The notes under the pieces: model-generated
Databases searched by the model: none
What the model was told of the DNA's origin: nothing
What the model saw: the letters and a program-made list of their open reading frames with translations, nothing else
Shown here: in pieces, positions 1-36,912 of the stretch
How the letters are laid out: every line of letters begins with the position of its first letter
Numbering within the stretch: the first letter of the stretch is position 1
Position numbers and translations under genes: made by a program
Virus record (IMG/VR): IMGVR_UViG_3300046455_000167
Coordinates: 1-36,912 of that record
DNA length: 36,912 bases
Origin: a virus
Direction: 5' to 3' (one strand)

Positions 1-768
1 CGAGCCTCCCTTGACCTTGGCGTCCCTCAGTGTGCGCGTCTGGGCGATGATCTGGCGCGGGACCGTCCCCTGCAGCACGTAGACCAGCCGCTCGTAGTCG
101 ATCCGGCTGCCGAACGTGGCGATGGTGACTCCGAGGCCTTCCAGAAGCACACGGGAGTAGGTGGCCCTGTCAGCGTTCTCCCCGTAGGCCCGGTGCAGCG
201 TCCTGACCACCTTGTCGAGCAGGTCCGGGTACTGCCCCTCGGCACGGATGCCGCAGCCGCCGTAGACCTTCTCCAGCGTCCCGATGGCCGAGATGACGCC
301 GAGGCTGGAGTTGTTGGCCCAGTCCACATGCAGGCCGTAGGCGCGAAGCACCTTGTTGATCGAGACCGCTGCCGGGTCCTCCATCGTGACGCGCACCTTG
401 AAGCGGTCAATCGCCTGCACGGCCCTGCCGTTGTTCGTCGTCAGGAACAGGGCAGCTTCCTCTTTGAGGGTGAGGTCTGTGAACAGCCGGGTGGCCAGCA
501 GGCCGTTGTAGTCGCACTTCCGCGCTGCGCTCACGCGGTGGCTGCCGTCCAACAAATAGGTGTGACCGTCAGCACGTTTTGAGGCAGTCAGCAACCCGAG
601 CGCGTGGGGCTGGAAATCCTCGGCCATTGCCTGGGCGCGGTCCTCATTGAGTGCCCGCTGCACTTTCAGGTCAAGGCTGAACTCCTTGGCGTGGAGCTCT
701 ACCAAGGAGTTCGGCTTGTTCAGAACGGAGACTTTAGTGGGAGGCAATACGGGCACTGCGAGTTTCAT
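1..768 (-). CDS. ParB-like nuclease-domain protein (partial, runs off left edge)
   Basis: The reading frame is open from an ATG at 768 to the first base of the window, so 256 codons of the N-terminal part are present and the stop lies outside. A Shine-Dalgarno-like AGGGG sits about eight bases before the ATG. Residues about 30-110 show a ParB/sulfiredoxin-type fold signature: a VQRALN block, an LLDG turn and the GSHRVSAA box that matches the ParB GxHRxxAA motif. The rest (FLTTNNGRAV onward) resembles the ParB-like proteins common in actinophages, where the role is generally unproved (DNA binding, nicking or host takeover). It follows the metallophosphoesterase gene by 51 bases and is probably co-transcribed with it. 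Family assignment is from motif recognition only. Confidence 0.75.
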   Translation of the reverse strand, partial: MKLAVPVLPPTKVSVLNKPNSLVELHAKEFSLDLKVQRALNEDRAQAMAEDFQPHALGLLTASKRADGHTYLLDGSHRVSAARKCDYNGLLATRLFTDLTLKEEAALFLTTNNGRAVQAIDRFKVRVTMEDPAAVSINKVLRAYGLHVDWANNSSLGVISAIGTLEKVYGGCGIRAEGQYPDLLDKVVRTLHRAYGENADRATYSRVLLEGLGVTIATFGSRIDYERLVYVLQGTVPRQIIAQTRTLRDAKVKGGS

Positions 769-819
769 TGTTTCGTTCCCCTGCTTGTAGGTCTGAGCGA
801 CTTTAGCAGAGGAAAGTGA

Positions 820-2001
820 CTAGGCCTGCAGATTCTTTACGTCGATGAGGGCTCCATCCTCGACTGTGAAGACGAGTAGGCCGGGCTTGGACCAGATGCC
901 GGTAAGATTGGTGAACCAATCGGAACCGTTGTCCGCTGAGGGGCAGCCCAGGAGCAGCTGGTTGGCCAGGATGGTCTTCTGGTAGTAGGTGTGGAAGTGG
1001 CCGGCGACGAACATCTCGGCCTGCGCGAGCGCCTGCTTGCCGGCCACCTGACCTGCGATGAACTTGGGGATCGCGTCAGAGGCGCCGCTCTGGTGGCCGT
1101 GGAAGAAGCCGGTGTTGAGGCCGGCGACGTTGAGCACCAGAGCCTCGCGGTGACGCTCGGGGTAGGCGAACTGGACGTGGCCGTAGGCGTCCTGATTGAG
1201 TCCGAAAGCATCCTGCACCGAGGCCACGATGTCGAGCCCGAAGTCGGCGCTGGCATTCCCCTGGGCCTTGCCATTCTCGCGCCACTGCATGTGATTGGAG
1301 GGGACACCGAAGATGGTCAGCTCATTGGCTTCCTTGGCGAACATATCGGCGCCGAACATGAACAGCCGGCGGGCCACCCTGATCTGTTCGGGGAAGCTCA
1401 GATCGTTGGTGTGCTTCTGAGCCGAGGAGTTCTGAGTGCTCTCGCAGGCGTCCCCGAGGTCTCCGAAGAAGATGTTCTTGGCCTTCTGCACGCGCACGTA
1501 GTCTTGGGCCTGATAGAAAAGGTCCGCCACACGATGCTCAGTGTCAACCGTCCCACCACCTGTGTGCTGAGCCTTGCCAACCTGCGGATCGGCGTAAGCG
1601 ACAACGACGGCCCTGTTCGCACCAGAGACGACAGGAGCCTTGGGCTTGCGTTTGAGAGCAGCTGCATAGTCCCGGAACTCCTTGATCTGGTAGGTGAAGG
1701 CCGTGCGGACCACCTTGAAGCGGTAGGTCCAGTTGGGCTTGGTGACGGCACGTTCCTGAAGCTCAGAGTCGCGGGTCCAGGCAGCCATGTTCTTGCGGGC
1801 CTCGACCAGCTGGAGCTCGTAGCCCTCGGGGATCGGCACACCGAGGTCTGCCATGATGGCGTTGAACTCAGCCGGCGTCGATGCCTCGGGGGCTGAGGGT
1901 ACGTCGATGAAGTCGGGAAGGCCATCGCGGTAGGTGACCTTGACTTCTTCCTTGGCTGCCAGCGGAGTCGTCACGCTGGTGATGGTGTCTGCGAGGGACA
2001 C
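820..2001 (-). CDS. Metallophosphoesterase (calcineurin-like)
   Basis: A 393-residue protein with the full set of calcineurin-like phosphoesterase metal ligands in order: ADPQ (D138), GDLGD (180-184), SNH (N236, H237), HGH (301-303) and GHFH (334-337). These families are two-metal phosphodiesterases or nucleases; phage copies are often annotated as DNA exonuclease-like or general phosphoesterases, and the substrate cannot be told here. The first 130 residues are an extra N-terminal region containing a lysine/arginine-rich stretch that could bind DNA. The start is a GTG overlapping the TAG stop of the preceding small gene by one base (TAGTG), so translation is probably coupled to it. Confidence 0.85.
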   Translation of the reverse strand: MSLADTITSVTTPLAAKEEVKVTYRDGLPDFIDVPSAPEASTPAEFNAIMADLGVPIPEGYELQLVEARKNMAAWTRDSELQERAVTKPNWTYRFKVVRTAFTYQIKEFRDYAAALKRKPKAPVVSGANRAVVVAYADPQVGKAQHTGGGTVDTEHRVADLFYQAQDYVRVQKAKNIFFGDLGDACESTQNSSAQKHTNDLSFPEQIRVARRLFMFGADMFAKEANELTIFGVPSNHMQWRENGKAQGNASADFGLDIVASVQDAFGLNQDAYGHVQFAYPERHREALVLNVAGLNTGFFHGHQSGASDAIPKFIAGQVAGKQALAQAEMFVAGHFHTYYQKTILANQLLLGCPSADNGSDWFTNLTGIWSKPGLLVFTVEDGALIDVKNLQA

Positions 2002-2261
2002 TAGAGGCCGTTCACTTCTCGGAGGTTCTTGCTGCGCCAGTGGCTCACCGAGGTATCGGTCACAACGTCGTGGTCCTTATACTCGACGCGCAGCGACATG
2101 GTGAGTGTGGCCGGGCGGACGTTCAGATCGCGCAGCGCCGCGTAGAGCGTTTTGTAGTCATCCGGCTTTTCGTCCCGCAGCTTGTCGAGCAACAGATCGA
2201 CGCGGTTCTTGGTGGCCGGAGCCTTGCCTGAGATGTGTGTGAGGGTGTCCTGCAGTGCCAT
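2001..2261 (-). CDS. Small probable DNA-binding protein upstream of the phosphoesterase
   Basis: An 86-residue, charged, mostly helical protein. Residues about 20-75 (helix KNRVDLLLDKL, then YKTLYAALRDLNVRPATLTMSLR) look like a helix-turn-helix in which the RPATLTMSLR part would be the recognition helix; this is a visual call. In many actinophages a protein of this size and type sits directly before the metallophosphoesterase, and here the stop of this gene overlaps the GTG of that gene. It is the first gene after a promoter/hairpin module at 2280-2319. Function unknown; a DNA-targeting partner of the phosphoesterase is possible. Confidence 0.65.
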   Translation of the reverse strand: MALQDTLTHISGKAPATKNRVDLLLDKLRDEKPDDYKTLYAALRDLNVRPATLTMSLRVEYKDHDVVTDTSVSHWRSKNLREVNGL

Positions 2262-2279
2262 GTTTGCTCCCTACAAAGG

Positions 2280-2316
2280 AATGAGACCAGCAACCCTGTA
2301 GGTTACTGGTCTCATT
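2280..2316 (-). promoter_or_regulatory. Promoter-like box with long stem-loop before the phosphoesterase operon
   Basis: A 16-base inverted repeat (AATGAGACCAGCAACC against GGTTACTGGTCTCATT, one mismatch) with a five-base loop. On the minus strand a TAGAAT -10-like hexamer (2319-2314) overlaps the start of the 5' arm, so a transcript from it would begin inside the stem. There is no T-rich tail on the minus strand, so the stem may be a read-through barrier, RNA processing site or operator rather than a simple terminator. Confidence 0.5.
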
Positions 2317-2332
2317 CTACCAAAGTAGTAAT

Positions 2333-2467
2333 TTAGGAACCCGGACACTTCGCGCACGGGATGAAACGCATGATCGGCTGGAACTCAATCTCCGGCAATT
2401 CCTCCACTGCGGCCACTGCGGTCAAGAGGTCTGCCGGGATTGAAGGTTCAGGCTGCGGGAGTGGCAC
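2333..2467 (-). CDS. Small CxxC protein after the holin-like gene (44 aa)
   Basis: A GTG-initiated 44-codon frame that overlaps the end of the holin-like gene by 20 bases and ends in TAA just before the promoter-hairpin module. It begins MPLPQPEPSIP and ends IPCAKCPGS, with one CxxC pair near the C-terminus and a hydrophilic, acidic middle. It is too short for a confident family call; the gene-end overlap and the lack of other coding in the space support it, while codon evidence is thin. It could be a minor lysis-region protein or simply a chance frame. Confidence 0.4.
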   Translation of the reverse strand: MPLPQPEPSIPADLLTAVAAVEELPEIEFQPIMRFIPCAKCPGS

Positions 2468-2714
2468 CCAGGCCTACCTTGGTCAGCCAAAGGTTGACGA
2501 ACGGGTTGGCCATGAGCCGGGTGATTGCCGCAGAGACGAGCAGTGCGATGGCGCCCGCTCCCGTGGCCTGCTCGGGGCTCTGGTTGGTGACTGCCGTGAA
2601 AAGAGCCGGGGCCGCAAGCGAAAGCCCGCAGATGAAGGCGAGGGCCGTGCGGAGGGTGGCCTTCCACGGGTAGCGAGTCTGGGACGGGACGGGAACGATG
2701 GGCTGTTCGGACAT
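2448..2714 (-). CDS. Holin-like membrane protein
   Basis: An 88-residue protein with a polar N-terminus, a first hydrophobic segment at about residues 22-43 (TALAFICGLSLAAPALFTAV), a short polar hairpin with NQSPEQ, and a second hydrophobic segment at about 53-76, ending in an alanine-rich tail. Two membrane segments, small size and a position four bases after the M23 endopeptidase gene are what is expected of an actinophage holin, which permeabilises the membrane at lysis. Holins share little sequence, so this is a call by topology and context. An alternative is an accessory membrane protein, with the DUF2746-like gene upstream acting as holin. Confidence 0.7.
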   Translation of the reverse strand: MSEQPIVPVPSQTRYPWKATLRTALAFICGLSLAAPALFTAVTNQSPEQATGAGAIALLVSAAITRLMANPFVNLWLTKVGLGATPAA

Positions 2715-2718
2715 GGGG

Positions 2719-3609
2719 TTAGCCTTTCAGTCGGTTGGAGAGTTCGGTCGCCACTTCTTTGGCGATGCTTGCGGGGATGATGCCGGCGAGGGCGTCTGCC
2801 ACGGCCTTCACATCGGTCGTGCCGGGCTTGATCGCCTGGACGAGCTGCACGATGTAGTTGCCGTCCTCTTTGTCGAGCGTCTGCCCCAGCGCCTCCATGA
2901 CCTTCGCATGCTGGGCATCCCGCATCAGGTTCATGTACGCGCCGTCCTTAGCGTTCAGCACGGGCACGTCCTTGACGACGCCGTTGATTCGGTCTGCAGC
3001 GTCAAGCAGGCGTTTCAGTTGATCTTCATTTGCCATGTCGAGAATGTCTCCTTCGTTGATGGTGCCTTGCGCGGACAGTCCGCCCCAGACGGTTGTCGGG
3101 TCGATGCGCCCGTAGATTTTGCCCTTGCCGGTCGAGTAGGTCAGGTCCACGAGGCGTTCGGTGTGGAGGTGCGGCCCGAGCTGGCCGTCCTTGCCGGCTG
3201 AGCTGTCGCCGGACAGGGCAATCAGATCGCCCTCGTTGACGAACTGGCCATGCTTGACCTTCCAGGCAGACAGGTGCGCGTACACGTCGATGTCGTTGGG
3301 GGCGTGCTGGACCAGCAGCAGCCGGCCACCGAAGCGCTGGTAGAAGAACCAGCGGGCAGACCAGTCGTTAGGCCCACCGGGGAGGTTGATGTCCCAGTTG
3401 CAGTAGATGACGGTGCCGGAACGCGCTGCCCTCACTGGTGTGCCGACTGGGCACCCGACATCCGTGCCTGCGTGACCGTCCTCCTGGTAGTGGCCGTACA
3501 GTGCGACAAGCACCTGCACCTGCGTTCCCTGGAGGTTACCGATGACGCCACGGGTGGGCAGGCTGGCGAATCCTTGGGTGACTTTGAAGCGTTCGTCTAC
3601 GGGTCTCAC
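2719..3609 (-). CDS. Endolysin, M23-family peptidase
   Basis: A 296-residue lysin. Residues about 35-160 form a LytM/M23 zinc metallopeptidase domain: HAGTD supplies H46 and D50 (HxxxD), YAHL gives H112, and GPHLH gives the HxH pair H147 and H149. It should cleave peptide cross-bridges of the host cell wall. The C-terminal part from about residue 195 (DQLKRLLDAADRI, then a block rich in A, D and I ending in ELSNRLKG) looks like the helical tail seen on other actinophage lysins and may bind the wall or oligomerise. The start is GTG at 3609, overlapping the TGA of the DUF2746-like gene (GTGA). The frame stays open upstream in arginine/histidine-rich shadow sequence, which is why the later GTG was chosen. 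Confidence 0.88.
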   Translation of the reverse strand: MRPVDERFKVTQGFASLPTRGVIGNLQGTQVQVLVALYGHYQEDGHAGTDVGCPVGTPVRAARSGTVIYCNWDINLPGGPNDWSARWFFYQRFGGRLLLVQHAPNDIDVYAHLSAWKVKHGQFVNEGDLIALSGDSSAGKDGQLGPHLHTERLVDLTYSTGKGKIYGRIDPTTVWGGLSAQGTINEGDILDMANEDQLKRLLDAADRINGVVKDVPVLNAKDGAYMNLMRDAQHAKVMEALGQTLDKEDGNYIVQLVQAIKPGTTDVKAVADALAGIIPASIAKEVATELSNRLKG

Positions 3610-4055
3610 GGTGTTGGGGCTCCTGCCGTTGTGACTGTGATGTTGGTCTGGGCCGGCGCCACGTTGCAGGCGTCGATGTGGTCCTTCAGGGCCTTCTCGG
3701 TGCGGTTCACCGCGTCTGCCATCGAGGAGCCCGAGTTGGGGTGCATCTCGTGGTCTAGCTTGTCGATGATCGGGCCGTACTTCTCGAACCATAGATCGGT
3801 CTTGGTCTGGTGGCTCTCAGTAACCCTCTGGGAGACCTCGATGTTGCCTACTCGCGCCATCATCCCGGGCCTTGCCGGCACACCGGGGCGGGCTTCGTCT
3901 CCGTTCCAGTCCACGAGGAAGTGGTTGAGTCCCTTTGTCGGGGGCCTCAACCACTTCCATGCCGCCACGCTGGCAACTACGAGGATGAAGATGAACAGGA
4001 CGATGCCACCCATGACGGGCGAGACTGAGATGAGGTCACTAATCCACTGCGGCAT
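3606..4055 (-). CDS. Membrane protein, DUF2746-like, lysis cassette
   Basis: A 149-residue protein with one strong N-terminal transmembrane segment (about 14-36, GGIVLFIFILVVASVAAW), a short basic linker and a soluble C-terminal part that includes HEMHPNSGSSMADAVNRTEKAL, the pattern of the DUF2746 family found beside endolysin and holin genes in actinophages. The single anchor with a helical outer domain suggests a role in lysis, such as holin, antiholin or spanin-like protein, but this is unproved. Its stop overlaps the lysin GTG. Its ATG has only a weak Shine-Dalgarno and overlaps the stop of a 14-codon leader frame, so coupled translation is likely. Confidence 0.72.
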   Translation of the reverse strand: MPQWISDLISVSPVMGGIVLFIFILVVASVAAWKWLRPPTKGLNHFLVDWNGDEARPGVPARPGMMARVGNIEVSQRVTESHQTKTDLWFEKYGPIIDKLDHEMHPNSGSSMADAVNRTEKALKDHIDACNVAPAQTNITVTTAGAPTP

Positions 4056-4099
4056 CAGATGTCAGCCTTTGTGATGGACGTTTTCTGACGAGCAAGCAT
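4055..4099 (-). CDS. Possible 14-codon leader peptide before the lysis genes
   Basis: The frame MLARQKTSITKADI starts at an ATG six bases after a good AAGGGG Shine-Dalgarno, whereas the following DUF2746-like gene has a poor one. Its TGA overlaps that gene's ATG as TGATG. The combination points to translational coupling: ribosomes loaded on the leader would restart on the membrane protein. It is very short, so it may only be a loading device with no peptide function. Confidence 0.4.
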   Translation of the reverse strand: MLARQKTSITKADI

Positions 4100-4109
4100 T
4101 GTATTCCCC

Positions 4110-4142
4110 TTGGTAGAAAAGCGTATCTACCAACCAATTCTA
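4110..4142 (-). promoter_or_regulatory. Promoter-like box and stem-loop before the lysis cassette
   Basis: On the minus strand a TAGAAT box (4142-4137) is followed by an 8-base perfect stem, TTGGTAGA against TCTACCAA (4110-4133). The leader frame starts 11 bases further on. No -35 consensus is visible. The layout repeats that seen before the phosphoesterase operon and the tail chaperone gene. Confidence 0.45.
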
Positions 4143-4151
4143 CAGGGTGGC

Positions 4152-4745
4152 TTAGGTAGCGTAGTGGAGGGTGATCTGGAGCAGTGCGTCCTGCACTTTC
4201 AGGGAGCCAACGTGGTCCGTACCGAGGCCGCAGGTCAAGGCGATGATGTCTCCTGCGGTGAGGTAGCGGGTGTCTGAGGTACGCCCGCCTGAAAAGGCCT
4301 CTCCGGTTGTCCCATAGTCCGGGAGTCCGAAGGGGACGCCGTTGATGGAGCCGTAGAAGTCCCAGCTGTGGGGTGTCCCCACCTTCACAAAGGTGCATTG
4401 TCCTGTGAGGGTGTAGAGCCCATCGGTGAGGATTTTCGCCCTGTTGCCCTCGATTTCTATGCCCTCGGCGTGGTTGCCTTCAGCGAAGTCCGGCTCCGGT
4501 GCGCGTGAGTTGGTGACACCACCAACCGTGAGGGGAATCGTCATGTAGGCGGCACTGGGATCAGCTGCGGTGATGGTGAAGGGCTCCGGTGTGGTGGCAC
4601 GGAGGCTGATCTTTTCTTCCTGCTTCTTCAGCCGGGCACCGATGCCCTGGGATATGGAATCGGCCATAGCAGCAGACCACACCTCGGGGTCGAGGGTGTT
4701 GCCCTCATCGGGTGTTGCAATGCCGTCTTCGTTGATGTTAGACAT
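4152..4745 (-). CDS. Minor tail protein, probable receptor-binding tip
   Basis: A 197-residue protein. The first 50 residues are charged and helical (WSAAMADSISQGIGARLKKQEEKI) and could trimerise or attach to the tail; from about residue 60 to the end it is beta-rich with an alternating pattern (GLYTLTGQCTFV, SWDFYGSINGV, YLTAGDIIALTCG, LQITLHYAT) like the C1q/TNF-type jelly-roll heads found at the ends of phage fibres. It is the last gene of the tail operon, immediately after the large minor tail protein, which is the usual site of host-recognition proteins. Family membership is inferred from pattern; no exact match is claimed. Confidence 0.6.
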   Translation of the reverse strand: MSNINEDGIATPDEGNTLDPEVWSAAMADSISQGIGARLKKQEEKISLRATTPEPFTITAADPSAAYMTIPLTVGGVTNSRAPEPDFAEGNHAEGIEIEGNRAKILTDGLYTLTGQCTFVKVGTPHSWDFYGSINGVPFGLPDYGTTGEAFSGGRTSDTRYLTAGDIIALTCGLGTDHVGSLKVQDALLQITLHYAT

Positions 4746-4754
4746 GGGGGTTCC

Positions 4755-6056
4755 TTACTGGTAGGTAACGTCGAGGGTCGGGGCGAACTCGTAGGCGCCA
4801 CTAACACGCGCCGTGATGTAGCCGGGGCCAGCCACGGGGCCGACATCGGGGTCGGTGTTGGCCGCGATGGTGAGGGTGGTTGTGAAGTTGCCTGATGCGT
4901 CCGTGGTCACGAGGGAGTTGGTCGAGTACCAGTCGTCGTAGACATCCACCTCGACACCCGGCGCGAAGCCCCGGCCCAGCACCGTGAAGGGGACACCGAG
5001 GGTGATGAGTTCGGGGACGTTGATCTGCTTGGTGGTGGTTCGGACGGATGTGGAGGCGTGGGGTGTTCCGGTCCATGCGGCGGTGAACTCGCCCTCGGTG
5101 CTGTCTCCGTCGAAGTAGTCCTGGCCGTTCTGCATGGAGCCAAACTTGTCGAAGAAGACCTCCCTACCCGCGAGCCCCGTACCCAGGTTGCCTTCGACGC
5201 GAAGCACCAGCCGGCGCCCCACGGCAGTCGGGTAGTCCGCCACTCGCGGCCCGTAGATGTAGAGCGTCTGCCATACCCCATCGTTCTGGAAGTAGCCGTC
5301 GTCGTAGCTGGTGACGGTCTGGACATCGTTGCCTCCCGCGTCCACGAGGTAGATGTTGGCGTACACGGAAGCGCCGCCAAAGCTGTCTGTGGTGGGGATC
5401 ATCACGTCGATGCACGCGCCGTAGCCCGTGCCTGGGAGGTCTATGGTGGCATAGTTCACCTGGCTCTCGGTCGTATTGGCGAGAGTCATCTTCATGCAGG
5501 AGTCTCCCCGGTTACCTCCCGTGGCAGGGCTGATCGAGGCCACGTTGGTCCAGGTGTATCCAACGGGCGGATCGTCTGAGGTGTAATCCGTCAGAGGGTA
5601 GTCCACGGTCCAGCCGGCGATGCCGTTGTGGAAGGTGGGGTCCGTGACCCAGTTGGTGTCCGCCAGCAGCGAGCTCCAGACGCCCGTGGCAGGCTCGGGC
5701 GCGGCAGGCACGTAGTAGGAATCGGGATCGCCTGCGGGGAACTCCTTGGGCAGCTGCACGGTGTCGTGCCGGCGAGCAACCCACACCCCGCGCTTGCCAT
5801 CGAACGTGAGCAGGTCCCCGTCCACCGCGTCCCGGATGTCCAGGTCCTTCAGGCTCGGGAGCTTCAGCTGAACAGGGTTCTGGATGCTGGGGGCATCGCC
5901 CTGGTTCAGGCCCTTGGTGGGGTCGCTAAAGTCGATGCCGAAGTCAGCGCAGATGCGCCGGGCCACAGCCTCGATAACCGCCAGCTTGGCCAGTGCGTCA
6001 TCGACGTTCCGCCCCCATTGCTGGGAGCTGGCCGGCAAGTCCTTATGTGTCCTCAC
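4755..6056 (-). CDS. Minor tail protein with carbohydrate-binding-like domain
   Basis: A 433-residue protein. An N-terminal helix (about 10-45) and a short DGDLLTFDGKRGVWV motif resemble tail-fibre attachment regions. Residues about 135-320 (FHNGIAGWTVDY ... NYATIDLPG ... VYANIYLVDAGGNDV ... LRVEGNLGTG) have the look of a CBM4/9-type jelly roll, a sugar-binding module. Residues about 345-433 (TLGVPFTVLGRGFAPGVEVDVY, LVTTDASGNFTTTLTI) are an immunoglobulin/IPT-like domain. Together these suggest binding to cell-wall polysaccharide. The start is a GTG overlapping the TGA of the larger minor tail gene upstream. Confidence 0.7.
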   Translation of the reverse strand: MRTHKDLPASSQQWGRNVDDALAKLAVIEAVARRICADFGIDFSDPTKGLNQGDAPSIQNPVQLKLPSLKDLDIRDAVDGDLLTFDGKRGVWVARRHDTVQLPKEFPAGDPDSYYVPAAPEPATGVWSSLLADTNWVTDPTFHNGIAGWTVDYPLTDYTSDDPPVGYTWTNVASISPATGGNRGDSCMKMTLANTTESQVNYATIDLPGTGYGACIDVMIPTTDSFGGASVYANIYLVDAGGNDVQTVTSYDDGYFQNDGVWQTLYIYGPRVADYPTAVGRRLVLRVEGNLGTGLAGREVFFDKFGSMQNGQDYFDGDSTEGEFTAAWTGTPHASTSVRTTTKQINVPELITLGVPFTVLGRGFAPGVEVDVYDDWYSTNSLVTTDASGNFTTTLTIAANTDPDVGPVAGPGYITARVSGAYEFAPTLDVTYQ

Positions 6057-9000
6057 GAGTTGCCTTTCAGGGGTTTGATGTTGAATTGCCGGATCGTGCG
6101 CCCGGCATGCCGGGCCTTCTCGTCCGCGATGGTGGCGCCGGGCGGGTAGCTGGCGACGTAGGCGCCGATAGTGGTGTGAGGCACCGCGTTGCCAGAAACC
6201 TTCGAGGCTGTCTGCTGGGCGTCCAGGATGCGGTAGTTGCGCGAGTTGTCCGTTACGAGGGTGCCGGCAGGGTACTGCCCGAGGCCGGTGGGGGTCTCGA
6301 AGGTGTTGGGCAGCTCGTAGCTCACCTCGGCCACGCTGGAGCTGTAGACCATCGCCATCGCCATCGCGGTGTCGTAGGTCTCCATCAGCCCTGCGATGAA
6401 CGGGGACTCGAACACGTTGTCGAAGCCCTCCCGGGCGTTCTTGGCCCCGGTGGGGATGTGGACCTCCTTGGGATCGTTGATGACGCCCGAGCCGGAGATG
6501 TAGAGCGCCGGCCTGTCAGCGGCACCCTCAGAGATGCGGTACGGAGCCCGCACGCTGTCCACTCGCGGCGCGGTGATCTTGATGGCGAGTTCGCCTTCCG
6601 TCTCGGTCAGTGACACCTCGACCTTGCCGCCGTTGTCCAGCCACCACTGCGGGGAGATGATGTAGCCGTCCGCGCCTGTCACCACGTACTGGCCGTCGCC
6701 CTTCTTGTAGGGGAAAGGCAGGATGCCGGGGACCGGGACGGGGTTGACCACGTTGCTGATGCTGTGGGTAGTCTGCACCGTGGTCTCGAACACCTCGCGG
6801 GAGTTGAGCTGGAACACGCTGTCCGCACGCCAGAGCACCGCGTCATCCGTGCTGACAGCCTTGGACTGCTTGTTGACCACGGCCACCTGCTTGTACTTCT
6901 CGCGGCGCTGGGAATCGGCGGTGAATGTGGCCCACGCCCCGGGGTGCGAGAGCTCGGTGATGCGGGGTGCGACGTGCATGGCGGCTCCGATGAATCGCAC
7001 GTCGAGCCGGGCAATGGAGCAGAACTCGGTGAGCATTTTCCAGACGTTGCCTTTGAACCCGGAGACAAACCCGAAGCTCTTGCCGGTCTGGGCGAGCACC
7101 TTCTGGACAGCCGGCAGCTCCATCGGGTGGCTGTCTGCCACCGTCAGGTACGTGCCCCAGCGGGTCATCTCGGCGCCGGAGCCTCCGGTCGAGATGTGCT
7201 GGAGAGACGTGAGCTTCAGGACACCGGGTAGCGCGTAGGCCACGGTCGCGGGTGCGCCGTCGTGCTCCAGTGTCCCGGCGCCGGCCAGATCGTCCGTGTG
7301 GGCGGTCAGCTTGACCGAGAGGGTGGTGGAGGTCAGGCGCTCCAAGGAAACTGTCAGGCGGTAGGCTGCTCCGCTGGGCACACTGGCTGAGGCGATGGTC
7401 GAGGAGCCGAGGTTGGCTGTGACCGTGCCGTCCGACTCGGCCTGCAGGGTTAGCGTGTGGGCGGCGTCCTTGGCATCCCGGAACCTCCACACAGCCTTGG
7501 CGGTGCGCCCGGAGCCGGCAAGACCCACGCCGATGCTGAACGCCAGCTTCTCCCCCAAAGCCAGGCTGAGGACAACCGCGCCGTCCTTCACCTCGTGCAA
7601 TGCCGTGGTTCCCGTGACAGCGGAACCGAAGGTTTTCACGGAACGCCCGTTGACCACCTGAGTGGTTGTGGCTCCTCCGGTGAGCTTTTCGGAGAAGCGG
7701 GCTGTGGTGCTCGCCCCGTAGGCGTCGGTGTGCCCGAAGCCGGAGGCGTAGGTGATGCACTCGCCGGGCACCTTGTCGTAGAACAGGCCTGCCTGCTGGG
7801 TCCAGTAGTCGATGGCCCGCGCAGCCGTCCACTTGCCTGGGTTAGGGTCGAGGAACGGGCGCAGGTGCATCTCAGTGTTCAGCGAGGTCAACGGGGTGTT
7901 CATGGAAACGCTGGCGTTGCCGCTGTTCGCCGGCAGGTTGAGACGGACAATCTCGCCCTCGTAGGTGCCGACAGCGCCGTTGCTCAGCACGTTGTTCTCG
8001 CCCAGAGCGAACTCGGGGTCGGTGCCCTTGACGTAGACCGCGCTGACAGACGGGGTGGAGCCCGAGCCCTCGGCAGGGTTCAGCGGAACCGCCGAGGTGC
8101 TGATCGTGAAGCTTGACAGCTTGCCCAGAGCGCCGGACTGCACGCTCTGGGAAGGCGCGGGAGGAAGGATCGTGGGCACACTGAAGGTGGAGGTCAGGGT
8201 GCCTGCGCCTGAGAACCCCGAGGCGATGTGGATGAGCCGCGCCAGGGTGGAGGAGAGTGAGCCGCTGGCGCTGAACGCGCTGGTGATGGTCCGGGCAGGC
8301 CGGGTCACTGCAGAGGACAGAGTGCCCGAGCCGGAGAAGCCCGACTGGATGTAGGAGCCAACGTGTGAGGTGAGCGAACCGCTGCCACCGAAGGCAGAAC
8401 TGATCGTCCGGGCCGATCGAGTCAGTGAGGAGCTGAGGTTGCCCGTGCCCGAGAGGCCCGAGCCGATGGTCCGCTCTCCGCGAGTCAGGGCCGAGGAGAG
8501 CGCACCGGAGCCACTGAGAGGCGAGGCAATCGTGCGCGGAGCACGGGCAAGCCCCGATGACAGCGTGCCGGTGCCGGACAGGGCCGAAGTGAACTTACGC
8601 CCAAGCTTGGAGGCAAGGGTGCCGCTACCGGACAGGGCAGAGGCAATGCTGCGAGCCGGGCGAGACAGGCTGCTACCCAGAGTGCCAGAGCCGGTGAATG
8701 AGGATGCAATGCTGCTTCCGGCAGTGCCTCCCACCATAACCTGGGATACATACGTGGTGCCCGTGCTTCGCTGGGCCGTGAAGGAGTGGGCCTCGCTGGT
8801 GGTAGGTGCCCGATACACCGTTCCCATGAACCGGGTATCGGTGGACATGCTGGTGGTCGTTTCCGTCCAGCCCGTGGAAGGGGTCGTAGCGGTGACGGAG
8901 TTGGCTGCAGAATCGGTGAAGCTGAACCCAAGCACGAGCTGCCCGGGGCCAGCTGTCTGTGTCGGCGTGGTCTTCGCGCCCGTTCCGAATGTGGACACGC

Positions 9001-9325
9001 CCACAGCCGTAGGGGTAACCCCAGACACCATGAATGCGGCCAGTGCGTGGGGGACGCCGCTGGAATAAGTGCCTGTGACTGTTCCGCTGGATGTGGCCCC
9101 AACACCGATCCAGGCGTCAAGGACTTGTGCAGATGAGAACGCCCCCGTTACGCGGCTCCACGTTGCACCCAGCCCGCTGACTCCCGTAACACCTGCGGAC
9201 ACCGCGTTGGTGGCAATCAACAGGATCATCACATCACCGGCTGCGGGTGTATCTGTCACCGAGATGGTGGGGTCAACCGTCGTCAGGTTGTTCGCGGTGT
9301 AGACGTGGGTTACAGCAACAGTCAG
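6053..9325 (-). CDS. Large minor tail protein with internal repeats, probable CTG start
   Basis: About 1090 residues. Residues about 1-200 are beta-rich (VTHVYTANNL, then GDVMILLIATNAV). Residues about 208-383 are nine 18-20-residue repeats of the type SGSGTLSSxLxRxxRTIxSA. The rest contains mixed beta domains typical of actinophage central tail-tip proteins. The frame has no ATG, GTG or TTG before 9259, yet codons 9325-9260 encode a sensible first strand (TVAVTHVY...). A Shine-Dalgarno AGGGAAGGA lies nine bases before a CTG at 9323-9325, so CTG is the likely start; the later GTG at 9259 has no Shine-Dalgarno and would remove this strand. The role is probably tail-tip structure and host contact. 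The stop overlaps the next gene's GTG. Confidence 0.75.
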   Translation of the reverse strand: MTVAVTHVYTANNLTTVDPTISVTDTPAAGDVMILLIATNAVSAGVTGVSGLGATWSRVTGAFSSAQVLDAWIGVGATSSGTVTGTYSSGVPHALAAFMVSGVTPTAVGVSTFGTGAKTTPTQTAGPGQLVLGFSFTDSAANSVTATTPSTGWTETTTSMSTDTRFMGTVYRAPTTSEAHSFTAQRSTGTTYVSQVMVGGTAGSSIASSFTGSGTLGSSLSRPARSIASALSGSGTLASKLGRKFTSALSGTGTLSSGLARAPRTIASPLSGSGALSSALTRGERTIGSGLSGTGNLSSSLTRSARTISSAFGGSGSLTSHVGSYIQSGFSGSGTLSSAVTRPARTITSAFSASGSLSSTLARLIHIASGFSGAGTLTSTFSVPTILPPAPSQSVQSGALGKLSSFTISTSAVPLNPAEGSGSTPSVSAVYVKGTDPEFALGENNVLSNGAVGTYEGEIVRLNLPANSGNASVSMNTPLTSLNTEMHLRPFLDPNPGKWTAARAIDYWTQQAGLFYDKVPGECITYASGFGHTDAYGASTTARFSEKLTGGATTTQVVNGRSVKTFGSAVTGTTALHEVKDGAVVLSLALGEKLAFSIGVGLAGSGRTAKAVWRFRDAKDAAHTLTLQAESDGTVTANLGSSTIASASVPSGAAYRLTVSLERLTSTTLSVKLTAHTDDLAGAGTLEHDGAPATVAYALPGVLKLTSLQHISTGGSGAEMTRWGTYLTVADSHPMELPAVQKVLAQTGKSFGFVSGFKGNVWKMLTEFCSIARLDVRFIGAAMHVAPRITELSHPGAWATFTADSQRREKYKQVAVVNKQSKAVSTDDAVLWRADSVFQLNSREVFETTVQTTHSISNVVNPVPVPGILPFPYKKGDGQYVVTGADGYIISPQWWLDNGGKVEVSLTETEGELAIKITAPRVDSVRAPYRISEGAADRPALYISGSGVINDPKEVHIPTGAKNAREGFDNVFESPFIAGLMETYDTAMAMAMVYSSSVAEVSYELPNTFETPTGLGQYPAGTLVTDNSRNYRILDAQQTASKVSGNAVPHTTIGAYVASYPPGATIADEKARHAGRTIRQFNIKPLKGNS
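8177..8704 (-). repeat. Nine-copy protein-coding tandem repeat in the minor tail protein
   Basis: Nine consecutive degenerate units of 18-20 codons encode the pattern S-[AG]-[LF]-S-G-S-G-[TS]-L-[ST]-S-x-[LV]-x-R followed by a linker such as PARTITSAF. Copies differ at the DNA level, so this is an old or selected repeat rather than a recent slippage product. Glycine/serine turns alternate with hydrophobic positions, which fits a beta-solenoid or flexible stalk. Confidence 0.75.
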
Positions 9326-9353
9326 GGGGGTGGTTCCTTCCCTAAGTACAGGA

Positions 9354-9379
9354 GTGGCGGGGCACTAAGGCCCCGCCAC
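9354..9379 (-). terminator. GC-rich hairpin between two minor tail genes
   Basis: A perfect 9-base stem, GTGGCGGGG against CCCCGCCAC, with an eight-base loop, 22 bases downstream of the stop of the tail fibre-like gene (9402) and upstream of the large minor tail gene. There is no T tract on the minus strand, so it may be a weak terminator, an RNA stability element or an attenuator lowering expression of the large gene. Confidence 0.45.
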
Positions 9380-9401
9380 GGTGTTAGATGTCGGGGAAGG
9401 G

Positions 9402-9743
9402 TTAGCTCTCGGTGAAGGTGAACGTGACCGTCACGGTGTCCTGCGTGGAGAAGGTCTGGGAGGTCACGGTGTTGCCGTCGAGGTAGGTGCCGCCCGTGAC
9501 TGCCGAGTAGATGCCCGTGCCGACAACGGTGCAGGCCGGTACGTCGAAGGTGGCCGTGGCCGTGATGACGCCAGCTGCGGGGGCACCCCAGGTCAGGGCC
9601 TTGCGGGCGTATGCAGGAGAACCACCTGTAACCTCGGTGCCCGGAGTGCCGCTCGGAGCCGTGGTGAACAGGGCTCCGTATGCCGCTGCCGTGCCGTAGG
9701 ACGAGGCGAGAGTGTTCTTCTGCGTTGAGGTCTGAATTGCCAT
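9402..9743 (-). CDS. Phage tail fiber-like protein
   Basis: A 113-residue protein with the layout of a small, widespread family of phage tail proteins: an N-terminal helix, a YGALFTTAPSG segment, the signature TGGSPAYARKALTWG, then TATFDVPACTVVGTGIYSAVTGG and a beta-rich C-terminus. Members are usually annotated as tail fiber protein, and the exact role is not established. It starts at an ATG with a Shine-Dalgarno AAGGAG, 18 bases after the distal tail gene, and is followed by a hairpin, so it may be made in larger amount than the large minor tail protein behind it. Confidence 0.7.
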   Translation of the reverse strand: MAIQTSTQKNTLASSYGTAAAYGALFTTAPSGTPGTEVTGGSPAYARKALTWGAPAAGVITATATFDVPACTVVGTGIYSAVTGGTYLDGNTVTSQTFSTQDTVTVTFTFTES

Positions 9744-9761
9744 GCGATGTTCTCCTTGAAA

Positions 9762-10583
9762 CTATTCGACCTCAACAAGGCCGAGTGATAGCCCAATTCT
9801 ATCAAACCTCTTTGTCTGTATATTTCCTGAGAGATTTTCAGTAAATGACACAGCTCCGACGCCCTTGCCCGGCAGCCGGGTGGAGTCGCCCGTCGAGCCG
9901 CTGAGGTTGATGTGATCCAGCGTCAGCGTCGAGCCGGAGGGAACGTAGAGCTCCAGCTTGATCGCGCTGTAGGTGTTGGCCGTGCCGTCGCCTGCGGAGA
10001 TGACGGCCACTGGGGACGGGCTCGCGGAGGGGACATGGTTGACCGGCGAGGACCACACATTGGTGGCCGCATCCAGCAGCGAGATGCGGACGCTGGCAGT
10101 CCCGGTACGTGTGCCCCAGAGCCGCAGGTACGCGGGAGCGTCCGGGACCGTGGCGATGATCTGGGGGATGCCGGTGTCCGGGAACTGCCCCAGATTGGTG
10201 AAGGTCACCACCTCGCCCGAGAGCGCTGAAGCGCTGGGCACACCAGCGGGGGCAGCCCACGCGCCGGCTACGTGCCGGAGCATGTAGGCCGAGGCCCAGC
10301 GCGTCGGGAGGATGTTGCCTGCAGAGTAGTTGAAGTCCACGAGGTAGTACGGACCCTTGCCGTACACCCCGGTGTAGATGTCCACGAGGTTCTGCAGGTC
10401 AGCGGTGCCGGCCTTGTAGTCCAGCTTGTACCGCCTGAACGGGGTGGGCGCCTCGTAGACGTGCCGGCCACCGGACACCAGCGTGGTCTCCTCGTTGTCC
10501 CGGCTGTGGTCCCACCCCATCCCGGACTCGGGGTAGGGGATCGGGAGCATACGGCCCAGGGGTCCGAACAACATGGTCTTCAT
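9762..10583 (-). CDS. Distal tail / minor tail protein
   Basis: A 273-residue protein directly after the tape measure gene, with an ATGA overlap. The N-terminus (MLFGPLGRMLPIPYPESGMG, FRRYKLDYKAGTADLQNLVDIYTG) fits the distal-tail proteins that follow tape measures in actinophages; residues about 120-235 are a beta-sandwich insert with alternating hydrophobics (IIATVPDAPAYLRLWGTRTG, AIKLELYVPSG, LTLDHINLSG), possibly carbohydrate binding. It would form the ring or hub linking the tail tube to the tip. Position is the main evidence. Near its 3' end the coding sequence contains a GTTTGATAGAATTGGGCT block resembling the promoter-like box before the chaperone gene. Confidence 0.68.
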   Translation of the reverse strand: MKTMLFGPLGRMLPIPYPESGMGWDHSRDNEETTLVSGGRHVYEAPTPFRRYKLDYKAGTADLQNLVDIYTGVYGKGPYYLVDFNYSAGNILPTRWASAYMLRHVAGAWAAPAGVPSASALSGEVVTFTNLGQFPDTGIPQIIATVPDAPAYLRLWGTRTGTASVRISLLDAATNVWSSPVNHVPSASPSPVAVISAGDGTANTYSAIKLELYVPSGSTLTLDHINLSGSTGDSTRLPGKGVGAVSFTENLSGNIQTKRFDRIGLSLGLVEVE

Positions 10584-13500
10584 CAGTTTCGTCCTTCTGC
10601 TGCGAGTTCTTTGTTGCCCTTGTTGACTGTGGAAGCGAGTTCCTTGGAGTCGGCGTAGAGCTTGACTTCCTGCTTCAGCGAGGCCAGGAACGCCAGCGTC
10701 TCGGCGTCGAGTCCCACGATGGAGGAGCCGGAGCCGCCTGCGCTGCCGCTCCCGCCTCCCGGCGATCCGCCCATGTTGAACTTGGGCATGCGCAGGGTCC
10801 GAATGGCCTCCATCGCATCGAGGCCGTAGTAGTCCACCGCAGGCTGGGGCTGGATGAACTCTTGCGAGCGGATTCCTACGAGGCCCTTGCCGTCCACCTT
10901 GGCCATGAGGTTGTCCACGCTGGGATCGCTGGGAGCCCGGCCCGGGACGAGCCCGCCGTCGTAGAAGCTCGGCACCTGTCCGCCCTTGTTGAACAGAATC
11001 TCGTTGGTGCGGGTGCCGTCTGCACGGACCACGCGGTAGCTAGGCTGGCCGTTGGCCACGGTGTTGCCCGTCGCCTCCAAGTGGCCCTTGAACGTGGCGT
11101 TGACCACCACGTCCTTGCGCAGCGGGATGCGTCCCAGGGCGTTGCTCACCTCACCGATACCGCCGAGGGCGCCAGCGACATCAGCGGTGACCGTCGTGGG
11201 CTTGGTCCGGGGCACCCCGTTGACGACGCCGATGTAGCGTTCGAGCGAGCCCTGGAGCCCGCCCACGGCAGCCATGTTCAGGCCCATCTGCCCGACATCG
11301 GCTTGGTACTGCGCTGTGAGCTTCTGCGCGTAGGCGCGGACCTCCTCGGAGCTGTGGCCCTGCGCCGCGTAGGCGCCCACCATGTCGATCATCTTGGCTT
11401 CGAGCCCTCGCAGTGCCTCGCGGTTGGCAATGGCCGCGTCGGAGTAGCCCTTCAGGTTGCCGATGCCGTCCTGCAGGGTCTTGGCTTCCTTGCCGGCAAC
11501 GTCGATTTCCTTCTGCTTGGCGGCAGCGTTGTCGAGCGCGGTCTTGGCCTGATTGCCGTAGTCGGCAGCCCGGTCGGTCTCGCCGTACTTCAGCGAGATG
11601 TTCTGCTCGATCTTGGCCTTGTTCGCGGTGATGAGCTCCTTGTCGCGCTCGTCGTTCAGGGCCTTGACCTTGGTGCGGAGCTCATCGAGCTGGTGCAGCT
11701 CGTCCTCGCGCTTCTTGTTGATCGCGTTCAGAGCAGAGTGGTAGTCGTCCGTGGCCTTGGTCAGTCCGTACTGCTGGTTGTAGGCAGACATCAGCGCGGT
11801 CTTCAGGCGGTTGCCGTAGTCCTCGGCAGCGGCCACAGCGTCGGAGATGCCGTCCGCCATGTCCTTGCCGGCCTTCTTGCCGGACTCGCCAGCCTTCTTC
11901 GCCGCCTCGGCAGCCTTGTTGTAGCCGTCCGTCACCCCGCCGAGCCCCGGCAGGACACTGTTCTGCCGGGTCGGTGCGGCAGCCTTCCCTGCGGCGCCGT
12001 TCGCCTTGGGAACTGCCCGAACCTGATTCGGGGCGGCGATGGCAGCGTACTGCGCCTTCTGGGCCGTGCCGAGCGAGCCCTCGCCGTCGCCGTAGCCAAC
12101 GCCACCGTTCAGCTCGGTCTGGAGGTGGGAGAGCTCGGTGCGGGCGTAGGCCAGGAAGTTCTGGACGTTGGCCACAGCAGCCGTGGTGTCGGCGTCCACC
12201 GCCGCGACGTAGGTGCCGTTGGCGACTGCTGTGAGGACAGCCTCGACCTCCTCGGCCTTGGAGTTGGCCGGGTCTGTCATGGCGTCCATGACCACCTGAT
12301 AGGGCATGCCGGTGATCTGCGCGATATTCTGCGCGAGCAGCTTCATGTTCGCGTCCGCGTTGGACTTGTCCATGCCAACCGAGAGCGTGGCCGCGATGGG
12401 TGTGCCGGCCAGCAGCCGGGCGTCGGCCTCGTACTTGGCGGTGTCGAGTCCGACTGGCACACTGATGGGCTGGCCCCCGATGGCAGCGGTGAACTTCTCC
12501 CGGGTGGCGTTGGCGAGGTCTTCGATGTAGGAGGTATCGGCGCCGGATTCTTTGAGCTTCTGGAACAGCCCCGTGATGAAGTCCGCGTAGCCCTGCGCCG
12601 CCTCCTGTGCGTTCAGGGTGCCGTCCGCCTTCATCTGGGCGTAATAGTCCCGGGCCTTGGTCATCGTGTCTTCGATGTTCTTCAGGTTCGCCCGCCCACC
12701 CTCGGAGTCCGGGGAGAACTGGGAGGACTTGTAGAGCCCTTCCCCGAGCTTGGACAGGGCATCCTGGAGGTCGGCCTCGGCGTTGATCGTGCCGAACACC
12801 TCATCGTTGAGGGCCTTCAGGGCATCCTTCATCTTGTCGATGCCGGAGGCGCCCTCCTCGCCGTCGTCGCCCACATCGAGCAGGGCCTTGCCGGCTGCCG
12901 GGGCAGCCTGCTCAACGGCCTTCAGGCCCTTGGCCTGCTCCTTGGCCTTCTGTGAGTATTCCTCCACGGCCTTGGCCAGGAACTTCAGATCGGCAGCCTT
13001 GTTGCCGGGCATGGCGGTTGCCAGGAAGGAGTCGATGTCATCGAAGCCCTCGGACTTGGCCACGCGCTCCAGCTCGGCGCGGAAGTCCTTCATGCCGGCC
13101 TCGCCCTTGGAGACGGCGCCCACGATTTTGTCGAAGGAGACACCCGCCTTTTCGGCAATCTGGGTCACGGTCTGTCCCACGGAGTTGTAGCCAACCTCCC
13201 CGTCCGTGAAGCTGACCTTCCGGGCGTTGAAGGCCTCGGCCACAGCGCGGGCTCCGGTGTCGGCGCCCTGCTGCATGGCCTCAGCGATGGCCTTGCCCGC
13301 CTGCTCGGCTTCGACCTGGGTGGAGATGAGGTGGCCGGCGAGCAGCGCGAGGGCACCGATGACCAGCCCGATGGGACCGCCCACCAGTCCAAGCAGTGAG
13401 CCAGCGAACTTGCGCCCACCGGCTGCGGCAGCACCGAAGCCGTTGACTGCGAGGGCCTGCGTGGAGACCGTGAGCATCTGGGTGCCCCGGGTGAGTGCCC

Positions 13501-15301
13501 CCATCGCGCCGAGCTGCTGGACCATTGCCTGCGCCTGCGCCTGGGTGGCGCCCTTTGCCATCAGCATGGTGATCGCAAGCTGGCGCATGGTGCCGGCCAG
13601 CGTCAGGCCGGCCCCCACACCTCGGCCTGCGGCCTGCTGGAAGCCGATGAATCCGGCCATGACAAACGACTGCGCGGCCTTGAAGCCCAGGAACAGGGCC
13701 GTGATGGCAGCGAAGCCCATCAGCAGGTTCAGGAGTACGCGGACAGCCGGGACGTTGCTGGAGAGCTCGCTGAGACCGATGGCGAGGTTCTTGGCCATGT
13801 CCACGAGCACACCGAGGGGGGCAAGGGCTCCTCCACCCAAGGTGTCACCGAGGTTCTTCCAGGCGTTGGCCATTTCGGTGAGCTTGGCAATGACGGTATC
13901 GAAGGTGACCCGGGACATGTCGTTGAGAGCGCTGCCCTCCTGGAAGCCCTTGTCAGCGGCCTGCATGGACTTGTCGAGCACGTCGTAGCCGACAGCCAGC
14001 TTGGTCAGCGCCGAGACATCGCGGGAGGCCTTGATGCCGAGCAGGTCGAAGGTGGTGGTCAGCTCCCCGCCCGAGGTGTGGGTCTTGTTCAGGCCCTTGA
14101 TGAGCTGCTGGAAGAAGTCGGAGGGGTTGGACTTCCAGAGCTTGCCGGCCTGATCGGCGGTGACGCCCATGACCTTGCCGTACTCGGCCAGCCGGGGTGA
14201 GCCCTCGGCCACGTCGCGGTTGAGCTGGCCGAACACGCGGGTCAGGGTGCCTCGGGCCAGTTCGGGCTGGACACGGACGGAGGCCAGTGCTGCGGCGAGG
14301 CCTGTGGTCTGCGAGGCAGTGAAGCCGGCAGAGGCGCCCAGGGAGCCGATCTGGTTCAGCATGGCAGCGATTTCGGGGTCCGTCGCCACGGTCTTGGCGC
14401 CGACGTAGGCGATGCTCGAACCGATGCGCTCGAAGAAGTCGGGGAACTTCTGCACGTCATCTGTGAAGGAGGTCTCCAGCCGGCCAAAGAGCTGGGCGCC
14501 GGAGTCGGCAGAGATGCCCGTGACGGCAACGAACTTGGCGGTGGTCTCGGTGAACTGGGACAGCTTCTCGTTGGCCACGCCCATCTGGGCGCCGAGCTGG
14601 GTGATGCGGGAGAGCTCATCGAAGGCGATGGGCATGTCCGTCGCCATCGTCTTCAGGGAGTCTTTGAGCCCTTGTGCCCCGCCCTGCGTCTTGTCGAGGT
14701 CTTCCGTGACGCGGAGAACCTGGGCGAAGTCCTTCTGGTAGGCCGCAGCGACAGCGGCGGTGGCAGCCGGGATCGCCATGAGTCCGGCAGCGATGACGCC
14801 GTAGGTGGCACCCACGTCGTACATCAGGTAGCGGGAGTTCGAGAGGTTGTCGTGCAGCTCCAGCTGGGAGGCAGCAGCGCGGCGGGTGGAGGCAGCATGG
14901 CGGTCTGTGGCGAGTGCCCCACGGTTGGTGACATCGGTGGCCCGCGTCGTGGCGAGGGCTGCCTGAGCGGTAGCGCGGCCCGCCTGGGCGTCCTGGTTGC
15001 CCTTCCGTGCCAGTGTCTCCTCGACCTTGGCTTCCGCCACGTTGCGGATACCTGCAGCGCGGGCAGCGTCGATGTCTGCCTTGGCCATCGTGCCGGCAGC
15101 CTTGGCTGCCCGTTCCTGAGTGGCGACGAGGTTGGTGAACTGCTGGGCAATCAGAACGATGTTCTGCTTGCCGTCCTTGATGATCTTGTCGAGCGCAACC
15201 AGCTCGGGGCCAAGGTTGCGGACCTCGACGCGCAGAGCCCTCAGCCCATCGGTTGCTTCCTTGGTGGAAATATCCACCTTGGCGTCAAATGCACCGGCCA
15301 C
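10583..15301 (-). CDS. Tape measure protein
   Basis: The longest gene, 1572 residues, beta-poor and mostly helical, with alanine-rich coiled-coil stretches near the N-terminus (about 60-150) and again at about 1190-1330. Hydrophobic membrane-type segments lie near residues 160-185, 520-560 and 640-665 (GLVIGALALLAGHLI). The TP901-type tape measure core is recognisable around residues 200-400 (MATDMPIAFDELSRITQLGAQMG and ETTAKFVAVTG). The protein sets tail length; at the usual 0.15 nm per residue the tail would be about 235 nm. The start is GTG at 15301, because an in-frame TGA lies two codons upstream. Its stop overlaps the distal tail gene. It is preceded by a strong terminator and its own promoter-like box. 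Confidence 0.93.
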   Translation of the reverse strand: MAGAFDAKVDISTKEATDGLRALRVEVRNLGPELVALDKIIKDGKQNIVLIAQQFTNLVATQERAAKAAGTMAKADIDAARAAGIRNVAEAKVEETLARKGNQDAQAGRATAQAALATTRATDVTNRGALATDRHAASTRRAAASQLELHDNLSNSRYLMYDVGATYGVIAAGLMAIPAATAAVAAAYQKDFAQVLRVTEDLDKTQGGAQGLKDSLKTMATDMPIAFDELSRITQLGAQMGVANEKLSQFTETTAKFVAVTGISADSGAQLFGRLETSFTDDVQKFPDFFERIGSSIAYVGAKTVATDPEIAAMLNQIGSLGASAGFTASQTTGLAAALASVRVQPELARGTLTRVFGQLNRDVAEGSPRLAEYGKVMGVTADQAGKLWKSNPSDFFQQLIKGLNKTHTSGGELTTTFDLLGIKASRDVSALTKLAVGYDVLDKSMQAADKGFQEGSALNDMSRVTFDTVIAKLTEMANAWKNLGDTLGGGALAPLGVLVDMAKNLAIGLSELSSNVPAVRVLLNLLMGFAAITALFLGFKAAQSFVMAGFIGFQQAAGRGVGAGLTLAGTMRQLAITMLMAKGATQAQAQAMVQQLGAMGALTRGTQMLTVSTQALAVNGFGAAAAGGRKFAGSLLGLVGGPIGLVIGALALLAGHLISTQVEAEQAGKAIAEAMQQGADTGARAVAEAFNARKVSFTDGEVGYNSVGQTVTQIAEKAGVSFDKIVGAVSKGEAGMKDFRAELERVAKSEGFDDIDSFLATAMPGNKAADLKFLAKAVEEYSQKAKEQAKGLKAVEQAAPAAGKALLDVGDDGEEGASGIDKMKDALKALNDEVFGTINAEADLQDALSKLGEGLYKSSQFSPDSEGGRANLKNIEDTMTKARDYYAQMKADGTLNAQEAAQGYADFITGLFQKLKESGADTSYIEDLANATREKFTAAIGGQPISVPVGLDTAKYEADARLLAGTPIAATLSVGMDKSNADANMKLLAQNIAQITGMPYQVVMDAMTDPANSKAEEVEAVLTAVANGTYVAAVDADTTAAVANVQNFLAYARTELSHLQTELNGGVGYGDGEGSLGTAQKAQYAAIAAPNQVRAVPKANGAAGKAAAPTRQNSVLPGLGGVTDGYNKAAEAAKKAGESGKKAGKDMADGISDAVAAAEDYGNRLKTALMSAYNQQYGLTKATDDYHSALNAINKKREDELHQLDELRTKVKALNDERDKELITANKAKIEQNISLKYGETDRAADYGNQAKTALDNAAAKQKEIDVAGKEAKTLQDGIGNLKGYSDAAIANREALRGLEAKMIDMVGAYAAQGHSSEEVRAYAQKLTAQYQADVGQMGLNMAAVGGLQGSLERYIGVVNGVPRTKPTTVTADVAGALGGIGEVSNALGRIPLRKDVVVNATFKGHLEATGNTVANGQPSYRVVRADGTRTNEILFNKGGQVPSFYDGGLVPGRAPSDPSVDNLMAKVDGKGLVGIRSQEFIQPQPAVDYYGLDAMEAIRTLRMPKFNMGGSPGGGSGSAGGSGSSIVGLDAETLAFLASLKQEVKLYADSKELASTVNKGNKELAAEGRN

Positions 15302-15334
15302 AATTCACCATCAATTCCTGTAGATTCTGACCCC

Positions 15335-15340
15335 ATTCTA
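15335..15340 (-). promoter_or_regulatory. Candidate promoter -10 box for the tape measure gene
   Basis: The minus strand reads ACTGATAGAATGGGG, almost identical to the block before the portal gene (ACTGATAAAATGGGG). It lies between the terminator behind the chaperones and the tape measure GTG, 33 bases upstream. No TTGACA-like -35 is visible at 17 bases. Confidence 0.5.
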
Positions 15341-15364
15341 TCAGTCTGTGTGGTAGCGCCTCGG

Positions 15365-15406
15365 AAATAAAAAACACACACCACGCCTTGCCGGCGCGAT
15401 GTGTGT
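15365..15406 (-). terminator. Rho-independent terminator after the tail chaperones
   Basis: On the minus strand a 14-base stem (ACACACATCGCGCC against GGCGTGGTGTGTGT, two imperfect pairs, five-base loop) is followed by TTTTTTATTT, a classic intrinsic terminator. It lies four bases after the end of the chaperone extension and separates it from the tape measure gene, so the tape measure needs its own promoter or read-through. Confidence 0.85.
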
Positions 15407-15409
15407 CCT

Positions 15410-15826
15410 TTACTCAGCTTCCTGCTTGGCCCTGCGTTTGAGCTCCTTCTCCTGCTCTGCTACGTGCCTCTTGTGCTCCCGCTCCAAGTAGTCGCTCCTC
15501 GGCGGCAGCTCCCCTTCCTCGTCGTCCGGGACCGCGAAGACCACATGGGATTCGCCTGCCTTCTTGTCCTTGGACTCGGGCTCGTTCTCGGCCTTGAACA
15601 AGCAGGCCTCGCACTGGAGCGTCTTCAGCTTGAAGCCGATGTCCCCGTTGCTGGAGTGCCCCCACCAGATCGGCACACCGCAGTGGGGGCATTTCTCATC
15701 GAGGATGGTCTTGACCGCCAGGGCGAAGTTGTAGTCTGCCCAGTGGTGCTTGTGGGGGTCCTTCGCTTCCCGAATTACTGCGGTCGGAGACCAGCCCCAT
15801 TCCTTGGCCGTCAGAACCATCTCCAC
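15410..15826 (-). CDS. Tail assembly chaperone, frameshift extension (T-like)
   Basis: This frame is probably not an independent gene but the C-terminal extension of the preceding chaperone, reached by a -1 ribosomal slip at 15862-15868. Read through the slip, the extension begins VEALTWPRNRPYVEMV and then continues through the ATG at 15826 to the stop at 15410. It holds a zinc-ribbon-like pair CPHC and CEAC about 30 residues apart and a very charged helical tail. The fused product would be 404 residues. In tailed phages the short and fused forms work together to load the tape measure and tail tube proteins and are not part of the virion. Confidence 0.8.
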   Translation of the reverse strand: MEMVLTAKEWGWSPTAVIREAKDPHKHHWADYNFALAVKTILDEKCPHCGVPIWWGHSSNGDIGFKLKTLQCEACLFKAENEPESKDKKAGESHVVFAVPDDEEGELPPRSDYLEREHKRHVAEQEKELKRRAKQEAE

Positions 15827-15849
15827 GTAGGGACGGTTCCGGGGCCAAG

Positions 15850-16623
15850 TTAGGGCTTCGACAAAAAATCAGCGTCCTTCTCGACCGCGAGCTGGAACAG
15901 CTGGTTGGCGAAGGTCAGCTGGACCGCGAGGTTCTGCAGCTTGTCGTACTCGGAGGGCATGTAGGTGTCGTTGATGTCGGCAACGTCCGCCTCTTTCCAC
16001 ACCTTCGTGTCCACTGCACCGTCGTGCTTGCGGACCACCTTGAAGATGCCCGAGGCGATCTGATCGTTCTTGATCGCGGCGATGCGTGCAAGGTCCCGCT
16101 CGTAGGTGACGAGCTGAAACTCCTCCTCGCCCTCCTCGGTCTGGGGGTAGTTCTTCCGGGCCGGGGGCTTGATTTCCTTGCGCCACTTGGCATCAATCAG
16201 GCGCCACTGCTTGGGAGCGAGGCCACGGATGTGGAAGGTCAGTACGCTGTCCGTCAGCCTGGGCAGCAGCGTGGCAACCCGGGCTTCTAGCGCGTCTGCC
16301 TCGGCGTTGGCCTCGGCGTAGCCGGGGGCCTCGGTGCCGTCGCCCTCGTAGGGCTCCCAGGTGATGCTGTGGTTGGGGTTGTCGTCGTCCGCCTTCTGCC
16401 GCTTGACGAACGCTTCCTTGATGCTCTCGGCCAGGAACCGGGCCTTGGCCGCGTCATGCGCGGCGATGTTGACGTTGTGTGCCAGCTCGGCGTCCGAGTA
16501 CACGTCGATGGAGTCCGTGGCGTAGGTGGCGCCCTTGGCTGCCTCGCGGGCGTCGAACGTTGCCGGCGCCTTCAGCGTCTCCGCGCTGGCCTCGGCCTTG
16601 GCGTATTCTTCCTCGATGCTCAT
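15850..16623 (-). CDS. Tail assembly chaperone (G-like)
   Basis: A 257-residue, acidic, helical protein between the tail tube gene and the tape measure gene, the position of gpG in lambda-like tails. It starts at an ATG with a strong GGAGG Shine-Dalgarno. Its final codons pass through a run of six T (GAT TTT TTG) that allows a -1 shift into the downstream frame, giving the GT fusion. The family varies in sequence, so the evidence is the gene order plus the slippery site with a matching downstream frame. Confidence 0.85.
   Translation of the reverse strand: MSIEEEYAKAEASAETLKAPATFDAREAAKGATYATDSIDVYSDAELAHNVNIAAHDAAKARFLAESIKEAFVKRQKADDDNPNHSITWEPYEGDGTEAPGYAEANAEADALEARVATLLPRLTDSVLTFHIRGLAPKQWRLIDAKWRKEIKPPARKNYPQTEEGEEEFQLVTYERDLARIAAIKNDQIASGIFKVVRKHDGAVDTKVWKEADVADINDTYMPSEYDKLQNLAVQLTFANQLFQLAVEKDADFLSKP
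15862..15868 (-). promoter_or_regulatory. Programmed -1 frameshift site in the tail chaperone genes
   Basis: On the minus strand the sequence is GAT TTT TTG TCG, containing the slippery heptamer T TTT TTG about five codons before the G-like stop. A -1 shift gives ...DFLVEALTWPRNRPY and joins the downstream frame without a stop. Slippery tail-chaperone sites at this place are conserved among long-tailed phages; the shift itself is inferred. Confidence 0.82.
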
Positions 16624-16645
16624 GCTTCCTCCGTGTTAACTACGA

Positions 16646-16681
16646 ATGGGCTGTATCCCTGTTGGAATACAGCCCATCCTA
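16646..16681 (-). promoter_or_regulatory. Promoter-like box with hairpin between tail tube and chaperone genes
   Basis: A perfect 11-base stem, ATGGGCTGTAT against ATACAGCCCAT, with a ten-base loop. On the minus strand TAGGAT (16681-16676) overlaps the start of the 5' arm. The stem lies about 22 bases before the chaperone ATG and 18 after the tail tube stop. It may reduce read-through from the highly expressed tail tube gene while a separate start supplies the chaperone. Confidence 0.5.
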
Positions 16682-16698
16682 TCAAACTACAGAGCCGG

Positions 16699-17226
16699 TT
16701 AGGCCTGCGTCATGACGTTGTAGTAAGCCTCGCCCTGCTTCAGGAACTCGACCTCGATGCGCGTGGGGTCTCCAGGCTCACCTTCCAGTGTGCGGTACTG
16801 GTCGTTCTTGAACTTGAAGACCGAGACCTGCTGCAGTGCCGCGTAGTCCAGGTTGGCCTTGTAGCCCACCCGCTTGACGAGCCAGCCTTCGACGTAGGGC
16901 ACCTTGAACAGGGCAACCACCTCGGTGAAGATCGTCGCGTCCTCGGGGGCGTCCTGCGTGCCGGAGCCCACCTCGTCCTCGAAGAAGGTCAGCTTGCCTT
17001 CGTAGTTCTTCAGCGTCGGGGTCTCCGAGTTGCCCTCCTGCACGATGGTCTTGGACGGGTCAGTCTTGGAGTCCGTGAACTTCAGGCTGTAGCCGGTCTC
17101 GACCGCTGCGGAGATGTTGTTGCCGGCGTTGAGTTCCGTTGCCTTGGGGCTGGCCGGCGTGGTCAGTCCGGCGAGCGGAATCCAGTCGATGCGGACGCGG
17201 TTGGGGCTTACCATCTTGTAGGACAT
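16699..17226 (-). CDS. Major tail (tube) protein, copy 2
   Basis: A 175-residue protein with a good AAGGAAGG Shine-Dalgarno. It shares an order of motifs with the gene just upstream: TGYSLKF, a K-T-I-x-x-E box, ETPTLKNYEGKLTFF, a PYVEGWLVKRVGYK block, SVFKFKND and a final VEFLKQGEAYY. These fit the tail tube (major tail) proteins of siphoviruses, which stack as hexamer rings around the tape measure. It is followed by a hairpin, common after abundant structural genes. Which of the two paralogues is the main tube subunit cannot be told from sequence; the other may form the tube end or a minor ring. Confidence 0.8.
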   Translation of the reverse strand: MSYKMVSPNRVRIDWIPLAGLTTPASPKATELNAGNNISAAVETGYSLKFTDSKTDPSKTIVQEGNSETPTLKNYEGKLTFFEDEVGSGTQDAPEDATIFTEVVALFKVPYVEGWLVKRVGYKANLDYAALQQVSVFKFKNDQYRTLEGEPGDPTRIEVEFLKQGEAYYNVMTQA

Positions 17227-17237
17227 GTCAGCCTTCC

Positions 17238-17729
17238 TTACGCCACGAGGGCGATGTCGAGTTCCATGTGTCCCTGCTGCAGGAACTTGATCTGGAACAT
17301 GATGAGTTCTTCATCCTCGGCGTCCTGGTAGACATCGTTGATGAACTTGAAGCTGTCCACCTTCTGGCCGACAGCCAGAGGGACGGAGCGGGCGATACCG
17401 GAGCGCCGGACGAGCCAGCCTTCCTTGCGCTCGGTGCCGAAGAACGCGAACGCCCGAGCGAAGGCGGAAACGCTGTCCGCAAGATCGCCCTCGCGGAAGA
17501 ACGTCAGGTTGCCCTCGTAGTTGTAGCGAACCGGCGTCTCGACCTCGGTCTCGTCGCAGATGGTCTGCTTGGTGTTCACGTCCGACTTGGTGGGGTTCAG
17601 CGTGTAGCCCGTGGCGATGGAGCAGCTGATGTCCCGGGCCGGGGTGAGCAGTGCCTTGGACGGGAGCAGCGGATCGTATGCTGCATCCTCCACCCAGAAA
17701 ATGAGGTTCTTACCGGACATGCGCTTCAT
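17238..17729 (-). CDS. Major tail (tube) protein, copy 1
   Basis: A 163-residue protein, a paralogue of its downstream neighbour: TGYTLNP, TKQTICDETEVETPVRYNYEGNLTFF, ERKEGWLVRRSGIA, DSFKFINDVYQ and IKFLQQGHMEL align in the same order with similar spacing. The ATG overlaps the stop of the preceding small gene as TAATG, so it is probably translated by coupling, whereas copy 2 has its own ribosome site after an 11-base gap. Two adjacent tail tube genes suggest either a tube made of two subunits or specialisation after duplication. Confidence 0.78.
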   Translation of the reverse strand: MKRMSGKNLIFWVEDAAYDPLLPSKALLTPARDISCSIATGYTLNPTKSDVNTKQTICDETEVETPVRYNYEGNLTFFREGDLADSVSAFARAFAFFGTERKEGWLVRRSGIARSVPLAVGQKVDSFKFINDVYQDAEDEELIMFQIKFLQQGHMELDIALVA

Positions 17730-17959
17730 TACTTGCCGCCTTCCTTTGCGGGCTCGGCGGGCTTGGAAGCCTTAGCCTTTTGCGGTGCCGGGGTCTTGTA
17801 CTCCCCGAACATTTTGTGTTCCGCTTCGCGCCGGAGCTCGACAATCTCGACCTCGGTAAGCTCGCGGTACTGGGGGTGTGCGACGACGTAGCTCCTGGGA
17901 ACCTGCGACACGAGGCCGGTGTCCTCATTCACTGCTGTGACAAAATCTCTTTCGGACAT
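17729..17959 (-). CDS. Small charged protein before the tail tube genes
   Basis: A 76-residue protein starting at an ATG with GGAG seven bases upstream; a TTG four codons earlier is in frame but unneeded. The middle (HPQYRELTEVEIVELRREAEHKMFGE) is a charged helix, and the C-terminus is a lysine/alanine/proline-rich tail (TPAPQKAKASKPAEPAKEGGK) typical of disordered linkers. Proteins of this type occur between tail terminator and tail tube genes in some actinophages, without known function. A TACAAT box lies at 17985-17990 on the same strand, so this gene may begin a transcript. Confidence 0.65.
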   Translation of the reverse strand: MSERDFVTAVNEDTGLVSQVPRSYVVAHPQYRELTEVEIVELRREAEHKMFGEYKTPAPQKAKASKPAEPAKEGGK

Positions 17960-17984
17960 GTCTGTCTCCAATCCTTTACTTCCT

Positions 17985-17990
17985 ATTGTA
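17985..17990 (-). promoter_or_regulatory. Candidate -10 box before the tail tube genes
   Basis: TACAAT on the minus strand in the 54-base gap after the tail terminator gene, about 25 bases before the ATG at 17959. No -35 consensus was seen. It would give the tail tube genes their own promoter. Confidence 0.35.
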
Positions 17991-18013
17991 CCTGCTGGGA
18001 AATAGTAAGCGCC

Positions 18014-18457
18014 CTACAGGGTGGGGCTGGTGTCGTTTATCAGGAATTTGTAGGCCTGCACCGCAGAAAAGCGGCTGGGCTGGCCGAGGGTGGAAATCTC
18101 ACCCACTCCCGCGAAGAATGCCGGGCGGATTTCCCCGCACCCAAATGGCTCGAAGCCGAGGAGTTTCATGAGGGCCTGATTGTGGACCTGTCGGGCCGCA
18201 TCGTCGTCGCCGGCAATGGCGTGCGTCGAGAAGCCCTGCTGAAAGGAGTCCTTCTTGGCCCCCACAATTCCGTTGTGCCGCTTGGGCGGATCGGTCAGGC
18301 CGGCCCAGTTCACCACGAGATGGGGCTTGATCTTGCCGTACTGGTCCTTGGGGATGGCGTTGCCATCGGGCACACTGCCCTCCAGGACTTCGAGGAAGGG
18401 GGTGGTGCGGAGGTAGGCGAGGACTTCCTGCTGCACTGCGTATGGGTTGACTGTCAT
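18014..18457 (-). CDS. Tail terminator protein
   Basis: A 147-residue protein starting at an ATG overlapping the previous stop (ATGA). The layout, an N-terminal helix (NPYAVQQEVLAYLRT), then a beta-strand region (KPHLVVNWAG, FSTHAIAGDDDAARQVHNQALMKLLGFEPFG) and a C-terminal strand (RFSAVQAYKFLIND), fits the gpU-like tail terminator fold that caps the tail tube at the head side. Gene order (adaptor, stopper, gp10-like, terminator, tube) is the standard siphovirus order and is the main support. Confidence 0.75.
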   Translation of the reverse strand: MTVNPYAVQQEVLAYLRTTPFLEVLEGSVPDGNAIPKDQYGKIKPHLVVNWAGLTDPPKRHNGIVGAKKDSFQQGFSTHAIAGDDDAARQVHNQALMKLLGFEPFGCGEIRPAFFAGVGEISTLGQPSRFSAVQAYKFLINDTSPTL

Positions 18458-18876
18458 TTGACCTTGATGCCCCAGCCTTTGAGAGTGTCGAGCATGGCGT
18501 CGTGCCCAGCCATGAGGGCGTTCATCGGGGTGATGGTGGTGGTGTTGCCGTTGCGCACGAGGTCCCCGCCGTCGTTCTGGATCAGGAAGTAGGTCTCCTT
18601 CTTCTGGAGCCACCCCGTCCGCACCGTGATGGTGTTGCCGTTGCGCTTCACATCGGAGTCCACGGCCTGCCGCATCTGGAAGGTCCAGTTACGGTTGTCC
18701 TTGCCAGGGGAGAGCGAGGACTCGGTGGTGTCGATGATTTCCCGCACCTTGTCCTCGCCCGCGATGGCCGCTTCGAGCGCAGCTTCCTGCACGTCGGCCT
18801 TCATGCCCCGCTCGCCTGCCATGAGCATGTCGAACAGGCCCTTGGTGATCTTCTGGTGACCCTTCACGCCGGCCAT
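18454..18876 (-). CDS. Head-tail joining protein, HK97 gp10-like
   Basis: A 140-residue protein with the appearance of HK97 gp10-like tail completion proteins: a long N-terminal helix with a charged face (GLFDMLMAGERGMKADVQEAALEA), a middle region with strands (GNTITVRTGWLQKKETYFLIQNDGG) and a C-terminal helix (NALMAGHDAMLDTLKGW). It would connect the neck and the tail. It sits third in the connector cluster, with TGATG overlap to its upstream neighbour and ATGA overlap to the tail terminator. Confidence 0.72.
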   Translation of the reverse strand: MAGVKGHQKITKGLFDMLMAGERGMKADVQEAALEAAIAGEDKVREIIDTTESSLSPGKDNRNWTFQMRQAVDSDVKRNGNTITVRTGWLQKKETYFLIQNDGGDLVRNGNTTTITPMNALMAGHDAMLDTLKGWGIKVK

Positions 18877-19331
18877 CAGGACTCCTTGGAGTTGAACCCG
18901 AAGTGCAGGGTGTGAGCCCAGTCCTCGGAGGCGCCGAACCAGCCACGCAGGTAAATCTGTGCGCCCACCATCATGGCCAGGGAGTCATTTTCGAGGATGG
19001 TCAGCTGGTCATTGGACTGCCAGCGCAGATTCCCCGGTGCCGGCTCGGCCTCGTTGAGCGCGGGGTCGATGGGCAGCTGCACCTGAGTCATCTGGGTGTC
19101 CGCCGAGTCGGAGACGAAATCGCGCCGGGTAGGCCGGGCGATGCGGTCGATGTTGGCGCGGCCCACGTACAGCAGCTCCATCTCGCCGCCCTCGTACTGG
19201 GCGGTGGCCACGTTGTACTTGGGCGCAGTCTTGACGCGCTCGATCTTCACCCGGGCAGTCATCGTGGCGTTCACCGTGGCCCGGTGGTGGGTGGCCCACT
19301 GATCGCTGAAGGGGGAGGTGCCTAGTGCCAC
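18876..19331 (-). CDS. Head closure (stopper) protein
   Basis: A 151-residue protein starting at a GTG ten bases inside the end of the adaptor gene. Strand-rich N-terminus (ATMTARVKIERVK, YEGGEMELLYVGRANI), then TQVQLPID, then DQLTILENDSLAMMVGAQIYLRGW. This fits the head-closure or DUF6093-like stopper proteins of actinophages, small beta-barrel rings that seal packaged DNA below the portal adaptor. Position second in the connector cluster agrees. Confidence 0.7.
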   Translation of the reverse strand: MALGTSPFSDQWATHHRATVNATMTARVKIERVKTAPKYNVATAQYEGGEMELLYVGRANIDRIARPTRRDFVSDSADTQMTQVQLPIDPALNEAEPAPGNLRWQSNDQLTILENDSLAMMVGAQIYLRGWFGASEDWAHTLHFGFNSKES

Positions 19332-19756
19332 AGCACACCGGCCTGGGCCTCGAAGACATCGTAGGGTGTCACCGGGTCAGCGAAGTCCACGACGAGGAAG
19401 GTGCCGTCAGCCGCGTCCCGAATCTCCTGATCGGCCTTGCCCTGGGAGCGCAAGTCCTGCGCCACGAGCCGGAGCGCGTTGGTGACTGCGGGGCCGTCCG
19501 TCTGCAGGTTCTCCTTGCGGATTTTCTTCGAGACCATCGACTCGTTGGTGGCCAGCGCGAGCAGCACGTCGGCGGCTGCCAGCTTCAGGTTGCCGGCGTT
19601 GATCGCCAGATAGCCCCCGAGGAAGTCATCGGAGAAGTAATACTCGGCGGGGAGGGAGGGGTCGCCTGGGTCTTTGCGGAGCTGGGTGTCCGAGGTGAGC
19701 AGACGCAACTGCCCTACCGGAGTGGTTGGGTCTAGGGGATTCACGTCTGTAGGCAT
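19322..19756 (-). CDS. Head-tail adaptor protein
   Basis: A 144-residue helical protein with the adaptor-like core FSDDFLGGYLAINAGNLKLAAADVLLALATNESMVSKKI. It resembles the gp6/gp15-type adaptors that bind the portal. It is the first gene after the double terminator behind the major capsid gene. There is no Shine-Dalgarno before the ATG; instead TAGAAT ends exactly six bases before it, so the mRNA may be leaderless. Confidence 0.75.
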   Translation of the reverse strand: MPTDVNPLDPTTPVGQLRLLTSDTQLRKDPGDPSLPAEYYFSDDFLGGYLAINAGNLKLAAADVLLALATNESMVSKKIRKENLQTDGPAVTNALRLVAQDLRSQGKADQEIRDAADGTFLVVDFADPVTPYDVFEAQAGVLWH

Positions 19757-19762
19757 GTATCA

Positions 19763-19768
19763 ATTCTA
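19763..19768 (-). promoter_or_regulatory. Candidate leaderless promoter for the head-tail adaptor gene
   Basis: The minus strand reads TAGAAT-TGATAC-ATG. With a -10 hexamer six bases before ATG, transcription would start at or next to the A of the start codon. The gene lacks a Shine-Dalgarno and sits just after a rho-independent terminator, so a start here is needed. Confidence 0.6.
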
Positions 19769-19793
19769 CCGTGGCCGCAAAGTAAAGGGCTGA

Positions 19794-19841
19794 GGGCAAA
19801 AGAAACCCCGGCTTCACGGGGAGCAGCCGTTGAAGCCGGGG
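19794..19841 (-). terminator. Rho-independent terminator behind the capsid gene (distal)
   Basis: On the minus strand a perfect 11-base stem, CCCCGGCTTCA against TGAAGCCGGGG, with a 14-base loop, is followed by TTTCTTTT. It is the stronger of two terminators behind the capsid gene. Confidence 0.85.
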
Positions 19842-19910
19842 TATCTAGCAACGCAATCACAGGAGCAAGCCATTTCAGTATAGAGCATTTTCATTTCAGT
19901 CGGAAATGGG

Positions 19911-19947
19911 GAAAGCCCCCCGGGACTTTCGTCACCGAGGGGCTTTC
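19911..19947 (-). terminator. Hairpin directly after the major capsid gene
   Basis: A 9-base perfect stem GAAAGCCCC against GGGGCTTTC, with a 19-base loop, starts ten bases after the capsid stop. On the minus strand it is followed by CCCCATTTCC, a poor T tract, so it may act mainly as a 3' stabiliser with the distal terminator doing the stop. Between the two hairpins a 9-base direct repeat ACTGAAATG occurs twice. Confidence 0.65.
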
Positions 19948-19957
19948 GTAGTGCAGA

Positions 19958-21124
19958 CTAGGGCACGATGTACTGGCTGGGAGCTGCGGTAGCTTCCGCG
20001 CCAGTGGAGGCCAGGAGGCCCTGACCGTTGAGGAAGGCGCCTGCCACTACGTGGCGGACGCGGTACTCTCCGGTGTCGTTCAGCAGCGAACCCTCGGTGC
20101 CCGGAACAGCGCCGCCACCAAGGTAGTTGCCGCCCGTGCCGGAGATGCGAAGCTCGGGAGCCTCGTGGTTCTGCAGGAAGGCGACACCGATGGAATCGCG
20201 GGTGCCGTCCTTGCCGCCGTCCGGTACGAGGTACCAAGTGGTGGCCGAGTTGCCGGTCTGGTCGATCTGCTGCAGCCAGTCCGTCGCGGTCAGTGCCACG
20301 TCGGAGTTGGTGGTGCCGGCCTTGATTTCGCTGGTGTTGCCGGCGTTGCGGATCGTCAGCTCCTTGACGGAGAGCAGGTACTCGGCCTGATCCTTCATGG
20401 AGGTCGGAACGATGAGGCGGAACTTGGGAACCGTCACGAAACGTCCGTTGACCTTGCGGGCACGGATGGCCTTCTTGGCGAGAGCCAGGGAGTCCAGGGA
20501 GAGCTTGTACTGCTTGTCGAACAGGCTGCCTGCGTTCAGGTTGCCGTTCGGGGCAGAGAAGGTCACCGCGTTCGGGCCACCAGCGGAGGCCAGGATGCCG
20601 TAGGCTTCCGTGTCCTCGGTGTTGGAGGCCAGCTCCAGCATCTTGGTGGGGATGGACTTGATGAGGTTCCACTCATCGTTGATGACCATTTCCCAGGTGA
20701 ACGGGAACCGCGCACCTTCCTTGTAGAGCATGATGCCCGACGCGGAGGTGGTGAAGCCGAAGGAGGGGTACTCCGTGCCTTCAGGGACGCGGGGGAGCGA
20801 CTGCGGCTTGGTCTTGGCGCCGCCGTTCTCGTCCAGGTTGGTGTTGTCATCGAAGTTGAACTCGCGGAACCACTGCGGCTTGAAGTCGTTGAACTTCAGC
20901 TCGACGGCGAAGTCCTTCCACGTCTGCACGCGCTGGGCGTACTGCTTCTTGAGCTTCTGGGAGACGCCGATGCCGAAGGCGGCAGCGAGGTCCGAGCTGG
21001 AGAAGGACTCCGTGATGTAGGCGGTGCCGTCCACGAGTGCCTTGACGCGGCCCTGCGCGGTGCGGTCACCTTCGAGGGCGAAGCCGAAAATCTTACCGGC
21101 TTCTGCGATGGTCTGGATAGTCAT
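19958..21124 (-). CDS. Major capsid protein
   Basis: A 388-residue protein with the length and layout of HK97-fold capsid proteins of actinophages: a helical N-arm, a spine-helix region (about 180-240), the tryptophan- and glycine-rich A-domain loops (DWLQQIDQTGNSATTWYLVPD) and a beta-rich C-terminus ending VRHVVAGAFLNGQGLLAS. It lies after the protease/scaffold and decoration genes and is followed by two terminator hairpins, as expected for the most abundant virion protein. Its gap to the decoration gene is only 11 bases. Confidence 0.9.
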   Translation of the reverse strand: MTIQTIAEAGKIFGFALEGDRTAQGRVKALVDGTAYITESFSSSDLAAAFGIGVSQKLKKQYAQRVQTWKDFAVELKFNDFKPQWFREFNFDDNTNLDENGGAKTKPQSLPRVPEGTEYPSFGFTTSASGIMLYKEGARFPFTWEMVINDEWNLIKSIPTKMLELASNTEDTEAYGILASAGGPNAVTFSAPNGNLNAGSLFDKQYKLSLDSLALAKKAIRARKVNGRFVTVPKFRLIVPTSMKDQAEYLLSVKELTIRNAGNTSEIKAGTTNSDVALTATDWLQQIDQTGNSATTWYLVPDGGKDGTRDSIGVAFLQNHEAPELRISGTGGNYLGGGAVPGTEGSLLNDTGEYRVRHVVAGAFLNGQGLLASTGAEATAAPSQYIVP

Positions 21125-21135
21125 TTCAGCCTTCC

Positions 21136-21555
21136 TTATGCCGCGTCGGCGGCGATGCCGTTGTTGAGAATCTTGACCAGCACCGGACCAGCCGGAGCGG
21201 TCTTGATGCGGAGGGCCGTGCCAAACAGCTTCGAGCCAGCGGCAAGGGTCGTGGTCAGGGTGTTGTCCGAGGTCTTGATGTAGACCGGGCCGCCGACAGT
21301 CGTGGCGCCGGTAACCGTCAGGATCGCGGAGCCCTTCAGCGCCACGGAGGCGAAGCCCGGCTCGTTGCCGGAGGCAGAGCCGGAAGGCTGGGTGATGGAG
21401 GCGCCGGCACCGAGCGTGATGGTCTCCGTGACGGAGCCTTCAGCGGTGACGGTGACTACGTTGAGGACGCCGATGCGCAGCGGGACACCGGACTTGGTGC
21501 CCGTGGGCACCGGAAGGGAGATGTAATCCGCTTCCTTGAAAACTGAGTTCTTCAT
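21136..21555 (-). CDS. Capsid decoration (DUF2190-like) protein
   Basis: A 139-residue protein dominated by beta-strands and glycine turns (PLRIGVLNVVTVTAEG, TLGAGASITQPSG, SVALKGSAILTVTGATTVGGPVYIK, SKLFGTALRIKTAPAG), the pattern of the DUF2190 capsid cement or head-decoration family. Such proteins bind the outside of the mature capsid. It lies immediately before the major capsid gene with its own promoter-like box and hairpin upstream, separated from the protease by a 13-base-stem terminator. Confidence 0.78.
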   Translation of the reverse strand: MKNSVFKEADYISLPVPTGTKSGVPLRIGVLNVVTVTAEGSVTETITLGAGASITQPSGSASGNEPGFASVALKGSAILTVTGATTVGGPVYIKTSDNTLTTTLAAGSKLFGTALRIKTAPAGPVLVKILNNGIAADAA

Positions 21556-21573
21556 TGTTACGCCTTTCGGTTG

Positions 21574-21598
21574 CCGTACCTATTTACAATTGTACGGC
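21574..21598 (-). promoter_or_regulatory. Promoter-like box inside a hairpin before the decoration gene
   Basis: The minus strand has an 8-base inverted repeat, TGCCGTAC against GTACGGCA, enclosing TACAATTGTAAATAG; TACAAT (21594-21589) is a -10-like hexamer that overlaps the 5' arm. The decoration ATG follows 19 bases downstream of the hairpin. The dyad could be an operator or an RNA stem. Confidence 0.45.
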
Positions 21599-21629
21599 AT
21601 GAGGATTTAGTACAGAGCTAGTAACCAGC

Positions 21630-21680
21630 GGGCGGAATGGACCACTCGGAGAATCACTTCTTGAAGCGTCCATTCCGCCC
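21630..21680 (-). terminator. Long-stem hairpin after the protease/scaffold gene
   Basis: A perfect 13-base stem, GGGCGGAATGGAC against GTCCATTCCGCCC, with a 25-base loop. It lies about 56 bases after the protease stop and before the decoration promoter. There is no T tract on either side, so termination is likely only partial. The stem would separate low-level protease from high-level capsid expression. Confidence 0.6.
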
Positions 21681-21735
21681 TACCGCATCGCCCCGAAAGG
21701 CCGTCTGCAGCGGACGAGATGGGATCACCGCCTAG

Positions 21736-22137
21736 TTAGTCACCGAACATGGAGGTGCCGATGTTCTTTCCGGCCTCCTCCAGCTTTTCCTCGGAGCCAT
21801 TGCCCCGGAACTCGCCCGTACCGGATTCCTCCAGGACGGTCTTCAGATAGGCCTGCTCGGCGGTAATGGCCTCGGCCAGGACGGCGCCGCCTTCGACAGC
21901 TGCGATGACCTTGGCGTGTGCCGCCTTGGGCAGTTCGGCCTCGACCAGTGCGCCTGCAATCTCGGCGGCGGACGGTGCCTTGACCTTGCCGGCTTCCTCG
22001 GCTTCGACCAGGGCGTCAGCCTTGGCCTTGTCTTCCTTGGTCGCACGCTCTACGAGCGCGGCGACGGCGGTTGCGGTCTGCTTGCCGCTCTCAACGAGAG
22101 CGTCCAGAGCATCCGTAAATTCCTTGGGGAGTTCCAT
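21736..22137 (-). CDS. Nested scaffolding protein (internal start)
   Basis: In the same frame as the protease, an ATG at 22137 (MELPKEFTDALDALVES) is preceded by AAAAGGAAG at good spacing, so a separate 133-residue scaffold could be made from the same mRNA. This is the known lambda C/Nu3 arrangement, in which extra scaffold is needed over protease. The domain starts just here: the protease core ends about 35 residues earlier. The internal initiation is an inference from the ribosome site and domain border. Confidence 0.55.
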   Translation of the reverse strand: MELPKEFTDALDALVESGKQTATAVAALVERATKEDKAKADALVEAEEAGKVKAPSAAEIAGALVEAELPKAAHAKVIAAVEGGAVLAEAITAEQAYLKTVLEESGTGEFRGNGSEEKLEEAGKNIGTSMFGD

Positions 22138-22674
22138 TTGTTCTTCCTTTTCTTGGGCCTCTGCAACACTCTCGGATGCAGAAATTTCTCTTGCGGCTTC
22201 GATCAATTTGTCGAACCCGCCACCGGCACCTGCTGTGGTGACGACATCTACTGAGGTGACGGAGGTGAACGCCTTCAGCACGGGGCCGTCTGCGGTTTCC
22301 TCGACTTCACCGGAGGCGCGGATCGACATTCCGATCACGCCGTCCTCGGCCTTTTCCCGGATTTCGTCACGGTACTTTTCGTAGAACTTGGCGTTGGCGT
22401 AAAGGTCTTTGCCATCGAACTCGGCATCAGACTCGAAGACGCCGACGATTTCCTTGTAGCTGCGCTCGGGGAGGTTCCACTTCGCATCCTGGGATGGGTG
22501 GTCACCATAAATCCGAGTGCCCTTCTTGAACAGAGGTGCGCCGGCCTCAACTACCTCTTTGGGGTAGAAGGCAGAGCTGCCCTTGCGGTCGCCTTCGATG
22601 ACTTTGATGCGCCATACCTTGCCGGTGAGGGTGTCCGGCGTGAATTTGCTGGCTTCGAGAAGCTGCTTGGACAT
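21736..22674 (-). CDS. Capsid maturation protease with fused scaffold
   Basis: A 312-residue protein. Residues about 1-150 fit the actinophage capsid maturation protease: GDHPSQDAKWNLPERSYKEIVG supplies the catalytic His, and GVIGMSIRASGEV the Ser of the prohead serine protease pattern. The region after about 170 is alanine/glutamate-rich and helical (LVERATKEDKAKADALVEAEEAGK), which is a scaffold-type domain. An internal ATG at 22137 with its own Shine-Dalgarno would make the scaffold alone. The main ATG has GGAG seven bases before it, but that GGAG lies in a 15-base stem. Confidence 0.82.
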   Translation of the reverse strand: MSKQLLEASKFTPDTLTGKVWRIKVIEGDRKGSSAFYPKEVVEAGAPLFKKGTRIYGDHPSQDAKWNLPERSYKEIVGVFESDAEFDGKDLYANAKFYEKYRDEIREKAEDGVIGMSIRASGEVEETADGPVLKAFTSVTSVDVVTTAGAGGGFDKLIEAAREISASESVAEAQEKEEQMELPKEFTDALDALVESGKQTATAVAALVERATKEDKAKADALVEAEEAGKVKAPSAAEIAGALVEAELPKAAHAKVIAAVEGGAVLAEAITAEQAYLKTVLEESGTGEFRGNGSEEKLEEAGKNIGTSMFGD

Positions 22675-22681
22675 GAAAATC

Positions 22682-22729
22682 TCCGTTCGTCTAAATCCAT
22701 ATTACCAGCTAGGCATTTAGACGAACGGA
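22682..22729 (-). promoter_or_regulatory. 15-base stem-loop covering the protease ribosome site and a -10 box
   Basis: A perfect inverted repeat, TCCGTTCGTCTAAAT against ATTTAGACGAACGGA, with an 18-base loop. On the minus strand the loop carries TAATAT (22704-22699), a -10-like hexamer, and the 3' arm runs into the GGAG Shine-Dalgarno of the protease gene. An mRNA reading through from the portal gene would fold the site away; one started at TAATAT would lack the 5' arm and leave it free. Confidence 0.5.
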
Positions 22730-22752
22730 AATAAACATGAACCTACAGGGGT

Positions 22753-24357
22753 CTAGCCCTTTGCGCCAGTCCTTGCGGCCTTCTGGCCGTCCTTGCGGTG
22801 GGAGTTGTCTCCGTTGGAGGGAGCCGTGGAGGCGTCCTTCTTCACGGTCGGACCCTTGGCTCCGGGCACACCGGGGGCTGGGGTTTCCTTGGCCAGCTTC
22901 TCGGCCTGCGCAGCTGCCTTGTCGGCAGCCTCGGCAGCCATCGTGGCCTGGAGGATCAGGTTGCCGAGGTCTTCCTTGGACGGCACCTTGTCGGGGTCCA
23001 TGTCCATGATGCCCATTGCGTGGATGACGAGCCGGCGCATTTCCACGTCGCTGAAGATGTTCAGGGTCAGCAGCGAGGTAATGGACTGAATCTGGCGGTA
23101 GACCGCCTCCTCCTCGATCTTGGGGAAGGAGACCTTCACCTCCATGCCGAGGTAGTTGAAGATCGACTCATAGAACATCTTGTGCTCGGCCTGCCGCGCC
23201 TTCATGACCTTCTCGTTGGAGCTCGAAAGGGTCTCGGCAGATGCCCGGTTGGCCTCGCCGGCATCGGCGGTCAGCTCGTTCAGAGGCACGTTCAGGCCCG
23301 CCGCGACGTAGCCGGCCAGCGGGAGCCCTGCCTTGAAGTCCACCGATCCGCCAGTGCGGCCCACCGAGGAGATGGTGGTGCCCTGCCCGGTCACTGCCGT
23401 GGCGCCCACACCCTGGGGCTGGCCGGTCATCGGGTCGATGCTCGGGGCCGTTCCCACCTTGGTCGAGGCAGCGCGGGCGTTGGCCGCAGTCGGAGCAGCC
23501 ACCTTCCAGGCGAAGCGCGAGTAGGCCTTGACCAGCGTGGCCTGATTCTCCAGGAACTCCTTGTGGGCCTTCACCCAGAAGATGACGGCGAGGAGGTCCG
23601 GGACGCCCCACTTCCAGCCGCTCTGCTTGTTGACGCTGTGGGCCGCGATGCGGGACTCCCAGATGACCTTCTTGGACTTGAAGCGTGTGGGCTTGCCGTT
23701 GGAATCGTCGTAGTCGATGGCCGGGTAGTAGACCACGTTGTCGATCCGGTCTTCCTCGTCGGAGCCCGGACGGGTGACGATGGTGGCCCACTCGCGCTTG
23801 TAGAACCAGATGTCCTCGGCGTTGTCGGGGTCCGAGATTACCCCGGTGATCTGGCTGAACGGGATGCGCTGCACCTTGTCCACCTTGACCCGGGCGGACT
23901 TCTTGGTCACGAGCAGGAAGAAGTTGCCGTCCGTGCCGAGGCAGGACTCCATCTCCAGCTGGGCCTTGTTGGAGAGCAGGTACTTCTGGTTGTTCGAGGA
24001 CTTCCAGAAGGGGTCCGTTTCCTCCAGCCCGTCGAGCGTGATGCCGTTGCCCCAGATGTAGGCCCCGCGCACCGCGAGGGCTCGCTTGACCAGCGGGTTG
24101 ATGACTGCGAGGGCGCGGGTGACCGAGGTGTGCTTCTTGACCGAGGCGAGCGGGATTTCCTGGAGGTCTCCGAGGTCTTCCCCGAGCGGGCGCCAGCCGA
24201 TGTTGTCGATGGCCAGCTGCACGTCGGCCATGTTCTCCTGGAGGACAACGGCCATCTCCTTCAGCGCGGTGTTCTCGTTCTTGACCTCCAGGAGCTCAGC
24301 CATCTGGGTGCCAGCGTGCGGCGAAAACTTGGCCTTGATGGCACTTTTCCTGGACAT
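22753..24357 (-). CDS. Portal protein
   Basis: A 534-residue protein directly after the large terminase gene. It has the central portal region with an IDPMTGQPQG linker, GVPDLLAVIFWVKAHKEFLENQ, a long helix in the stem area and the NVPLNELTADAGEANRASAETLSSS block typical of actinophage portals, and a lysine/alanine-rich disordered C-terminus. It would form the dodecameric DNA channel at one capsid vertex. It begins with ATG and AGGGAG Shine-Dalgarno, and a promoter-like TAAAAT box lies about 50 bases upstream. Confidence 0.88.
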   Translation of the reverse strand: MSRKSAIKAKFSPHAGTQMAELLEVKNENTALKEMAVVLQENMADVQLAIDNIGWRPLGEDLGDLQEIPLASVKKHTSVTRALAVINPLVKRALAVRGAYIWGNGITLDGLEETDPFWKSSNNQKYLLSNKAQLEMESCLGTDGNFFLLVTKKSARVKVDKVQRIPFSQITGVISDPDNAEDIWFYKREWATIVTRPGSDEEDRIDNVVYYPAIDYDDSNGKPTRFKSKKVIWESRIAAHSVNKQSGWKWGVPDLLAVIFWVKAHKEFLENQATLVKAYSRFAWKVAAPTAANARAASTKVGTAPSIDPMTGQPQGVGATAVTGQGTTISSVGRTGGSVDFKAGLPLAGYVAAGLNVPLNELTADAGEANRASAETLSSSNEKVMKARQAEHKMFYESIFNYLGMEVKVSFPKIEEEAVYRQIQSITSLLTLNIFSDVEMRRLVIHAMGIMDMDPDKVPSKEDLGNLILQATMAAEAADKAAAQAEKLAKETPAPGVPGAKGPTVKKDASTAPSNGDNSHRKDGQKAARTGAKG

Positions 24358-24401
24358 GAAACTCCCTAAAGGTCTGCGGCAAAATCGAACGGCCTCACCC
24401 C

Positions 24402-24407
24402 ATTTTA
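24402..24407 (-). promoter_or_regulatory. Candidate promoter -10 box for the portal gene
   Basis: The minus strand reads ACTGATAAAATGGGGTGAG, and the tape measure gene has ACTGATAGAATGGGGTCAG in the same role. The conservation across two unrelated noncoding gaps supports a real signal. No -35 consensus was found. Confidence 0.5.
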
Positions 24408-24448
24408 TCAGTTGGTGCTCTAGCCGAGATTTCTACAGGCCTACAGGG

Positions 24449-25942
24449 TCAGTAGGGCGAGATGACGGACTCGAAGGCGTAGAGGAAATCCTCGGGCGCC
24501 GTCTCGAAGGACTCGCCGCCCTTCATCTTGGAAACCGGGTCCGTGGGGTCAATCGTCAGTTCCATCGCCGCGTACATGGCCGCGTCCGCGAAGTCAGGGG
24601 ACTTGCCTGTCTTCAGGCGAATCTCCTCCTTCGAGGCGATCTGCAGGGAGCTGCGGGTGTTCCTGAAGTGGTACTCCAGATCGCTCAGTTCCTCGATCAG
24701 CTCGGTGTCGTCCTCGTCAATATCAATCTCGCCGGCAAGCATGCGGCGGCGCACCTCGTCGTACATCTCGGCGCGGGCGTTGATCCACTTGTCGATGTCG
24801 TTGGAGGCCGCGTTGCCGATGATGCCGATGGTCTCGTAGCGTCCCTCAGACAGGGCTGTCACCTGATCCTGGACGCCGGCACCAAGGCCCACACCGTCGA
24901 TGCGGACCTCGTTGACATCGTTGTCGTGCGCCAACTTCACGATGCGGTGGGCCGTTTCGACCGTGGTGGCCTTGGCCCACTTGTCGAGGATGCGGACCTG
25001 CCCGTCGTGGTAGATGTAGATGACCGTGAAGTCCTCGCCCATGCGGGCGATGTCGCAGCCGAGGCGTGGCTTGGTGTCCTGCTTGATGACCAGCTCTGTC
25101 ATCTTGCCGATGGCCAGCGTGCCCTCGGGGAACAGCGCGTTGGTGCCGTCCATCGAGAACTCGCCCAGCGCCTTGGACAGGAAGCGCGGGGAGGTCTCGC
25201 CCCACTTCTTCTTGTGGGTCTCGATCCACTCCTCGGTCACGAGACCGCCCTTGGCCTCCTCCGGGAAGTCCTCGCCCGTGATGTTGGGGGAGTCGTAGGA
25301 GTTGATGGTGATTTTGTGCCAGGACTCGTCATTGGACTTCCAGATGGCACCGAACGGGGTGTTGATGTCGTCAGGGTTGCCGATGGCCAGGGCCATGTCG
25401 TGCCGGCCCGTGGTGATGGCTGCCACGGCGGTGAAGATGGTCTCGGGGATACCGCAGGACTCATCGAGGACCGCGAGCACACCGTTGGAGCGGTGGATGC
25501 CCTGGAAGGCGTGCTCGTTGGTGTTCGAGGGCTTGCGCCCGAAGGCCCGCTGGACGCGGAGCTCGGACTTCCACTCGTTCTCCAGCGAGATGTCGCCAAA
25601 GAGCTTGCCCTCCAGCTTGTGATCGCGCAGGTACTCCCAGATGATGCCCAGCTGCGGCTGGGTGGGCGCCGTGGTGACGGCGATGGATTTGAGGTCACGG
25701 CGGGTGTCTACCCACCACGCGACAATGAGGGACGCGACGAACGACTTGCCGACACCGTGGCCGGACTTCACCGCGACACGCTTGTACTTCAGCAGAGCTT
25801 CGCAAATCTCGATCTGCTTCTTCCACAGCGTGTAGCCGAGCTTGTCCTTCACCCACAGGGCGATGTCGGTCTTGTAGCGCTCGTTGAGGGCAGCCTGTTC
25901 CAGCTCAGCGCTGGCAGCCCTCATCGCGTCGAGAATACTCAC
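24449..25942 (-). CDS. Terminase large subunit
   Basis: A 497-residue packaging ATPase/nuclease. Walker A is GHGVGKS (61-67) and Walker B VLAVLDES (D160, E161 the catalytic carboxylates). The RNase H-like nuclease acids are D297 (LGCDIAR), D349 (EVRIDGVG) and D450/D453 (KSPDFADAA). It cuts concatemeric DNA and drives it into the prohead through the portal. The start is GTG at 25942, overlapping the stop of the preceding small gene (GTGA); an ATG seven codons in is an alternative. The stop is followed by CCCTGTAGGCCTGTAG. Confidence 0.95.
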   Translation of the reverse strand: MSILDAMRAASAELEQAALNERYKTDIALWVKDKLGYTLWKKQIEICEALLKYKRVAVKSGHGVGKSFVASLIVAWWVDTRRDLKSIAVTTAPTQPQLGIIWEYLRDHKLEGKLFGDISLENEWKSELRVQRAFGRKPSNTNEHAFQGIHRSNGVLAVLDESCGIPETIFTAVAAITTGRHDMALAIGNPDDINTPFGAIWKSNDESWHKITINSYDSPNITGEDFPEEAKGGLVTEEWIETHKKKWGETSPRFLSKALGEFSMDGTNALFPEGTLAIGKMTELVIKQDTKPRLGCDIARMGEDFTVIYIYHDGQVRILDKWAKATTVETAHRIVKLAHDNDVNEVRIDGVGLGAGVQDQVTALSEGRYETIGIIGNAASNDIDKWINARAEMYDEVRRRMLAGEIDIDEDDTELIEELSDLEYHFRNTRSSLQIASKEEIRLKTGKSPDFADAAMYAAMELTIDPTDPVSKMKGGESFETAPEDFLYAFESVISPY

Positions 25943-26178
25943 TTGTCAGCGAGCTCCTGTTCCAGCCGGAACATGATGGTGGCGAAGTTGGCGGGGTCTT
26001 CGTACTGCGCCCACATCGCCCGGAGCAGGTTGATGATGACCGTGAAGTAGGAGCCCTCCATCGAGTGCAGGCGCGTGCGGATCGCGGCCCAGTCGGGCTC
26101 GGCGCCGTCGCCGGCATAGAACATGTCGAGGATGTCGGTGACATCCTTGGTGAAGACTCCCTCGGTTGCTGCGCTCAT
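25939..26178 (-). CDS. Small protein between the terminase subunits
   Basis: A 79-residue helical protein (VTDILDMFYAGDGAEPDWAAIRTRLHSMEGSYFTVIINLLRAMWAQY) joined to both terminase genes by ATGA and GTGA overlaps, so it is made in step with them. No family recognised. The position hints at a packaging role, for example a terminase accessory, but that is only inference. It has no basic patch, so direct DNA binding is not suggested. Confidence 0.75.
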   Translation of the reverse strand: MSAATEGVFTKDVTDILDMFYAGDGAEPDWAAIRTRLHSMEGSYFTVIINLLRAMWAQYEDPANFATIMFRLEQELADK

Positions 26179-26723
26179 GATTCCTTCTCCGCTTCCTGTG
26201 CCAGGGCGCGTTGCGCCTCGTTGTTGAACAAGGTGGTGAACTCAGGCCCGAGGAGGTCTCCCCGGATGGCCTTGATGGTCTTGTGCTTGTCGAACGCGGC
26301 CTCGATGTGGGCCTGCATCCCCGTGGAGATGGCGAAGACCGCCTGGAGGATGAGCGCGGTCTGCGCCTGCGTGATCTGGAGCAGCTTGTCGCTGGCGTCC
26401 CGCTGCAAGTCCTTGTTGATGCCCTGGAGCGCGGCGATGCGGTCAAAGAGCTTGATGACCAGCTCGTAATCCTCGGCCTTGTCGGCGTAGGCCAGCCTGT
26501 CGTTGACCTGGGTGAGGAGGTTTTCGAGCCGGAGCAGCTGGAGGAAGGACTGCTCCTCGACGGACATCACGGTAGAGGAGGCCATGTACTCGCGCCACGC
26601 CTTGACGACTTCGACTTCCTCGACGCCCAGCTTGTTGGCAACCCAGTCGAAGGAATAGCCCTTGACGCGATACTTCACGATCTGTGCCGTGAGCATGTCC
26701 AGTGTGTTATTGACTACTTCCAT
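26175..26723 (-). CDS. Terminase small subunit
   Basis: A 182-residue helical protein. The N-terminus has a helix-turn-helix (KYRVKGYSFDWVANKLGVEEVEVVKAWREY, about 17-46) expected to bind the packaging site, followed by long helices for ring assembly (about 55-150). It is first in the structural operon and two genes before the large terminase. There is no good Shine-Dalgarno; TAAACT lies exactly six bases before ATG, so the mRNA may start at the ATG. Confidence 0.8.
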   Translation of the reverse strand: MEVVNNTLDMLTAQIVKYRVKGYSFDWVANKLGVEEVEVVKAWREYMASSTVMSVEEQSFLQLLRLENLLTQVNDRLAYADKAEDYELVIKLFDRIAALQGINKDLQRDASDKLLQITQAQTALILQAVFAISTGMQAHIEAAFDKHKTIKAIRGDLLGPEFTTLFNNEAQRALAQEAEKES

Positions 26724-26729
26724 GCCTGT

Positions 26730-26735
26730 AGTTTA
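26730..26735 (-). promoter_or_regulatory. Candidate leaderless promoter of the late operon
   Basis: The minus strand reads TAAACT-ACAGGC-ATG. The integrase has TAAACT-CACAGC-ATG on the plus strand. The identical hexamer at the identical distance argues for leaderless transcripts. It lies after the terminator at 26765-26794. Confidence 0.55.
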
Positions 26736-26764
26736 CTAGATCTGAGATTCCCCATACCAAAGCA

Positions 26765-26794
26765 AAGACCCCCGCCTCTGGAAGCGGGGGTCTT
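26765..26794 (-). terminator. Terminator between the tRNA-like genes and the late operon
   Basis: A perfect 11-base stem, AAGACCCCCGC against GCGGGGGTCTT, with an eight-base loop, followed on the minus strand by TTTGCTTTGG. It would end transcripts of the tRNA region before the late promoter. Confidence 0.8.
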
Positions 26795-26852
26795 GCCTGC
26801 AGGGTGAATAGTCCTGCGGTCGTACTCATGGGAGGGACATCGGGAGTCCCCG

Positions 26853-26912
26853 TGGACTGTAGGGGCTCGAACCCAACGGCCCCCGGCAGGTGAACCCTGC
26901 TAGGCCAGTCCG
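26853..26912 (-). tRNA. tRNA-like element, degenerate, identity uncertain
   Basis: On the minus strand a CGGACTG/CAGTCCA acceptor-like stem (six pairs, with C opposite A at the end) encloses a GCAGG/CCTGC hairpin with GTTCA loop and a T-arm-like GGG TTCGAGC CCC. The T loop sequence is typical of tRNA, but a D arm is missing and the total is only about 60 bases. It may be a decayed tRNA or another structured RNA. If the central loop is an anticodon loop, it would read TTC with G where T33 is expected. Confidence 0.35.
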
Positions 26913-26974
26913 CCAGAGGTTATCGCCCTCCGGCTCGCTTCTTCCTCCAGACTTTCACTGGCATGAGGTCGAGT

Positions 26975-27044
26975 GGGACTGGCCGGAATCGAACCGGCGA
27001 CCTCCCCATCAGTCGAGGGGGCTCTACCATTGAGCTACGGTCCC
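26975..27044 (-). tRNA. tRNA gene, anticodon uncertain
   Basis: The minus strand folds as a near-complete cloverleaf: acceptor GGGACCG/CAGTCCC (one mismatch), D arm GCTC-AATGGTA-GAGC, anticodon stem CCCC/GGGG, and T arm GCCGG-TTCGATT-CCGGC. The D and T arms are canonical. The anticodon loop CGACTGA (or a nine-base TCGACTGAT) lacks the normal T at position 33, so the anticodon cannot be assigned with confidence, and the gene may be non-functional or unusual. CCA is not encoded. Confidence 0.7.
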
Positions 27045-27195
27045 TTATCCACCTAGCCGCTTCTCGGATACGGCACCCGTCCAGGCCTAAAGGTTTACCG
27101 GGATTCTACAATTTCGGTGGACTTTCCCCGGATTCCTTTTGATCGGTCACCCGGGTACAACTTTCGGCTGATTTTTCACAATCAGCCAATTTAGG

Positions 27196-27253
27196 TTGGT
27201 GGGCGCATGTATGTCGTTTGAAAGCTTGGGTTAGCGACCCAAGGCCCCACCAA
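27196..27253. other. Nested stem-loop element of unknown role
   Basis: An outer 8-base perfect stem TTGGTGGG/CCCACCAA encloses an inner perfect stem CTTGGGT/ACCCAAG with a five-base loop. Just left is another 8-base stem, GGCTGATT/AATCAGCC. The region lies between the tRNA genes and the integrase and has no ORF of its own. It could be a small RNA, a terminator group or a regulatory site for the integrase. Confidence 0.4.
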
Positions 27254-27259
27254 TTCTGC

Positions 27260-27343
27260 TTATGCGGCTACAGCCTCATCGACGGTGAGCCAGCGGACCA
27301 GCACTTCTGCCGCCTCCTGGATCGCCTGCTCTTTGCTCGCCAT
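27260..27343 (-). CDS. Possible 27-residue protein upstream of the integrase
   Basis: The frame MASKEQAIQEAAEVLVRWLTVDEAVAA has a good GAGGAGC Shine-Dalgarno seven bases before ATG and would form one amphipathic helix. It is divergent from the integrase and the rest of the gap is noncoding. It might be a micro-protein or part of an integrase control region, or a chance frame. Confidence 0.4.
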   Translation of the reverse strand: MASKEQAIQEAAEVLVRWLTVDEAVAA

Positions 27344-27437
27344 GCCCGCTCCTCGTGTGTCTGTGTGCCTGTGGAATGAACCTACCACCGCAAAAAACAT
27401 AGTGTCAATACGTCTGTGCCACTTTGTCAGAAAAAAG

Positions 27438-27443
27438 TAAACT
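27438..27443 (+). promoter_or_regulatory. Candidate leaderless promoter of the integrase
   Basis: TAAACT-CACAGC-ATG: a -10-like hexamer six bases before the start codon and no Shine-Dalgarno in the preceding AT-rich AAAAAAG sequence. TGTCA occurs twice just upstream (TGTCAATACG and TTTGTCAG), possibly binding sites. Confidence 0.5.
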
Positions 27444-27449
27444 CACAGC

Positions 27450-28850
27450 ATGAGCAAGCCCCGAGCAGCGCTTTACCTGCGCCAGTCCACCTTCAAGGAG
27501 GAGTCCATCTCCCTGGAGCTGCAGGAGCGTGCCTGCCGCGACTACGCCGTGGGGCAGGGCTATGACGTGGTGGCGGTCGAATCGGACCCGGGTATCTCCG
27601 GGCGGACGTGGAAGCGTCCCGGCATCGCCAAAGTCATGGACCTCGTGGAGGCCCGCGAGGCGGACATCATCATCCTCTGGAAGTGGAGCCGGCTCTCGCG
27701 CTCGCGTCTGGACTGGGCCGTGGCTGCAGACAAGGTGGAGACCTACGGCGGGCGGATCGAGAGCGCCACCGAGCAGGTCGATGTGTCCACCTCGACCGGA
27801 CGGCTTGCGCGCGGGATGCTCACCGAGTTCGCCGCCTTCGAGTCCGAGCGCATCGGTGACACCTGGAAGGAAACGCACGCCCGGAGGATCAGGAACGGCC
27901 TGCCGCACCACGGGCTCCCCCGGTTCGGATACAGCTACACCAAGGCCGGCGGATACGTCCCTGACGAGGCCAGCGCCCCAGTCCTGCGCGAGCTCTACCT
28001 TCGCTTCACTGCCGGGGCCACGCTGCGAGAACTGGGCGCTTACGCGGCCTCTGATGGCTTCGAGCCTGAAACCGGCTGGCGTGAGGGCACACTGCGGAGG
28101 ATTCTGGATCGGGGTTTCGGTGCCGGCTACGTCTGGAGCAAGGGCGAGCACGTCAAGGGAGCCCACGAGGCAGTCATCTCCGAGGACGAATGGCTCCAAT
28201 ACCGCGCCCGGAGGGACGCCAGGGGAGGCCGGCCACGCGCCGAGGCCTCCGACTACGCCTATTCAGGGCTCGTGCGGTGTCCCTGCGGCGGCAGGATGGC
28301 CGGGGCTGCCATCAAGCGCAACGGCGTGACCTACCAGCGGTACATCTGCATCATCGGCCAGCAGAAGGGCACCCACAAGGCCTCCACAGTCTCGGATCGG
28401 TACGTGGAGGAGGCCGTTGTAGCATGGCTGAGCCAAATCGCGGCGGAAGTCGATGCAAAAGCATCTACTTTGGAGCCCCCGAAGGCCTCTGGGCTGGAGC
28501 GCAAGCTGTTGCTGCTTACGGGCGATTTGAGCAAGAACCGGGTCCGTATTGATGGTTTGACCCTCAAATACCTCGACGGGGAGGTCTCCACGGAGGTCTA
28601 CGAGCGCCTGAAGGCCAAACTGGGCGAGGAAAAGGAAGCTCTGGAGGCCCGTCTGAGGCTCCTGGAGGCCAATTCGACTGTCAAGCCGGCCCAGATCGTG
28701 CCCAAACTGCTCGAAAACTGGCCCAGGTTGCCGGCGCGGGGCAAACGCGAGATTCTGAGCCGGCTGGTGGACAGAATCGAGCTCCACGAGCGTGAAAACG
28801 ACGCCGTGACGGGCAAACGGCGCATCACGGTGCATGCGGTGTGGGAGTAG
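27450..28850 (+). CDS. int: Serine integrase (large serine recombinase)
   Basis: A 466-residue large serine recombinase. Residues about 4-145 are the resolvase catalytic domain, with the nucleophile in YLRQST (S13) and the arginines of KWSRLSRS (R81, R84). Residues about 155-260 match the recombinase domain (RNGLPHHGLPRFGYSY, TLRRILDRGFGAGYVWSKG). A zinc-ribbon-like region follows at about 274-312 (LVRCPCGGRM, YICIIGQQ), with fewer cysteines than usual, then a coiled coil (about 350-405, LKAKLGEEKEALEARLRLLE). It integrates phage DNA by attP x attB recombination. It is the only clear plus-strand gene. Probably leaderless. Its stop codon lies inside a candidate attP dyad. Confidence 0.93.
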   Translation: MSKPRAALYLRQSTFKEESISLELQERACRDYAVGQGYDVVAVESDPGISGRTWKRPGIAKVMDLVEAREADIIILWKWSRLSRSRLDWAVAADKVETYGGRIESATEQVDVSTSTGRLARGMLTEFAAFESERIGDTWKETHARRIRNGLPHHGLPRFGYSYTKAGGYVPDEASAPVLRELYLRFTAGATLRELGAYAASDGFEPETGWREGTLRRILDRGFGAGYVWSKGEHVKGAHEAVISEDEWLQYRARRDARGGRPRAEASDYAYSGLVRCPCGGRMAGAAIKRNGVTYQRYICIIGQQKGTHKASTVSDRYVEEAVVAWLSQIAAEVDAKASTLEPPKASGLERKLLLLTGDLSKNRVRIDGLTLKYLDGEVSTEVYERLKAKLGEEKEALEARLRLLEANSTVKPAQIVPKLLENWPRLPARGKREILSRLVDRIELHERENDAVTGKRRITVHAVWE

Positions 28851-28897
28851 TCAGTTTGAGTGCTCATATTGACATATCTGCACGCAAACTGACTACT
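28846..28897 (+). other. attP: Candidate attP site (52-base dyad), also hairpin at integrase 3' end
   Basis: Outer 13-base arms AGTAGTCAGTTTG and CAAACTGACTACT are perfect inverted repeats. Inside them GTGC/GCAC and ATAT/ATAT are mirrored at equal distance from the centre, and the central dinucleotide (28871-28872) is GA, non-palindromic. Length, half-site symmetry and place at the integrase border fit a serine-integrase attP. It could also or instead be a terminator, since GTTTTCGGG follows. Confidence 0.55.
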
Positions 28898-28906
28898 GTT
28901 TTCGGG

Positions 28907-28952
28907 CAACAAGAAGCCCCTCACCATCTTCCAAGTGAGGGGCTTCTTGTTG
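28907..28952. terminator. Bidirectional terminator between integrase and minus-strand operon
   Basis: A perfect 18-base stem, CAACAAGAAGCCCCTCAC against GTGAGGGGCTTCTTGTTG, with a ten-base loop. It lies between the convergent ends of the integrase and the 28981 gene and would stop both, with TTCTTGTTG on one side and CTTCTTGTTG on the other as weak T-rich parts of the stem. Confidence 0.85.
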
Positions 28953-28980
28953 CTGCATTCGCTACTAGGCGGATTTCAGT

Positions 28981-29232
28981 CTAGCACTCCGCTTCGAGGT
29001 GCTGCTCCGGGACGAGCTGCGTCTTGTCCGGTGTGCCGTCCGGCATGACCAGATACGCGGGTGATGTCAAGGCCGGCACTCCTGTGATGGTCCCGGCCTC
29101 CCCCAAGTGGATCAGGCCGTAGTCCCTGGTGGCCTTCACCCTCTCGCCCTCCGCATACTTCATCTGGTCGGAGTACCAGAGCTTCTTCCCGGACTCATGC
29201 ACCTCCGGGCGCTTCTCGATGTAGTACGTCAT
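28981..29232 (-). CDS. Hypothetical small protein, end of accessory operon
   Basis: An 83-residue protein, MTYYIEKRPEVHESGK ... HLEAEC. The central stretch (AEGERVKATRDYGLIHLGEAGTITGV) has the spacing of a small SH3-like or KOW-like beta-barrel, and the C-terminal PDKTQLVPEQHLE continues it. Such barrels bind nucleic acid or proteins, but no family was recognised. ATGA overlap with the preceding gene makes it the last gene of the fifteen-gene operon, just before the bidirectional terminator. Confidence 0.65.
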   Translation of the reverse strand: MTYYIEKRPEVHESGKKLWYSDQMKYAEGERVKATRDYGLIHLGEAGTITGVPALTSPAYLVMPDGTPDKTQLVPEQHLEAEC

Positions 29233-29525
29233 GGCCTGAGTCTATCTCGCGCCTGCTCGCGCAGATAGGTCTTTTGGTCCTCGGAAAAGGCCTCGTATCC
29301 GAATACCGGATGGTCCCACTTCGGGTTGGAGGCCCTGCCCTGCGCGTTGACCTCAGCCTCGATCCTGCGCCCCAGTTCAGCCTTGGCGATTTCCTGGTAG
29401 CACTCCACGTCGTCAAGGCGCTCCAAGTCCTTGATGGTCAAGGCCTTGGCTGCCGTCGCCACGAGCATGTCCTTGAAGCTCTTGGCGTAGCCCCGGGTGA
29501 TGCCCTTGGGCATCTCGGTGCTCAT
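29229..29525 (-). CDS. Hypothetical helical protein
   Basis: A 98-residue protein starting at ATG 29525 (MSTEMPKGITRGYAKS), which overlaps the upstream stop as ATGA; the longer frame upstream is a shadow of the phosphoesterase gene. It is mostly helical and charged (LERLDDVECYQEIAKAELGRRIEAEVNAQ; FSEDQKTYLREQARDRLR). No family recognised and no membrane segment or metal motif. Confidence 0.65.
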   Translation of the reverse strand: MSTEMPKGITRGYAKSFKDMLVATAAKALTIKDLERLDDVECYQEIAKAELGRRIEAEVNAQGRASNPKWDHPVFGYEAFSEDQKTYLREQARDRLRP

Positions 29526-30091
29526 GCCGCTGCCTTCAGCGCCGCGTGGACCGCGCTGACCAGCATCGGGCGGTACTGCTCGCACTCGATGATGCCGGCG
29601 AACCAGTCACCGTGCTCCTCGCGGACGGCGGTGATGGCGGCGTCCACAGCTGCCTCGCGCTTGGCGTGGGCGCGGTGGATGACCCGCTCGTTCCCCCACC
29701 AGAGTGTCGGCGCATCGAGGCTGACCCGCATCGGGATGACGCTGCCCTCGGGGACCGTGACGTGGGGGTTGAAGGGGAACATCGTGGAGGGCTGGATGCC
29801 GGCTGCCACGAGGTGCTTGGTGAGCTCCTTGACCGCAATGCTCAGCCCGCCGTCCTGCAGGAGGATGACCGGCACGTCCTTGTTCTGGCCGAACAGCGCG
29901 GTGCCCTTGGTGGTGAAGTCGCCCCAGCTGCCGTACTTGGCCACCCGAGTGACGGCTGCCTGTGCCGCCTCCTTGGTGAACGTGGCGGTCTTGGTGTTCC
30001 CCAGGAACAGTGCCGTGACGTGTGATTCGGTGTCCGTGGAGCCGTCGAAGTAGGCCGGCCAAACGACTGCAATGCCTGTGTGCTCGCTCAT
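29522..30091 (-). CDS. 2H phosphoesterase-like protein (LigT superfamily)
   Basis: A 189-residue protein with the two HxT motifs that define 2H phosphoesterases: HVT at 24-26 (TESHVTALFLG) and HVT at 110-112 (FNPHVTVPEG), about 86 residues apart with strand-rich sequence between. The two histidines act on 2',3'-cyclic or 2',5'-linked phosphates. The family includes RNA 2',3'-cyclic phosphodiesterases and the T4 Acb1 enzyme that destroys cyclic nucleotides of CBASS defence. A 45-residue helical C-terminal extension follows. The real start is ATG 30091, overlapping the previous stop (ATGA). Substrate unknown. Confidence 0.78.
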   Translation of the reverse strand: MSEHTGIAVVWPAYFDGSTDTESHVTALFLGNTKTATFTKEAAQAAVTRVAKYGSWGDFTTKGTALFGQNKDVPVILLQDGGLSIAVKELTKHLVAAGIQPSTMFPFNPHVTVPEGSVIPMRVSLDAPTLWWGNERVIHRAHAKREAAVDAAITAVREEHGDWFAGIIECEQYRPMLVSAVHAALKAAA

Positions 30092-30333
30092 TTCTTCTGC
30101 TCCTGCTCTGCTTCGTACCGCTTGCGGATTTCCATGCCCACCTGAACGGGCATGGGGTCTGAAAGAACGATGTCCTGGGTGTAGAAGCCCTGCATGTCCA
30201 GCTCGTTTCGGATGGCCTGCTGTTCCGCCCACGGGAGGCCGGTCAGCTCGTAATACTGTTCTCCGGGGCCGTTGAAGTAGCCGTTCACTTTTGGAAACAC
30301 TCGGATGATGGTTTGGACGGGTGTGCCGATCAT
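30088..30333 (-). CDS. Hypothetical protein
   Basis: An 81-residue protein, MIGTPVQTIIRVF ... RKRYEAEQEQKK. A strand region followed by WAEQQAIRNELDMQGFYTQDIV and a lysine/glutamate-rich tail. No family recognised. Coupled by ATGA overlaps to the 79-residue gene before it and the 2H phosphoesterase after it, so it may work with the latter. Confidence 0.62.
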   Translation of the reverse strand: MIGTPVQTIIRVFPKVNGYFNGPGEQYYELTGLPWAEQQAIRNELDMQGFYTQDIVLSDPMPVQVGMEIRKRYEAEQEQKK

Positions 30334-30569
30334 GATGTGACCTCTCTCAGCTCTGAGACGTTGGTGTTTGCTTCAGCCAGGACGAGCGTGCCCTGGAAAT
30401 CCTTGTCAGGCCCTTCGCGCCAGAACGCGACGTGCCCGGCCTTGAACTCGATGAACTGCGCCTCGACTTCCTTGGCTTTCCCGCCGAAGGTCTTGAAAGT
30501 GAACGTCCTGAGCGGCCTGCCCACCGGACTGGGTGTTTCTGGCAGTTCTTCTTGCCCGTAGAACGGCAT
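30330..30569 (-). CDS. Hypothetical protein with strong ribosome site
   Basis: A 79-residue protein, MPFYGQEELPETPSP ... LREVTS, with CAGGAGGAAAC directly before the ATG, one of the best Shine-Dalgarno sites in the operon. The sequence alternates hydrophobics in strands (RTFTFKTFGGKAKEVEAQFIEFKAGHVAFW), suggesting a small beta protein, possibly DNA or ligand binding. No family recognised. The reading frame of the zinc protein gene runs on through this whole region in another frame. Confidence 0.68.
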   Translation of the reverse strand: MPFYGQEELPETPSPVGRPLRTFTFKTFGGKAKEVEAQFIEFKAGHVAFWREGPDKDFQGTLVLAEANTNVSELREVTS

Positions 30570-30760
30570 GTTTCCTCCTGAGTGAGTGGAACAAGGGTGC
30601 TCTTGGTGCGGCCTGTGCGGCGCCGCCATTCCGTGGTGTATTCGGCCTTGGCGACGAGGCACGGGGCACACTGGGCCTCGCCGTTTCGCTGGTGGGCGTT
30701 CCAGCCCTTGGTGGTGCCGCACTTTTCCGGCCTGTGGATCGGGTTTTTCTTCTCGCTCAC
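30347..30760 (-). CDS. Small zinc-binding protein whose frame runs into the next gene
   Basis: The N-terminal 65 residues look real: KCGTTKGWNAHQRNGEAQCAPC gives a CGT...CxxC zinc-type motif that is common in short actinophage proteins, then AEYTTEWRRRTGRT. GTG 30760 overlaps the previous stop as GTGA. After about residue 65 no stop occurs, and the frame continues to 30347 as a serine/arginine-rich shadow of the next gene (223 shared bases). Either the protein has this odd tail, or a stop has been lost. Function unknown. Confidence 0.55.
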   Translation of the reverse strand: MSEKKNPIHRPEKCGTTKGWNAHQRNGEAQCAPCLVAKAEYTTEWRRRTGRTKSTLVPLTQEETCRSTGKKNCQKHPVRWAGRSGRSLSRPSAGKPRKSRRSSSSSRPGTSRSGAKGLTRISRARSSWLKQTPTSQS

Positions 30761-31086
30761 GAGGGCTTGGTCCCGTCCTTCAGGTATTCCTCCAGTGTCG
30801 TGATGTTCGACCAGAAGGTGGCAGGCGGCTGGTTTCCCTGCACCGCGCAGGCTGCCTCCAGCGCGGCCTTGCGAAGCTCGAAGGGGCTGTAGTCGGGGAG
30901 CGCCATGAGGGGCGTGAGGGCTGAGGCCAGCTCGTCCACGGGCTTCTCGCTGACCGCCGGCTTGGGTTCCTGCCAGCGTGCCTCGTCCCCGGTGCGTGAG
31001 TAGGGGGGCCATACCCCGCCGATGACCTTCTTGGCGTCGTCGGCTGCGGAGTTCTTGCGTGGCTGCGGTTCCTTGAACGGGCTCAC
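30757..31086 (-). CDS. Hypothetical protein
   Basis: A 109-residue protein starting at GTG 31086 (MSPFKEPQPRKNSAADDAKK), overlapping the preceding stop as GTGA. It has a basic, disordered N-terminus, GGVWPPYSRTGDEARWQEPK, and a helical C-terminus (FELRKAALEAACAVQGN, ATFWSNITTLEEYLKDG). No family recognised. Confidence 0.65.
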   Translation of the reverse strand: MSPFKEPQPRKNSAADDAKKVIGGVWPPYSRTGDEARWQEPKPAVSEKPVDELASALTPLMALPDYSPFELRKAALEAACAVQGNQPPATFWSNITTLEEYLKDGTKPS

Positions 31087-31361
31087 TTGGAGTCCTCCTC
31101 GTCTAGTCCGGTGCTGTCGATGCAGCTGGGGCAGGTGGCGCAGTCGGGGCAGCGGATGAGCCCTAGCCCGCACACCTCATCATCGTGCTCATCCTCGTCC
31201 AGCAGGTTCTCCCGCATGGCGTTGCCGAGGTCCGCCACGGTGATGGTGGACTCGTTGGTCCACTCCTTGGGGAGCTCCATGATGGCTTTGAGTGTGGCGA
31301 TGAGCTTCTGGGTCAGTTCAGGGACCGTGACCTCGACCTGGATGGTGGATGCCTGTGCCAT
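31083..31361 (-). CDS. Hypothetical acidic protein with clustered cysteines
   Basis: A 92-residue protein starting at ATG 31361. Helical N-terminus (VTVPELTQKLIATLKAIMELPKEW), an acidic stretch (LLDEDEHDDEVCGLG) and a cysteine cluster CPDCATCPSC near the C-terminus, suggesting zinc binding. The ATG shares one base with the MazG-like stop (TGATG). Function unknown. Confidence 0.65.
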   Translation of the reverse strand: MAQASTIQVEVTVPELTQKLIATLKAIMELPKEWTNESTITVADLGNAMRENLLDEDEHDDEVCGLGLIRCPDCATCPSCIDSTGLDEEDSK

Positions 31362-31804
31362 CAGAACTTCCGCCCGTGCATGCGCTCCCGGGTGGCGTTG
31401 TAGGCCAGCTTCTCGATGATGATGTCGGCCAGGGAGAAGCCCTCGGTGTAGGCGAAGTCGAAGCACCGGATCACGGCGTCCGCAATCTCACTGGGCACAC
31501 CTTCGGGCTTGAAGGGTCCGGTTGTGTCATCCTTGCCCCACTGAGTCGGGTAGTAGGTCTCGTCGGCGGCGTGACCCGAGCGGATTTCGTCGTGGGCCTC
31601 GATGACCTCGGAGACAATCAGCAGGAGCTTGTTGCCCTGCCAGTTGGCGAGGGCCGTGTTGTAGACCTTCTCCTCCTCGAAGTCCCTGATGTCAGGCCGG
31701 TCATCGTGGAAGCCCTTGGAGGCTGCGGTCGAGCCACAGAGCTCCTGAAGGTAGTGGAGGCCTCGGTTGATGACGAGTTCTTGGGGGTCGGTGGGGGTGC
31801 TCAT
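31361..31804 (-). CDS. MazG-like nucleotide pyrophosphohydrolase
   Basis: A 147-residue all-helical protein with the MazG-type pattern of two ExxE/ExxD helices: SEVIEAHDE (E66, E69, E73) and SEIADAVIRCFDF (E106, D109), separated by a loop containing KPEGVP. The ligands bind magnesium and the enzyme cleaves NTPs or (p)ppGpp-like nucleotides to monophosphates plus pyrophosphate. Phage MazG-like proteins are thought to adjust host nucleotide or alarmone pools; the substrate here is not known. Coupled by ATGA to a 31-residue gene. Confidence 0.85.
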   Translation of the reverse strand: MSTPTDPQELVINRGLHYLQELCGSTAASKGFHDDRPDIRDFEEEKVYNTALANWQGNKLLLIVSEVIEAHDEIRSGHAADETYYPTQWGKDDTTGPFKPEGVPSEIADAVIRCFDFAYTEGFSLADIIIEKLAYNATRERMHGRKF

Positions 31805-31896
31805 GCGAGGTTGTCCAATCGGTCGAGGCGGGAGTAATGCGGGAAGGGGTCATCTGCGATGAGGTGGCGGGCGATGAAAGCCCTGAGCACACTCAC
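31801..31896 (-). CDS. 31-residue protein between membrane protein and MazG-like genes
   Basis: The frame starts at GTG 31896, overlapping the previous gene's stop as GTGA, and ends at a TGA overlapping the MazG-like ATG as ATGA. Such exact double coupling fills the only gap in the operon, so it is probably real despite its length. Sequence: VSVLRAFIARHLIADD then PFPHYSRLDRLDNLA, one amphipathic helix and a polar tail. Function unknown. Confidence 0.6.
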   Translation of the reverse strand: MSVLRAFIARHLIADDPFPHYSRLDRLDNLA

Positions 31897-32273
31897 CCCT
31901 CGGCCTTGTCAGCGGCGAGGCCCCTGTTCAGCTCGCGGTCGAGGTTCTCACGGAAGGTCTTGGCCGTGAAGGTGTTGTTACCGAGCCAGTCCTGTTCCGT
32001 CAGCGGGGTCCAGTCAGCTTTGTCGGAGTGGTACTTGCGCTCGTTGCCGAGCGCCCCGAAGTGCAGCTGGGCTTCCTTTGCTGCGCCGTGGATCAGACCT
32101 CGCTCGTAGCCGTCCAGGTAGCTGCGGATGTGGAGGCTGCAGAAGAATACGCCCAGTGCCGTCACGGCTGAGAGGGAATCCCAAGGCCGGGGGAGGGGCC
32201 ATGCGGCGATGGTGAAGACCCAGCCGGCGATGTTCAGGATGTTGGCTGTGCGACGGGTGTAGAACTTGTTCAC
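31893..32273 (-). CDS. Membrane protein with two transmembrane segments
   Basis: A 126-residue protein. Hydrophobic segments at about residues 10-26 (ANILNIAGWVFTIAAWPL) and 33-48 (LSAVTALGVFFCSLHI) form a membrane hairpin; the remaining 75 residues are soluble and charged. Both start (GTG 32273, GTGA) and stop are coupled to neighbours. No family recognised; accessory membrane proteins of phages often serve in exclusion or lysis control, but nothing here shows which. Confidence 0.68.
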   Translation of the reverse strand: MNKFYTRRTANILNIAGWVFTIAAWPLPRPWDSLSAVTALGVFFCSLHIRSYLDGYERGLIHGAAKEAQLHFGALGNERKYHSDKADWTPLTEQDWLGNNTFTAKTFRENLDRELNRGLAADKAEG

Positions 32274-32557
32274 TTGGTTGCTCCTTCGTGGAGGACGGTT
32301 GCGGGGAGGGCTTCGTGCTCCAACATTTCCGCCGTGATGTTTTTGGCGCCATTGGATGCGCGCCAGCCGGTGAACTCGTTCTTGTGCAGCGATACCCCGA
32401 GGGGGTCGAGAATGACGCTCCCGTATGGCAGCGCGTCCAGTTCTTCGGCGGTGGTGATCGTGCGGGGCTTCGAGTAGCCCGCGGCGAGGATTGCGTCGGC
32501 TGCGCGTGGTGCCGTCTTGCCGAGGATCAACGTGGTCAGTTCGGCCCGGGCGTTCAT
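32270..32557 (-). CDS. Hypothetical protein
   Basis: A 95-residue protein. N-terminal helices (ARAELTTLILGKTAPRAADAILAAGYSKP), then strands around LPYGSVILDPLGVSLHKNEFTGW, ending in a helix (ITAEMLEHEALPATVLHEG). The tryptophan-containing YGSVILD...W module occurs in several small actinophage proteins without known function. Coupled by ATGA and GTGA overlaps to neighbours. Confidence 0.65.
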   Translation of the reverse strand: MNARAELTTLILGKTAPRAADAILAAGYSKPRTITTAEELDALPYGSVILDPLGVSLHKNEFTGWRASNGAKNITAEMLEHEALPATVLHEGATK

Positions 32558-32688
32558 TCTGATTCCTCCAGAACCATTTCGAGTGCCGCTACCCTGCCTG
32601 AGAAGGCGAGGGCCTGCGACGTGTTGGCCGCGTTATCCAGGTTGTCTTTCAGCGTGGTCTGCAACGTGCGGACCTGCCCCTCGGACAT
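32554..32688 (-). CDS. Hypothetical small helical protein (44 aa)
   Basis: Starts at ATG 32688 with TGATG coupling to the membrane protein. The sequence MSEGQVRTLQTTLKDNL ... RVAALEMVLEESE is a single charged helix with a heptad-like spacing of leucines and valines, so it may dimerise. Length and double overlap support it; no function can be assigned. Confidence 0.6.
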   Translation of the reverse strand: MSEGQVRTLQTTLKDNLDNAANTSQALAFSGRVAALEMVLEESE

Positions 32689-33035
32689 CACTTGATGGCC
32701 CCCTTGTCGATGCCGGCGTTGATGATGAGACCGCCCACCCAGGTGAGCGCGGAGCCCGCCGTCAGGGCGCAAAGGGCGCCGTACACGAACATCAGCCCGT
32801 GCCCGAAGACCATGTGGGCGCAGACGCCGAGCAGCACGGTCTCGATGAAGTAGCTCCAGAGCTGGAACCGGGTCACCTTCTTGGGAACGCGCCGTGCGAA
32901 GCCGGCGGCGATGATGCGGTTGGCCATGTTGAGGCGAACGCCCGGGGTGTAGGTGTGCGCAGCATCGAAGATGGCGATGAGGGCTTCCTGCTCCTCGCCG
33001 CGCATGGGCTTGGTGGTCGGGACGTAGGGGATCAT
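32688..33035 (-). CDS. Membrane protein
   Basis: A 115-residue protein starting at ATG 33035 (ATGA overlap with the upstream gene). The first 55 residues are soluble (MIPYVPTTKPMRGEEQEALIAIF, RVPKKVTRFQ), then two hydrophobic segments at about 62-80 and 84-105 (VLLGVCAHMVFGHGLMFVYGALCALTAG) form a membrane pair. No family recognised. It may serve at the host membrane after entry. Confidence 0.65.
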   Translation of the reverse strand: MIPYVPTTKPMRGEEQEALIAIFDAAHTYTPGVRLNMANRIIAAGFARRVPKKVTRFQLWSYFIETVLLGVCAHMVFGHGLMFVYGALCALTAGSALTWVGGLIINAGIDKGAIK

Positions 33036-33196
33036 TCGGGGGCTCCTTCGGGAGAGGTAAGGCCGTCGATCACGCGGAGCAGGTACTCGGTGTCGCGGAG
33101 CCGGAGGTCCACTTCCCTGGAGTCCGTGTACTCGGCCCGGTCGGCGGCTGCCCGCTCCTTGATCTGCGCGAGGCGGGTGTCTGTGGTGCTCATCAT
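33032..33196 (-). CDS. Small helical protein, first gene of accessory operon
   Basis: A 54-residue protein starting at the first of two adjacent ATG codons (33196, 33193), with AAGGAG six bases upstream. The pattern RLAQIKERAAADRAEYTDSREVD followed by DTEYLLRVIDGL resembles small Ead/Ea22-like actinophage proteins with a helical hairpin. It is the first gene of a fifteen-gene operon that ends at 28981; the noncoding space upstream has a TATTCT box before it. Confidence 0.65.
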   Translation of the reverse strand: MMSTTDTRLAQIKERAAADRAEYTDSREVDLRLRDTEYLLRVIDGLTSPEGAPE

Positions 33197-33217
33197 GCCG
33201 TGCTCCTTGTTCGTGTG

Positions 33218-33223
33218 TTGGTG
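33218..33223 (-). promoter_or_regulatory. Weak promoter candidate of the accessory operon (approximate position)
   Basis: The 68-base gap between the DpdA-like terminator and the first gene of the operon contains an AT-rich segment, TTACATTGGTGTTATTCTTTTC on the minus strand in two parts (TTACATTGG and TTATTCTTTTC). A TANNNT hexamer there could serve as -10. The exact base is uncertain and only its neighbourhood is supported. Confidence 0.25.
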
Positions 33224-33264
33224 TGTAAGAAAAGAATAACACCAATGTAAGTACAGGGGAAGCG

Positions 33265-33300
33265 GCAAATGGCCCTCACCGAAAAGGTGGGGCCATTTGC
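33265..33300 (-). terminator. Terminator after the deazaguanine cassette
   Basis: A 15-base stem with one bulged T, GCAAATGGCCCTCACC against GGTGGGGCCATTTGC, and a five-base GAAAA loop, starting two bases after the DpdA-like stop. It separates the three-gene cassette from the accessory operon. No T tract follows on the minus strand. Confidence 0.7.
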
Positions 33301-33302
33301 GG

Positions 33303-33905
33303 CTATGCAGCTGCCTTTTCCGCGTTCCAGCTGAGCAGTTTCGGCAGGTTGATGTCGGGGCCGAACACCAGGAAGGTGCCGTCTACGCTGTCACAGCCGA
33401 TGGACTCGGCGTAGTCGAACCGCTTCTTGGAGTTGACCCGGCCCATGTGGACGTACATGCCCCGCCGCTTGGCCTCGGCCACTATCTCGCGCACCGCCGG
33501 CCCGAGCTTCCAGTCCGTGGAGCCTCCGATGAACAGGGCGTCGAACTCTTCCCACGGAATCTCCAGGTCTTCGAGCCCGTCCTGTGCCACGAGGGCTGCC
33601 GGATAGCCCATTGCCCGGATCATCGGGAGGAAGGGGCGGGACCGTTCGAGCGTGGCCACGGCATCCCCCACCACATCGGGCGCCGTGGCGAACAGGCAGC
33701 GCTCGGCGTCATGGGCGTGCTTGGCCAGCCACGCCAGCCACTTCTCATCCCCCGGGTAGCCCTTGCCGAAGCAGCCGTTGTCGGCACACCAGATCACTCC
33801 CTCGGGGCGGATTCGGCGCTGTGCCGGGGTGTCGATGAAGCCCAGCACTTCCTTCTGCATCGCGTCGATGACAGCGGGGCCGCACGGGTTCGCTATATAG
33901 AGCAC
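33303..33905 (-). CDS. dpdA: TGT/DpdA-like transglycosylase (7-deazaguanine insertion)
   Basis: A 200-residue TIM-barrel-type protein with queuine tRNA-guanine transglycosylase (TGT) motifs in order: DNGCF (42-46) at the DSGGF place, APDVVGD (D77), VAQDG (Q108) at the IVQGG place, FIGGSTDW (126-132) for the GGLAVGE loop, and HMGRVNS...GCDSVDGTF (D172 or D175) where TGT has its nucleophilic aspartate. It is much shorter than bacterial tRNA TGT (about 370), like phage DpdA proteins that place 7-deazaguanines in DNA. Start GTG 33905, overlapping the QueF-like gene by 13 bases, so the two are coupled. tRNA as a target cannot be excluded. Confidence 0.75.
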   Translation of the reverse strand: MLYIANPCGPAVIDAMQKEVLGFIDTPAQRRIRPEGVIWCADNGCFGKGYPGDEKWLAWLAKHAHDAERCLFATAPDVVGDAVATLERSRPFLPMIRAMGYPAALVAQDGLEDLEIPWEEFDALFIGGSTDWKLGPAVREIVAEAKRRGMYVHMGRVNSKKRFDYAESIGCDSVDGTFLVFGPDINLPKLLSWNAEKAAA

Positions 33906-34321
33906 GTCACCGACATACCGGCGGTGTCCCAGCTGGACTCAACACTGAGGATTTCGACCAGCATGTCCCCGTGGGCGAAGGTGTCTCGGAGGTGGCCGGT
34001 GAACTCCTCGTGGCTGACCTCGACCTCGCCCCACTGGTCCATGAAGGCGTCGAGGTGGCGGCGCAGGGAGTGGAGCTCGAAGGTCCGGCCCTTGGTCAGC
34101 CAGGTGACTGTGACCGTGCCCTCGTCATTCTCCTTGACGAATGGGCAGAGGTGTCGTGCCGGTGCAGTGGCAGACAGGGTGAGCCCAGCCGGGGCTCCTA
34201 CCGTGACAAAGCTCATTGGGCTCTCCTTGTGGATGATGCAGCGGGGGTCTTGGGCCTCGTGTGTCGGCAGACCCATCCGGCAGGCCGGGCAACGCGGCCC
34301 TACATCCGGGTTGGGGCTCAT
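33893..34321 (-). CDS. QueF-like protein (preQ0 processing)
   Basis: From the SD-preceded ATG at 34216 the core is 107 residues: HLCPFVKENDEG gives the QueF catalytic Cys and, seven residues on, Asp (C24, D31), as in CPVTGQPD of bacterial QueF; FELHSLRRHL stands at the QueF motif, with its Glu (E47); SHEE gives the substrate His-Glu pair (H69, E70). The NADPH-binding lysines of true reductases (ESKSLK) are changed, so a QueF-like amidinotransferase or nitrile-modifying role is as likely as reduction to preQ1. A longer form from ATG 34321, coupled to the transporter stop, adds 35 residues with CPAC...C. Either start is possible. Confidence 0.7.
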   Translation of the reverse strand: MSPNPDVGPRCPACRMGLPTHEAQDPRCIIHKESPMSFVTVGAPAGLTLSATAPARHLCPFVKENDEGTVTVTWLTKGRTFELHSLRRHLDAFMDQWGEVEVSHEEFTGHLRDTFAHGDMLVEILSVESSWDTAGMSVTCSI

Positions 34322-34842
34322 GCTGCCACCGCCACGCGGTTGCGCCGAGCGGCCCGGACTCCCACGACGGCTGCCACAGCCACAGCGGTGACGAGCAGTT
34401 TGCCCACCATCTGGCCGGGGAGGGCTGCCCACAGCGGGAATCCTGCGATGGTCAGGAACACTACGGTGTCGATGACTGCTCCGACGATGTTGGAGGCCAG
34501 GGCTGCCCGGATGTAGCCGCGCTTGCGGAGCGGGGTGTAGACGGCAAGGTCCGCGAGTTCGGCCAGTCCGAAGGCAGCTGCGGAGGCGAGGGCGATAAAC
34601 GGGTCAGCGACCAGGAAGGAGAGCAGGGCTCCTGCTGCGATGACCGCGAGCGTCCACCGCTTGCCTGCCGCGTCCTGCAGGGCATCGCGGAGGATGAAGG
34701 TCATGCCGGCGAAATAGGTGCCGGCTGTGGCGACGAGGCCAAAACCTACAGGGACCATGCCCAGCTGCGAGGTGACGACGTTTGCGGCGAGGATGCAGCC
34801 TAGGAAGGTTGCGGCGATGACGGGGGCGAGACGGTAGTTCAT
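34318..34842 (-). CDS. VUT/YhhQ-like queuosine-precursor transporter
   Basis: A 174-residue integral membrane protein with about six hydrophobic segments (near 5-22, 33-52, 64-80, 82-98, 112-134, 145-163). ANVVTSQLG, ILRDALQDAAGKR and FGLAELADLAVYTPLRKRG...ASNIVGAVIDTVVFL match the VUT (DUF165, YhhQ) family, which imports preQ0/preQ1-type 7-deazaguanines. It starts at ATG 34842 with AAAGGAG and heads the operon with the QueF-like and TGT/DpdA-like genes (ATGA overlap). Its presence suggests the phage salvages its modified base rather than making it. Confidence 0.78.
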   Translation of the reverse strand: MNYRLAPVIAATFLGCILAANVVTSQLGMVPVGFGLVATAGTYFAGMTFILRDALQDAAGKRWTLAVIAAGALLSFLVADPFIALASAAAFGLAELADLAVYTPLRKRGYIRAALASNIVGAVIDTVVFLTIAGFPLWAALPGQMVGKLLVTAVAVAAVVGVRAARRNRVAVAA

Positions 34843-34876
34843 GGGGCTCCTTTGTTGGTGTGTGTTGCTGTAGTGC

Positions 34877-34882
34877 AGCTTA
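34877..34882 (-). promoter_or_regulatory. Weak promoter candidate for the deazaguanine cassette
   Basis: TAAGCT on the minus strand, 34 bases before the transporter ATG, is a TANNNT-type -10. No -35 is seen. An 8-base perfect dyad GCTTGAAC/GTTCAAGC lies upstream at 34969-34996 and could be an operator. Confidence 0.3.
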
Positions 34883-35417
34883 CCAGCTCACAAAGGTACA
34901 GAGCCAGCGAAAAACCCTGGGGAAATTTTGCAGCCGCGAAATTTTGGGTTCTAGCGAAAGGCCGTTTGGCTTGAACGGTATTCGGAATGTTCAAGCGGAC
35001 TAGAGCGGGGAAGCGCCCTGGGCGAAAATGCGTGCGCGATTTTTTGGGAATCGAGAATCGGGGGAGCGGACCCTGGGGGAAAAAAGTGGGCGGCTAGGAG
35101 TATGTCGAAGGCGACGCCATATCGGTTACGCCCCGTTCACTGAAACTGATTCAGCCGGCGCCTCAAAACGGGGTGTCTCCCGGCGAACATGAGCCCGCTG
35201 CAGTGCCCCGGACACCCCCACATAGATGCATGCATCACCATAGGCATGCATGAAATTACAGATACCTAGTATGTATCCCCATACCCCTAGGGGGTACCCC
35301 ACTATGAGCCCCCTGCAGCATGCCCCGTGAGGCCCTGGAGGATGAGCCCGTGAGGTGTCCCGATACCTGCAGGGGTATGCATAGCCCCTCATCCTGTATT
35401 CCTCATGAGCTCCAGGG

Positions 35418-35656
35418 AAAACTAAAGGACGGATGTGTTCGGTATGGGGTGATGTGTTCCATATGGGGGGGTGTCTGGAGTGCCCTAGTCCCATACCCGC
35501 CTGCAGGGTGCCCCTGTAAGTACCCCTGTATCTTTCCTCCGGTACATACAGGGATACAGGGATAGACATATAGATAGAAATTAGAGAATGGAGTGTGTAA
35601 CTACCCCCTATTCCGAACACATCCCTACGGATGACACACATCCGTCCTTTACTTTT
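35418..35656. repeat. Inverted repeat pair with iteron-like copies
   Basis: AAAACTAAAGGACGGATGTGT (35418-35438) is the reverse complement, with one mismatch, of 35636-35656. The GGATGTGTTC core recurs at 35431, 35450 (first base changed), and inverted at 35615-35624 and 35636. The arms flank an AT-rich tract. Confidence 0.75.
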
Positions 35657-35687
35657 GTTCCTACCGCTGAAGACATACAGGGTTAGG

Positions 35688-35866
35688 CCCTCATGAGGCC
35701 CCCTCACGAGTACCCCCTCACTAGCCCGTGTTGCCCCCTCACGGCGCCTATGCCGTCCACCCTGTATTAGGCCCCCTATGTGGGGGTGTATGCCGTGAGG
35801 GGCGCCTGTAGCGCCTGCCCCTCATTAGCCCCTGTTACGTGTTCAGGCCGTCCCCCTCATGAGGCC
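35688..35866. repeat. Cluster of CCCCTCAY motifs
   Basis: CCCCTCAC or CCCCTCAT, often extended to CTCATGAGG, occurs about seven times (35688, 35700, 35714, 35735, 35794 inverted, 35818, 35853) at irregular short distances. Two copies are near-palindromic (CCTCATGAGG). The density is far above chance in a 180-base stretch. Confidence 0.65.
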
Positions 35867-35875
35867 GGCCTGAAC
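35841..35875. repeat. 10-base hairpin in the repeat region
   Basis: GTTCAGGCCG against CGGCCTGAAC, perfect, with a 15-base loop that contains one CCCCCTCATGAGG motif. No T tract, so not an obvious terminator. Confidence 0.6.
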
Positions 35876-35894
35876 ACCTCCAGGGCACACGAAA

Positions 35895-35925
35895 ACACCC
35901 CCTAGCCGTGAGGCGTAGGGGGTGT
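35895..35925 (-). terminator. Terminator of the right-hand operon
   Basis: A perfect 10-base stem, ACACCCCCTA against TAGGGGGTGT, with an 11-base loop, followed on the minus strand by TTTTCGTG. It lies 16 bases after the stop of the 63-residue gene. Confidence 0.8.
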
Positions 35926-35940
35926 GAGTGGATGGGGGCT

Positions 35941-36132
35941 CTAGGCGCGGGGGTCTAGGCGGGGTAACGCTAACCGCGCCGTCACCCGGTCATATTTATC
36001 CTGCCACGCCATCACGTAAACGCGCCCATCCCGGACATAGTAGCCCCGGTGTTTGCCCGCGTGTTTTGGTGCCAGCTGGCAAGAATACGCGCCGTGTGTG
36101 GTGCCACATAGCGGCGTGTCCGGGGTGCTCAT
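35941..36132 (-). CDS. Hypothetical small protein (63 aa)
   Basis: Starts at ATG 36132 (MSTPDTPLCGTTHGAYSC), overlapping the previous stop as ATGA; the longer upstream frame is shadow. Two cysteines and histidines (C...H...C...HAGKH) near the N-terminus suggest a small metal site; the middle YYVRDGRVYVMAWQDKYDRV is strand-like. Similar short CG-H-C-H-GKH proteins are frequent in actinophages without known role. It ends the right-hand operon. Confidence 0.62.
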   Translation of the reverse strand: MSTPDTPLCGTTHGAYSCQLAPKHAGKHRGYYVRDGRVYVMAWQDKYDRVTARLALPRLDPRA

Positions 36133-36530
36133 TCGGACACCTCCAGGGGGGCGAGTTTGGCCGCCGTGACCCAATACAGGGAATGGCCCTGAACCCGGAC
36201 GGCGTATTCACTCCCGGCGATTCTTTCAACATAGGCGGTACTCCACCCGCCGTCACCCGGGTGAGTATCCAACAGCTTGACGTGTTGCCCCACGAGATAG
36301 GGCGCCGGGACTGCAGGCGCGGGGGTGACATCTTCCCACGTGCCAACAGCCGCCGGGATGGCTTCACCGCAACAGCGCCGGACGGTATGCCAGAGCATGC
36401 CATCACTCGTGACGTGCACGGCCTGCAGGGGGTGCCCTAGCCTCATCCCGTGACCCGCCGCTAGCCGGCGCTGGAATGGGGTATCCGGGATGGGGGCTAC
36501 CTGGACAGTTACGGGGGCTTCAGTGCTCAT
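36129..36530 (-). CDS. Hypothetical protein (133 aa)
   Basis: A 133-residue protein with TTAGGA about nine bases before its ATG. The N-terminus is proline/threonine-rich, followed by HVTSDGMLWHTVRRCCGEAI, an alanine/proline linker, and a C-terminal barrel-like part (YLVGQHVKLLDTHPGDGGWSTAYVERIAGSEYAVRVQG) that resembles an SH3-like fold. No family recognised. Confidence 0.6.
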   Translation of the reverse strand: MSTEAPVTVQVAPIPDTPFQRRLAAGHGMRLGHPLQAVHVTSDGMLWHTVRRCCGEAIPAAVGTWEDVTPAPAVPAPYLVGQHVKLLDTHPGDGGWSTAYVERIAGSEYAVRVQGHSLYWVTAAKLAPLEVSE

Positions 36531-36577
36531 GAGGTGTTCCTAACTCGTGGGGGTGTGATGTGAGGGTGTGGGGCGGG

Positions 36578-36868
36578 TTAGGTGTGTGTTTCACCGCCGC
36601 AACGGCTACAAGTCCAGTGCTTAGCCGTGTCCTGTAACCAGTGATGCTTACAGGGGGCCGGCGCCGGGATGAGCGGGGCACTGTTGCGGACAAATTCAGC
36701 ACACCCGCCGTCATAGTGCCGGGCGATTACTGCAGTCGGATCATCTAGTGCAGTGTCGCCGTCTTCAGTTTCAAAAGCATCCTGAATCCATCCCCGGGCC
36801 TCATTCAACAGGGCCGGGGTAGCCCGGATAAATTCAGCGGCGGCTACGGCTTCAGGTGTGGCGCTCAT
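36578..36868 (-). CDS. Hypothetical protein with C-terminal zinc motif
   Basis: A 96-residue protein. N-terminal helical region (EAVAAAEFIRATPALLNEARGWIQDAF), then DDPTAVIARHYDGG and a C-terminal metal-type segment CKHHW...HWTCSRCGGETH (CxH plus CxxC). A zinc-finger-like end could bind DNA, but no family was recognised. The ATG overlaps the stop of an upstream frame (ATGA). Confidence 0.6.
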   Translation of the reverse strand: MSATPEAVAAAEFIRATPALLNEARGWIQDAFETEDGDTALDDPTAVIARHYDGGCAEFVRNSAPLIPAPAPCKHHWLQDTAKHWTCSRCGGETHT

Positions 36869-36912
36869 TTTGTCCCCCGGCCCTGGAGGATGAAAACGGC
36901 CACGGGTGAGGG
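36865..36912 (-). CDS. C-terminal end of a further gene (partial, right edge)
   Basis: A frame open from the right edge ends PSPVAVFILQGRGTK and stops at a TGA overlapping the ATG of the next gene as ATGA, the usual junction in this genome. Only 15 residues are visible, so nothing can be said of function. Confidence 0.45.
   Translation of the reverse strand, partial: PSPVAVFILQGRGTK

Follow-up and report, generated by a model that had tools for sequence, protein, structure and literature searches.

Attachment sites used by large serine integrases have been described in Streptomyces phages such as SV1 and phiJoe. Published attPs measure 42–69 bp and consist of an inverted repeat whose spacer is no shorter than 20 bp (PMC4068962). 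Their location next to the integrase gene (int), together with inverted repeats, is well known (PMC4068962, PMC5311408), and Durrant et al. retained only integrases lying within 500 nt of predicted sites (PMC10083194). Streptomyces phage SV1 encodes a large serine integrase, gp27, that is 33% identical to ours over 71% of the query; as at the locus described here, its attP dyad lies downstream of int, where it was proved by integration and inverse PCR, with attB located in SCO4383 (PMC4068962). However, the SV1 site is only 42 bp long (20504–20545) and does not overlap the int stop (20651), from which it is separated by ~105 bases. Streptomyces phage phiJoe likewise combines a serine integrase with an attP next to its gene; the site does not exceed 50 bp, and crossover was predicted at the central dinucleotide of an imperfect inverted repeat, but this attP is positioned 18 bp upstream of int (PMC5311408). 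Closer in sequence is Arthrobacter phage Maja, whose gp29 integrase is 50% identical to ours. Maja carries a putative dyad centred at int stop +19 with the stop codon within the left arm, as in our phage, although its core is AG and not GA; the stretch of Maja examined bears no attP annotation. Within Maja 4998–7378, a serine and a tyrosine integrase are annotated side by side with the dyad between them. Searches of the open literature turned up no article about the gene into which this integrase subfamily integrates.

We analyzed a soil phage genome from an IMG/VR virus record (36,912 bases, the whole of which is referred to as the window). It encodes the large terminase, portal, head protease, and 1572-aa tape measure of a tailed phage, and its portal protein is most similar to those of Arthrobacter phages (46–49% identity). 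A single protein unites the catalytic, recombinase, and zinc ribbon domains that define large serine integrases (Pfam Resolvase, Recombinase, and Zn_ribbon_recom, each above cut-off), and the catalytic domain of the TP901-1 integrase was matched by sequence. Integrases from five related loci (L010–L014) diverge from that of the window (P0001, alignment A1) mainly over the first ~90 residues and are more alike beyond, as though their catalytic portion had been swapped.

The integrase stop codon is overlapped by a 52-base imperfect dyad (Table 1), which an earlier note had read as attP on the basis of 13-base arms, mirrored inner blocks, and a GA centre, all of which are present. The arms, AGTAGTCAGTTTG and CAAACTGACTACT, are perfect 13-mers; between them, mirrored blocks occur at 28860–28863/28880–28883 (GTGC/GCAC) and 28866–28869/28874–28877 (ATAT/ATAT), and the half-sites are mirrored about G28871/A28872. 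Mirroring extends to 21 of 26 positions, making this the top-scoring 52-mer of the window (runners-up 19, 19, and 18), and a score of 21 was not attained in any of 100 equally long first-order Markov sequences, whose maxima averaged 16.9 and peaked at 18. The pattern occurs once in the window even with up to three mismatches allowed, and the 13-mer arm is found at two places only within the whole record, both in the dyad. With a length of 52 bp, perfect arms of 13 bp, and a 26-bp spacer, the dyad agrees with the attP dimensions given in PMC4068962. The two-base core held in common with attB was checked in six relatives only (see below).

Table 1. Features at and around the integrase gene of the window, with the basis of each assignment.
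Feature	Position	Strand	Basis
tRNA-Ser gene, anticodon ACT	26973–27044	-	ARAGORN; Rfam also
Large serine integrase gene, 466 aa	27450–28850	+	Pfam domains; TP901-1 match
Very probable attP, 52-base imperfect dyad	28846–28897		Symmetry; place, covariation, and core in relatives; crossover in six prophages
Left outer arm of attP, includes int stop TAG (28848–28850)	28846–28858	+	Sequence; half-site role inferred
Central dinucleotide GA, predicted crossover	28871–28872	+	Dyad centre; invariant in clade; dyad centre equals shared core in six prophages
Right outer arm of attP	28885–28897	-	Sequence; half-site role inferred
Strong separate hairpin, not part of attP	28906–28953		19-bp perfect arms

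The dyad is maintained among free-phage relatives. Scans of viral contigs yielded 16, 10, and 72 loci in overlapping sets, from which a close set of 15 loci had full-length integrases (68–92% identical) and sequence present past the stop. All 15 carry a dyad centred at exactly int stop +21 with core GA (10 distinct sites, 5 repeats). When 11 distinct sites, that of the window among them, were aligned, the GA core was retained in 11/11, the central G-A-C was invariant, and the dyad centre was the most conserved part of the site. The arms covary: 9/24 pairs were altered on both sides (shuffle mean 4.8, 0/500 as high). Loci whose integrases are 53–59% identical (L012, L097–L101) have the dyad at +21 or +23 with cores TC, GG, and GT. 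We also scored 28 loci, selected from the 72-locus scan and the window as probably unintegrated (int away from the contig end). The dyad score was matched by at most 1/300 shuffles in 24 of them and was weak in L123 (11/300), while L017, L103, and L126 lacked a convincing dyad at this place. Altogether, the comparison provides 19 distinct sites resembling attP, all at one place.

More distant relatives include integrated prophages. A genome-collection scan and a family search returned bacterial integrases of 38–55% identity, and 12 genomes were fetched around int. Six prophages (G030, G033, G105, G259, G170, and G004, the order used below; integrases 42–54% identical) were solved at both ends; the remaining six genomes (G002, G350, G001, G003, G005, G006), not solved at both ends, were left out of this count. 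Like the window, the solved prophages have a homologous integrase, located at the prophage end, and an attP dyad at the int stop; their cores, unlike that of the window, are AA, AG, or GT. The target of these six is a small gene that neighbours a TadE-like gene. In five of them, the first half of this host gene lies shortly past the int stop in antisense, and the second half, beside the TadE-like gene, is found 36.7–44.8 kb upstream; in G004, the gene is split likewise in the opposite orientation. In the five, the split gene encodes ...RGDVPGWVMIT-L-M..., and in all six the prophage breaks the gene at one equivalent position, within a Leu or Val codon. The small gene may be DUF4244/Flp-pilin-like, but its best Pfam match, TgpA_N, stayed below the threshold and NCBIfam gave no match; only its neighbour was confirmed, as TadE-like.

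The small gene is uninterrupted in three genomes (L158, L159, L160) from the same genus as G033. Comparison with orthologs places the crossover at bases 1 and 2 of the Leu codon, or of the corresponding Val codon in G004, with the register set by ortholog length; G033 and G004 share three bases, so their core is fixed within one base only. A first register, joined at a repeated TGA with common dinucleotide GA and a dyad centre one base off, was dropped in favour of cores AA, AG, and GT because the uninterrupted orthologs are 6 bases shorter. The cores shared by attL and attR are thus AA, AG, AA, AG, AG, and GT. In the rebuilt attPs, the best dyad centre coincided with this shared core in 6/6 prophages, at int stop +31, +19, +19, +13, +13, and +25, with dyad scores of 18, 17, 16, 14, 12, and 17 of 24, reached by 0, 0, 0, 2, 21, and 0 of 3000 shuffles. 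With an unconstrained centre, the G170 site scores weakly (602/3000 shuffles as high), and the symmetry of the rebuilt attBs was not significant in the six prophages. The int stops of G033 and G105 also fall within the left arm, the arrangement seen in the window. The attP claim of the earlier note is therefore supported: junctions of six relatives rebuild a dyad on the shared core 13–31 bases past the int stop, and the contrary outcome it had named, junctions upstream of int as in 27060–27260, was not seen in these prophages.

For breadth, we counted 83 loci with an integrase match and set aside 22 with <40 bases past the int stop. Half of the same small gene followed 8–90 bases past int in 15/61 loci, compared with 16/3000 random segments; the remaining 46/61 include free phages and prophages elsewhere. 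Among the latter, by our reading of the sequence and with no match from any tool, int is followed by a putative transporter gene in G002 and, in G005, by a different small gene that precedes a TadE-like frame. Related prophages occupy the same small gene in both orientations (G030, G033, G105, G259, and G170 versus G004, also G003, L108, L111, and L152), and in the solved prophages, the core is the first two bases of whichever Leu or Val codon is in use.

We consider it very likely that the dyad serves as attP for the large serine integrase that the phage itself encodes, because its place relative to int is fixed, its arms covary, its core is invariant, and distant relatives cross over at the homologous dyad, and also because its symmetry is beyond chance and its length and layout fit published attPs; the solved prophages that bear on this reading have integrases only 42–54% identical and other cores (AA, AG, GT). 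Half-site binding and strand exchange of the following kind are established for large serine integrases. An integrase dimer would occupy the two half-sites, with the recombinase domain on the inner part and the zinc ribbon on the outer arms, and would synapse with a dimer bound to the host attB. Both strands would then be cut at the predicted GA crossover, leaving 2-base overhangs, followed by rotation and religation. In the lysogen, int would lie at the extreme end of the prophage and retain its own stop, with host DNA starting ~21 bases past it. PMC5311408 supports this scheme in part.

A symmetric sequence at the end of a gene could also be a terminator, or a hairpin stabilizing the 3′ end of the int mRNA, with attP elsewhere. 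The dyad overlaps the int stop, the RNA fold of 28830–28920 beats 200/200 shuffles (z −3.87), and GTTTT follows the dyad. Intrinsic terminators are compact G+C-rich hairpins with a short loop and a T run, whereas the perfect arms here stand 26 bases apart. The most conserved part of the site is its centre, which would be the free loop, relatives recombine at the homologous place, and a hairpin with 19-bp perfect arms follows immediately. This hairpin is probably the int terminator, although it has no long T run and is not listed by a consensus terminator scan; the same scan, empty across 28700–29100, counts against a terminator at the dyad while also missing its neighbour. We regard termination at the dyad as very improbable because the would-be loop is conserved and the adjacent hairpin is stronger, which bears out the argument of the earlier note that a plain terminator would not need the inner blocks; hairpin formation by the dyad may be a by-product. 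The motif CAAAAGAAAACC recurs just past attP in many relatives (among them L006, L070, L071, L091–L095, L012, and L100) and is followed there by a G+C-rich hairpin, probably a shared two-way terminator.

Other phages have attP upstream of int, as reported for phiJoe (18 bp; PMC5311408), and the window carries an inverted repeat there, TTGGTGGG...CCCACCAA, around a second hairpin (27193–27256), so that the dyad at the stop might serve another use. That repeat is absent from 6/6 relatives compared (integrases 76–92% identical), and dyad scores upstream of int in the window do not exceed 12/22. An upstream attP is highly implausible because the hairpin is missing from these six relatives and the solved prophages recombine downstream of int. 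The 7-base loop at 27193–27256 reads TCGCTAA on the reverse strand, and the element may represent a degenerate tRNA. Beside the tRNA-Ser gene, a stretch at ~26850–26920 contains a T-loop-like GGGTTCGAGCCCC on the reverse strand, but neither ARAGORN nor Rfam calls a tRNA there; tRNA-like stretches appear to occur at the corresponding upstream place in relatives. Alternatively, the dyad could be an operator with a purely regulatory role, recognized by a repressor or by the integrase, since symmetric, covarying arms would fit any dimeric DNA binder; it sits, however, at the 3′ end of the gene, 28700–29100 yielded no promoter-like site, and relatives cross over at the homologous place, leaving regulation alone with a negligible probability.

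In the genomes searched, we found no prophage belonging to the clade of the window, and no integrase exceeded 55% identity among the matches listed. The search covered a genome-collection scan (6 loci, the best at 47% identity), one family in two largely overlapping sets (395 and 385 genomes), another family (299 genomes), three small genera (3, 5, and 2 genomes), a larger genus (198, then 206 genomes), and 396 genomes of the order. Pattern scans of viral contigs for attP halves (6 and 9 stretches) returned only contigs with intact sites, and 368 plasmid records had an integrase match, every one at <60% identity. Because no own-clade prophage was found, the GA crossover is taken from symmetry and homology. 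Matching the attP centre of the window to the target gene of relatives for attB prediction gave nothing that stood out, so a link between GGACRT and the GDVPGW codons is no more than a lead.

Positions 28846–28897 are thus very probably the site where phage DNA is cut and joined to the host chromosome, an ordinary attachment site of a kind already known for serine integrases and what specialists would expect. The int–attP cassette (27450–28897) is compact and may serve in Arthrobacter-like soil bacteria, and the 19 distinct sites together with six solved integration sites form a series for attP recognition and target change. We tentatively hypothesize, as a possibility we hold to be rather less likely than its negation, that the family shares an ancestral target, the Leu/Val codon before Met in ...GDVPGWVMIT-L/V-M... 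beside the TadE-like gene, and that the core dinucleotide tracks the codon. Under this hypothesis, AG would correspond to CTN and AA to TTG, both antisense, and GT to Val GTG in sense with the prophage reversed, whereas the window clade (GA) and L097/L098 (TC) would have moved to a new target with attP still fused to the int stop. If true, target switching by serine integrases would be readable directly from a sequence series.

Follow-up and report, generated by a model that had tools for sequence, protein, structure and literature searches.

Phages such as 9g, CAjan, Rosebush and Dp-1 carry DpdA, a transglycosylase proposed to exchange guanine for preQ0 in DNA, and the DNA of Dp-1 and HVTV-1 holds dPreQ1 (PMC6884629). 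In the same study, Hutinet et al. suggested preQ0 uptake for phages that have DpdA only, noted YhhQ in some phages with no correlation with any group, and reported that the DNA of one DpdA-only phage, Orion, was unmodified in a host that does not make preQ0. They also found it difficult to tell viral QueF from QueF-L by sequence similarity alone, and the product predicted from the QueF-L labels once given to two viruses was wrong (PMC6884629). QueF-L itself reacts with free preQ0 as far as the thioimide; turnover with ammonia requires that the preQ0 be polynucleotide-bound (PMC5485725). Escherichia coli YhhQ/QPTR is a preQ0 transporter (PMC5372724), in a family whose members vary in substrate (PMC11130926). 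Here we describe a phage locus in which three small genes with affinities to these families lie next to each other, and we think it likely that together they provide a salvage-type 7-deazaguanine modification of DNA.

The window (the whole stretch of DNA analyzed, 36,912 bases) is the entire virus record IMGVR_UViG_3300046455_000167, which also encodes portal, terminase and tail genes, a serine integrase and a tRNA-Ser. DNA comparison of its right end with Arthrobacter phages gave short matches only; our guess, made from its relatives, is a phage of soil actinobacteria with Arthrobacter as the probable host. The three genes are closely spaced on the minus strand (34842-33303), and on re-reading the coordinates of the original prediction were correct. 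First comes a VUT/YhhQ-type membrane protein of 174 aa (34318..34842), preceded by the ribosome-binding site AAAGGAG (34847..34853). The QueF-L-like gene that follows has two possible starts. An ATGA at 34321 would overlap the VUT gene by 4 nt and add a 35-aa N-terminal extension with a CxxC...CxxH pattern (34217..34321), which may instead be a small separate peptide and had no match in Pfam. The ATG at 34216 lies after an AAGGAG ribosome-binding site (34223..34228), is the same start as that of the relatives, and is separated from the VUT gene by about 100 nt; read from the sequence, it is the more likely start, giving a protein of 107 aa (33893..34216). The last gene encodes a transglycosylase-like (TGT-like) protein of 200 aa (33303..33905), whose GTG start lies within the QueF-like gene, so that the two overlap by 13 nt. 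The three genes had been described as overlapping, which is right for the last two and depends on the choice of start codon for the first two. Neither a promoter nor a terminator pattern was found, and the spacing suggests that the genes may share a single transcript.

The TGT-like protein belongs to phrog_15826 (9e-90), a family of unknown function. Phage DpdA is phrog_887, and a full-size DpdA (about 300 aa) would be expected in phrog_887 or phrog_7068, neither of which this protein joins. Direct searches were unrewarding: there was no usable match in Pfam, NCBIfam or PADLOC, including none to the Pfam TGT family (PF01702), and weak EAL matches were taken as a common TIM-barrel signal. A HMMER search of PDB with the family profile recovered no TGT, but because a canonical phage DpdA profile failed likewise this test is uninformative, and profile-profile comparison was used instead. 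Against 13 phage DpdA proteins the family profile gave P=2.9e-6, and with 60 members P=3.4e-7 (score 54), whereas 40 column-shuffled DpdA profiles reached a maximum score of 20, the reversed profile 12, and canonical actinobacterial TGT 13. The two families align in register at ADNGCF/DSGAF, PDVVGDA/LDxIGD and IGGS/IGGM, and two further pairs, HMGRVNS with HGFGxTS and CDSVDGT with YSVDSSS, were matched by eye. The predicted structure is a confident TIM barrel (pLDDT 93.4) for which Foldseek lists DpdA (7ui4) and TGT, but under unrelated TIM barrels, so the fold alone is not specific. The TGT motifs named in the original prediction are present and conserved among the relatives, as are the catalytic residues. 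On the evidence of these profiles we take the protein for a miniature relative of phage DpdA, as the DpdA-like assignment had it, and not for a member of the Pfam TGT family.

This distinction bears on whether the cassette acts on DNA at all. Archaeal QueF-L and TGT work on tRNA (PMC5485725), and the nucleic acid substrate of the TGT-like protein is assigned from its sequence; action on tRNA or another RNA, perhaps as a way of adjusting translation in the infected cell, would be in keeping with both. The protein nevertheless aligns with phage DpdA, whereas canonical TGT gives no alignment (profile-profile P=0.4-0.5), it has 200 aa as against about 390 for the aligned TGTs, and some of its relatives without a VUT gene lie near DNA methylase genes. 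We therefore regard an RNA target as very unlikely.

Several members of the TGT-like family have peculiarities of their own. Arthrobacter phage Sonali (L003) encodes a short TGT-like protein (gene 81, 4001-4618) as well as a DpdA-type protein of full size, whose gene 87 adjoins the QueC gene 88 (6988-8585), which suggests that the roles of the two may differ. Escherichia phage phiG7 (L007) likewise has a full-size DpdA, and its short TGT-like relative (3935-4527) is split over two overlapping frames, through a frameshift, a sequencing error or decay. The TGT-like proteins of four loci (L026, L029, L030 and L035) contain a zinc-ribbon-like insert with two CxxC pairs between IGGS and EWKLG.

The middle protein bears on what base the cassette would make. 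On its own it falls under the cut-off for Pfam QueF (E=0.1-0.3), and all eight of its aligned relatives match at E<=1, the strongest at 3e-8. A 10-member profile places the Pyrobaculum calidifontis QueF-L (5jyx) first at 9.5e-7 and QueF next at 3e-4, and with the predicted structure (pLDDT 93.7) the best Foldseek matches are the QueF-L structures 5k0p and 5jyx; its closest solved relative is thus QueF-L by both sequence profile and predicted fold. A joint alignment of 11 family members shows Cys24, Asp31, Glu47, His69 and Glu70 kept in every one, among them the Cys and Asp with which QueF-L forms and processes the thioimide, so that the Cys-x6-Asp pair and His-Glu recognized at the outset are genuine family features. 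GTP cyclohydrolase I was considered and rejected as an identity, its profile match being weaker (0.01) and the Cys/Asp/His-Glu set being that of QueF.

What sets this family apart from the QueF reductases is the loss of two residues. The Lys of the NADPH motif is replaced by His49 and the Arg of the RGG motif by Ala99 in 11/11 members, none of which carries the nitrile reductase signature E[SL]K[SA]xK plus RGG, while both residues are retained in the 4 bacterial and 6 phage or viral QueFs compared, including those of Dp-1 and HVTV-1. Together with the QueF-L matches, this backs the earlier suggestion that the degraded NADPH motif points to archaeosine-type chemistry. The family is not simply QueF-L, because it retains Glu47, which QueF-L has lost, and it has features of its own in the invariant His49 and a WxTA motif. 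The retention of Glu47, and usually of Ser50, would also be expected if the protein were a reductase after all and the same cassette made dPreQ1 as in Dp-1 and HVTV-1, and there is a precedent in that viruses predicted to have QueF-L proved to contain dPreQ1 (PMC6884629). However, those two viruses keep precisely the motif Lys and RGG Arg that every member of the present family has lost, and the nearest solved structure is QueF-L, which makes a dPreQ1 product unlikely. In the QueF homologues of Arthrobacter phage Mufasa8 (L122) and Mycobacterium phage Funsized (L123) the NADPH motif is kept and a Cys stands at the expected active-site His (GISCEEL).

The assignment of the first gene is straightforward. 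The membrane protein matches Pfam Vut_1 (PF02592) with E 2.8e-12 and 47.7 bits against a curated cut-off of 27.2, which bears out its description as VUT/YhhQ-type, and it belongs to phrog_4899. We propose from this family membership that it may be a preQ0 importer. Salvage with no need for queC/D/E had been predicted, and searches of the window record gave no match to QueC, QueD, FolE or radical-SAM proteins and did not find QueE, in a record that may be a fragment. Full-length QueC was present in 1 of 59 genomes of Microbacterium's order. Among 22 genomes bearing a TGT-like gene, QueC was strong in 4 and a weaker full-length match in 1, and canonical TGT was found in 2. Import of preQ0 fits this absence of biosynthesis genes, and we assign it to the VUT protein on the view that preQ0 is probably made neither by the phage nor by its likely host. 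Cellulomonas sp. KH9 has, within 6 kb (G002:C2:306113-312071) and away from its short TGT-like locus (L049), a second VUT gene together with a full-length QueC and a frame of 443 aa that gives a TGT-related match.

The gene set is not confined to this phage. Searches with the short TGT-like protein covered phages (24 records), viral contigs (30 loci) and bacterial genome contigs (28 loci, mainly from actinobacteria, plus a few from Chloroflexota), and 64 loci were compared once known duplicates had been removed. Some of these are closely related, so that the following counts are not independent events: the full VUT, QueF-like, TGT order occurs in 10; VUT lies just upstream of TGT with no QueF-like gene in 29, in many cases with an overlap of about 28 nt; a VUT gene is thus directly upstream of a TGT-like or QueF-like gene in 39; one has the QueF-like and TGT-like genes without VUT; 22 have neither; and two start too near a contig end to judge. 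For the viral loci, single-sequence search as well as alignment found the VUT neighbours; two rows of the VUT alignment (L012 and L030) are out of frame. Relatives of the QueF-like protein in viral contigs were found with an alignment query, a single-sequence query having confirmed none, and every match to the family adjoins a TGT-like gene, except one on a contig that ends after the VUT gene (L039). The trio is also present in a bacterial assembly, on a Nocardia farcinica contig (L048). Because the order recurs in 10 loci and VUT is upstream of TGT in 29 others, the association of the three genes goes beyond chance.

The 22 loci that lack VUT call for a different explanation. Several of them are in genomes that have neither QueC nor VUT, so the TGT-like family may use another substrate. 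It could be that the family handles a different base, with VUT and the QueF-like gene as optional partners, or that the cassette does nothing when the host has no preQ0, for which the unmodified DNA of Orion offers a parallel (PMC6884629). Weighing on the other side, the same TGT-like gene is linked to two families, VUT and QueF/QueF-L, that each have to do with 7-deazaguanines, and its catalytic residues are conserved; we consider either version rather unlikely for the window. Some of the loci without VUT have other neighbours. In the only pair of QueF-like and TGT-like genes without VUT (L010/L040) a single-strand-binding-like gene lies upstream instead; L054, L065 and L071 are near C5 cytosine methylase genes and L061 is near a D12 adenine methylase gene; and a PAPS-reductase-like gene is directly upstream of the TGT-like gene in L065 and nearby in ReqiPine5 and R6L.

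Returning to salvage of preQ0, we infer a substrate for the transporter, a DNA target, an order of steps, a final base and a protective role as follows. Free preQ0 from the surroundings would be brought in by the VUT protein, and the miniature DpdA-like transglycosylase would swap guanine in the phage DNA for it. Once preQ0 is in the DNA, its nitrile would be attacked by Cys24 of the QueF-L-like protein. Ammonia would resolve the resulting thioimide to the amidine deoxyarchaeosine (dG+), or water might resolve it to the amide (dADG); hydride from NADPH would play no part. Phage DNA modified in this way would withstand the restriction enzymes of the host. The original prediction had the nitrile modified before the exchange into DNA; we reverse that order, since turnover of polynucleotide-bound and not of free preQ0 by P. 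calidifontis QueF-L, the nearest characterized relative (PMC5485725), makes insertion first and conversion second more likely. For this reading in full, a salvage cassette whose product is not reduced and is made once the base is in DNA, we hold a slight preference. More tentatively, and with rather less confidence than even odds would carry, we hypothesize that a viral enzyme of QueF-L type without NADPH residues makes deoxyarchaeosine on DNA from preQ0 scavenged through an importer, and that protection depends on preQ0 from neighbouring soil organisms and is absent where the base is absent.

The 'DpdA-like' annotation, already given to the homologues in Aoka, Sonali and GreaseLightnin, and the idea of preQ0 uptake (PMC6884629) were already known. 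What is added here is that VUT is tightly linked to a single short DpdA-related family, and that the same cassette contains a QueF-L-like enzyme lacking the NADPH residues. If our reading is true, a phage DNA modification hinges on an environmental nutrient, and restriction resistance could therefore vary with the microbial neighbourhood; the cassette would also supply, for work on DNA, a transglycosylase of minimal size (200 aa) and a small enzyme that converts nitriles. The retention or loss of the motif Lys and RGG Arg provides a testable rule for telling preQ1-making QueF from QueF-L in viruses.

Each component can be set against a described counterpart. The phage VUT shares the Vut_1 family with E. 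coli YhhQ/QPTR (PMC5372724), but it is short and its preQ0 substrate is only putative. Relative to the DpdA systems of 9g, CAjan, Rosebush and Dp-1 (PMC6884629), which have a related transglycosylase, the window differs in the length (200 versus about 300 aa) and family (phrog_15826 versus 887) of that protein, in that preQ0 biosynthesis genes were not found, and in the importer that adjoins it. The P. calidifontis archaeosine synthase QueF-L (5jyx, PMC5485725) has its size, T-fold, Cys, Asp and His-Glu in common with the QueF-like protein, and both lack the NADPH residues; the QueF-like protein differs in being viral, in keeping Glu47 and having the invariant His49 and WxTA, and in its proposed substrate, DNA where that of QueF-L is tRNA. 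The QueF nitrile reductases of Dp-1, HVTV-1, phiSM, Mufasa8 and Funsized belong to the same superfamily and have the same catalytic Cys and Asp, but they retain the Lys and Arg that the window family is without, and in Mufasa8, Funsized and phiSM the QueF gene is grouped with preQ0 biosynthesis genes. All three genes are matched in Arthrobacter phage Aoka (ON755180), where genes 38-39-40 are the same trio in the same order, with 70% identity in the TGT-like and 43% in the QueF-like protein. They are annotated as a membrane protein, a hypothetical protein and a DpdA-like transglycosylase, with no role given to the QueF-like gene, and because Aoka is an isolate with a laboratory Arthrobacter strain as its host, the idea can be tested directly in it.
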